Virus record (IMG/VR): IMGVR_UViG_3300043448_000106
Location: 1 to 36,111 of that record
DNA length: 36,111 nt
Direction: 5' to 3' (one strand)
From: a virus
In this document: positions 1 to 36,111 of the stretch, piece after piece
How the letters are laid out: every line of letters begins with the position of its first letter
How positions within the stretch are numbered: position 1 is the stretch's first letter
Program-made: the position numbers and the translations under genes
Notes under the pieces: generated by a model
Told to the model about the DNA's origin: nothing
What the model saw: the letters and a program-made list of their open reading frames with translations, nothing else
Databases searched by the model: none

Positions 1-1
1 A

Positions 2-793
2 GGATCCCTGCCGGGTGTACTGGTAGCGCAGCATCAGATCCTCGATGCTGTGCGCCTCGTTGAAGGCGTCCACCGGGCTCACGTCGTCCGGGAACTTGAG
101 GCGACGCTCGGCACGCTGGCGCTCGCGGTCTGCTCTGGCCCGGTCGGCCGCCTCTGACGCCAGTCGCCGCTGCTCTGCCTTGCGGGCCACCTCCTGCATG
201 ATCGGGCTGCCGTCATCCAGACGCAGGGGCCTGCCGCGGATGATGCGGTGTTCGTAGAATATCGGGGTCAGGTCCGGGTTGCGCCGGTCGATGGGCACGT
301 TGGGCAGGTAGATCGGCTGCCCACATCGCGCCAGCGCGCCGTCCGGGTGTACGCCATTGAGGTGCAGCAGGTCAAAGAACGAGGCTTGGATGTCTTCATA
401 CTCTGCCCCGGTCAGGACGCCAGCCAGCGGGATGATGGCGCGCCACTTGCGGTTCTCTGGGCTTGCCCCGGAGGATGAGTAGATCAGCACGCCGGCGTCA
501 CCGCAGACGGCCTTCACGGCATCGTGAACGGCGTCGATGGATGGGTTGCCACGGTCGATGTCGAGGGCCAGCGCACGGTACGCGCCACGCTCTCTCTGCG
601 CCTCATGCGCGCGACCGTCGTGGGCACGGTATGTGGATGGGATGAAGAAGTCGGCGTCGCGTTTTTCTTTTGCCTGCGGCGCCTGGACCATTTTGACGAT
701 GTCGGTCCAAGAGATGCCCGGGTAATACTCGCCGGGCTTATCGATCAGCGTGAAAAAGGATCCGGGAGCTGTCAGGAAGCGCACATCAGACAT
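2..793 (-). CDS. Phage DNA primase, archaeo-eukaryotic (AEP) type, N-terminal part (gene runs off the window)
   Basis: The frame is open from an ATG at 793 to the window edge, giving 264 residues without a stop, so only the N-terminal part is present. The run ALDIDRG (about residues 82-88) has the acidic DxD metal-binding pattern of AEP primases. About 30 residues later LIYSSSGASPE followed by KWRAIIPL matches the strand arrangement seen in phage primase/polymerase domains. After a charged, Arg/Glu-rich linker (about residues 190-245) comes DAFNEAHSIEDLMLRY, which resembles the start of the linker to a helicase domain in similar phage proteins. An AAGGA ribosome binding site lies 8 bases before the ATG. 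The ssDNA-binding protein and recombination nuclease upstream fit a replication module. The family call rests on motif pattern, not on a search. Confidence 0.72.
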   Translation of the reverse strand, partial: MSDVRFLTAPGSFFTLIDKPGEYYPGISWTDIVKMVQAPQAKEKRDADFFIPSTYRAHDGRAHEAQRERGAYRALALDIDRGNPSIDAVHDAVKAVCGDAGVLIYSSSGASPENRKWRAIIPLAGVLTGAEYEDIQASFFDLLHLNGVHPDGALARCGQPIYLPNVPIDRRNPDLTPIFYEHRIIRGRPLRLDDGSPIMQEVARKAEQRRLASEAADRARADRERQRAERRLKFPDDVSPVDAFNEAHSIEDLMLRYQYTRQGS

Positions 794-839
794 GGGCCGC
801 GTCCTTGATATAGGTTGCTTGGCGTTGTATGGTTTTCAT
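786..839 (-). CDS. Possible 17-codon leader ORF overlapping the primase start
   Basis: An ATG at 839 is preceded by a strong GAGGAG Shine-Dalgarno 8 bases upstream. It opens a 17-codon frame beginning MKTIQRQATY, whose TGA (788-786) overlaps the primase start codon region (ATGTCTGA) by 8 bases. The primase has its own AAGGA inside this small frame. The arrangement would suit translational coupling or a leader peptide setting primase levels. No family is recognised and the peptide may be untranslated. Confidence 0.3.
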   Translation of the reverse strand: MKTIQRQATYIKDAAHV

Positions 840-870
840 GGAACTTGCTCCTCTCGGTTCCGTTTGGTTA

Positions 871-901
871 GGCCCCGGCGCGTTCCTCCCACGCCGGGGC
901 C
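871..901. terminator. GC-rich hairpin between the ssDNA-binding protein and primase genes
   Basis: A perfect 10-base inverted repeat (GGCCCCGGCG at 871-880, CGCCGGGGCC at 892-901) with an 11-base loop sits just after the stop of the ssDNA-binding protein gene. In the direction of the genes (minus strand) it is not followed by a T run. It may therefore act as an mRNA 3'-end stabiliser or weak attenuator rather than a full terminator. On the plus strand it is followed by a T-rich stretch, but no plus-strand gene precedes it. Confidence 0.5.
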
Positions 902-910
902 GTTCTTATT

Positions 911-1552
911 TTAGAACGGGATGTCGTCCCCGAGATCTTCGGCGATGGTCTTGCGCTTTTCCTCGGCCAGAGGCGCCTTCTCGAACGGGTCAGCCTTGCT
1001 CTCGACCCTCTCGAAATCGTCCAGCCCGTTTCCGCCGTAGACGGCCTCGGTCACTTGGACTGCGTCTAGCAGCAGGCTGATGCCGCCCGAGCCTTCAGGG
1101 TCTACCGTGGCCACAGCCCAAGCGCGCACGACGCCCTTGGAGCCGCCCCAAATGTTCAGGTCGGCCAGCGGCTGCAACTGCCCGTCGATCACGGTCGGGG
1201 CCGCGTTGGCCGAGCCGTCCTTCTTGGTCCCGTTGCGCTTGGCAGTGAACTGGACCATGCCCGTCTCGTTGCCATGATCGTCCTTCAGCTTCTTCATGCC
1301 GAAGACCTTGGAGAACGGTGGCATCTTCGGGCTGCGTGCCTTGGACGCCTCATAGTGGGCGCGCACGGCCTCATAGATCGGCCGGGCCTCGTCCTTGGTC
1401 ATCTCGATGGTGACCGACCACGCGGCGTTGGACGCCGTCGGAGCGCAGGGCTCTGACTTTTGCTGCGCGGTGTTGTAGCGGTACGTCTGGTTCAGCTTAG
1501 GGTACTGCAGCGTGCCCTTCGCGATTACCTTCAGGAAGTCTTCATTCGCCAT
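911..1552 (-). CDS. Phage single-stranded DNA-binding protein
   Basis: This is a 213-residue protein predicted to coat ssDNA during phage replication and recombination. The N-terminal part (LKVIAKGTLQYPKLNQ) and the beta-rich middle (VIDGQLQPLADLNIWGGSKG, about residues 125-145) resemble the T7 gp2.5/DUF2815-like OB-fold proteins of phages. The C-terminus is acidic and ends in DLGDDIPF, the type of acidic tail with a terminal aromatic that SSBs use to contact partner proteins. The ATG at 1552 has a good GAGAGGAG ribosome binding site. Its neighbours, an exonuclease and a resolvase upstream and a primase downstream, fit this role. The exact family is inferred from pattern only. Confidence 0.75.
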   Translation of the reverse strand: MANEDFLKVIAKGTLQYPKLNQTYRYNTAQQKSEPCAPTASNAAWSVTIEMTKDEARPIYEAVRAHYEASKARSPKMPPFSKVFGMKKLKDDHGNETGMVQFTAKRNGTKKDGSANAAPTVIDGQLQPLADLNIWGGSKGVVRAWAVATVDPEGSGGISLLLDAVQVTEAVYGGNGLDDFERVESKADPFEKAPLAEEKRKTIAEDLGDDIPF

Positions 1553-1578
1553 GGTTTTTCTCCTCTCTGGCGTGGAAA

Positions 1579-2391
1579 TTAGAAGTCGATCTGTTCATCA
1601 AACACATCCACCTCGGCTTGGTCCACCTGCCACCGGGGCAGGTGTACATCGTTAATCAATGGCCAACCGCTTGTGAAGTCGCCGAATGTCTCCGCCCGCA
1701 CGATGTCGGACAGGGCGTAGGTTACGCGCATGTCGGCGGCCAGCAGGTATTCCTCGGTGAGCTGGTGCAGGCACACCGCGTGCGGGGCCTCCTTCTCGAC
1801 GGCCACAAAGATGAAGGCCTTGGCGTCATAGCCGGCGGCCCGCATGCAGCGCAAATAGAATGCGGCCTGCATGTCGTAATTGTAGCTGCGGATCTCGCGC
1901 GGGAAGCCGCCCGGGCTGGCGTCGCGCGTCGTCTTGATGTCGAACACGACGCCCGACGATTGCAGGTATCCGTCCGGGCGGCATTTGATGTTCGCGCCGG
2001 TGATATCGTCGGTGGCGAAGAAGCTGGCCTCGGCCACAAAGGATGGGTCAGCCAGATAGCGCGCCACGGCCGGGTGACATCTGGTCGCCTCCGCGATCTT
2101 CTCTGCCAGATCGTGGTCGGCCTCGGTCAGCAGGATCTTGCCCTCCAGATCGGCGGCCAGCTTGTCTGCCTTCCACTTGTTGCCGCGGCGGTCTTCCGGG
2201 CCGCGGATGACGAGCTTCTTCTCCGGCTCCAGAACCATGGCATGCACGGCGCTGCCCAAAGCGAAGGCGGAGCTGTCCTTGTAGACCTTGGCCTTCCAAT
2301 GGGCCAGCGACTTGGACGCCACCAGCTTGACGTCGCTGGAGCTGATGCTGGGGTGCGAGTGGTACTCGCCGTTTGGCATGTCACGGATCAT
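1579..2391 (-). CDS. PD-(D/E)XK exonuclease, RecE/exonuclease VIII-like
   Basis: The 270-residue protein is likely a 5'-3' double-strand DNA exonuclease working with the downstream ssDNA-binding protein in phage recombination. The N-terminus (MIRDMPNGEYHSHPSISSSD, then LVASKSLAHWKAK and GSAVHAMVLEPE) has the shape of the DUF3799/exonuclease VIII family. The nuclease core shows CRPDGY followed by VVFDIKTTRDASP, the D...(D/E)xK active site, then YNYDMQAAFYLRCM, the QxxxY motif of the family. The reading frame is open further upstream, but the start at 2391 is preferred: its ATG overlaps the stop of the resolvase gene (ATGA), and the upstream extension is the resolvase gene read out of frame. 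Confidence 0.85.
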   Translation of the reverse strand: MIRDMPNGEYHSHPSISSSDVKLVASKSLAHWKAKVYKDSSAFALGSAVHAMVLEPEKKLVIRGPEDRRGNKWKADKLAADLEGKILLTEADHDLAEKIAEATRCHPAVARYLADPSFVAEASFFATDDITGANIKCRPDGYLQSSGVVFDIKTTRDASPGGFPREIRSYNYDMQAAFYLRCMRAAGYDAKAFIFVAVEKEAPHAVCLHQLTEEYLLAADMRVTYALSDIVRAETFGDFTSGWPLINDVHLPRWQVDQAEVDVFDEQIDF

Positions 2392-2825
2392 TGCTTGCCC
2401 TTTCCGTAAAGCGCGATGAGCGCAGCCTCGGCCCGGCCGTCGTCCTTCACCCGCGCCCACTGGTCCGAGCAGTCGGGGAAGTATTGGCTGGCCAGCGCGC
2501 GGCTTGCGTTCTTGTCGGTCGACAGCCGCATGGTCTTCTTCCACGCGGACGGGTCGACCTCGAACGTCGGCACGCCCGCGAAGAACAGGCACGCCTTCAG
2601 TTCACCGTACGCGACAGCGATGGTGACGGCATTGCGGATGCCTATGGCCCGAGGATAGAACGGCCGCTCGAGCCAGCAGCACTTCACCCTTCCGATGTCC
2701 GAGATCAGGGCGCGCTTCTCTTCCAGCGTTCCGGGCATGTCGTATGTGCTGACCTGCATCTCGTCGCAATCCAGCAGCGCGAAGGCACCCTGCTTGCCGG
2801 GGTCGATGCCGAGGATGAGCGTCAT
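2388..2825 (-). CDS. RuvC-like Holliday junction resolvase
   Basis: The 145-residue protein probably cleaves branched DNA made during replication or recombination. It begins MTLILGIDPGKQGAFALLD, the first RNase H-fold strand with the GIDPG motif and catalytic Asp. The central CCWLERPF supplies the second acidic residue, and VKDDGRAEAALIALYG near the C-terminus supplies the terminal acidic pair of RuvC enzymes. Length is close to phage RuvC-like proteins (about 150-170 residues). Start and stop overlap both neighbours by 4 bases, so it is co-translated with the exonuclease and the DUF6378-like gene. Confidence 0.85.
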   Translation of the reverse strand: MTLILGIDPGKQGAFALLDCDEMQVSTYDMPGTLEEKRALISDIGRVKCCWLERPFYPRAIGIRNAVTIAVAYGELKACLFFAGVPTFEVDPSAWKKTMRLSTDKNASRALASQYFPDCSDQWARVKDDGRAEAALIALYGKGKQ

Positions 2826-3091
2826 GCCTCACCCGTCGCAATCTCGCCGCCGCAGGCCAGATATCCGCAGCCGTCCACCCAGTTGTCGGCGTGCGCCGGG
2901 TTCGACTTGGCCCGCGCCAGCTTCATCAGGGTCATCATCACGGCCACGTCGCTTGCGGTCACGTTGACGTCAAGGTGAGCCGACCAGTAAGCCGCGATCA
3001 GGCCGAAATTGCTTTCAGCGTCACCGTGCGTGCCGGCGCGGTCCACGTTGACGTATTGCTTGGCGGTGTCCAAAATCTCGCTGCGGTTCAT
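2822..3091 (-). CDS. DUF6378-like phage protein
   Basis: This is an 89-residue protein beginning MNRSEILDTAKQYVNVDRAG. The HGDAESNFGLIAAYWSAHL segment, the ASDVAVMMTLMKLARAK helix and the PAHADNWVDGCGYLACGGE ending match a small protein I recall as DUF6378, common in phages and prophages. The conserved His/Asp/Glu residues and all-alpha character suggest a nucleotide-pyrophosphatase-like (MazG/HisE-type) fold, but this is inference. The start at 3091 was chosen over an ATG at 3115 because GGGAGG lies 8 bases upstream and the ATG overlaps the preceding stop (ATGA). Confidence 0.7.
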   Translation of the reverse strand: MNRSEILDTAKQYVNVDRAGTHGDAESNFGLIAAYWSAHLDVNVTASDVAVMMTLMKLARAKSNPAHADNWVDGCGYLACGGEIATGEA

Positions 3092-3306
3092 GCGAAGTCC
3101 CTCCCAGAAATCCATTCCTCTTCAAACCGCAAATCCTCGATCCCGGTTATGTCGGCCAAGCGGTGGCGGTAGACAGCCGACGGCACGACGCGGCCCGTCA
3201 TCCAGCGGGAAAAGCTGGACGCCGCCACTGGCACTTTTCTTGCGAGCCAGCCCAGCTTGCGCCCGTCTTGCGCGCACCATAGCCGTATTTGAGTTTGAGC
3301 CATCAT
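3088..3306 (-). CDS. Small HTH (XRE/Cro-like) transcriptional regulator
   Basis: This is a 72-residue basic protein. LGWLARKVPVAASSFSRWMTG (about residues 21-41) reads as a helix-turn-helix in which the second helix (ASSFSRWMTGR) would enter the DNA groove, as in XRE-family repressors. The rest (YRHRLADITGIEDLRF) resembles the C-terminal helix of Cro-like proteins. AGGAG lies 7 bases before the ATG at 3306; a second ATG follows at once and a weaker start exists at 3333. It is the first gene of the leftward replication operon and abuts the divergent promoter region, so it likely controls one or both early transcripts. Confidence 0.75.
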   Translation of the reverse strand: MMAQTQIRLWCAQDGRKLGWLARKVPVAASSFSRWMTGRVVPSAVYRHRLADITGIEDLRFEEEWISGRDFA

Positions 3307-3439
3307 TGGCGCTCTCCTGTGTTTCGATGTCACCAGACCTAAAGACGAAAATAATTGGCGTCAAGCGCATTTATTTGGTTGCACTGGCCGCTGCATCGTG
3401 TAGGTTGTCAATACGAACAAGCAAACAAGGATGACCAAG
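3307..3439. promoter_or_regulatory. Divergent early promoter/operator region
   Basis: About 130 AT-richer bases separate the leftward HTH/replication operon from the rightward early genes, so both must start here. A tentative rightward promoter is TTGCAC (3379-3384) with TAGGTT (3401-3406) at 16-base spacing. A tentative leftward one is TTGACG (3364-3359) with TAGGTC (3341-3336) at 17-base spacing; another TTGACA lies at 3411-3406 without a good -10. TTGT and ACAA arms around 3405-3420 could be an operator half-site pair. Individual boxes are weak, but the assignment as a promoter region follows from gene orientation. Confidence 0.6.
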
Positions 3440-3586
3440 ATGAACCGCCACCCGCTTGAAGCCAAAGACTTTGCCGCTGGCCGCCTGGCGCGCGCATCAG
3501 GCATCGCCTGCCACTACAACCCATTTGACGTTTACGCAGAGCCGCAGCGTTACTTCGCTTGGAAAGAAGGCTGGCGCAACGCATGA
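3440..3586 (+). CDS. Rmf/CrpP-like small protein
   Basis: This is a 48-residue peptide, first gene of the rightward early operon. It has the layout of ribosome modulation factor: an AG near the N-terminus (FAAGRLARASG), a central CHYNPF segment where Rmf has CPY, and a C-terminal R-x-x-W-x-x-GW-x-x-A pattern (QRYFAWKEGWRNA). Bacterial Rmf binds 30S subunits to make inactive 100S ribosome dimers; phage homologues are known but their role is unclear. The ATG at 3440 has AGGA 8 bases upstream; an in-frame ATG at 3431 has a poorer site. Its stop overlaps the next start (ATGA). Confidence 0.6.
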   Translation: MNRHPLEAKDFAAGRLARASGIACHYNPFDVYAEPQRYFAWKEGWRNA

Positions 3587-3717
3587 CCCTCGCCGAACAC
3601 CTCAACCTGCTGGGGCTCATCCCCCGGCAGGCCCCGCCGAAGCCCACGCTGCAGCCCGCCGCCTATGCGCCGCCACAGTGGAAACCAACTTACCCCGGCG
3701 AAGAGCCGCCGTTTTGA
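3583..3717 (+). CDS. Small proline-rich protein of unknown function
   Basis: This is a 44-residue frame starting MTLAEHLNLLGLIPRQAPPKP and ending GEEPPF. The N-terminal half could form a short amphipathic helix; the rest is proline-rich (12 Pro) and probably disordered. The ATG overlaps the stop of the Rmf-like gene, which supports translation by coupling. No family recognised. Confidence 0.5.
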   Translation: MTLAEHLNLLGLIPRQAPPKPTLQPAAYAPPQWKPTYPGEEPPF

Positions 3718-3729
3718 TAGGAGACTAAA

Positions 3730-3834
3730 ATGAAATACCGCATTCGTGACATCATCGCCGACCTGATCGGCGTCATCGCAATCTTCGGCTCGGGCTACGG
3801 CCTGCTGCTCATCGGACACGGGATGGGGTGGTGA
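3730..3834 (+). CDS. Single-pass membrane micropeptide
   Basis: This is a 34-residue frame beginning MKYRIRDIIADLIGV. A charged N-terminus (K, R, R, D) is followed by one hydrophobic segment of about 20 residues (LIGVIAIFGSGYGLLLIG) and a short tail, giving an N-in single transmembrane helix. It follows the previous stop by 12 bases and lies 1 base before the next ATG, in step with the operon. It could be an inner-membrane effector such as a superinfection or host-takeover peptide; no family is recognised. Confidence 0.5.
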   Translation: MKYRIRDIIADLIGVIAIFGSGYGLLLIGHGMGW

Positions 3835-3835
3835 G

Positions 3836-4027
3836 ATGGCCGTAAAACTTGGAGCAATGGACACGCACATCGTGCTGACGGCGCTGTGGGACTATCGCGA
3901 GACGCTGACCATCGTTAATGACACCGCGCCGACCCCGCACATTCAGGACAGGATCGCCTGCGTTGATGGCCTTATCAAGGCTTACAAGAAATCGTACTTT
4001 GCACTGGATAGATTGGGGATCATGTGA
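3836..4027 (+). CDS. Small early protein of unknown function
   Basis: This is a 63-residue, probably all-helical protein starting MAVKLGAMDTHIVLTALWDY and ending KKSYFALDRLGIM. The pattern of a helix, a short loop (DTAPTPHI) and a second helix suggests a helical hairpin. Its TGA overlaps the ATG of the methyltransferase by one base (TGATG), so the two are translationally coupled. Not recognised. Confidence 0.55.
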   Translation: MAVKLGAMDTHIVLTALWDYRETLTIVNDTAPTPHIQDRIACVDGLIKAYKKSYFALDRLGIM

Positions 4028-5193
4028 TGACAGCCTATTACAACGAGATCGACCCCAAGGCAGCGGCATGGCTGCGGGAACTTATCAAGCAAGGCCACAT
4101 AGCAGATGGAGTGGTAGATGAACGATCAATTGTCGATGTTACCCCTGATGAACTCAGAGGCTTCACCCAGTGCCACTTCTTCGCAGGGATCGGCGTCTGG
4201 TCCTACGCCCTGCGATCCGCAGGCTGGGCCGATGACCGTCCTGTTTGGACGGGAAGCTGCCCGTGCCAGCCTTTCAGCAGCGCAGGTCGCCGAGGCGGGG
4301 TCGATGATGAGCGGCACCTCTGGCCGCACTGGCATCACCTCATCAGCCAGTGCCAGCCTGCAATCGTCTTTGGAGAGCAAGTTGCGAGCAAAGACGGCCT
4401 CGGTTGGCTCGACCTTGTATCAACTGACATGGAAGCCACGGGCTACGCCTTCGGGGCGGCTGATCTGTGCGCTGCGGGCGTCGGCGCGCCGCACATCAGA
4501 CAGCGCCTCTGGTTTGTTGGGTTGGCCGACGCCGGACGCACACGCAGGCTCTGGGGGCCGGACGCCAGCGAATTTGATGGCGCTCAAGAGGGAAAGCGGC
4601 ACGAAGGTTCAGGTGACGATCAATCATGCGGCAGCGCTGACGGGCTGGCAGACGCCAGTGGTTCAGGACAGCAAGCAGAGCGGGTTGGCTCCGTCAGGGA
4701 CGGGCAACAGCCTGAAGCTGTCATTCGAGGTGCAGCAGGCGGGCTGGCCGACGCCAACGACACGGGACCACAAGGACACGGGCAATCTGGAGGGTTCAAT
4801 GTTTCGGAGGGACGGCCAGATGCGGGACGACACGGTGCCGAGGGTGGCTTGGATTGCAGGCTGGCCGACGCCGACTGTGAACAACGCAGCAAATTCGGTG
4901 ATCGCATCACTGGAAACGGCCCAGAAAGAGGCAGAGCGGAAGGGCTGGAACAACAGTCTTGCAGTGACAGCCTTCGCGGCGATTGTGGACGGCCCAGCCC
5001 GACTAACGGTTTCTGGCGAGATGCTGATTGGCTCTTCTGCCGCGATGGAAAGTGGCGGCCAGTTGAACCCAGCACATTCCCGCTGGCTCATGGGTCTCCC
5101 GCCAGAGTGGGACGACTGCGCGGTTACGGCAATGCCATCGCTGCCCCGGTCGCGCAAACCTTCATCGAAAGCGCAATGGAGACACTAGAATGA
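4027..5193 (+). CDS. DNA (cytosine-5) methyltransferase
   Basis: This 388-residue enzyme is predicted to transfer methyl from S-adenosylmethionine to C5 of cytosine, probably to shield phage DNA from host restriction. Visible motifs: I, FAGIG (52-56, SAM binding); [14 protein letters not shown] with catalytic Cys80; VI, FGEQV (Glu117, in place of ENV); [13 protein letters not shown] (157-165); [16 protein letters not shown] (366-380). Between VIII and X, where the target recognition domain should be, the sequence is Gly/Asp/Gln-rich and carries four LADA repeats. That stretch is also read in another frame as a second protein (4118-5188), and the constraint may explain its odd composition. The start is ATG 4027, coupled to the upstream stop. 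Target sequence unknown. Confidence 0.9.
4118..5188 (+). CDS. Overlapping protein encoded inside the methyltransferase gene (GWPTP-repeat protein)
   Basis: A 356-residue frame lies wholly inside the methyltransferase gene, shifted by one base, and ends 5 bases before the methyltransferase stop. The ATG is preceded by GGAG at a 6-base spacing. The protein has a Ser/Thr-rich N-terminus, a basic section ([19 protein letters not shown], then [17 protein letters not shown]), four GW(P/Q)TP repeats, and the C-terminal [21 protein letters not shown] recall the basic section and this C-terminus as recurrent in phage and prophage proteins called hypothetical or linked to methyltransferases. Such conservation in an alternative frame would mean true dual coding. 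Function unknown; an accessory to the methyltransferase is a guess. That it is a real gene is likely but not proven from one sequence. Confidence 0.6.
4520..4873 (+). repeat. Four GGCTGGCCGACGCC-type repeats read in two frames
   Basis: Near-identical 15-base units occur at 4520-4534, 4643-4657, 4742-4756 and 4859-4873, spaced 123, 99 and 117 bases apart. Every spacing is a multiple of three, so the frames stay in register. In the methyltransferase frame they give GLADA (last copy RLADA); in the overlapping frame they give GWPTP, GWQTP, GWPTP and GWPTP. The spacers between copies are not repeats of each other. Confidence 0.85.
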
Positions 5194-5375
5194 GCAAGCA
5201 AGACCTACTCGCCTACATCGAACTGCGGCAGAGCCAGATCGACGATCTGGAAAAGCGATACGGCACGGGTGTTCGCCCTGCATGGGTCGGGGAAGAGATC
5301 GGCATCCTTCTTCACTATAAGCGCGACGCGGAAGCCGAATTGAAAAAACTGGAGAAAAACAATGCAACCGACTGA
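5190..5375 (+). CDS. Small coiled-coil early protein
   Basis: This is a 61-residue protein. Residues 5-22 (DLLAYIELRQSQIDDLEK) and the C-terminal part (KRDAEAELKKLEKN) have heptad-like spacing of hydrophobic residues, suggesting a helical hairpin or dimer. GGAG lies 8-9 bases upstream of the ATG at 5190, which overlaps the methyltransferase stop (ATGA). It overlaps the next gene by 14 bases. Not recognised. Confidence 0.6.
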   Translation: MSKQDLLAYIELRQSQIDDLEKRYGTGVRPAWVGEEIGILLHYKRDAEAELKKLEKNNATD

Positions 5376-5772
5376 ACTGATCGTAACTAACCGCCTCGCC
5401 ACTGGCACGACCTTCGCCGTGCTGGCCAGCGACATGACGCAGAATGTGTTTATCCCGTCCAAGCTGGCTTTGGACGCCAGCCTGCGCCCGGGCCAGAAGG
5501 TCATGGCGCAGATCGTCCCCAACATGAGCCAGCCGGAAAAGACGCCTTGGCTGGCGATCTCGCTGGAGGATGCCGCGCCTGTATCACGGAATGATACGCT
5601 GGCCGCCTTCATCCTCGGCAACCTGCAAGCCGATGGCCGCGCCACCGTCGAAGAGATCGCCGAGGATATGAACATGGCTGACGACAAGATCGCCGCCAAG
5701 CTGGCCGAGTTGGTCGCAGCCGGGCGTGTGGTGCGGCTGACCTGCTTCGATCTGCCGGAGGATGTGGCATGA
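5362..5772 (+). CDS. Putative nucleic-acid-binding protein (OB-like domain plus winged helix)
   Basis: This is a 136-residue protein with two apparent parts. Residues 1-75 alternate beta strands (TGTTFAVLASDMTQNVFIPSKL, RPGQKVMAQIV, TPWLAISLE) in the way of a cold-shock or OB domain. Residues 80-136 (LAAFILGNLQADGRATVEEIAEDM, KIAAKLAELVAAGRVVRLT) look like a small winged helix-turn-helix. The combination suggests binding to RNA or DNA, perhaps as a transcription modifier. The domain call is from secondary-structure pattern only. GGAGA lies 6-7 bases before the ATG. Confidence 0.5.
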   Translation: MQPTELIVTNRLATGTTFAVLASDMTQNVFIPSKLALDASLRPGQKVMAQIVPNMSQPEKTPWLAISLEDAAPVSRNDTLAAFILGNLQADGRATVEEIAEDMNMADDKIAAKLAELVAAGRVVRLTCFDLPEDVA

Positions 5773-6038
5773 GCGACCTGACCACCAACATGACAGACGC
5801 GCAGCTCGACGCGATTATGCTCGCCCTTCCCGACAACATGAGCGAGGCCGAACTGTGCGCGCTGACGCTGACCATGTTCAGCGCGTATTGCGAAAAGGGG
5901 GCCGACATCATCCCGGCCCTGCTCGCCACGATTTACACTTTCGGCCTGTCCATCGGCATGAGCCGTGAAGCCATCTCGCGCGGCCTGCGCGCGACGGCAG
6001 ACATGAGCGACACCATACACACCGAAACGCGGCACTGA
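5769..6038 (+). CDS. Hypothetical helical early protein
   Basis: This is an 89-residue protein beginning MSDLTTNMTDAQLDAIMLAL. Mostly helical with a moderately hydrophobic centre (DIIPALLATIYTFGLSIGM), which could be a buried helix rather than a membrane span. ATG overlaps the previous stop (ATGA). No family recognised. Confidence 0.55.
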   Translation: MSDLTTNMTDAQLDAIMLALPDNMSEAELCALTLTMFSAYCEKGADIIPALLATIYTFGLSIGMSREAISRGLRATADMSDTIHTETRH

Positions 6039-6048
6039 GGAGGATAAG

Positions 6049-6243
6049 ATGCACGAAGTGACCTACATGACGATCCTCTGGATCACGGCCCTGAGCGGCC
6101 CTCTCGACACTGCCAGCTACGGCATCCCGTATGTGACCGAGGAGGCCTGCGAGGAGGCCAAGGCGGCCGTCGGTGACACGCTGGATTATGACCACAAGAT
6201 GACCTGCGAGATGCTTCCCGTGGAGCAGGAGTTTTTGCCATGA
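6049..6243 (+). CDS. Hypothetical small early protein
   Basis: This is a 64-residue protein with an ideal GAGGAGG ribosome binding site 6 bases before the ATG at 6049. It has a hydrophobic beta-like N-terminus (YMTILWITALSGPLD) and a Glu-rich helix (TEEACEEAKAAVGD). Two Cys residues (about 33 and 53) could pair. Its stop overlaps the next start. Short phage proteins with this layout recur, but no function is known to me. Confidence 0.55.
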   Translation: MHEVTYMTILWITALSGPLDTASYGIPYVTEEACEEAKAAVGDTLDYDHKMTCEMLPVEQEFLP

Positions 6244-6554
6244 GTGAACCAAGCGGGACCGATGCCCGACTTGACCGCATCGAAGCCCTGACGGCCAAAG
6301 TCAAACTTATGGATGACCTTGACGCCATCAACGGGGAGAAGATCGAAGCCCTGACTGCTGAACTGAACACCTGCCGCATGGCGCAGGTTGTGATGGACAA
6401 CACCGTGGCTGAACTTGAAGCCAAGCTGGCGAAGGCGGTGGAGGCGTTGGAGATCATCCGTGATCGCCAGTATTACCGTATGGGACCGGGTATAACTGCA
6501 CAGGTGATCGCCCGCGCCGCCCTCGCAGACATCAAAGGAGAGAGCCATGACTGA
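6240..6554 (+). CDS. Coiled-coil early protein
   Basis: This is a 104-residue protein. Residues 10-75 form a long predicted coiled coil (LDRIEALTAKVKLMDDL, IEALTAELNTCRMAQ, VAELEAKLAKAVEALEII). A short globular end follows (RMGPGITAQVIARAALADI), a segment often seen at the end of phage coiled-coil proteins. No enzymatic motif. Overlaps neighbours at both ends, so it is co-translated. Confidence 0.6.
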   Translation: MSEPSGTDARLDRIEALTAKVKLMDDLDAINGEKIEALTAELNTCRMAQVVMDNTVAELEAKLAKAVEALEIIRDRQYYRMGPGITAQVIARAALADIKGESHD

Positions 6555-6720
6555 CATCCGCGTCTTGAAGGGCGACGGCAAGCGGGCCGAAGACGTGACC
6601 GGGGAACTGGGTGATCGGATCAAGGCGCTGGTCTATGAGTATAGCGGACGCATCCCTCTCGCCGCAGCCGTCGGTGTTCTGCATCTCGTGGCTTACGAAA
6701 TCACAACGGACAGCGACTGA
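6547..6720 (+). CDS. Hypothetical small early protein
   Basis: This is a 57-residue frame starting MTDIRVLKGDGKRAEDV. GGAGAG lies just upstream of the ATG at 6547. The C-terminal half (SGRIPLAAAVGVLHLVAYEI) is a moderately hydrophobic helix. Both ends overlap neighbouring genes, and the TGA overlaps the next ATG by one base (TGATG). Not recognised. Confidence 0.55.
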   Translation: MTDIRVLKGDGKRAEDVTGELGDRIKALVYEYSGRIPLAAAVGVLHLVAYEITTDSD

Positions 6721-6932
6721 TGACCAGATCCGCCAGTGACAGCCCAGCAGCACGCGCCCTGCGAGACGCCGGCTACGTCAAGCTGCCGGGCTGGTGGGTC
6801 ACGCAAGAGCAGTTTGAGCTGATCGAATACATGGCCCACCAGAATAAAGACACCATCGACACCATCAGGGAGAGAGCAAATGCCAACAACCAGCAAGGTT
6901 ATCACGCGCGATATGATGAGGGTCGCCAGTGA
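6720..6932 (+). CDS. Hypothetical small early protein
   Basis: This is a 70-residue frame starting MTRSASDSPAARALRDAGYV. LPGWWVTQEQFELIEYMAHQ suggests a short helix-turn-helix-like arrangement such as seen in small phage accessory proteins. It has no separate strong ribosome binding site and depends on coupling to the preceding stop. Its last 53 bases overlap the next gene in another frame. Confidence 0.5.
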   Translation: MTRSASDSPAARALRDAGYVKLPGWWVTQEQFELIEYMAHQNKDTIDTIRERANANNQQGYHARYDEGRQ

Positions 6933-7191
6933 GAACGGGTGGACAATATCAGAGACGGCGCGACAGTACGACAAGCACAGGTCTAGCATCAGCAAGGCCT
7001 GCGACCGCTTCGGGATCGTGCTGCCAATGCACAATTTCTCGCCCCAGAAGGTCAGCGTGAAGAGCAAGGTGTGGGTCGATTTGATCGACAACGAGAAGCG
7101 GCCGAAGGTCAAGCTGTCCGCGAGCCCGGCCGCCATCAGGCGCGCAATCGACGACATGGAGCGCGAAAAACGCTTGATGGCCAGATCTTGA
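6880..7191 (+). CDS. HTH protein, last gene of the rightward early block
   Basis: This is a 103-residue basic protein. Residues 10-45 (DMMRVASENGWTISETARQY then SSISKACDRFGI) form a clear homeodomain-like helix-turn-helix of the kind used by phage proteins that recognise DNA through a small trihelical domain. The rest is charged and probably disordered until a C-terminal helix (AAIRRAIDDMEREKRLMA). GGGAGAG precedes the ATG at 6880. It may regulate late transcription or assist host takeover; which is not shown by the sequence. Confidence 0.6.
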   Translation: MPTTSKVITRDMMRVASENGWTISETARQYDKHRSSISKACDRFGIVLPMHNFSPQKVSVKSKVWVDLIDNEKRPKVKLSASPAAIRRAIDDMEREKRLMARS

Positions 7192-7207
7192 TTTGATACG
7201 AAAATCT

Positions 7208-7287
7208 GCGAGGGGCGCGCACAGGCTTTGTGTTGGTCAGAAATCAGACTGCGCTACGGCTCATTTCTCAACCATAGCGCCCCTCGC
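7208..7287. terminator. Long inverted repeat at the convergence of early and late transcription
   Basis: A perfect 11-base inverted repeat (GCGAGGGGCGC at 7208-7218; GCGCCCCTCGC at 7277-7287) encloses 58 bases. Those bases hold a second imperfect stem (TTGGTCAGAAAT near 7233 with ATTTCTCAACCA near 7264) and a short CACAG/TTGTG stem near 7219-7232. The whole could fold as a branched structure. It starts 16 bases after the last rightward stop and begins 3 bases after the last leftward stop. A bidirectional terminator is the simplest reading, although there is only a short T run on the minus-strand side. Confidence 0.55.
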
Positions 7288-7289
7288 GA

Positions 7290-7448
7290 TCACTCCCCAC
7301 GCAGTGCAGCCAGAGCCGCGATGTGCGCGTCGATCTTTTCAATGGCGGACGCCTTGATGATCGTCTTGGTCGTCTCGTTCGGCTGCAGGAGAATGTTGTT
7401 CTCCGGCTTGTAATACCGATGGTTGGGGGTGTTTGCCTCGTCGGCCAT
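7290..7448 (-). CDS. Small hypothetical protein, last gene of the late operon
   Basis: This is a 52-residue frame (MADEANTPNHRYYKPENNIL then a helical end KIDAHIAALAALRGE). AGGG lies 7 bases upstream of the ATG at 7448, which is one base after the preceding stop. The N-terminal Asn/Pro/Tyr-rich stretch looks disordered. Likely a minor virion or assembly protein by position; no family recognised. Confidence 0.55.
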   Translation of the reverse strand: MADEANTPNHRYYKPENNILLQPNETTKTIIKASAIEKIDAHIAALAALRGE

Positions 7449-7449
7449 G

Positions 7450-7740
7450 TCAGAACCCTTTCACGCGGAATTTGGCGAAGTCGCCGTCTGCCAGTTTCTT
7501 TCGGACGTACTGCGCGAAGCCCTGCGTGCCGACGGCCTCGCCGCACTCCATAGCCCACTGCTCCGCGATGACGAGCGGGATCCGCCCGGCCAGCCGGAAC
7601 TTGGCATCCCCGTGCGCGCTTGGAGCGTACGATGCAATCTCATGGTTTTCGTCGAGCAGGGCCTGCACGTTCTGGTGCCGGCGGATGATGAGCTTGCCAT
7701 CCTCCTCGATCATGCGCTCGTTGACGTCATACAGCTTCAC
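7450..7740 (-). CDS. Conserved-looking podovirus protein downstream of the capsid gene
   Basis: This is a 96-residue protein starting (GTG) MKLYDVNERMIEEDGKLIIR. The layout of a short acidic strand region, HGDAKFRLAGRIPLVIAEQW, and a basic C-terminal helix (FAQYVRKKLADGDFAKFRV) is one I associate with small proteins just after capsid genes in podoviruses. It may be a head-completion protein. The GTG start overlaps the preceding stop (GTGA). Confidence 0.55.
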   Translation of the reverse strand: MKLYDVNERMIEEDGKLIIRRHQNVQALLDENHEIASYAPSAHGDAKFRLAGRIPLVIAEQWAMECGEAVGTQGFAQYVRKKLADGDFAKFRVKGF

Positions 7741-7919
7741 AGCGCGATCTCCCCACGGCGGCGGCGGGTAGGTGCCGGCGCGGCGACTGGTGCGCTCTCT
7801 ACGGCCTCTGCGAAGCCCTGCGCGATCATGGCGGCGGCCTTCTCGTCCGAGACGTCGATCTCGGCACCCTTGTGGCGCTCCGGCTGCGGCAGGCGGTCTG
7901 TGGTGATGCGAATTTTCAT
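7737..7919 (-). CDS. Small capsid-adjacent protein
   Basis: This is a 60-residue protein starting MKIRITTDRLPQPERHKGAE. EIDVSDEKAAAMIAQGFAEAVE is a pattern common in short proteins following the major capsid gene (KGAEID...A..LI..GFAE). The C-terminus is Pro/Ala/Arg-rich and probably disordered. It may bind the head as a decoration or connector component; that role is inferred from position. GAGGGG precedes the ATG. Confidence 0.55.
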   Translation of the reverse strand: MKIRITTDRLPQPERHKGAEIDVSDEKAAAMIAQGFAEAVESAPVAAPAPTRRRRGEIAL

Positions 7920-7978
7920 GGTGTCCCCTCGGAATAGGTGGGCACCCCCGAAGGGATGCCCGGGTCTTGCGGCGGCGA

Positions 7979-8989
7979 TCAGAGAGCGCCGCTGATGTCG
8001 GCGATGATGCCGTGTGCCTTCTCGCTGTCCACCTGCAGGCCGTATTCCACGGCGATCAGGCGGCGGTCCGAGTGGCCAGTCTTGGCCAGCGGGGTCTGCG
8101 AGACGTTGTTCAGGAAAGCCACGCGAGCGTAGTTCGGGTCCAGAACAAACACGTCACGGCCAGCGACGGTCTCGGAGTTCGCGGTGCGGGTCTCCAAGAA
8201 GCGGGTCGGGACGATCTGCAGGGTGCCGAAGTCCGAGACATAAACGTCGATGGCAGCAACCAGCGACTTCTTGTTGGTCATGTCTTGGTACTTGGTGGCC
8301 GAGCCAGTGAAGGTCGAAGATATCTTCTGCTTCACAGCCGAGCCGCACAGAACGATGGACGGCTCTGCGCCCGAGTCCCAGCACTTGGCGATGACCGACT
8401 TCAGCATGTCTTCGGTCAAAGCGCGAACCGAGCCGTCGGTGGCGGCGGCATTCGGGTAGCCAGCGGTCGTGCCCGACAGGGTCGGGTTCGCGCCGTCAAC
8501 GGTGCCAGTCGAGCGGTCCACGTTGGTACGCAGGAAGGCAGGCAGACCAGCGGTGATGCGGGCCTCGTCAGCGCCGCCAGCGTCGGCAGCGATGTTCGAG
8601 AGCAGCATGACTTCCATGTCGCGCTTCAGTTCCTTCAGCTTGAAGGCAATCTGCTTCGCGATGGTCTGGATGTCGCCAGCGCCGTTGACAGCGTTTGCGG
8701 TGGTCGAAACTTCGACGACCTTGTCCGAGATCTGGGTGTAGTTGCCCAGACGCTTGCCGTTGGTCGGTGCGTCGTTGCCGGGGGCAGCTTCGCCTTCCTT
8801 CACGCGGTTCGCTGCGGGCGAGGCCAGATCGACTTCGGTCCACTCGAAATAGGTGTTCGAGGCGGTCTTACGGCCGATGGCCGACTGGAACGGCACTTCC
8901 ATCGGGGAGATGGAGATAAATGCGTCCTGCAGGTCTTCGCGGATGGTGGTTACGTCGTAAGTCTTTTCGGTATTTGCGTTCACGCCCAT
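7979..8989 (-). CDS. Major capsid protein, SU10/DUF5309-like
   Basis: This 336-residue protein forms the icosahedral shell. The N-terminus (MGVNANTEKTYDVTTIREDL, then FISISPMEVPFQSAIGRKTA) and the central EWTEVDLASPAANRVKEGE, followed by NYTQISDKVVEVSTTANAV, match the SU10 major-capsid family (DUF5309), an HK97-fold group. LKRDMEVMLLSNIA suggests the spine helix, and the C-terminal AVEYGLQVDSEKAHGIIADI closes the fold. Length is usual for the family. It lies just downstream of the scaffold gene, with AAGGA before the ATG. Expected to be among the most abundant virion proteins. Confidence 0.92.
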   Translation of the reverse strand: MGVNANTEKTYDVTTIREDLQDAFISISPMEVPFQSAIGRKTASNTYFEWTEVDLASPAANRVKEGEAAPGNDAPTNGKRLGNYTQISDKVVEVSTTANAVNGAGDIQTIAKQIAFKLKELKRDMEVMLLSNIAADAGGADEARITAGLPAFLRTNVDRSTGTVDGANPTLSGTTAGYPNAAATDGSVRALTEDMLKSVIAKCWDSGAEPSIVLCGSAVKQKISSTFTGSATKYQDMTNKKSLVAAIDVYVSDFGTLQIVPTRFLETRTANSETVAGRDVFVLDPNYARVAFLNNVSQTPLAKTGHSDRRLIAVEYGLQVDSEKAHGIIADISGAL

Positions 8990-9011
8990 GGCTGTGATCC
9001 TTCGATTTGGG

Positions 9012-9995
9012 TTACATCAGGAGAAAACGGGCGACGTCATCGACGGTCCCGCTGCGCTTCATCTGAGCTTTGGCCTTCTCGCCCTTCATTCGCTTGCTCG
9101 CCTGCGGTGCAGCCTTGACGCCGGGCTTGATGACCGGGGTCTTCGGTGCCTGCGATGGCTGCTTTTCGGTGGCCTTGCCCGCCATGATGCGCTTGTACTG
9201 GGCTGCATCGTGCAGGACGCGAAGCATGCGGCTGTCAGAGACTGCGCGCAGTTCGTCAAGATCAAAGCCGTAGACCTCTTGCCCTGCCTTCAGGAGATCC
9301 TGTTTCACCTTGGCCGCCGTTTCGGGCTTGGCGAAGGCTGGGATCATCTGAGCCAGCTTCTGATGCTCTTCGGCAAGCAAGGCCCGGTGGGCCTGTTCTT
9401 GCGCCTTAGCCTGACGGGCCGACATCTCCTGCATGGCCTGCTGGCCTTGCTGGTATGCCGCTGCTTCCTTGTCGTACTTCACGCGTGCTTCAAGGTAGCC
9501 GATAGGGTCTCTGGATAGCAGTTCCTCGCTCGGAGGTTCTGGCGGCCGCATGGGCACTTGTCCCGTCTGCGCCGCCTGTGCGAATTGGGCGATTTGCTGT
9601 CGCTCATTGTTCAGGGCTTCGTAAACCGCCGCGACCTGTTGCTTGATCGTTGCGACTTCCTTCATGCCCTTCTGGATGTAGGCCTGTCCCGCATAGCCCC
9701 GGAGTAGTTCGGCGAGGGGAACCTGCTGGTCGCGGCCGTCCACCTTCACGGTGAAAAGCTGCTCGGCTGGCTCTTCCTCTTCGACGTCCGCGTCGCTTTC
9801 GTCTGCGCCTTCGTCCTCTTCTTCGTCGGCGTAATCCTCTTCAGGTTCCGCCTCGTCAGCCTCGGTCTGGTCTTGTGCGTCGTCCTCGTCGGACTGCTCC
9901 AAATCCTCTGGCTGTTCATCTTCTTGCGGCGGCCCGTCAATCAGGCTGGCCGCCACGGCATCGATGCTTCCGTCAAGTGCAGTCGTGTCATCCAC
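9012..9995 (-). CDS. Scaffolding protein
   Basis: This 327-residue protein is predicted to guide procapsid assembly and then leave the head. It is very acidic in residues 20-75 (long Glu/Asp runs such as DEEEDEGADESD). Then come a short beta segment (LFTVKVDGRDQQVPLAELL), long coiled-coil helices rich in Gln/Ala/Glu (residues about 100-230), and a basic C-terminus (KASKRMKGEK-type Lys/Arg), as in podovirus scaffolds that contact the shell through a positive tail. A GTG at 9995 overlapping the upstream stop was chosen; the frame extends upstream to an ATG at 10043, but that part overlaps the preceding gene. Position between portal and capsid supports the call. Confidence 0.85.
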   Translation of the reverse strand: MDDTTALDGSIDAVAASLIDGPPQEDEQPEDLEQSDEDDAQDQTEADEAEPEEDYADEEEDEGADESDADVEEEEPAEQLFTVKVDGRDQQVPLAELLRGYAGQAYIQKGMKEVATIKQQVAAVYEALNNERQQIAQFAQAAQTGQVPMRPPEPPSEELLSRDPIGYLEARVKYDKEAAAYQQGQQAMQEMSARQAKAQEQAHRALLAEEHQKLAQMIPAFAKPETAAKVKQDLLKAGQEVYGFDLDELRAVSDSRMLRVLHDAAQYKRIMAGKATEKQPSQAPKTPVIKPGVKAAPQASKRMKGEKAKAQMKRSGTVDDVARFLLM

Positions 9996-10239
9996 GGTGC
10001 TGCTTCCTCTTCCCTTCGCGGTGGTCAAGCAACTTCCCGTCAACGATGAACGAGGTCAGTTGGTCCTTGAGCATCCGCAGCGACCGGACCATCCGGTGCG
10101 CCTCCATGAGCTGTTCAGCATCGCACACCTGAGTGGTGAACGCGCTGATCTGTGCATTTTCTAACACATCGAAGGCCTCTTTGAGAAGAGGGTCTTCCAA
10201 GAGGGCCTTCGCTCGGGCGGCTCGCTGCTGAATGTCCAT
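9988..10239 (-). CDS. Small helical protein between portal and scaffold
   Basis: This is an 83-residue protein (MDIQQRAARAKALLEDPLLK, then MEAHRMVRSLRMLKDQLTSFI) made mainly of two amphipathic helices with a basic tail (HREGKRKQHRG). Similar small genes follow the portal in SU10-like phages, as I recall. Its role, perhaps in portal or scaffold assembly, is not established. Its ATG overlaps the portal stop (TGATG) and its stop overlaps the scaffold start. Confidence 0.6.
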   Translation of the reverse strand: MDIQQRAARAKALLEDPLLKEAFDVLENAQISAFTTQVCDAEQLMEAHRMVRSLRMLKDQLTSFIVDGKLLDHREGKRKQHRG

Positions 10240-12539
10240 CAGATCGGCATCCCGTTAGGCATGCCTTGCTGCGGCTGCATTGGTTGTTGCTGCGGCTGCA
10301 TCGTGGCCTGCGTTGCGGCCTGCTGCGCCTTGATCTGCGCCGTGTCGATGGCCATGCCGTACTTGGCCGAGATCTGCGCCATCGCGATCTCCAGATCCTG
10401 CAGCATGCGGTCACGCTCGCGGTCGTCCTGCATCTGAGCCTTCATAAACTCAAGCTGCATGCGCTGCGCGTCGGACTGCAGCTTGGCCTGCGCTTTGATC
10501 TGCTCGGCGGCCACCATAGCCTGAGCCGGATCGCCCTGCGGCCGCTGTTGCTGCTCACCCGGTGCGCCTTGCTGCGGCTGCGCTGGCTGGATCGGCAAGA
10601 AGTAGCGGTCCACGTTGTGGATGCCGTTCAGGGTCAGCATGTCGGCCAGCGTGTTGCGGAACTGCGGTATCCCGGCGAGCGGGTTGGCCGGGCCGTAGGT
10701 GCCGATGGCCTGCAGTTGGATTTGCAGAACCTGACCCAGCATGGCCGTCTTTTGCTCTTCCTTGCCAGTGCCGAGGCCGACGTTGACGGTCGCGTCCAGT
10801 TCGGTGTCCCACACGCGGGGATCCATAGGGACGTAGGTGCCGTTGATCCGCAGCATCTCTGCCTTGGTGCTGTGCTTCGCCATGAGCTTCAGGATTTGCT
10901 GGAACAGGCGACGCATGCCCGTGTAGGCGAGGTTGGCCACCATCACCTCAACCTGCCCAGCAGCGGCGCTCACAGTGGCCGTGACGGCCGCTCTGGTGGT
11001 CGACTGCATGGCGTCGGGATCTAGGCCCATGCTGGCCCGCGTCACGCCCGTCTTCATCTCGACCATCTGATCGATGTACTGCAGCGCGGGCAGGGTCTGG
11101 CCGGCGACGAACGGGACAGCCAGATCGCGCAGCATGCCGGGCTGGTTGACGCGCACGACGGCGCCGATCTCGTTGTTAAGCAGGTCGTCCATTTCGACCT
11201 GACCCTTGACGGCCTCGATGCGCGGGTTGTTCGTCATCATGACGTTGTCCAAGATACCGCGCGTGATAGCCGTCGCTGCGTCCTGATCCTGCTCGATGAT
11301 CTCGACGAGGCTGCGCCCGAAGTAGGTGTGCGGCTCAGGGTCGACGTGCCAGCTCGCGAACGGGTGATCGTCGACGGGCTCATAGGACAGCAGGCGGTTG
11401 GACGTGCCGCCCATGAGGAACTTGTGCAGGACGGGCATGCCGGTGCCGTCGATGTCGATCCGCATGTAGGCCTCAGAGATCGTCACCTTCTTCATGGACG
11501 GATCTTCGGCGTTCTCGTCCTCATCGCGCTGGATGGTGTAGCGGCGGCGCTCCTCTTCTTCCTGATCTCGCATGTCAACGCTGGATCCGCTGTCCAGATC
11601 CATGACCTTTTCTTCATCGATGCCCATCGCGATGACGTCGGCTGCGCGCATCTCAGTGCGGTGGCCGATGATATAGAAGTCTTTGTCCCCGCGAGCGTTG
11701 CGGTCGATGAAGAAGTCTTCCGGCGGCAGCGTGTCGATGCACAGCTTGCCGGCCGGGTTGCGGCGGATCACGCGCACGTCATAAAGCTGCGGCAGCTCTT
11801 CCGGCATCTGCGGGATCATCGACGGGTCAACAGGCTGGCCGGCGGCCTGAGCCTGAGCCGCCATCGCCTGCGCCTGATCGACCTGCTCCTGCATCACGCG
11901 GATGGTCTCTTCGTCTGGCCGCTGCTCGACGCGCACAATCTCAGCCCCGGGCGAGCTTTCGATGGCCTGATACTGCGCCTCGTCCAGATCGGTGAAGTCG
12001 TAGACCTTGGGCGTGTCGTACTCGGCCCAGTATGCCTTGGTGAAGCCGGTTATGTTCACCAGCGCGTCGTGGGTGACGTCGCGCAGGATCTGGTAGCCGT
12101 TGTTCTGGCGGAACTTGGCCGCGGCGTAGATGCTCGCCTGCTCCATGCTGGCCACGTCTTCCGGGCCGCTCGGGATAAACTCGACGGGGCGCTCGGACGT
12201 CATAAACACGCGCTGGATCGACGGCTTCACGGCACGCACAGTGTCGCGGCACTTGGTGGAGACGATGGTGCTGCGGCCCTCTTCCTCGCCGATATCGACC
12301 TCGCCGTTGAAGTACCGCTGCGATTTGATGCGGCGGTCGGCGATCTCGTCGGCGATGAAGGCGACGGCCTCGTCAATGGCCGTGCCGACGATGCTTTCGA
12401 TCTGGTCCTCGTCGAGGGCAGTGAATGCGCCCTCGTCTTCTTCCTCTTCGTCCTCGGCCTCGAAGCCTTCGAGGATCATTCCCATCTCGTCATCGGTCGC
12501 CAGTTCGACGTCGGGGCCGTATTTTTCGCGCTTTGCCAT
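10239..12539 (-). CDS. Portal protein
   Basis: This 766-residue protein forms the dodecameric DNA channel at one vertex of the head. Features typical of P22/SU10-like portals: an acidic N-terminus (residues 24-38), RRIKSQRYFNGE and RSTIVSTKCRDTVRAVKPSI, FRQNNGYQILRDVTHDALVN, and HVDPEPHTYFGRSLVEIIEQ preceding the clip/stem region. A long C-terminal section rich in Gln/Ala/Met (about residues 640-766) is predicted to be helical and would form the barrel crown reaching into the head. Size is at the large end of the portal range, as in SU10 relatives. GGGGAAG precedes the ATG at 12539. Confidence 0.9.
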   Translation of the reverse strand: MAKREKYGPDVELATDDEMGMILEGFEAEDEEEEDEGAFTALDEDQIESIVGTAIDEAVAFIADEIADRRIKSQRYFNGEVDIGEEEGRSTIVSTKCRDTVRAVKPSIQRVFMTSERPVEFIPSGPEDVASMEQASIYAAAKFRQNNGYQILRDVTHDALVNITGFTKAYWAEYDTPKVYDFTDLDEAQYQAIESSPGAEIVRVEQRPDEETIRVMQEQVDQAQAMAAQAQAAGQPVDPSMIPQMPEELPQLYDVRVIRRNPAGKLCIDTLPPEDFFIDRNARGDKDFYIIGHRTEMRAADVIAMGIDEEKVMDLDSGSSVDMRDQEEEERRRYTIQRDEDENAEDPSMKKVTISEAYMRIDIDGTGMPVLHKFLMGGTSNRLLSYEPVDDHPFASWHVDPEPHTYFGRSLVEIIEQDQDAATAITRGILDNVMMTNNPRIEAVKGQVEMDDLLNNEIGAVVRVNQPGMLRDLAVPFVAGQTLPALQYIDQMVEMKTGVTRASMGLDPDAMQSTTRAAVTATVSAAAGQVEVMVANLAYTGMRRLFQQILKLMAKHSTKAEMLRINGTYVPMDPRVWDTELDATVNVGLGTGKEEQKTAMLGQVLQIQLQAIGTYGPANPLAGIPQFRNTLADMLTLNGIHNVDRYFLPIQPAQPQQGAPGEQQQRPQGDPAQAMVAAEQIKAQAKLQSDAQRMQLEFMKAQMQDDRERDRMLQDLEIAMAQISAKYGMAIDTAQIKAQQAATQATMQPQQQPMQPQQGMPNGMPI

Positions 12540-12551
12540 GTGTCTTCCCCG

Positions 12552-14156
12552 TTATCTCTGGTTCTGCTCGTCGCTGGGCTGCGCCACTTGCTGTGCGCCA
12601 GCGCCTGTCATGTAGGCCATAAGAGCCGCCCGCATGCGCTCCTTACCTTGGTCCGATAATGGCCTGCCAGCAATAACCTTCTGGATCAGATCCTCGACCG
12701 CACGCGTTTGCAAAGCACCTGCAGCCACGTTTGCTCCGAGGGCAGTCCCACCAAAAGCACCAGCCCCAGCCATCGCGACGTATGGGTCTCGGGTCAGCGC
12801 CATCAGGGCCGTCCCTACGGTGCCCATACCTGTTCCCATTGAAACCGGGCCGCGCGGCGCGAACTTTCCGACAAACCGCAAGGCGTTATCGATAGTGCCA
12901 CCCGCCGCAATCTGGTTGATGGCGGTCACTTCTTCCGGCGTCCAGCCAATCTCCTGCCCGCGAATGATCTTGCGTGACAAGTCTCGAAACTGGCCGCGCA
13001 CCGCGTTTTCCATCCCGCTCTGGCTAAACTGGCCAGCGTTCACCCTTGCGATTTCAAGCAGGTCCGTCAGCGTCTCGCCCTTCATGGCGCGCTGGTACAT
13101 AGAATTTGCGACCCTGATTTGTGGCGCAAGTTGGCTCGTCTCGTCGTCAAACTCTTTCAAAATCCGACGCAGAATGACGCCCTCGCTTGTGCCGGACGCG
13201 TCTTTGGCGCGAGACGCAATGCCCTGCCGCGTCGCCAGCACTTGCGCCGGGTCGATCATGTTGGACTTCCTGTACAGATCAAGGATGTTCAACACGCCCT
13301 GCACTTTTGTGTAGTCTGGGTCGAGCTTCCCATTCGGCAAAAGAATGCCCTGATCTTTTGCGATGTCTCTGGCGCTCTTCGCGACATCCCCGAAGATTGT
13401 GGACGGGAAAACCATATTGGCCTGCCGCACGTCGTCGTACAGGTCGCCAGCGGCGCTCTTCAATGCCGCCGGGGTCTGCGGACCCTTTGGCAATTTGGTG
13501 GCCAGCCGCTCAATAGTGTTTCCGGCGAGAGACCCACCAAGGCTGCCCACGATCTGCGAGACTACCTCGGCGGTGGCGTTGTCGGGGAATGCCAAAGATG
13601 TCGCGCCAGCCGCCGCACCGCCGCCCGCTGCGGCTGCCGCCTCGGATGCTGCGAACTTGGAAGGGCTGGCCCGGTAGGCATTTCTGACGTCATCAGCAAT
13701 CTGCCGAGCCGCGCTCAGGACTGTTGGGGTTGCCGTGGCCGCCGCTTTTGCTGGCACAGTTGCCGCCGCTCCGAGGGCCATAGGCACCGCCGCGCCAACC
13801 TCCTCTGTCGTGCGGCGGAGAATTTTCTGCCCGCTGGTCTGCGGCGGCACGTCGCTGATAGCGTTTCCGAATGATATTGCCTGAAACAGATCTTTCAGGC
13901 TTTCCGACCCGCCGATTGGGTAGTCGGAGCCAAGGCCAACTTTTGAAAGGCCAGCGTTGACGATGTCTACGGGTGCGCCGATGCCACGCGCCACGCCGAT
14001 ATTGGCTCCTGTGACGCCCTGCTCCAGAAGGCTAGTGGTCGGGACAGGATCGACAGCATTGGCCCTCGCAAGCAGCGCCTGAGCCGCCGCCAGATCTCCC
14101 GCCGCGATGGCGTTATCCACGCCCTGCAGAAGTTGCTCCTTAGTGAAGTCGGCCAC
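12552..14156 (-). CDS. Internal virion (ejection) protein, Gly/Ala-rich
   Basis: This is a 534-residue protein with long Ala/Gly-rich, weakly hydrophobic stretches (about residues 120-220 and 440-480) that could insert into membranes, flanking a helical central part (about 230-420). This composition is typical of podovirus ejection proteins that leave the head before the DNA. The start is a GTG at 14156 with GGAGG 8 bases upstream, 4 bases after the preceding stop. It lies between the transglycosylase-bearing virion protein and the portal. No sequence family recognised, so the role is inferred from composition and position. Confidence 0.65.
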   Translation of the reverse strand: MADFTKEQLLQGVDNAIAAGDLAAAQALLARANAVDPVPTTSLLEQGVTGANIGVARGIGAPVDIVNAGLSKVGLGSDYPIGGSESLKDLFQAISFGNAISDVPPQTSGQKILRRTTEEVGAAVPMALGAAATVPAKAAATATPTVLSAARQIADDVRNAYRASPSKFAASEAAAAAGGGAAAGATSLAFPDNATAEVVSQIVGSLGGSLAGNTIERLATKLPKGPQTPAALKSAAGDLYDDVRQANMVFPSTIFGDVAKSARDIAKDQGILLPNGKLDPDYTKVQGVLNILDLYRKSNMIDPAQVLATRQGIASRAKDASGTSEGVILRRILKEFDDETSQLAPQIRVANSMYQRAMKGETLTDLLEIARVNAGQFSQSGMENAVRGQFRDLSRKIIRGQEIGWTPEEVTAINQIAAGGTIDNALRFVGKFAPRGPVSMGTGMGTVGTALMALTRDPYVAMAGAGAFGGTALGANVAAGALQTRAVEDLIQKVIAGRPLSDQGKERMRAALMAYMTGAGAQQVAQPSDEQNQR

Positions 14157-14160
14157 GCTC

Positions 14161-15573
14161 TTACCCTCCCGGAATATATGAATTGGGGTCGGTCGTGCCA
14201 GCCCCGCCTGTGCCGCCGAAGAGCGGGTTCTGTTCCGCGTACTGACGCATCACCATCGGCCAGTTGGCGTCCAGCCGCCCGTTCTTGGCGATGTACTCGT
14301 CAGCGAGGCGGGCCAATTCGATCTTGCGTTGCGCGATCTTCTTCTGCGCGGACAGGATCATCTTGTTACCCTGCACCGAGTTGTCGAGGTTGGCCGACAT
14401 GCTCATAACAAAGTCGCGGTCAGCGTTTGAGAAGCCAGCCCCGAGCGAGCCGCCGAGAGACGCCATGACGGCCTGCGTGGATGCCGCACGGAAGGCTTCA
14501 ATGCTGCCCACGTCGGCAGGGTTGCCGCCGAGAGCCTCAACCATCTTCTGCATGGACACGATGGCATCTGTCCCCGTCCCGCTGCGGAAGTTGGGGTCGT
14601 TCATCAAGCTCTCCATCCGGCCCAAGTTTGCCATCTGGTCGCCCGCCGCCGCGGCGGCGTCCTGAAGCCCGGTGTATGTTTTGACGGCCCACTCGCCCAT
14701 ACCCTTGTCGTATGCCTTTTCCTGCTCCGGCAGTGCAGTGGTGACATTCGTACCACCAGCCCCTGCACGGGCCAAAACCTCCGCCTCTTCCGGCGTCTTG
14801 CCCTGAGTGAGCCAATATTCGTAGTTCTGGATCATGGCCGTGCGCGTGTCGGCGGCAGGCGTCAGAGCCGTCGCCACAGCCGTCTTGGCGTCCAGCGCCC
14901 CCGTCATCAGGGCCTGCGCCAGATCTTCGCGGTTTTGCGACATCAGCCACTGAGCCGTGCGGTTGGCCGTGTCCTTCTCGCCGCGCTTCTCCTGACGGAT
15001 CTGGATCATCTGCGCGAGGTTCTGGTCGGGGTCCATACGCAGCGTGTTGGCGGCCAGCGCGATGCGGTCCATCAACTCTCCGCTCTGGAAGTCACGCTTC
15101 AGCCGCTGCCCGAAGGTCTGCGGCTCTTCCTGCATGTCAAACAATCCCATAGGCATCGCGCCATCCTTCCCTGAACTTGCGGAGCCGCTACCGCCGCCAC
15201 CGCCGCCCCATGCTTCCCAAGCGCCGGGGCCTTGGTTCTGATAAATCCACATCCCGATCTGGTCTTGCAGTTCGGGCGTCATGCGCTCGTTGCCTGTCAG
15301 GCCCAAGCCCTTCGCAGCATCACGCAGTGTCGTGCCAACGACCTGATATGCACCCATCGGGGTCGCCACACGGCCGATCTGACCCCTGACACTCTGCGCG
15401 TAGGGGCCGCTCGGGTTTGAAAATTGCAGCGCCTGATTGACCGTCATGTCTGTCAGGTTGACGCCCGCGAACTGTCCGCCGGGGCGGTTGGCGTAGCCGA
15501 AGAGGGCATTGTAATCCCCGCCGCTTTCGCCGGGGAAAACCATTCTCTTCAGTTGCTCGGGCGTCATGACCAT
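14161..15573 (-). CDS. Internal virion protein with N-terminal muralytic (lytic transglycosylase-like) domain
   Basis: This is a 470-residue protein. The first ~130 residues look like a lysozyme-like lytic domain: FPGESGGDYNALFG has the Glu (E16) in the ESGGxxNA setting of lytic transglycosylases, TPMGAYQVVGTTLRD is the usual substrate-groove segment, and DQIGMWIYQNQGPGAWEAW follows. A Gly-rich linker (GGGGGGSGS) leads to a helical, Ala-rich C-terminal part. It likely opens the peptidoglycan during DNA entry, like T7 gp16. The start at 15573 (or 15567) was chosen because the longer upstream frame overlaps the preceding gene and is Arg/Ser-rich shadow sequence. Confidence 0.78.
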   Translation of the reverse strand: MVMTPEQLKRMVFPGESGGDYNALFGYANRPGGQFAGVNLTDMTVNQALQFSNPSGPYAQSVRGQIGRVATPMGAYQVVGTTLRDAAKGLGLTGNERMTPELQDQIGMWIYQNQGPGAWEAWGGGGGGSGSASSGKDGAMPMGLFDMQEEPQTFGQRLKRDFQSGELMDRIALAANTLRMDPDQNLAQMIQIRQEKRGEKDTANRTAQWLMSQNREDLAQALMTGALDAKTAVATALTPAADTRTAMIQNYEYWLTQGKTPEEAEVLARAGAGGTNVTTALPEQEKAYDKGMGEWAVKTYTGLQDAAAAAGDQMANLGRMESLMNDPNFRSGTGTDAIVSMQKMVEALGGNPADVGSIEAFRAASTQAVMASLGGSLGAGFSNADRDFVMSMSANLDNSVQGNKMILSAQKKIAQRKIELARLADEYIAKNGRLDANWPMVMRQYAEQNPLFGGTGGAGTTDPNSYIPGG

Positions 15574-15580
15574 CTGGTTC

Positions 15581-16213
15581 TTAGCTCGGCATGATGCCAG
15601 CGAGGGCGGTGATGTAGTCGAACAGGCCGCGCTTCTGCGTGGTCGTCTGCGTCTGCTGCCCCATGTTAGCTGCGCCGAGGCCGCCGAACAGGGGCGCAAG
15701 GGCGGCGGTGGGGGATCCAGTAAAGCCGCCGTACTGCGCCTTGGAGGCGTCGATCAAAGCCTGATTAAGGGCCTGCTGCTGCGCGCCCTGCTGCGCCTGA
15801 CGGTCGGCGATGCTCTGCGCGAAGCCGAAGCCCTGCCCTGCGAGGTTGGACTGGATGCCCTGCTGGTTCTGAGCCGCGCCCAAAGCCGTGTTGAAGCCCT
15901 GCTGTTGCAGATTGCCGAACAAGTTCGCACCCTGCTGCGCGAAGCCTGTGTTGGTCAGAGCCTCCGCCACACCTTGGCGAGACCCACCGAAGGCGCCGGC
16001 GCGCGAGGCGGACGCCCCGATGTCGTTGATGGCCATCTGGCGCTGGCGGTTGAGATCCTGCATCGCCTGACCCGTCACCATGCTGGTGTATGGGTTCATG
16101 AATTGGCCGATGTTCGGGCCTGCCGCAGCCTGATTGAACAGGTTGGCCGACGTCTGCGAGACATTGCCAGCGACGGGCGTCTGGACGTTCTGTGGGTTCG
16201 ATCCGCCTGCCAT
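15581..16213 (-). CDS. Gln/Ala/Gly-rich internal virion protein
   Basis: This is a 210-residue protein starting MAGGSNPQNVQTPVAGNVSQ and rich in Gln, Ala, Gly and Asn. NPYTSMVTGQAMQDLNRQRQMAINDIGA and AFGGSRQGVAEALTN are typical of short helical internal virion proteins that I associate with podovirus ejection modules. The remainder shows a loose repeat of Q(G)FNxALGAAQNQQG type. GAGGG precedes the ATG at 16213; a longer in-frame start at 16249 lies inside the preceding gene and is less likely. Confidence 0.62.
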   Translation of the reverse strand: MAGGSNPQNVQTPVAGNVSQTSANLFNQAAAGPNIGQFMNPYTSMVTGQAMQDLNRQRQMAINDIGASASRAGAFGGSRQGVAEALTNTGFAQQGANLFGNLQQQGFNTALGAAQNQQGIQSNLAGQGFGFAQSIADRQAQQGAQQQALNQALIDASKAQYGGFTGSPTAALAPLFGGLGAANMGQQTQTTTQKRGLFDYITALAGIMPS

Positions 16214-16214
16214 G

Positions 16215-16796
16215 TTATTTCCCTCGTCCCATGCCGCCGCCGCCATCACGCCCGATGGGGCCGACGCTTGTGATCCTGCCGCTCATGGGGTCTGGCAGAC
16301 CCATAGAGCCTGTTCCTGTCGCTGTCGGCGCGCTCGCCGATGGCATGCGGCCACGACCGTCACGCTGTGGCATACGCGGCTCCATCGTGGGGACGTAACC
16401 CGTGGCGGATGCCGAAGATCCGACGCCGCCGCCTGCCCCTGCAGTTCCGCCAAACTGTGCCATGATCGCGTCGTACGTCCCCGGCTGGCGACGCTGCAAC
16501 TCGGCCAGAGCCGCGTCGTACATCGGCCCGGCAGAGTATGCGCTCATGCCGCCGTAATCTTGCGCGGTCGGCATGCCTGCCGTCACGTCTGCCGTCGGAG
16601 AGCCGAAGGCCTCCGCCATCTGGTTGGTCCCGCGCATGGCGGCCACCTGCATCGGCGTCATCGCGGCCACGTCAGGCCCGTAATACGGCGCGTACGGGAT
16701 GCGCGATACAGCCTCGCTGCGGGCCAAGGCCGAGCGCCCTGCGTCTTCCAGCCACGCTGGAACCGATACGCTTGTCGATTTGCTTCCGCCGCCCAT
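16215..16796 (-). CDS. Internal virion protein, low-complexity
   Basis: This is a 193-residue protein starting MGGGSKSTSVSVPAWLEDAG. It has SVPAWLEDAGRSALARSEAVSRIPYAPYYGPDVAAM, a segment common to small virion proteins of this gene order, then a Met/Ala/Gly-rich tail ending GGGMGRGK. Probably largely disordered or assembled with the neighbouring ejection proteins. The start at 16796 overlaps the preceding stop (TAATG) and has AAGGA upstream; the frame's earlier ATG at 16895 lies inside the preceding gene. Confidence 0.6.
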   Translation of the reverse strand: MGGGSKSTSVSVPAWLEDAGRSALARSEAVSRIPYAPYYGPDVAAMTPMQVAAMRGTNQMAEAFGSPTADVTAGMPTAQDYGGMSAYSAGPMYDAALAELQRRQPGTYDAIMAQFGGTAGAGGGVGSSASATGYVPTMEPRMPQRDGRGRMPSASAPTATGTGSMGLPDPMSGRITSVGPIGRDGGGGMGRGK

Positions 16797-17152
16797 TACA
16801 ATTCCTTCTCCATCACGACCATGACGGGGCGAAACCCGCTCTTGTCTAAGATCCGCTCCCAGCCCTTGCGGCCAGAAATTGTCATGCTCTCGCATCCCTG
16901 CTGTCGGCCCCAGTCGGCCACGCTCTCGATGCCGTCAACCACCTCATCCATCTGCCCTCCGGCGAGAAAGACGTGCAGCACCTTCTTTCTAGCATACTCC
17001 ACAATCTCTGTCACGGCGCAGCTATTCGGCGCTGGCCAGAGCTGCATGCGCCCCTCCAAGATGCCCTGCTTCACGTCGTCGAAGATGTGCGTGCCGCCGC
17101 TGTACTCCAGCGCGGCCTCAATGTGCTTGCGGTTGGCGTCGATGATGTTCAT
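16796..17152 (-). CDS. GNAT-like (acyltransferase-fold) virion-module protein
   Basis: This is a 118-residue protein. The central HVFLAGGQMDEVVDGIESVADWG and the C-terminal CESMTISGRKGWERILDKSGFRP have the strand-helix-strand pattern and R/G-rich turn of GNAT acetyltransferase domains. The size is minimal for the fold. Proteins of this type sit among internal virion genes in many podoviruses (T7 gp13 holds a similar place), where a structural rather than catalytic role is likely. ATG overlaps the preceding stop (ATGA). Confidence 0.6.
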   Translation of the reverse strand: MNIIDANRKHIEAALEYSGGTHIFDDVKQGILEGRMQLWPAPNSCAVTEIVEYARKKVLHVFLAGGQMDEVVDGIESVADWGRQQGCESMTISGRKGWERILDKSGFRPVMVVMEKEL

Positions 17153-17808
17153 GCCTGCACCCGCGTGATGACAAGCGTCACGGACGGCGCGGCTGGGGCG
17201 TAAGCCGTCGCCACATGCGCGTGAAGGTAGCCGTTCGTGCTGTCAACGGCCCACATGACATTCAGCACGTCGCCGGCAGCGAAGCTGAAGATGGCCGTGC
17301 GGCTGACCACAAAGGTCGCGCCGTTGTTGTGCAGGCTGGCGACGATGGTGCTGCCCGGGACGTCGGTGCCGTTTTTGCGCGGCCAGAAGCGAAAATTCAC
17401 TTGGCTGCTCGACGTGCTGCTGATCTGCGCCGTGAAAGCGATTTCATACAGGCCGCCCTCGGCGAAGGTGATCTCGGTCGCCGGCGAGCCGGTGACGGTT
17501 ATTCCTTGCGCTGAGATGGTGTCCAGCGCAACTTTATAAGCCGTGTTGATGGCGGCCGCCGTGATGTCTGTGTCCTGCCCAAGTATTGCGAAGCCGTCGG
17601 CCAGCACGATCTGCCGCCAGACGCTGCCCTTGGAGACGACGGGATACCCGCCGACAGGATCCCACAGGATCGATCCGTCGTCGACGGCCGAAGACGTCGT
17701 GTTCTTGAATTGCAAGCGAGACGCGGTGCGGCGCAGGTACGACACAATGTTTTGCGCCCACACCTGCAGGTCAGGCGTCACTGGCGGTGGGCTGAAACCT
17801 AAACTCAC
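17149..17808 (-). CDS. Beta-rich virion surface protein (C1q/TNF-like jelly-roll)
   Basis: This is a 219-residue protein. Residues 80-200 show the rhythm of a C1q/TNF-like jelly roll: GLYEIAFTAQISSTSS, VNFRFWPRKNGTDVPGST, FVVSRTAIFSFAAGDVLNVMWAV and YLHAHVATAYAPAAPSVTLVIT. Such domains trimerise and are frequent in phage tail and head fibres. The N-terminal part (VTPDLQVWAQNIVSYLRRT) is helical and could be a virion anchor. The start is GTG at 17808, overlapping the nozzle stop (GTGA). Encoded directly after the nozzle gene, so it may decorate the tail. Confidence 0.6.
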   Translation of the reverse strand: MSLGFSPPPVTPDLQVWAQNIVSYLRRTASRLQFKNTTSSAVDDGSILWDPVGGYPVVSKGSVWRQIVLADGFAILGQDTDITAAAINTAYKVALDTISAQGITVTGSPATEITFAEGGLYEIAFTAQISSTSSSQVNFRFWPRKNGTDVPGSTIVASLHNNGATFVVSRTAIFSFAAGDVLNVMWAVDSTNGYLHAHVATAYAPAAPSVTLVITRVQA

Positions 17809-19280
17809 CGCAGGCCACCCGGCTTGGCATCAAGGCGCATGACGCCGACGCGCCAGTCAGCGAGGCGTGCCCCGTCAACGCGCACGTTCACCTGCCTGCC
17901 CGTGAAGCGCACGCTGGTGGGGTTGGCCATCGAATACGGCCCGTAGCTGCGCTGCGTGTCATTCGGGTGGAAGCGCGTCTTGAACGTCGCATTGACGTCG
18001 CCCTGCGTCTTCTCATCCGGGATCAGCATGGTGGCCACCATGACGTTATCACCGGCGGCGAGGCTGATCGGCCCGCTCTCGGCGAAGACGTCCGCGCCAT
18101 CAAGCGCGAGGCCAGTTTCGTGATCGTACGATACACCGTCGGTCCCGAACCAAATCGGGTTGCGGAACACACCGCTATCCACGCCAGCCGTGCGGGACAG
18201 CGTGCCAATCGACCAGTGACGCTCGGCGTAATTGAAGACGACGTAGCGGTCGTTTTCGAGCGATGCGCCCGACGGATAGAACCACCAGATCTCGTTGAAC
18301 TGCTGGTTGCTGACGCCGTAAATCTTGGATGACTGCGCGCCGCTGATGTCGCTAAAGATGTAATCCGAGACCTCGCAGGGGATGTCCTGAACCGCGCCGC
18401 CCGAATAGATGTGGAAGCCGCGCTTGCCCATCCAGAAGATGCCCTCGTCGACGGAGACGGCTGCCTTGCGGGCGATGACGCCGCAGGCCGAGCCCACACG
18501 CTCGAAGCCATACACAAACGGCGGCCCTTGATAGGTTGCAGCGTGGGCGTCTTGGTCCGTGAGGATCAAGGTCTGGCCGCGCGTTTTGATGCCGAGCATG
18601 ATCTGGCCGCTGGTCTGCAGCTCGATGTCGCCCGCCTCGTTTGTCGTCGCCGGCGTCCATTCGGTATTGTCTTCCCGGTCGCACCACTGAACCTTGCGTG
18701 GGTTGCCCCCGGCGCCGAGGGCGAAGAGGAACCGCTCGCCGGTGACGACGAGTGAAAGGTTGTTCGTCGGCGCGTTGCTGATCGCCGCCGCGTCGTTGGC
18801 CGGGTTCAAGTCCCACTCAAGCAGGCGCCCATCCGCGATGGAACACGCGACAAGGTTCTGGCCCCAGTTGTCGAGGGCCCACGTCGTGGCCTCTCCGTAG
18901 TTGCCCTTGTCCGCACGCTCAACGCCGTAGGCCTCAAGGCCATAAAAGCCGCCGCCGTAGCCGGTGTTCACTTCTGCATCGACCGTGCCATTCGTCAAAT
19001 CTGCCGGGGTGATGTCGACGACGGTGCCAGACGCCAGAACAGACTTCAGGGCATTGTGGAAGCCGGCCGCATACCTGCGGTCACTGCTGAGATCCTGCCA
19101 AGCCAGAGCCGCCCGCGGGGCGGAAGCGCCGACGGTGTCCCGCTCGCGCCAGCCGCCGACAGGCCGCATCGTGCCGTCGATCCAGCGCACCAGATTGGCG
19201 TCATACCAGCGATTGCTGGCCTGATACTCGGTGCCGTTGCGGTAGACACCCGGTGGGATCTGGAGCGGGATTAGAGGCAT
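17805..19280 (-). CDS. Tail nozzle / DNA stabilisation protein, P22 gp10-like
   Basis: This is a 491-residue, beta-strand-rich protein. It begins MPLIPLQIPPGVYRNGTEYQ, and the N-terminal NRWYDANLVRWIDGTMRPVGGW matches the conserved start of P22 gp10-type proteins (short-tail nozzle that closes the packaged head). Repeated Trp/Gly-rich blades (DREDNTEWTPATTNEAGD, FWMGKRGFHIYSGGAVQDIP, IWWFYPSGASLENDRYVVFN) suggest a beta-propeller core. AGGAG precedes the ATG at 19280. Together with the adaptor gene at 26505 this forms the short non-contractile tail. Confidence 0.85.
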   Translation of the reverse strand: MPLIPLQIPPGVYRNGTEYQASNRWYDANLVRWIDGTMRPVGGWRERDTVGASAPRAALAWQDLSSDRRYAAGFHNALKSVLASGTVVDITPADLTNGTVDAEVNTGYGGGFYGLEAYGVERADKGNYGEATTWALDNWGQNLVACSIADGRLLEWDLNPANDAAAISNAPTNNLSLVVTGERFLFALGAGGNPRKVQWCDREDNTEWTPATTNEAGDIELQTSGQIMLGIKTRGQTLILTDQDAHAATYQGPPFVYGFERVGSACGVIARKAAVSVDEGIFWMGKRGFHIYSGGAVQDIPCEVSDYIFSDISGAQSSKIYGVSNQQFNEIWWFYPSGASLENDRYVVFNYAERHWSIGTLSRTAGVDSGVFRNPIWFGTDGVSYDHETGLALDGADVFAESGPISLAAGDNVMVATMLIPDEKTQGDVNATFKTRFHPNDTQRSYGPYSMANPTSVRFTGRQVNVRVDGARLADWRVGVMRLDAKPGGLR

Positions 19281-19321
19281 CTGTGTCTCCTGTGTGGCGC
19301 ATCATACAGCAGAGGCATGAT

Positions 19322-20464
19322 TTAGCCAACCTCCCGATCTATCGGGTCCAAGGCGCGCAGGACTAGGCCGTCCACCTTGTGGAAGGTTATAGACTGCAAA
19401 GCGCGTCTGCCGCCGTAGCCCATGCCGGCAGCGTACGCGTCAGGCGGGCAAAATGCGCGCAGGCTCTCATGCCGAAGCGGGCCGAGATCCTTGGCGTGAT
19501 CGTGATGCACATGGCCCGTCAGGTAATGCCTGTGCCGCGTCTGCGACCAGAACGTGCATACGTCCGACAGATACAAGGCCATCTGCTGCGGTTTGCCCCT
19601 GTCGCCGTGGTGGGCGAAGATCGCGCACTTGCCCCACTGGAACATGAACAGGTCGCGAGGATTCTTCTCGACCGTCACCCGCGCCTCGTTGCGGTACCGC
19701 TCCGCCAGCGCGAAGTTCAGCGTCATGCTTGAGTGCGGGTCGTGGTTGCCGCGGAGTACGCGGACCAGCACGCTCGCGTGCTTCTGGAGCAGCCTGTGGA
19801 TGGTCTCTGCGATTATCCCGATGCCAACGTCCAGCACCTTCCAGAAGCGCCCGTCCACGTCCAGCTTGTGTCGGTTGGCCGGCGTCTCTGACCGCGTGTC
19901 GTCGCTGTGGAAGTAATCGCCGCCTATCAGCAAGATCGCCTGCTCTGCCGCAGGCGTGAGCGCCAGCACCTTGGCGAAGGCGTGCCGCATGTCCTGAGCC
20001 GCGTGTTCGAGGTCGTAATCCTGCGAGCCTGTCTCGCGGCCCCACGCCAGCATGCCGACGTGGGCGTCCATGAGCGGATAAACGGCGCACAGGTCGGCCA
20101 TGACGCTTTCGGGGGCCAGCACAGGCTCGGCGGGCTTCATGCCCTCCAGAGCCGCGCGTATGCGATCCGCGACGGCCTCCGGCTGCTCCGCCTCGGGCCG
20201 CAGCATGACAGAGTAACCCGGCTCCTCGTCTTTGGCGGGAACCTTCACCCAAGCCATTGAGGGAACCATGTTCGTCCCGACGGCTTTCATGCTGTCGGCG
20301 ATGGCCGGGTCGAGGCGATAATCTTTCCGCACTTCAGGCGTGAAGCCAGCCCGGTCCAGAAGGCGCTGGAAGTCACGATGATTTATGCCGAACTCGCGCG
20401 CAGCCTCGGACACATTGCCCGTGCGCTTGAAGGCCTCGACGGCCTCTTGCTGTCTAGGTGTCAT
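19322..20464 (-). CDS. Metallophosphoesterase with N-terminal helix-turn-helix
   Basis: This is a 380-residue protein. Residues 1-42 (TPRQQEAVEAFKRTGNVSEA, then FGINHRDFQRLLDRAG) form a homeodomain-like HTH. From about residue 125 comes a calcineurin-like phosphoesterase with all metal motifs: DAH (133-135), GGDYFH (181-186), GNHD (239-242), HHGD (285-288) and GHVH (317-320). Such fusions are widespread in phages and probably act on nucleic acid ends or nucleotides, with unknown substrate. The start at 20464 is preferred (GGGA 7 bases upstream); an ATG at 20479 has no ribosome binding site. It overlaps the o-spanin end, so it is co-expressed with lysis genes. Confidence 0.85.
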   Translation of the reverse strand: MTPRQQEAVEAFKRTGNVSEAAREFGINHRDFQRLLDRAGFTPEVRKDYRLDPAIADSMKAVGTNMVPSMAWVKVPAKDEEPGYSVMLRPEAEQPEAVADRIRAALEGMKPAEPVLAPESVMADLCAVYPLMDAHVGMLAWGRETGSQDYDLEHAAQDMRHAFAKVLALTPAAEQAILLIGGDYFHSDDTRSETPANRHKLDVDGRFWKVLDVGIGIIAETIHRLLQKHASVLVRVLRGNHDPHSSMTLNFALAERYRNEARVTVEKNPRDLFMFQWGKCAIFAHHGDRGKPQQMALYLSDVCTFWSQTRHRHYLTGHVHHDHAKDLGPLRHESLRAFCPPDAYAAGMGYGGRRALQSITFHKVDGLVLRALDPIDREVG

Positions 20465-20681
20465 ATCCACATCCCGCATCGAGGAGCTGGATCAGCCGCG
20501 CGCCGGAAACCACCGAAAGCGGCCCGCCATCGTCAGCCAAAGACGCCGCATGGTCCGTCCGCGCCGCTTCGGTCCCGGCGCAGACCGCATCAGTGCTTAC
20601 CGCGCTCACGCAGCCAGTCACGGGCAGCGTCAGCATCAGACATGCGGCCAATCTCGTCCATTCGCTTGCGCGTCTCGGCAT
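20454..20681 (-). CDS. Outer-membrane spanin lipoprotein (Rz1-like)
   Basis: This is a 75-residue protein that starts inside the i-spanin gene in another frame (92-base overlap) and runs past its end. It has a basic start (MPRRASEWTR), a hydrophobic segment and the lipobox LPVTGC, with Cys24 as the lipidation site. The mature part is short and contains two further Cys residues and ASLADDGGPLSVVSGARLI, which I recall from other phage o-spanins. The upstream part of the frame is a shadow; the ATG at 20681 follows GAGG closely. It pairs with the i-spanin to fuse inner and outer membranes at lysis. Confidence 0.75.
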   Translation of the reverse strand: MPRRASEWTRLAACLMLTLPVTGCVSAVSTDAVCAGTEAARTDHAASLADDGGPLSVVSGARLIQLLDAGCGYDT

Positions 20682-20808
20682 ATCCCTCAAGCTCCTCTTG
20701 CTTGGCGTCGGCCTGAGCCGACTTTCTGCCGCCAAGCCAGCTCGCTGCCAGCGCGGCAACGACAAGCCCGATGCCTGCCGCCCAGAGTTTTAGCCGGGCG
20801 AAGATCAA
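20590..20808 (-). CDS. Inner-membrane spanin (Rz-like)
   Basis: This is a 72-residue protein with one N-terminal transmembrane segment (LWAAGIGLVVAALAASWLGG, residues 8-27). A periplasmic helix that is Lys/Glu/Gln-rich follows (QADAKQEELEGYAETRKRMDEI) and ends at RDWLRERGKH. This is the standard i-spanin layout. Start overlaps the endolysin stop (ATGA), and the Rz1-like gene begins inside it, as in lambda Rz/Rz1. Short for the family (lambda Rz is about 150 residues). Confidence 0.75.
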   Translation of the reverse strand: MIFARLKLWAAGIGLVVAALAASWLGGRKSAQADAKQEELEGYAETRKRMDEIGRMSDADAARDWLRERGKH

Positions 20809-21470
20809 CGGTCGCCCTCTGCCCAGCGGCGGATGCGCTCACGCATAACCCACATGGCCGCCAAGACCACAACGCCCGCGAACACCATCGCCACGATCTG
20901 GGCTGTGCCATCCAGCGCGCCTACTGCGGCGACACCAGCGCCGGCGCCGGACGCGATCTGGACAACCGACGCCTGCACGGTGGTGGATTGAGCCACGCTG
21001 GTGCGCCCCTCAAACTCGCCATCGGTCGGTGTCAGGAACAGCTTGCGCTCGGCCTCGCGGCGGCGCGTCAGGCCCTTCAGGATCTTGCCGCCTGCCTTGT
21101 TCCACATCAGGATCGCCTTGGCCGCGCCCTCTTTGTCGCCCGCGTTGAACAGGCGGAGCGCGGATGACTTCTTGAACGCACCCGGCCCGATATTGTAGGC
21201 CAGCGAGACGAAGGCGCCGAACTCGTTGTCGCTGATGGCTACAGCGATTGAAGGCGCGATCTGATCTGCGAACTTGTCCAGAGCCGCCTGCAAATATGCC
21301 TCAGCGTCGCTCTTGGTGATTGTCATGCCGTCTTTGGGCGTGATGCCAACACCAGCCGCGGCCGTGGTGCCGTACCCTATAGTCCAGATGCCGGCCGGGC
21401 ACTTGTACGCCTTCGCGCGGAAGCCCTCGAACTCTTTGACCAGATTGACGGTCGCTTGGTTTATCCTCAT
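20805..21470 (-). CDS. Endolysin, GH24 lysozyme with C-terminal membrane segment
   Basis: This is a 221-residue protein. Residues 10-35 carry the GH24 triad in the form Glu15-(8 residues)-Cys24-(5 residues)-Thr30 (EFEGFRAKAYKCPAGIWTIG), a known variant with Cys in place of Asp. FGAFVSLAYNIGPGAFKKSS and GLTRRREAERKLFL are the usual downstream motifs. After residue 150 a linker leads to a weakly hydrophobic stretch (ASGAGAGVAAVGALDG) and a strong transmembrane segment (IVAMVFAGVVVLAAMWVM), ending in a basic tail. The membrane part could tether the enzyme or give holin-like behaviour; no other clear holin is present. Start overlaps the preceding stop. Confidence 0.85.
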   Translation of the reverse strand: MRINQATVNLVKEFEGFRAKAYKCPAGIWTIGYGTTAAAGVGITPKDGMTITKSDAEAYLQAALDKFADQIAPSIAVAISDNEFGAFVSLAYNIGPGAFKKSSALRLFNAGDKEGAAKAILMWNKAGGKILKGLTRRREAERKLFLTPTDGEFEGRTSVAQSTTVQASVVQIASGAGAGVAAVGALDGTAQIVAMVFAGVVVLAAMWVMRERIRRWAEGDR

Positions 21471-21691
21471 TTCCTCAACGCCCTCTCGATGTCGTCCAGC
21501 TTGGCGAACACAGCCTTGAAGTTGTCCTGAAGGTTCTTAAACTCGCGATCATGCGCCTGCTTGTTGGCGGCCGCCTCGGCCTTCAAGACAGCGATGTCCG
21601 TCGCATGCTCTTGCTGCGTACGGTACTGCATAAACACGAATGCCGCCACCGGGGCGACGATCCACTTCATGATGGCTTCAAGCACGTCCAT
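21467..21691 (-). CDS. Lysis-cassette membrane protein with coiled coil (possible holin or holin-associated)
   Basis: This is a 74-residue protein with one N-terminal transmembrane segment (MKWIVAPVAAFVFMQY, about residues 8-23). A long charged helix follows (TDIAVLKAEAAANKQAHDRE, then DNFKAVFAKLDDIERAL) with heptad character. It is the first gene of the lysis cassette, with AAAGGA upstream of the ATG at 21691. The single span plus coiled coil recalls XhlA-type holin partners, although XhlA has the two parts in the opposite order. Confidence 0.6.
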   Translation of the reverse strand: MDVLEAIMKWIVAPVAAFVFMQYRTQQEHATDIAVLKAEAAANKQAHDREFKNLQDNFKAVFAKLDDIERALRK

Positions 21692-21710
21692 GTCTGGATC
21701 CTTTCTCTCG

Positions 21711-22445
21711 TCACGAAATTGTCAAAGTGCCAGAAGATGTGAATGTGGACGTGTTGCCGTTCCAAGTGATCTCGCAATACCCGGCCGCGCCGTTCCCGCC
21801 GTAGTACTCAAAGACGTGGCCGAGGCCGCCAGACCCGATGCTGATCGTAAGCTCGGTGCCGTAGTCGACCTCAACAGTGCCCGTGAGCCGGGTCGATGCA
21901 AAGCCGCCCTGCCCCCTGTTGCCGCTCGAATCGAACGTCTGGGGATTGTCGCCGCCGCCGCCGCCGCCGCCCGCCCCATAAGAGGTGGATGGCGCGTTTT
22001 GGCCGACTTGCTGCGTTGATACCAGAGCGCCGCCCGGCCCATAGAAGCTGGCCTCACCCGCGCCCAAGGTAAGCTGGTTCCAGACGTAAGCGAAGCTGTA
22101 CCCGCCGGATCCGCCCGGCGCTGTGATCGTTTGCATCTCGTCTGCGCTGATGGAGGAAGCCCCGCCAGACGTCGCGTAGAGGCCGTAGCCCGCCCCGCCG
22201 TCATCGTCTCTGCCAGCCCCGCCGCCACCACCACCCCCGATGATGGCGTATGTGACCGTCACGGTCTTGGACGCGCCACGGAAATTGTTCATGCTGATCG
22301 GCCCGCTCGTCGGGATGAGGGCCGTGCCCGCGCCATCCGGCACATATGTGCCGCCGCGATAATACTCGTCCAGCGAGATCGGATCGGTCCCGCCAAACTC
22401 TTGCTGGATGTCGGCCAGCGTTACGGTTCCAGTCGGGACGGCCAT
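21711..22445 (-). CDS. Glycine-rich tail-fibre tip / adhesin
   Basis: This is a 244-residue protein. The N-terminus (TGTVTLADIQQEFGGTDPIS, then LDEYYRGGTYVPDG and SGPISMNNFRGAS) is a module common in phage tail proteins. The rest is extremely Gly-rich (several runs of 7 or more Gly, e.g. IIGGGGGGGAGRDDDGG), ending in a beta-rich segment (GYCEITWNGNTSTFTSSGTL). Such Gly-rich motifs form polyglycine-II sandwiches in T-even gp38 adhesins, so this may be a receptor-binding tip. The start at 22445 overlaps the preceding stop (TGATG); the much longer upstream frame is a shadow of the preceding gene. Confidence 0.75.
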   Translation of the reverse strand: MAVPTGTVTLADIQQEFGGTDPISLDEYYRGGTYVPDGAGTALIPTSGPISMNNFRGASKTVTVTYAIIGGGGGGGAGRDDDGGAGYGLYATSGGASSISADEMQTITAPGGSGGYSFAYVWNQLTLGAGEASFYGPGGALVSTQQVGQNAPSTSYGAGGGGGGGDNPQTFDSSGNRGQGGFASTRLTGTVEVDYGTELTISIGSGGLGHVFEYYGGNGAAGYCEITWNGNTSTFTSSGTLTIS

Positions 22446-22897
22446 CAGGAGATCGTCCCGTACCCTGTCACGTTCCCGGTGACCGTCAGGTTGCCGCTGC
22501 TGTCGAGGCGCATCCTGTTCGTCCCGCCGTAGGCAAACGTCAGGTTGGTGCCGCTCGCGGTGACGGTCCAGCTTTGCGTGCCGCCAGTGATCGTAACCAC
22601 GCTGGCCAGCGTGGGCGAGGTGAGCGTTGGCGAGGATGAGGGGGCCTTGGTGTCGATCTGCGTCTGGATGGCTGACGTGACGCCGTCCACAAAGTTCAGC
22701 TCGGCGGCCGTCGGGGTCACTGCGGTGCCGCCGATCTTCCACTCGCCGACCGTCAGGTTCGGCTTGATCGCAATCGTGCCGTCCAGAAGGTCGTCGATCT
22801 TGTCCAAGTCCGAGTTGACCTTGGTGCCCCAAGTGTTTTCGGATGCGCCGACCTCGGGCTTCACAAGGCCGTAGGTGGTGGTTGTCGTGTCAGCCAT
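22445..22897 (-). CDS. Tail-fibre protein
   Basis: This is a 150-residue protein. It opens with [20 protein letters not shown] and [18 protein letters not shown], the module found at the N-terminus of many phage fibre proteins. [30 protein letters not shown] is a second standard fibre element, and short beta repeats close the protein ([20 protein letters not shown]). Likely a trimeric shaft element of a modular fibre complex. Confidence 0.75.
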
Positions 22898-22905
22898 CTC
22901 TTACC

Positions 22906-23496
22906 TCACGCTGCCCGCGTCCACGTCGCGCTTGACGACGATGCGGGGGTCCAAGTCTCGTTCTGTGCCGCCTGCGGGGTCCACACCGAGCCGTCAGCCG
23001 ATACCGGGGTCCAATCGTCGCCCGTGACTGACTGCGCTGTCCAAACCTCGGCCTGCGGCGTGTTGCCCTCCCACTTGAGGACGGCTCTCGCGGTGAAGAT
23101 AGCATAAACAGCAGACGTCGCGCTACCCAGCAAAATGCGCTGCCCAGACGCGGCAGCCGCCGACTGGACGGACACGCTCGCGCTGTCTTGATAGACAGCC
23201 TCGGCTCTGGATGTTGCCGCGCTGCTCGCGGCGGTCGCGGCGCTTGGCTGCTGGATGCGCTCGGAGGCCGCAGTCGCCGCAGATGTCGCCGAAAGTGCCG
23301 CGCTCGGCTGCTGGATGCGCTGCGCGTCGGATGCCGCCGCCGAGGATGCGGACAGGGCTGCCTCTGCGAACTTGATGATCCCGGCGCTGGCGCTGGCAGC
23401 CGAGGCCACGGTCAGCGCGGCCCCGGTTATCTTGGCGTCGCCCTCGGCGTAGCCCTCGACCCAGTATTCAGGCTGGACGTAATACGGAAACGACAT
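22906..23496 (-). CDS. Repeat-containing tail-fibre protein
   Basis: This is a 196-residue protein. After an aromatic N-terminus (FPYYVQPEYWVEGYAEGDAK), residues 26-125 consist of five 20-residue Ala/Ser-rich repeats (consensus AALSAxSAAxxAxxRIQQPS). Residues 152-194 are four 10-residue repeats starting WT(P/A) with an extra terminal WT. The central VYAIFTARAVLKWEG is a common fibre segment. Regular periods and the aromatic step of ten suggest a beta-structured or triple-stranded shaft. Function is virion attachment or extension, inferred from composition and neighbourhood. Confidence 0.7.
   Translation of the reverse strand: MSFPYYVQPEYWVEGYAEGDAKITGAALTVASAASASAGIIKFAEAALSASSAAASDAQRIQQPSAALSATSAATAASERIQQPSAATAASSAATSRAEAVYQDSASVSVQSAAAASGQRILLGSATSAVYAIFTARAVLKWEGNTPQAEVWTAQSVTGDDWTPVSADGSVWTPQAAQNETWTPASSSSATWTRAA
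22915..23043 (-). repeat. Four 10-codon Trp-Thr repeats
   Basis: Within the fibre protein, Trp residues 152, 162, 172, 182 and 192 are exactly ten apart, each followed by Thr and usually Pro (WTAQSVTGDD, WTPVSADGSV, WTPQAAQNET, WTPASSSSAT). The period of 30 bases is exact. Confidence 0.85.
23122..23421 (-). repeat. Five 20-codon Ala/Ser-rich repeats
   Basis: The fibre protein residues 26-125 divide into five 20-residue units, the second and third nearly identical (AALSASSAAASDAQRIQQPS and AALSATSAATAASERIQQPS). The other units are more diverged but keep the length. The DNA period is 60 bases. Confidence 0.85.
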
Positions 23497-23551
23497 TTCG
23501 CCCTCGCCCGTGGTTAAGTTTCGGCCACTTTATCAGAGTGCCGGGTTTGCG

Positions 23552-23953
23552 TCACTCCGGCTTTGTGGGCCAGACCACGCTGCTCGGGAAGCCAGACTGT
23601 GCCGTGATGTCGAGAAGCGCCCGTCGGTAGGCGGCCCATTCGGCCTGCTTCTCTGCGGTCAGGTCGGCCCAGCGGAGCGGATTGCTGACGACAGGGTCAA
23701 CATCGGATGCCAGCTTGGCGTCACGTTCTGCACGAACAGCCTCTGCCGCTGCGGCGTCCAGTTCTTCCTGTGTGGGCGGAACGTAGGCTGCGGTGGCAGG
23801 GTCTGCATCCATCTGGGCGTAAAGTGCGGCCACGTCGAACTGCGCCCCGGTGTCGTTTGGGTTGCAGGTAAACGGTATCCACCCGTGGTCTGGATGCTCA
23901 ATCTCGCAGTCGATCCAGCCGTTTGCGAGGCGATGTGTGTTGCGGTAGTTCAT
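23552..23953 (-). CDS. Tail-fibre assembly chaperone-like protein
   Basis: This is a 133-residue protein. The C-terminus (KQAEWAAYRRALLDITAQSG, then FPSSVVWPTKPE) matches the ending of phage tail-assembly chaperones (the P31/XkdW-like family: W..YR..L.DI....GFP....WP.KP). The N-terminus (YRNTHRLANGWIDCEIEHPD, then WIPFTCNPNDTGAQFD) and a Glu/Ala-rich middle helix are also usual for this group. It likely helps fold or join the neighbouring fibre proteins, and its place between fibre genes supports that. Confidence 0.75.
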   Translation of the reverse strand: MNYRNTHRLANGWIDCEIEHPDHGWIPFTCNPNDTGAQFDVAALYAQMDADPATAAYVPPTQEELDAAAAEAVRAERDAKLASDVDPVVSNPLRWADLTAEKQAEWAAYRRALLDITAQSGFPSSVVWPTKPE

Positions 23954-24438
23954 TACGAAATCCTCATGAAGACGGAGGTGTACATGTCGACACGGTTAAG
24001 GGCCGCAGTTCCGTCATAGTACCCAGTAGAACCCATGAGCCGCCATGTGCCACTTGGCTGCCCGTAGACGCTGGCGTATCCACTAACGGTAGAGTAGGCA
24101 TATGAGTTAGCCGGAAAAAGGCTGGACCCAGAGACAGTTACGCCCGGCCCCTGTTGACCCGCCCCGCTCCACAGGAAAAACCCATACGACCCAACCGCGC
24201 CATATGCCAAGCCAGCGGTGGCCGTGCCGACTTGTGCGGATGTTGGAGTACCGGCAGGGAGGTCTGTCAGGGCCGCGCCGCTTATCGGAGGTAGGGCACC
24301 TGTGAGGTTCCCGGCTGAAAGGTTGGTCAGGGCAGCGCCATTCAGTGCGGGCAGGGTTCCTGTCAAGTTCGCAGCGTCCAACGTCCCATCAAACGCTGGT
24401 GCCGTGATGCCTGTGCTGCCATTGAGCGTGATCGGCAT
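23953..24438 (-). CDS. Tail-fibre tip protein, paralogue A
   Basis: This is a 161-residue protein. The N-terminal half holds fibre-type repeats (LNGSTGITAPAFDGTLDAAN, NLTGTLPALNGAALTNLSAG, NLTGALPPISGAALTDLPAG). From residue 69 (SAQVGTATAGLAYGAVGSYG) onward comes a globular beta-rich tip that ends with SGTWRLMGSTGYYDG and SVFMRIS. It is similar throughout to the next fibre gene upstream (24471-24941), suggesting duplication. ATG overlaps the start of the chaperone gene's upstream side by one base in series, so the genes are coupled. Confidence 0.7.
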   Translation of the reverse strand: MPITLNGSTGITAPAFDGTLDAANLTGTLPALNGAALTNLSAGNLTGALPPISGAALTDLPAGTPTSAQVGTATAGLAYGAVGSYGFFLWSGAGQQGPGVTVSGSSLFPANSYAYSTVSGYASVYGQPSGTWRLMGSTGYYDGTAALNRVDMYTSVFMRIS

Positions 24439-24470
24439 AAGTTAGGTTCTCCCCTTGTGCGCGCTTTTCA

Positions 24471-24941
24471 TCAGGAAACCCTTAGCCACAGTGATGTGCG
24501 CGAGCCAGCAACGTAGGCGTAATTCGTAGCAGAGCCAAGCGCACGACCAGTCTGCCCCATAAGCATCCAAGTCCCGCTGGCCGTGGTGTTGTAATAACCT
24601 GCCCAACCCGTGCTGTTTACGTCCGAAATAGCGTTTGCGTAATAAAGGCCAGAGCCAGCGCGAAGCGTGCCGGGGTCGGTAATTTGAGACGTTAACTCAT
24701 GCAAAAAAGCATAAGTCCCGACGCCGCCGAGTGACAAGCCAGCCGTAGCCGTGCCAACCTGTGGCGAGGTGGGGGCAGGCAGATTTGTCAGGGCTGCCCC
24801 GCTGATTGCAGGCAACGCCCCAGTCAACTGTCCCGCAGGCAACGATGTCAAAGACGCACCGCTACCGCTCAAACCATTCGGGAAGTTAGGAGCGCCAGTG
24901 CCAGCGGCGTCGGTGATTGAGTTTGCGCGGATTTCGGACAT
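24471..24941 (-). CDS. Tail-fibre tip protein, paralogue B
   Basis: This is a 156-residue protein beginning MSEIRANSITDAAGTGAPNF. It shares with paralogue A the block LTGALPAISGAALTNLPAP, the PQVGTATAGLSLGGVGTYAFL segment and the C-terminal SGTWMLMGQTGRALG ... LWLRVS, while the loops between differ. This is what is expected when a receptor-binding tip is duplicated and diversified. N-terminal SEIRANSITDAAGTGAPNFP is a common phage fibre opening. Confidence 0.7.
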   Translation of the reverse strand: MSEIRANSITDAAGTGAPNFPNGLSGSGASLTSLPAGQLTGALPAISGAALTNLPAPTSPQVGTATAGLSLGGVGTYAFLHELTSQITDPGTLRAGSGLYYANAISDVNSTGWAGYYNTTASGTWMLMGQTGRALGSATNYAYVAGSRTSLWLRVS

Positions 24942-24944
24942 CAG

Positions 24945-25568
24945 TTAGCCCTCCCACGATACGTTGATGGTGCCAGCGTCGAAGGTGTCGGTTCCGTTCA
25001 CGGTTGTAATGCGGACGCGGTCGAGCGTGGCCGAAAGGGTTTTGGAGCCGCCGGATGTAGAAGAGCCGTTGATGCTCGTTATGCCCACCACCCCGATGCA
25101 AGCCCAGACATTTGACCCTATATAAGTCAACACAATGTTGCCGTGCCGCGTAACAGCGGCTGTCGTGGAGCCAACTTCCAGCTCGTACCCCGCAGTGGAG
25201 GACGTTATACCCGTCACGCCAGATGCGTAAGCACCCCCAATTGCGCCTACGTATCCCGTGGCTTCCAGCCCGCCAGCGTCTCCGATCTGCAACAGCAGGT
25301 GACTTGTTCCGTTGGTGGATACACCCTGCAACATCACAGTCACACGCTTCGCCCAAGACGGGATGCCCGTGAAGTCAATGGCGGTGCCAGAGGTAGAAGC
25401 TACAGCCGTGCCGAGCGTAAACGGATTGACCGAAGGAATGTCAGCAGTCGTAGCCAGCGTCCCCGAGGCATCCGGCAGCGTCAGCGTCCGATCCGTGTTC
25501 GTTCCGGGGGAGGCGATGGAGAACGTCCCGGTGCCGGAAGCGTTCGGCGAGAGTGCGATTTTGCTCAT
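24945..25568 (-). CDS. Tail-fibre protein with jelly-roll-like C-terminal domain
   Basis: This is a 207-residue protein. It starts with SKIALSPNASGTGTFSIASP and TDRTLTLPDASGTLATTADI, the very common fibre-foot module. The rest (SGTAIDFTGIPSWAKRVTVM, then LQGVSTNGTSHLLLQIGDAG and GYVGAIGGAYASGVTGITSS) is a beta-sandwich domain I have seen in many fibre proteins. It ends with TFDAGTINVSWEG. Likely receptor-binding or fibre shaft. Confidence 0.75.
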   Translation of the reverse strand: MSKIALSPNASGTGTFSIASPGTNTDRTLTLPDASGTLATTADIPSVNPFTLGTAVASTSGTAIDFTGIPSWAKRVTVMLQGVSTNGTSHLLLQIGDAGGLEATGYVGAIGGAYASGVTGITSSTAGYELEVGSTTAAVTRHGNIVLTYIGSNVWACIGVVGITSINGSSTSGGSKTLSATLDRVRITTVNGTDTFDAGTINVSWEG

Positions 25569-26116
25569 CAGATCACCACATATCTTGCGCCGGACGACAC
25601 CGTGACGGTCACGCCGGAGTTGATGGTTATCGGCCCGGTGGACATGCCGTTGCGGCCAGTCACAAGCGTGATGTTCTCAGTGATCGTGGCTGAGTTCTCA
25701 TAGATCGCATCAGACGTAGCGCCGCCGCCAATCGATCCCCACTCCGTGCCGTTATAGCCCTCGAAGGACGTGGCGTCGGTGTTGAAGCGCAGGTGACCAG
25801 TCGCGGGCGTGGGCCGCTCGGCCTCGGTCCCAGTCGGGATGAGGGCGGCACCAGTCGAGGATGTCCGCTGCACCGACGTGTCAGCCTTGGCACCCTGCGC
25901 CGCCGTCGCGTAGTCCGTGGACGCGGTGGTGGCAGCCGTGCCCAAGCCCAAGGTCGTCCGGGCCGCCGAGGCGTCCGCGTCGTCGATCAGGGACGCGCCG
26001 AAGGTTGAAATGGTTGACGTCTCAACCTTCGCCGAGTTCAGGTTGGTGAAGTTTGCATCCACCTCGGTGTGGGTTAGCGGCTCACCCTTGCCCGCCCTCG
26101 TTACGATGGTCGCCAT
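25568..26116 (-). CDS. Tail-fibre protein, virion-proximal part
   Basis: This is a 182-residue protein. The opening (VTRAGKGEPLTHTEVDANFT, then NLNSAKVE) is a standard phage fibre N-terminus. A triple-helix-like middle follows (LIDDADASAARTTLGLGTAA), then ERPTPATGHLRFNTDATSFEGYNGTEWGSI, the common cap motif. The end (GRNGMSTGPITINSGVTVTV then YVVI) is a short beta-solenoid-like stop. Its TGA overlaps the next gene (TGATG). Confidence 0.75.
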   Translation of the reverse strand: MATIVTRAGKGEPLTHTEVDANFTNLNSAKVETSTISTFGASLIDDADASAARTTLGLGTAATTASTDYATAAQGAKADTSVQRTSSTGAALIPTGTEAERPTPATGHLRFNTDATSFEGYNGTEWGSIGGGATSDAIYENSATITENITLVTGRNGMSTGPITINSGVTVTVSSGARYVVI

Positions 26117-26127
26117 TCATTCACCTA

Positions 26128-26508
26128 TCAGTCGAGGGTGACGTCGAGGTCGCCCGACGGAATGCGGAGGACGTCGCCCGAGGCGATGGTCTTGGACGAG
26201 GTCAGTGTAGCGTAGACCAGCATGTTGCCCGAGGTTTCCGCGTCGAAGACGGCGATGTGCGTGATCGTGCCCCACGTCCCGGTGGCCGTAGGCCATTCGA
26301 TGGCGGCGTCGTTGGTGGCCAAGTTCCCGCTCACCGTGAACGTGACGGCCTCGCGCGTGTAGCCGCTGCCCGAGATCTCGGTGCCGCCGCCAGCCTCGCC
26401 GGGGGCAGCCGTGAACAGGCCAACCCACCACGCCGTCGGGCGGGTTACGGAGCCGTTGGTCAAGGCCCACTGGAGTACGCGGGTCTCAAGGTCGTTTGTG
26501 AAGCTCAT
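26128..26508 (-). CDS. Tail protein, phage tail-fibre (gp80-like) domain
   Basis: This is a 126-residue beta-rich protein. [20 protein letters not shown], then RPTAWWVGLFTAAPGEAGGG and SGSGYTREAVTFTV, is a well-known small phage structural domain (xNxLExxLLxxxF ... LYVGLxTxAP ... GYxRxxVT). ITHIAVFDAETSGNMLVYATL and DVLRIPSGDLDVTLD complete it. Probably a fibre-attachment or virion-surface unit. Overlaps the adaptor gene by 4 bases. Confidence 0.75.
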   Translation of the reverse strand: MSFTNDLETRVLQWALTNGSVTRPTAWWVGLFTAAPGEAGGGTEISGSGYTREAVTFTVSGNLATNDAAIEWPTATGTWGTITHIAVFDAETSGNMLVYATLTSSKTIASGDVLRIPSGDLDVTLD

Positions 26509-27131
26509 GGCGCACCTCGTTTGGTTCTCATCACCAAGCCGGATCCGCCGTATTTGGCGTCACTGGAGCTTGTGTTCAAATTGTTGATGCCCTGCGCGAG
26601 CAGAGCCTCCCAGACCTGAATGCGGGCGTCGTCCTTCAGGTAGGGTGCGGAGTGAACCAGCGCGCCGTACAGGTAGACGTCGGGGGCCTCAGTCAAGAGC
26701 CAGTTTGTCGTGTTGCTGACGGACAGCGCCGGCACGCGTGCATAATACACCAGTGACGCATTGTGGGTCAAATCCGGGGTCGGGTATAGCTCGATCCCGC
26801 CGCCGGTGAGCGCGTAGTTCGTCGGGCGGCCGACGCGGTCGTTGCGGTCGGTTCGCAGTTGCAGCATCTGCGCCGTGCTGATCGGGGAAACCTCGACCGT
26901 CGGCGCGTCGGTGATCTGCAGGCGGATGGGCTGCAGGAAGTCTGCCGGGATGGCGCTGTACTGCGTGTCCAGTTCGGCCGTCGAGCGCGTCTCCATGCGC
27001 CAGTGACGCAGATCCCGGCTGATGCGGGCCTCGGCCAGCTTGATGAAGGTCGGGATGGCGGACGTCAAATCATCGCGGTTCAGAAAGTCCGCGACGGATG
27101 ACTTCAGTTCATCGTACGTTGCAATGGTCAT
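26505..27131 (-). CDS. Head-tail adaptor protein, SU10/P22 gp4-like
   Basis: This is a 208-residue protein. N-terminal helices ([20 protein letters not shown], then [20 protein letters not shown]), the [16 protein letters not shown] beta section, ELYPTPDL, and the conserved [12 protein letters not shown] ... [26 protein letters not shown] pattern are those of the podovirus adaptor family (SU10 adaptor/gp4). It binds under the portal and links it to the tail nozzle. ATG overlaps the preceding stop (ATGA). Confidence 0.85.
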
Positions 27132-27268
27132 TTCTTGCCCTTCTTGGCCTTACCCGCCTTCGACAGTGCGATGGCCACCGCCTGCTTCTGCGGCTTCCCG
27201 GCCTTCATCTCGGTGCGGATGTTAGCAGAAATTGTTTTGGCGGACGATCCCTTTTTCAGTGGCATCAT
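27128..27268 (-). CDS. Small basic DUF6496-like protein
   Basis: This is a 46-residue Lys/Ala-rich protein beginning [39 protein letters not shown]-type sequence (here [19 protein letters not shown]) is a short element I recognise as DUF6496, common near structural genes. The net charge suggests DNA binding within the virion, but function is unknown. GGAG lies 5 bases upstream of the ATG at 27268. Both ends overlap neighbours by 4 bases. Confidence 0.75.
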
Positions 27269-28704
27269 TGCGCTCCCATTGAAAGCAGGCCTTGTGGCTG
27301 CTGTTGCTGCTGCATGGCCTGCGCCACATCGGCTTGGCTCATCCCCAGCATGGCCGCCGCACCAGCGACGCCGTACTTGCGGACGATGTTGATGAGGTTC
27401 TCATCGAAGACGACGTAGTTGCGGGAACCTTTGCCCCCGCCGACGGTGCCGTCGTCTAGGTATCGGATACCGGGCACGCCAGCGCCAGACAGCATATTCT
27501 CGACTTCGCCCGGCAGTTGGCCCATCCGAGACGCGCCGATAATGTCTCCCCCGCGCATCTCTTGATACAGCCTGTCGCGCGACTTCGGCGTAAAGTCTGG
27601 CAAACCCTTTGCCACAGCCGCCTCCCTTGCACGCTGCCCAGCCTCCTCAAGCATGTCCAGCCTGCTCGTCACCATCGGCGACAATGCATTCTGAACGGTC
27701 ATCGGTTGCGCGCTCATCGCCGCGTCCCAGTCCATGAAATCCGCCGGGTTGGCGTTGACATCGACCTCGTACATGTTGCCGAGCCTAAGATTGGACGGGT
27801 CAAGTTTTTCAAAGGCAAGCAGTCCGGGGTCTTTTGCCGACTTTGGTTTCCACACATTGGTGTAATCGCGAATGGCGGCGTCTTTGTCGCCATTGTTTTT
27901 ACCAATGTAATATGCCGCCAGTCTTTGGTTCTCGCCCCTAATTGTTTTGTTGTCGTGCTTTATTTTTGCGGTCGAGGCATTCAGCGCCCGGAAGGCCTTG
28001 GCCACGTCTTCATTTTCGGCAAAATACAGGCCGCGCCCGTAAGCCTGCCTGCCAGCGCCGCCGTACATGTTTTGCGTGCTGAAGCGGTCGAAGTTATGCG
28101 GCGAGCCGTGATACAGGCGCAGCGCCCCGCTCTCGTCGGCCAAGAAGTCGGCCCGCGCCGCCGGAACCCTGTTCGCAGCCGCAGCATCACCGAGCAGGCC
28201 AAGCATACGGCCCTCGGGCGCTGGCCCAGCCGTGTCGATCATGGCCGCCAGATCTCGGGCCAGACGGCGCTCGTTTGACGTGTCGCCGCCGAAAGCCTCG
28301 CCCAGCAAGCCAGCGCCGCCGTAGACACCGCCCATAGCCGCGTTCACGCCCGCCAAGCCCATGTCGCCGATGTATTGCCCGGTGCGCTCCAGCCCCTGCA
28401 TGAGGGGGTTCTGAAAGTAGGTCGGCCTGCGCCCGGCGGTAGATGCCAGATCTGCGGCAGTCTCGAAATACGGGCTGGCCATGCGTGAGGTCGTGTCGCC
28501 GAAGGTGTCCGGGGCAGCCTCTCCGCCCGGCATCATCCCGGCCTCTGCCGACGCGGGGGTGGCGGCGATCACATCCAGCGTCACGTCGTCGTACTGCATG
28601 CCGGGGTTGTTGTACGCCATGATGTCAGCGTACTTGACCTTCCGCCCGTCAGACAGGACGGCATACGGGACGTTGTTTATGATCTCAAGCGTTGCCTTGT
28701 CCAT
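27265..28704 (-). CDS. Virion-module protein with ADP-ribosyltransferase-like domain
   Basis: This is a 479-residue protein. After an N-terminal helical part with two Gly/Ala-rich segments (about 110-140 and 155-180) comes an ART-like fold: [15 protein letters not shown] (His199), then [18 protein letters not shown] (Tyr227), and near the end [34 protein letters not shown] (residues ~412-445). This matches the H-Y-(E) ART domains found in phage polyvalent proteins. It would transfer ADP-ribose from NAD to host targets and is plausibly packaged and injected, like T4 Alt. The third catalytic residue is uncertain (Glu435 is a candidate). A Gln run (QQQQQ) near the C-terminus is probably disordered. 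Confidence 0.75.
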
Positions 28705-30369
28705 TTAAGCCCCCGGCTTCTTGCCCTTGCGCGGCCCCGGCTTCATAGCGTTTTCCTCTTCTGGCGTCATGCCCAAAAGTCCAAGACCTGCACCGGGTGC
28801 AAGAGTAAAATACGCTGCGCGTGACGCGCTCGGAATCGGTCGCACGGTCCCTTCGGCGGCCATGTAGCCAGCATCTGAATGGTCCTGACGCACGCGGCGC
28901 ATTTGGTCCATGTTCATGCGCGGCAGCTTTTCAAGACCGGGGAACAGAACCTCATGCGGCTCAAGGCGGTTTCTGATGCGGTCCCACAGCATCCACTGGC
29001 TTGAGAACAGCCCCTGCCCATCCTGCGATGCGCGGGCTTGGTTGGCCTCAAGCGCCCTGACGTAAGGGCCTTGGATCATTTCCATATCAGTCGGCTCGCC
29101 GCTGATCCAATTTGTCTCACGAATAGCCTCTGGGATGCGCTCGTTGAACTCACCCGTCTTTTTGACGCGGGTTTTTGCCGATGGCAGATTGTTCACATAG
29201 GCAAGGGCGGCATCAACAAACATGCCGCGCCCTCCCGGCGCTGCCTGAAGCTCGTCGATGGTGGAGACCTTCGCATCCGGGCGCTCCATGTTGTACTTCC
29301 CGATCAGGTTTTGCTCCCAGTCGGCCTGCGTTTGGGGGTCCGGGAACATGTCATTGCGGAAAAGTGTAGCCATGTGGCGGTCGATGGCCGAGATCGCGGC
29401 ATTTTCAGGATCCTGCCACACAGTGCCAAGGGATCCCGTCTTGGCCTTCAGGCCGCGCGTCTCGTTCATCACGCGCGTCACAAATGTCGCCCACTTTTCG
29501 CTGTCCGACATGCCGCCCATCGTGTTGTCTGTCGGGTTGAACCGATAAAAATCAGGGCGGTCGCGCATCTTCTGCGTCATTTCGGCCAAATCAGTGTAAT
29601 TTGCAGAGCCAGATGCGCCGATGCCGCCACGGTTAGCCGCATGCAGGCCGAGGCGACGACTGATGTCGCGCGATATCGCTTGCCGATCATCGATGTTCGG
29701 GACATCACCAGTATAATCATACGGGACCATCTCGTTCCACGCCTTGAGATCCTGCGGCCCCTTCACCATGGCCCGCTGCAACGCAAGCTCATTGGGCGTC
29801 AAAGGCTGGTTCGGCGAAATCAGGCCGAACAGCAACTGGTTGGTGATCCGCTCATCCGATAGTGGCCCCTGACCCATTGCCGCCACCATGCGGTTGTGGA
29901 TGGAGCGATGAAGCTCTGGCGGAAGGTCATTCGGGTTGATGCCTTGCGATTTCAGGTGCAGCAAATCGTAGTAAGTGAACGGCGCGTCGCCGCCGGGGAT
30001 CGTGACATCTCGCCCGCCAGCCGTCTTTACGGTTTGCAAATTCTTGCGCCACTGTTCACTCGACATCGGGCCAAGATTTTCTACGCCATACTGCCGACCA
30101 AACCTGCCAAAATCTTCAGGCTCAAAGTCAGCGACGTCTTTGCCGCCGAATGTCACTGGCATCTGCATGTCTTCCGGCAGGCCGAGCGTGCTATCGACCG
30201 CAAGCGGGCCTTGACGCGCTGGCGGGATTTTCATGCCGCCGAGGTCAAGCTCCGCGCCGGGCTTCACGCCTTTGAGCGGGGACGCCGCCTTCTTGGCACC
30301 CTTTGTCGCTTTTTTCCCGCCGCTAATGATGAGGCCGAGGGTTTTTGCCGCTTCGTCTACAATCGCCAT
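28705..30369 (-). CDS. Large phage protein of unknown function next to the ART gene
   Basis: This is a 554-residue protein. The N-terminus is Lys/Ala-rich (ISGGKKATKGAKKAASPLKG). The central part (about 165-200: NQLLFGLISPNQPLTPNELA; and 290-345: MNETRGLKAKTGSLGTVWQD, then PENAAISAIDRHMATLF) has an ordered, mostly helical look. The KTGxxGxxWxDPxxAxxSAIDRHM pattern resembles, to my eye, the helix-hairpin-helix DNA-glycosylase-like phage proteins with a (V/A)TIDRH motif (DUF7178 type). The C-terminus is basic and low in complexity. As it sits between ART and transglycosylase genes it may be another injected protein. Family assignment is weak. Confidence 0.45.
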   Translation of the reverse strand: MAIVDEAAKTLGLIISGGKKATKGAKKAASPLKGVKPGAELDLGGMKIPPARQGPLAVDSTLGLPEDMQMPVTFGGKDVADFEPEDFGRFGRQYGVENLGPMSSEQWRKNLQTVKTAGGRDVTIPGGDAPFTYYDLLHLKSQGINPNDLPPELHRSIHNRMVAAMGQGPLSDERITNQLLFGLISPNQPLTPNELALQRAMVKGPQDLKAWNEMVPYDYTGDVPNIDDRQAISRDISRRLGLHAANRGGIGASGSANYTDLAEMTQKMRDRPDFYRFNPTDNTMGGMSDSEKWATFVTRVMNETRGLKAKTGSLGTVWQDPENAAISAIDRHMATLFRNDMFPDPQTQADWEQNLIGKYNMERPDAKVSTIDELQAAPGGRGMFVDAALAYVNNLPSAKTRVKKTGEFNERIPEAIRETNWISGEPTDMEMIQGPYVRALEANQARASQDGQGLFSSQWMLWDRIRNRLEPHEVLFPGLEKLPRMNMDQMRRVRQDHSDAGYMAAEGTVRPIPSASRAAYFTLAPGAGLGLLGMTPEEENAMKPGPRKGKKPGA

Positions 30370-30379
30370 ATCTCGCCTC

Positions 30380-30904
30380 TTACTGCATCGCCAGCAGGCC
30401 CATGGGCCGCCGCTGTGGTCTCGGTGACGTCACGCGCTGCGTGCCGTAGGTGCCAGTCGCGGGAAGTGCCGACCCGGTCAGTTCTTCGTATTTCGCGCGG
30501 ATCTTGGGGATGTAATCCCGCGACTGCTCGGGAAGATCCTCGAACTTGCCGTTCCACTTCATCGCGTTGGTCGGACCCCAGTTGTAGGCCGCCAGCGCGC
30601 GGTCCATGTCGCCGCCCGTCAGGTCCAGCATGGCGCGCAGGTAATCGTCGCCCATCAGGTAGCTCAGGTCAGGCTCGAACAGCAGGCCTTGTGCCGCCGC
30701 AGGCGTGCGCTCGGTGACCGGGTAGCCACGCTCCATCGCGCGGTCGAAGACGTTCCTGACGTCGTCGCGCGGGTTCATGGCCGTCTCCGGCATAAGTTGC
30801 GTCAGACCAGCCGCGCCCTTCTTGGAGACGGCCATCGGATCCCCGCCGCTCTCGGCGTAGATCAGGGCGTCCAAGAGCGCCTTCAGGTCGAACTGGTCGG
30901 CCAT
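30380..30904 (-). CDS. Lytic transglycosylase (SLT domain)
   Basis: This is a 174-residue protein. The SLT fold is clear: LIYAESGGDPMAVSKKGAAG (catalytic Glu18), AGLTQLMPETAM, and after an insert DMDRALAAYNWGPTNAM and YIPKIRAKYEEL. The C-terminus is Pro/Arg-rich. It would cut peptidoglycan locally during DNA entry or tail placement. It is the second muralytic domain among the virion genes (with 14161-15573). ATG overlaps the preceding stop (ATGA). Confidence 0.88.
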   Translation of the reverse strand: MADQFDLKALLDALIYAESGGDPMAVSKKGAAGLTQLMPETAMNPRDDVRNVFDRAMERGYPVTERTPAAAQGLLFEPDLSYLMGDDYLRAMLDLTGGDMDRALAAYNWGPTNAMKWNGKFEDLPEQSRDYIPKIRAKYEELTGSALPATGTYGTQRVTSPRPQRRPMGLLAMQ

Positions 30905-31272
30905 CAGCGCGGACCCATCCCGAAATACGACGGGGCGAAACGGTTGGGCGACTGCTTCTCCATAAGGGGCGTCGTCGTGACAGCGCCGGGTGCGTAGATG
31001 CTGTTGTTGTTTGCACGCCCCAAGGCCGCTTCGATCATGGCCACAAGCTCTTCGGTCGATTTGTCCTGCATCGGGCTGGCCGCCGGGGCCGGGCGCGGCA
31101 AGAGCGCGGGCATAGCTTGCTCCGCTTCCATCCGTGCCGCGTACCCCTGCGGACGGACGCCCAGAGCGTTCAAGAACCCCGACAGCGGGCCGCCCTCGAA
31201 CTCAGACCCGGAGCGGCCCATGCCGCCGCCGTCGATCATATCCATCAGGCCAAGAAAGCGTTTTTGGTCCAT
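30904..31272 (-). CDS. Hypothetical virion-module protein
   Basis: This is a 122-residue protein starting MDQKRFLGLMDMIDGGGMGR. It is rich in Gly, Met, Pro and Ala, with one helix (KSTEELVAMIEAALGRANNN) and a C-terminal SPNRFAPSYFGMGPR. Such compositions are typical of small internal or head-completion proteins. GGGGG lies 5 bases upstream of the ATG at 31272; an alternative start at 31296 has no visible ribosome binding site. Not recognised. Confidence 0.5.
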   Translation of the reverse strand: MDQKRFLGLMDMIDGGGMGRSGSEFEGGPLSGFLNALGVRPQGYAARMEAEQAMPALLPRPAPAASPMQDKSTEELVAMIEAALGRANNNSIYAPGAVTTTPLMEKQSPNRFAPSYFGMGPR

Positions 31273-31328
31273 GCGTGCCCCCGCGTTTCGCGGCATATTA
31301 CCAGATCAACGCGACCTTGACTACCTCG

Positions 31329-32738
31329 TCACGCAACACCCTTCAGGCGGCGCCGGATCGGCTGGCTCCAGTTGGCCGTCGGCGTGCCCAAGGCCGTCGC
31401 GGCGTCACCGGCAAAACTGAGAAACACGGCGTCGGCCAAGTCGGGCGACCGCAGCCCACGCCGGCGCATGTCGTCCTTGCTCTCTGCCTTCACCTTGCCC
31501 GTCGAGCCGAAGCTGTAGCGGATCGATGTCAATTCCGATAAAAGCGCCGGATTTTTCGGAAGTCTGGCCGTGCGCTGCTCCAGCCAACCGCGCACGCGGA
31601 AGATCAGCTCCGTCCGCAGGTTGGTGTATGTGCTGCCGAAGGCGGGAGCCTCGCTGACGTTGATCCCTCGCACCGGCATGCCCAGCTCGCGCATGCGGTC
31701 GACCACCCCGGACCCGAGGCCGATGCTGTCGACCAATATCTCGACGGGCCGCTGGTTCGGCATGAGGGCGTCGTAATACGCCTTCACGCGGCCTGTCGTG
31801 GCCATGAGGTCGAGCCCCTGCCAAGCCTCGATGTCGGTGATGACGTTGCCCGTACGACGCACCAGCACGGTCCTGTCGCTGCCGAAGCGGGCGACGTCGA
31901 GCGACCAGATGGGGCGTATGTTCTGCGAGATCGACACGTCGCGCTCGACGGCGGCTTCCGCGAGGTGCAGGGGGATGATCGTGTCGTCGTCGCCGAGCGG
32001 GAACTCGCCCAGCACGCGGATCCTGTACGCGTTGCTGTCCTCCCCGTAGCGGGTCTTCATCTCGTCGACGAACTCTTTGGACACGCGCTTGCTCTCGACG
32101 CACGACCAGTGCAGCGTGAACCAATGCTCGGACAGGCGGTTGTGCGTCTCGAAAAACGTGCCGCTCGTCCGCGTCGGGTTGCCGGCCAAGATCGTCACGG
32201 CGCTGTGGCCCGACATCGAGCCACTGGCAGCCTCAAAGACCTGCTCCGGCACGCCTGAAGCCTCGTCGACCACCAGCATGACGTTGTCAGAGTGGACGCC
32301 TGCCAGTGCTTCGGGCTGCTCTGCGCGGCTGGTGCGTGCCGAGATAAAAGCCTCGCTGGCAGCCGCGATCAGCTCCACGCGGTCCGTCTTCACCTCCAGT
32401 AAAACCTTCAGCGCCTCGGGAAGCTCGTTGATCCATCTCTTCAGTTCGGCGAACAGGGCGTCGTACAACTGCGCCGTCGTGGGCGCCGTCACGACGACCT
32501 TGTTCGGGAAGCGGAACAACACGAACCACAGCATGGACCAACTCAGCGACGTTGACTTGCCGGTGCCGTGCCCGGACCTGACCGAGATCTTGCGCTCGCC
32601 CCTGCCGACAGCCTTCAGCAGATCATCCTGATACGGCTCAGGCTCGGCGCCGAGGATCTCGCGAACGAACAGGCCCGGGCCCTCGTCGGTCATCCCGTAC
32701 CGCGCGATCATCTCCTCGAAGGGGTTCTTCGCGCTCAC
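31329..32738 (-). CDS. terL: Terminase large subunit
   Basis: This 469-residue packaging motor ATPase-nuclease fills the head. Walker A is GHGTGKS (56-62), Walker B MLVVDEA (154-160, Asp158/Glu159), and NPTRTSGTF (about 187-195) is the motif III region. The nuclease domain has DVARFG (Asp281), ILVDSIGLG (Asp337) and SPDLADA (Asp431, Asp434), the RNase H-fold acidic set. The N-terminal adaptor helix and full length are typical of podovirus and siphovirus large terminases. The start codon is GTG at 32738 overlapping the preceding stop (GTGA), so translation is coupled. Confidence 0.95.
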   Translation of the reverse strand: MSAKNPFEEMIARYGMTDEGPGLFVREILGAEPEPYQDDLLKAVGRGERKISVRSGHGTGKSTSLSWSMLWFVLFRFPNKVVVTAPTTAQLYDALFAELKRWINELPEALKVLLEVKTDRVELIAAASEAFISARTSRAEQPEALAGVHSDNVMLVVDEASGVPEQVFEAASGSMSGHSAVTILAGNPTRTSGTFFETHNRLSEHWFTLHWSCVESKRVSKEFVDEMKTRYGEDSNAYRIRVLGEFPLGDDDTIIPLHLAEAAVERDVSISQNIRPIWSLDVARFGSDRTVLVRRTGNVITDIEAWQGLDLMATTGRVKAYYDALMPNQRPVEILVDSIGLGSGVVDRMRELGMPVRGINVSEAPAFGSTYTNLRTELIFRVRGWLEQRTARLPKNPALLSELTSIRYSFGSTGKVKAESKDDMRRRGLRSPDLADAVFLSFAGDAATALGTPTANWSQPIRRRLKGVA

Positions 32739-32968
32739 TCGTCGTCATCCCCGAATAAGACCTGCATCTTGGCCGTCTCGATCATCCACAGGGCCTCCTG
32801 CCGCGTGACGTCACCAGAGCTGCGGATCCACAGCGTGCCCTCTGGCGTGTGCCCCAGCACAAAAACCGACGTCAGCCCGCGCTTGATGCCGTCCTGCATC
32901 ACGTCGTCCGCGGTCGGGCCGTCATGCTCCGGCATGCCAACCAGACGTATCACGTTGTCACTCGCCAT
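32735..32968 (-). CDS. Small protein between the terminase subunits
   Basis: This is a 77-residue protein starting MASDNVIRLVGMPEHDGPTA. A beta-strand pattern (LTSVFVLGHTPEGTLWIRSS) and a C-terminal helix (RQEALWMIETAKMQVLFGDD) suggest a compact alpha/beta fold. Proteins like this recur between terS and terL in phages, function unknown. The start at 32968 has GGAG upstream and overlaps the TerS end by 11 bases; an ATG at 32986 is less likely. Confidence 0.6.
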   Translation of the reverse strand: MASDNVIRLVGMPEHDGPTADDVMQDGIKRGLTSVFVLGHTPEGTLWIRSSGDVTRQEALWMIETAKMQVLFGDDDE

Positions 32969-33425
32969 CGTTGACGCTCCCCTCAATCGTGATGCCGCCG
33001 TCGCGGTGCTTCTTCAGCGCCTCGAGGTGCAGTTGGTTGATATTGATCGTCACGCTCGGGCCGTTGTTGTTCTGCCGGAAGCGGTTGGGGTCGTTGACCG
33101 ATGCGAGCCACTTGCGGACGTCAATGCGCTCCTTGGCCACCGCCACCTGCTCTCGCGAGATGTTTCCCACGTTCGCCATCTCGTCGGCGATGTCCAGAGC
33201 CTCGTCGGCCAGCTTGTCCGCGAACTCGCTGCGGGCCTCCAAGATGACGGCCTTGTAATCCGGGTGCGCGTTCAGGTGCCGGCTCAGGTAAGAGCGGCTG
33301 CAGCCCAGCTCGGTCGCGAGATCCGATATCTTGCCGCCCTCGGCGATGTAATCCTGCAGCCACTCCGGGCCGCCGCGCGTGTCGATTTCTGCGAGCAGCT
33401 TCTTGCGTAACGCCTTGCCTGCCAT
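32958..33425 (-). CDS. terS: Terminase small subunit
   Basis: This is a 155-residue protein. An N-terminal HTH (GGKISDLATELGCSRSYLSR, about residues 30-50) would bind the packaging start site. A coiled-coil oligomerisation part (about 60-95: FADKLADEALDIADEMANVG) and RKWLASVNDPNRFRQN follow, as in small terminases that form rings. The C-terminal NINQLHLEALKKHRDG probably contacts the large subunit. Upstream and overlapping the small gene before TerL. Confidence 0.85.
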   Translation of the reverse strand: MAGKALRKKLLAEIDTRGGPEWLQDYIAEGGKISDLATELGCSRSYLSRHLNAHPDYKAVILEARSEFADKLADEALDIADEMANVGNISREQVAVAKERIDVRKWLASVNDPNRFRQNNNGPSVTININQLHLEALKKHRDGGITIEGSVNDGE

Positions 33426-33475
33426 CGTGCCCTCCTCGGCTCTCTCGGCGACCTTAACCGCGCGGCGGCTTCAGA

Positions 33476-34108
33476 TCAATCTATGTACGACCAGCCGCCT
33501 TTGGCGATCTGACAGTGGCGGGCTATGGTGCGCGACGTCTTGCCCACAGCCACAGCCGCCAAGCTCGCGCTGGGGAATATGCCGAACGGCGTCTGCACGG
33601 GCTTATTCCTCGGATGCGTCGTACGATCCAGAAGGTGCCGACCGAGGCGGTCTCCGCTTGCCGTGCGACCCTTTTCCTTCGCGTCCCGGCTGTTCTCAAG
33701 GTGGGTGCCGCCGCGCAGGTGGTTCGGGTTGACGCATGACGGGTTATCACAAACGTGCATCACGACGGGGTGGTGCGTCTCGCCTGTCGCCAGCGCGTAT
33801 GACATGCGGTGCGCCAGCACGTTGTCTCCGGCCAGCGTGATGATGCCGTACCCGCCCCTGGCCTTCGTGCCGATCCAGATGTGGCACGCGTCCGGGCCGC
33901 CGCCGGTGTAGATCTTGGCGCGGAACTTATCCTCAAGGTCTGCGTTCCAAAGTTTCAAAATTTTTGCGACCGTCGCGCCAGTCGGCGTTCTGGCATGGGT
34001 GTACGCCCCGGGCTCCTTCTTGCCGGCGCGGCGCTCCCGCATGTAGCACGCTTGGCACATGCCGCGGACCGCGGCTGGCTTCTCGGGATGGTTTTTACAG
34101 TTAGTCAT
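33476..34108 (-). CDS. HNH endonuclease with N-terminal zinc finger
   Basis: This is a 210-residue protein. CKNHPEKPAAVRGMCQACYM (Cys4, Cys18, Cys21, and His7 possible) forms a zinc site at the N-terminus. The HNH core reads ACHIWIGTKARGGYG, LAHRMSYALATGE, VVMHVCDNPSCVNPNHLRGG and GRTASGDRLGRH. The C-terminal FGIFPSASLAAVAVGKTSRT then IARHCQIAKGGWSYI resembles the NUMOD DNA-binding repeat of homing endonucleases. As it lies directly upstream of the terminase it may be a homing nuclease or may help cut DNA in packaging, as HNH proteins do for some cos phages. GGGAGG precedes the ATG at 34108. Confidence 0.85.
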   Translation of the reverse strand: MTNCKNHPEKPAAVRGMCQACYMRERRAGKKEPGAYTHARTPTGATVAKILKLWNADLEDKFRAKIYTGGGPDACHIWIGTKARGGYGIITLAGDNVLAHRMSYALATGETHHPVVMHVCDNPSCVNPNHLRGGTHLENSRDAKEKGRTASGDRLGRHLLDRTTHPRNKPVQTPFGIFPSASLAAVAVGKTSRTIARHCQIAKGGWSYID

Positions 34109-34640
34109 GGCGTGGTGCCTCCCTCTCTATGCCGCGTTATATCGCATGTCTGCGTTATATGGACAATGGGTCTTCTGTGGGTTTTCTGGAAATTTTTCTG
34201 GGGTGAGCAGATGTGTGTGGGGCTGCATAAGCAGCCGCCCCCGGCTTAACCCCCTAGACCGGGGGGGGACTCGCCGACCGATCCCAGCCCGATCCGGCCC
34301 GACCATATAACACTTCAATCGCGTAATAGGTGGTATGCAATATGGCCACCTCAATGATAACAATGGGTTAGAATATTCGCCCTGTTATCCCGCGTAATAT
34401 GCAGCCCGGAACAGGCCCGATAAGTCCAGATTGAGTGCACCGTACGCTGCACCGAGGTCGCCGACCGGGCTCGCCCGCGTGTGCGCGAGGCGGCGTGTCT
34501 CGGGGAGCGGTCAACCACCCGTTCGCCTCCCCTCTCGCCACCCCGCCACATCGCGTCAGAGGCACCTTACAGCGCGATCTCGCCTCGATCCGACCGCAGG
34601 TAGCCGAAGCCCACACATCGCGCTCCACGGGCCTCCCACG
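34109..34640. promoter_or_regulatory. Non-coding region upstream of the packaging operon
   Basis: I see no convincing gene in these ~530 bases. It contains AT-rich boxes unlike the rest of the genome: GCGTTATAT at 34134-34142 and 34152-34160 (18 bases apart; on the minus strand each gives TATAAC, a good -10 element), CCATATAACAC near 34302, and CGCGTAATA at 34320-34328 and 34391-34399. A GGCTGC/GCAGCC hairpin (34221-34236) and CCCCCGG/CCGGGGG arms (about 34238-34266) lie between. Taken together it is likely the late promoter and leader for the leftward packaging operon. Bases 34440-34640 are GC-rich and featureless to me. Confidence 0.5.
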
Positions 34641-34643
34641 CGC

Positions 34644-34670
34644 AAAAGAAAACCCAGCACGAATGCTGGG
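34644..34670 (-). terminator. Rho-independent terminator
   Basis: On the minus strand a perfect 7-base stem (CCCAGCA, loop TTCG, TGCTGGG) is followed by TTTTCTTTT. It lies about 45 bases past the stop of the 34717 gene and ends the leftward transcript of the 34717-36111 block. The UUCG tetraloop is especially stable. Confidence 0.88.
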
Positions 34671-34716
34671 CTCAGTTGAGGCAGGCTGACGGCAGGAGAC
34701 GACCGTCACCGCCACG

Positions 34717-34962
34717 CTATCTCTTCACCGCGAGATATGCAAACACGCCGTCGCCTACCCGCTTGCAGAACAGGATGCACTTGCCCCTCTCGCCCGCTGA
34801 CTGGGCCAAGTAACGGTGAACCCCTCCGCAATGCGGTCCGACATGGTACAGGATCCGGTCTCCCCTCTGCGCGCCGTCTATGGCGACGTGAAAGGTGCGG
34901 CTGTCCTCGGCCGTGATGTCGATCACCGTGCCGCCGATCTTCCGCTCGATCTCGTCCAGCAT
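34717..34962 (-). CDS. Hypothetical small protein
   Basis: This is an 81-residue protein beginning MLDEIERKIGGTVIDITAED and ending VGDGVFAYLAVKR. The pattern of short strands with His/Cys residues (YHVGPHCGGVHRYL, CILFC) might bind metal, but no motif is clear. The ATG overlaps the preceding stop (TGATG), and a strong terminator follows. Not recognised. Confidence 0.55.
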   Translation of the reverse strand: MLDEIERKIGGTVIDITAEDSRTFHVAIDGAQRGDRILYHVGPHCGGVHRYLAQSAGERGKCILFCKRVGDGVFAYLAVKR

Positions 34963-35537
34963 CAGAAGTCCTCCATGAAGCTCAGGTCATCATCGAGATC
35001 CTCGGGCTTGCTGCGTACACGCTTCACCTCGGCACCGGGAAACGCGAGCTTCACCGCGTTGATTAGCCCGTTGCGATGCTCATGCAGTGCCACCGCCACT
35101 TCCCGCATGCTGTGAATGGCGATGCCCGGCCGCTTGGCGTATGCCGCCGGCCACTCTCGCCCATCCGCGATGATGCCGTACACCGTGCCCTCGTACTCGT
35201 GCTCCCAGATCATCGGATCCGACACGGGCCTGCCCGCTGCCACCGCTTCGGCGTCCATGGCCGTCAGCCCGCGTATGCAGACCTCCACCCAGAACTTGAC
35301 CTTGTCGGGATCCTTGGCGTCGATGGCGCCATTCAGGCCCGCCACCGCCTTACCCCACTTCGCGGCGCTCTCGCTCGAGACCAGCTCAGGCAAACGGTCC
35401 ACGCCCCACTTCTTGTCCATCTCGCGGACAGACCTGTCGAACGGTGCCAGCGACATGTCCGCCCTGATCTCATCCGCCGTCGCACCCTTGGTCAGGATGC
35501 GGTCATCTTTTTTTTGGCGTGTCGGTCTGTGTGCCAT
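34962..35537 (-). CDS. Conserved-looking phage protein of unknown function
   Basis: This is a 191-residue protein. The N-terminus is basic (AHRPTRQKKDDRILTKGATA). MDKKWGVDRLPELVSSESAA then KWGKAVAGLNGAIDA, and VEVCIRGLTAMDAEAVAAGR, form a helical domain I recall from other phages near terminase genes. The C-terminus (AFPGAEVKRVRSKPEDLDDD) is basic then acidic. The start at 35537 is preferred because AGGAG lies 8 bases upstream; the ATG at 35543 is too close to that site. A run of eight A residues within codons 8-11 is worth noting as a possible slippage site. Confidence 0.6.
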   Translation of the reverse strand: MAHRPTRQKKDDRILTKGATADEIRADMSLAPFDRSVREMDKKWGVDRLPELVSSESAAKWGKAVAGLNGAIDAKDPDKVKFWVEVCIRGLTAMDAEAVAAGRPVSDPMIWEHEYEGTVYGIIADGREWPAAYAKRPGIAIHSMREVAVALHEHRNGLINAVKLAFPGAEVKRVRSKPEDLDDDLSFMEDF

Positions 35538-35611
35538 CGTCATATCTCCTCTCTGGCTTTTTTTTAGCATGCCTCACTCTCACCTCACCTCACTCTCCAA
35601 AACCTCTCTTT

Positions 35612-35653
35612 CTCCTCACCCTAAACCCCCCTTTAGGGGGGTAGGGTGAGGAG
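35612..35653. repeat. Long palindrome 1
   Basis: Inverted repeat with arms CTCCTCACCCTA + CCCCCC and GGGGGG + TAGGGTGAGGAG, about 18 paired bases, with a 2-base bulge on the left arm and a TTTA loop (35632-35635). It lies between two leftward genes and would form a very stable hairpin in RNA or a cruciform in DNA. No T run follows on the minus strand. Confidence 0.85.
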
Positions 35654-35664
35654 GGGGATGTTTT

Positions 35665-35712
35665 ACCTCAGTCTTCCTCAGTCTTTCCTCACCAACTGAG
35701 GAAGACTGAGGT
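35665..35712. repeat. Long palindrome 2, built from tandem CCTCAGTCTT units
   Basis: A perfect 18-base inverted repeat (35665-35682 and 35695-35712) with a 12-base spacer. Each arm consists of two CCTCAGT units separated by CTT, so it is a palindrome of direct repeats. The right arm begins 6 bases past the stop of the 35719 gene. With palindrome 1 and several CTCAC/CCTCA copies in 35571-35600 it makes a repeat-dense 145-base region. Confidence 0.88.
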
Positions 35713-35718
35713 GAGGTT

Positions 35719-35988
35719 TTACCGGAACAGTTTGTCGATGCCGGCCTCCTCGCGGGCGCGTTCCCAAGCCTCTCTGGCCTCCGCCTTCATGGTCGGCGGG
35801 CGGCCCGTCTTGATGTCTCGTGTCGCGCCCGTCCTGTCCACGATCATGATGTTCTCCTTCGGCCCGCGAGGCTCTGATGCCTGCCTGCGGGCCGTCTCGA
35901 TGGCCTCTCTTCTGGCCCTGTCCTCGGCCGTCGGCCCGTGCGCCGACTTGGTTATCATGGCGCGTGCGTTCATGTCCGAGATGGTCAT
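35719..35988 (-). CDS. Hypothetical charged helical protein
   Basis: This is an 89-residue protein beginning MTISDMNARAMITKSAHGPT. Arg/Glu/Ala-rich helices (AEDRARREAIETARRQASE, then EAREAWERAREEAGIDKLF) flank a short central section (IMIVDRTGATRDIKTGRPPT). GGAGGT lies 5 bases upstream of the ATG at 35988, which decides the start over 36024. The composition suggests nucleic-acid binding or assembly, not a recognised family. Confidence 0.55.
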   Translation of the reverse strand: MTISDMNARAMITKSAHGPTAEDRARREAIETARRQASEPRGPKENIMIVDRTGATRDIKTGRPPTMKAEAREAWERAREEAGIDKLFR

Positions 35989-35989
35989 C

Positions 35990-36111
35990 TCACACCTCCC
36001 CCTGCATCTCTTCACTGCACTCACCGCAGACGAGCCGCATGGTCGACTTGGCCCACGCCTTGTCGCCGCAGCACGGGCAGGTGAACTTGACCTTGCTCAT
36101 GTCCTTCTTCT
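35990..36111 (-). CDS. C-terminal zinc ribbon of a larger protein, probably SprT-like (partial)
   Basis: Only the last ~39 residues are in the window. They read KKDMSKVKFTCPCCGDKAWA, then KSTMRLVCGECSEEM. The CPCC...CGEC arrangement is a four-Cys zinc ribbon, and the K(F/Y)xCPxCGxxAWxK...LxCGxCxxxM pattern is that of the C-terminus of SprT-like phage proteins (zinc metalloprotease-related). The frame is open to the window end, and the internal ATG at 36100 has a poorly spaced ribosome binding site, so a longer protein is more likely than a 36-residue one. Confidence 0.55.
   Translation of the reverse strand, partial: KKDMSKVKFTCPCCGDKAWAKSTMRLVCGECSEEMQGEV

Follow-up and report, generated by a model that had tools for sequence, protein, structure and literature searches.

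The intergenic stretch at 35571-35718 of a 36-kb virus record is very probably (roughly 0.86) a phage replication origin of the iteron type, to be bound, judging from comparison with relatives, by the C-terminal winged helix of the phage's own primase-helicase. The record, all 36 111 nt of which were analysed, is called the window below. In relatives the repeat word of this cassette changes in concert with that winged helix, and where the word has the form TG-N-GG its middle base follows a single residue of the protein, position 756.

The cassette in the window

The preliminary description had placed two long palindromes and many CCTCA-type units between genes. Both palindromes were found, at 35612-35653 and 35665-35712, the region is indeed intergenic, and CCTCA/TGAGG is enriched, with 11 copies in 146 bp compared with 60 in 36 kb (both strands). 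Among longer words, GGTGAGG has five of its seven window copies inside the 146-nt stretch, and ACTGAGG four of six. The palindromes and the density of TGAGG/CCTCA are far above chance. Six first-order Markov simulations of the complete window produced no comparable inverted repeat, and neither did 3000 shuffles of the 146-nt stretch; the rest of the 36 kb has only two inverted repeats, both weaker. Folding each strand as single-stranded DNA gave z-scores of -8.1 and -9.1 relative to dinucleotide shuffles (matched by 0 of 200).

The cassette (35571-35718, minus strand) lies between two minus-strand genes, 3′ of the replication module, in a slot and with an architecture kept in about 80 relatives. 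Inverted iterons at 35695-35717 (plus strand; TGAGG cores at 35697-35701, 35707-35711 and 35712-35716), in a layout that relatives share, make one arm of hairpin 1 (35663-35714), whose palindrome at 35665-35712 has 18-nt arms, 18/18 paired, and a 12-nt gap. The direct iteron array at 35665-35691 (minus strand) has cores at 35687-35691, 35676-35680 and 35666-35670, spaced by 11 and 10 bp; other unit classes are also phased at 10-11 bp. Hairpin 2, the central palindrome (35612-35653; 18-nt arms, 16/18 paired, 6-nt gap), holds an inverted pair of GGTGAGG iterons in its arms (35614-35618 on the minus strand and 35647-35651 on the plus strand). Its tip CCCCCCTTTAGGGGGG (35626-35641; CCC-TWWA-GGG) is common to most unit classes and occurs also in Roseobacter phages and in the distant locus L095. 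A third iteron group spans 35572-35592 (minus strand), with cores at 35588-35592, 35583-35587 and 35572-35576. An iteron origin should have a short word repeated in direct orientation at helical spacing, and such an array occurs in the window as in most unit classes. As to an AT-rich unwinding region, a further feature of such origins, the window cassette has short A/T runs only; the tip of a marine clade (ATATATA) and the cassette of phage CRP-821 are AT-rich.

Scans of the cassette for a tRNA, a promoter or a terminator-like site were empty, in keeping with the earlier remark that neither hairpin has a terminator T run, and no Rfam family reached its gathering threshold there.

Gene neighborhood

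The head, lysis and terminase genes of the window are on the minus strand. Downstream of the cassette is a conserved gene, P0001 (34962-35537, minus strand), which served as bait for relatives. Its ORF was annotated from 35570, but its true start is likely 35537, because the relatives begin with M(A)xRP. P0001 was considered as the terminase small subunit and this was ruled out, that gene being at 32958-33425; an HNH endonuclease gene (33476-34108, minus strand) adjoins the latter. A programmed frameshift at the A8 run of P0001 was dropped since relatives do not conserve that run.

Upstream of the cassette is P0002, a small 101-aa gene (35719-36024, minus strand) whose position is not conserved, and then the 3′ end of an SprT-like gene (36000-36111, minus strand) cut by the contig end. 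The near-identical contig L004 runs past this end, through the SprT-like gene and into the C-terminus of the primase-helicase; the window contig itself has no helicase, and the window-type C-terminus was taken from L004. Longer relatives have the order RuvC-like resolvase, exonuclease VIII, Gp2.5-like SSB, primase-helicase, (small genes), cassette, P0001.

In the phages with one helicase C-terminal type (domain B), small genes that look AP2-like by eye lie between helicase and cassette (L068:4418-4790, L080:4285-4613), bordered by CGGCGCA repeats.

Fixed architecture, changing word

About 80 close loci were collected via P0001 and about 60 more distant ones were added; repeated P0001 alignment scans returned the same 80 close loci, and new clades needed single-query and domain queries. 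In both sets the slot beside the replication genes is conserved in architecture but not in sequence. An inverted copy stands ~19 bp before three direct copies spaced by 10-11 bp, followed by a hairpin with copies in its arms and the CCC-TWWA-GGG tip, and then by more copies before P0001. The repeat word varies between relatives, with all copies changing in concert. The words seen are GGTGAGG, GGTGGGG, GGTGGGA, GGTGTGC, CTTGAGG, ACTGTGG, ACTGCGG, GCGCCACTGG, GCGCCGCTGG and GGTTACAAGT, and the distant MAG loci L094 and L095 have TGTGTC and TGTGA. The four GGTGTGC cassettes have ~4 copies each, which is the background of the automatic count.

The tip is not universal. A marine clade (L177, L189 and their relatives) has the alternating AT palindrome ACGTATATATACGT in place of CCC-TWWA-GGG, L159 has a similar one, and the GTGTGC and GTTACAAG classes lack the CCC-TWWA-GGG tip. 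The cultured Roseobacter phages CRP-821/831 (TTTATAC) and CRP-811/823 (TTTGTAG) use the same slot with unrelated words and a CCCTTTAGGG tip. Between CRP-821 (L084/L089) and CRP-811 (L085/L090) the iteron word and the predicted recognition helix differ, the helicase C-terminus being otherwise similar. The publication on these two phages mentions neither a replication origin nor iterons.

The primase-helicase and its word

The phage primase-helicase is one 770-aa protein with a primase-like N-terminus, an AAA_25 motor like that of RSF1010 RepA, and a C-terminal winged helix. AAA_25 is its only Pfam match, RSF1010 RepA its sole PDB profile match (1G8Y, E 2.3e-8) and also its top Foldseek fold match (1olo, 1nlf). 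The full-length model was poor (pLDDT 52), so the C-terminal domain was modeled alone; it is predicted as a winged helix with pLDDT 85, and Foldseek relates it to generic winged helices (BLM RQC, DnaD), none with E below 0.001. No match to a RepC homologue was found.

Residues 1-640 of the helicase do not sort by word, pairs with different words being about as alike as pairs with the same word, whereas the last 84 residues do, identity between the B-word type and the others not exceeding 20%. A tree of residues 1-640 requires 16 or more changes of word class, and in every independent pair on that tree the C-terminal type changes with the word. Domain B goes with its word in six of six independent pairs (sign test p 0.03), and Lys at residue 756 with GGG in five of five pairs on well-supported branches (p 0.06; eight pairs over all branches). 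The match persists in genomes where intervening genes put 0.5-1.6 kb between helicase and cassette. The word thus appears specific to a cognate initiator encoded nearby, and the C-terminal domain of the helicase is the putative reader of the iterons downstream of its own gene. It is telling how the two sides fit, the conserved part of the enzyme pairing with a mostly conserved hairpin and the variable winged helix with variable iterons.

In three otherwise similar phages (L037:1497-5000, also L040 and L053; type C), a nuclease-like gene, a DUF5906 primase-helicase and an AT-rich stretch with GGTTACAAGT iterons stand in place of the whole primase-helicase and origin slot. DUF5906 was found in this replacement only.

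Residue 756 and the middle base

Residue 756, in the wing turn of the predicted winged helix, is the only column that separates the words within the common domain. In the first set it was Gln in 27/27 GAG types, Lys in 10/10 GGG types and Arg in 2/2 TGC types. Further contigs were chosen by protein domain alone and their cassettes read afterwards. The newly fetched Lys types had GGGG or GGGA, a Gln type with 46% identity had ACTGAGG, a word also present in the window, and residues not seen before came with other bases, TGTGG for Thr and Ala and ACTGCGG for Asp. A scripted tally covered 101 distinct combinations of domain and cassette, 91 of them with a clear TGNGG array. These 91, many of which are related and so represent far fewer independent events, gave Gln with A in 55, Lys with G in 14, Ala with T in 15, Thr with T in five and Asp with C in two, with no contradiction. 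Outside the tally are four Lys types with TGGGA, unscored by the script but showing GGTGGGA or GTGGGA, three Arg types with counts at background, and three Gln types whose cassette was out of range or undetected.

Near-identical pairs are the sharpest cases. Between L177 and L189 the C-terminal domains are 89% identical and the wing residue changes from Gln to Ala; eight of nine iteron copies change from A to T, while only 17 of 134 other positions differ (117 unchanged). L259 (PRQG, GGTGAGG) and L257 (LRTG, TGTGG) are 87% identical. L004, of the window type (IRQA, TGAGG), has an SprT gene closest to those of the GGGG types L054 and L039 (0.83-0.89 identity) and a domain 77% identical to that of L054, yet wing and word both differ from L054.

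Gln-A, Lys-G and Asp-C are contacts expected in protein-DNA recognition, and we infer that residue 756 itself would contact the middle base. On balance we favor a one-residue code, in which the wing tip reads the middle base of TG-N-GG directly and phages re-code the residue together with all 7-11 iterons, yielding many mutually private systems. Such re-coding perhaps protects against theft of the origin or the helicase by satellites or competing phages. The same iteron array was sought elsewhere, as in possible satellites, and 34 contigs came up; the five checked, being new or having two arrays, all have the helicase, and no satellite was seen among them. A single-residue code with repeated re-coding of origins seems new; an incomplete literature search returned no report of a one-residue origin code.

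Proposed mechanism

The TGAGG words would be iterons bound by the winged helix of the primase-helicase. With copies spaced by one helical turn, the motor would be loaded on one face of the DNA; inverted copies would load a second motor in the opposite orientation. The central hairpin with its CCC-TWWA-GGG tip may be the site of strand opening and initial priming. The repeats, the architecture, the slot, the joint swaps of domain and word and the match of wing residue with base are read directly from the sequences; physical binding, direct contact of residue and base, helicase loading and the role of the tip are inferred from them.

Alternative readings

The preliminary description had listed an origin, a partition or recombination site, a protein-binding array and an RNA element as possibilities, and had proposed a minimum of cumulative GC skew as a check. 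What has emerged combines two of these, a probable protein-binding array at a replication origin, and neither the RNA nor the terminator reading finds support. The skew check was negative: cumulative skew of the window just falls to its end, and the detrended minimum in two complete genomes of Roseobacter phages that have the same cassette is 5-6 kb off, where transcription diverges.

That skew leaves the site unmarked would suit a cassette that is an operator or a centromere-like partition site for the C-terminal domain or for a stand-alone winged-helix protein, with the origin elsewhere. Some genomes do encode such a protein: small proteins with the winged-helix signature of the helicase (RES-QS-W ... 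RGR) and wing adjoin the cassette at L057:3379-3744, L044:4426-4839 and L039:4079-4669, and are possibly origin-binding regulators or decoys. Most genomes lack one beside the cassette, however, the promoter scan of the region was empty, and the word swaps along with a replicative primase-helicase, type C changing the whole replication protein and the word. We consider this reading improbable, though the strongest of the rivals.

There is little chance that the hairpins act in transcript RNA, whether in processing, attenuation or stability. Both neighboring genes run through the region on a single strand, and alignment of relatives, the other check proposed earlier, did find pairing kept by compensatory change (at 8/13 consensus pairs of hairpin 2). 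Many of these changes, however, are the repeat word switching on both arms and tracking the predicted DNA-binding domain; because an inverted word switches on both arms, such covariation need not mean RNA. The concerted switches also reach unpaired direct copies, on both strands, the loop letters of the tip flip between TAAA and TTTA among relatives, and Rfam and terminator evidence is absent, as given above.

Equally slight is the chance that wing and word are linked by hitch-hiking, in which neighboring DNA moves as a block and the two have no functional fit. Helicase end and cassette are near each other in many genomes, but the match survives up to 1.6 kb of intervening genes, L004 has an intervening SprT gene and a domain backbone like those of GGGG types with a wing and word that differ together, and the signal falls on one residue whose pairing with a base recurs identically in distant clades. 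As the arms consist of the same word that covaries with the helicase, readings as a telomere-resolution site or an attachment site were set aside.

Finding a phage origin is usually difficult, and so is predicting which initiator is specific for it. With an origin bound by the helicase's own winged helix, the origin can be spotted by eye in metagenome contigs, the partner residue can be named, and the fit of enzyme and origin becomes readable from sequence. The near-identical natural pairs (Q/A with A/T, Q/T with A/T, Q/K with A/G) are ready-made test sets, and with versions of the cassette present in two cultured Roseobacter phages, CRP-821 and CRP-811, the scheme is testable. It also raises an evolutionary question, how at least eight dispersed copies and one residue change together without a dead intermediate.

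Comparison with known systems

In SaPI and SCCmec elements, the C-terminal domain of a helicase binds iterons directly downstream of its own gene (PMC7581432). SaPI Rep and SCCmec Cch2 resemble the phage cassette in pairing a mobile-element helicase with short iterons downstream of the gene and inverted repeats nearby (PMC7581432). Their helicases are of D5/DUF927 or Primase_Cterm types, whereas the phage motor is AAA_25 and RepA-like, outside D5/DUF927; Cch2 has three AAGTG iterons, and a residue-to-base code was not reported for SaPI or Cch2 (PMC7581432).

In RSF1010 (IncQ), as summarized in PMC4234260, separate proteins bind the iterons, unwind, and prime at hairpins. Its oriV shares with the phage cassette a hexameric helicase of RepA type, iterons, and hairpins thought to be priming sites (PMC4234260). 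RSF1010 divides the work among three proteins, RepA, RepB′ and RepC, while the phage has one polypeptide and iterons of ~7-10 bp, with no separate RepC or RepB′.

The origin of pRN1 is a stem-loop lying downstream of the gene for a primase-helicase that ends in a winged helix, and the authors predicted the same arrangement in phage BIP-1 (PMC4234260). It shares with the phage primase, helicase and winged helix in one protein and a downstream stem-loop of variable sequence and conserved shape (PMC4234260). The helicase of pRN1 is of SF3 type, and neither iterons nor specific binding were found there, whereas the phage has plain iterons and an AAA_25, RepA-like motor that is not SF3. The alpha protein of satellite phage P4 likewise joins primase and helicase and binds origin repeats through a C-terminal winged helix, as described in PMC4234260, but its primase and helicase families are unlike those of the phage here.

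In the PLE satellites of Vibrio cholerae, the DNA-binding domain of RepA and the origin covary and have been swapped as modules several times (PMC8263062). Those are whole-domain swaps between two types, in the RepA_N family, without a single-residue code (PMC8263062).

The phage cassette would thus unite known schemes, iterons for loading and a hairpin for opening or priming. The best explanation is that it works like the origins of SaPI Rep/SCC Cch2, P4 alpha and RSF1010 while belonging, as tested, to none of them.
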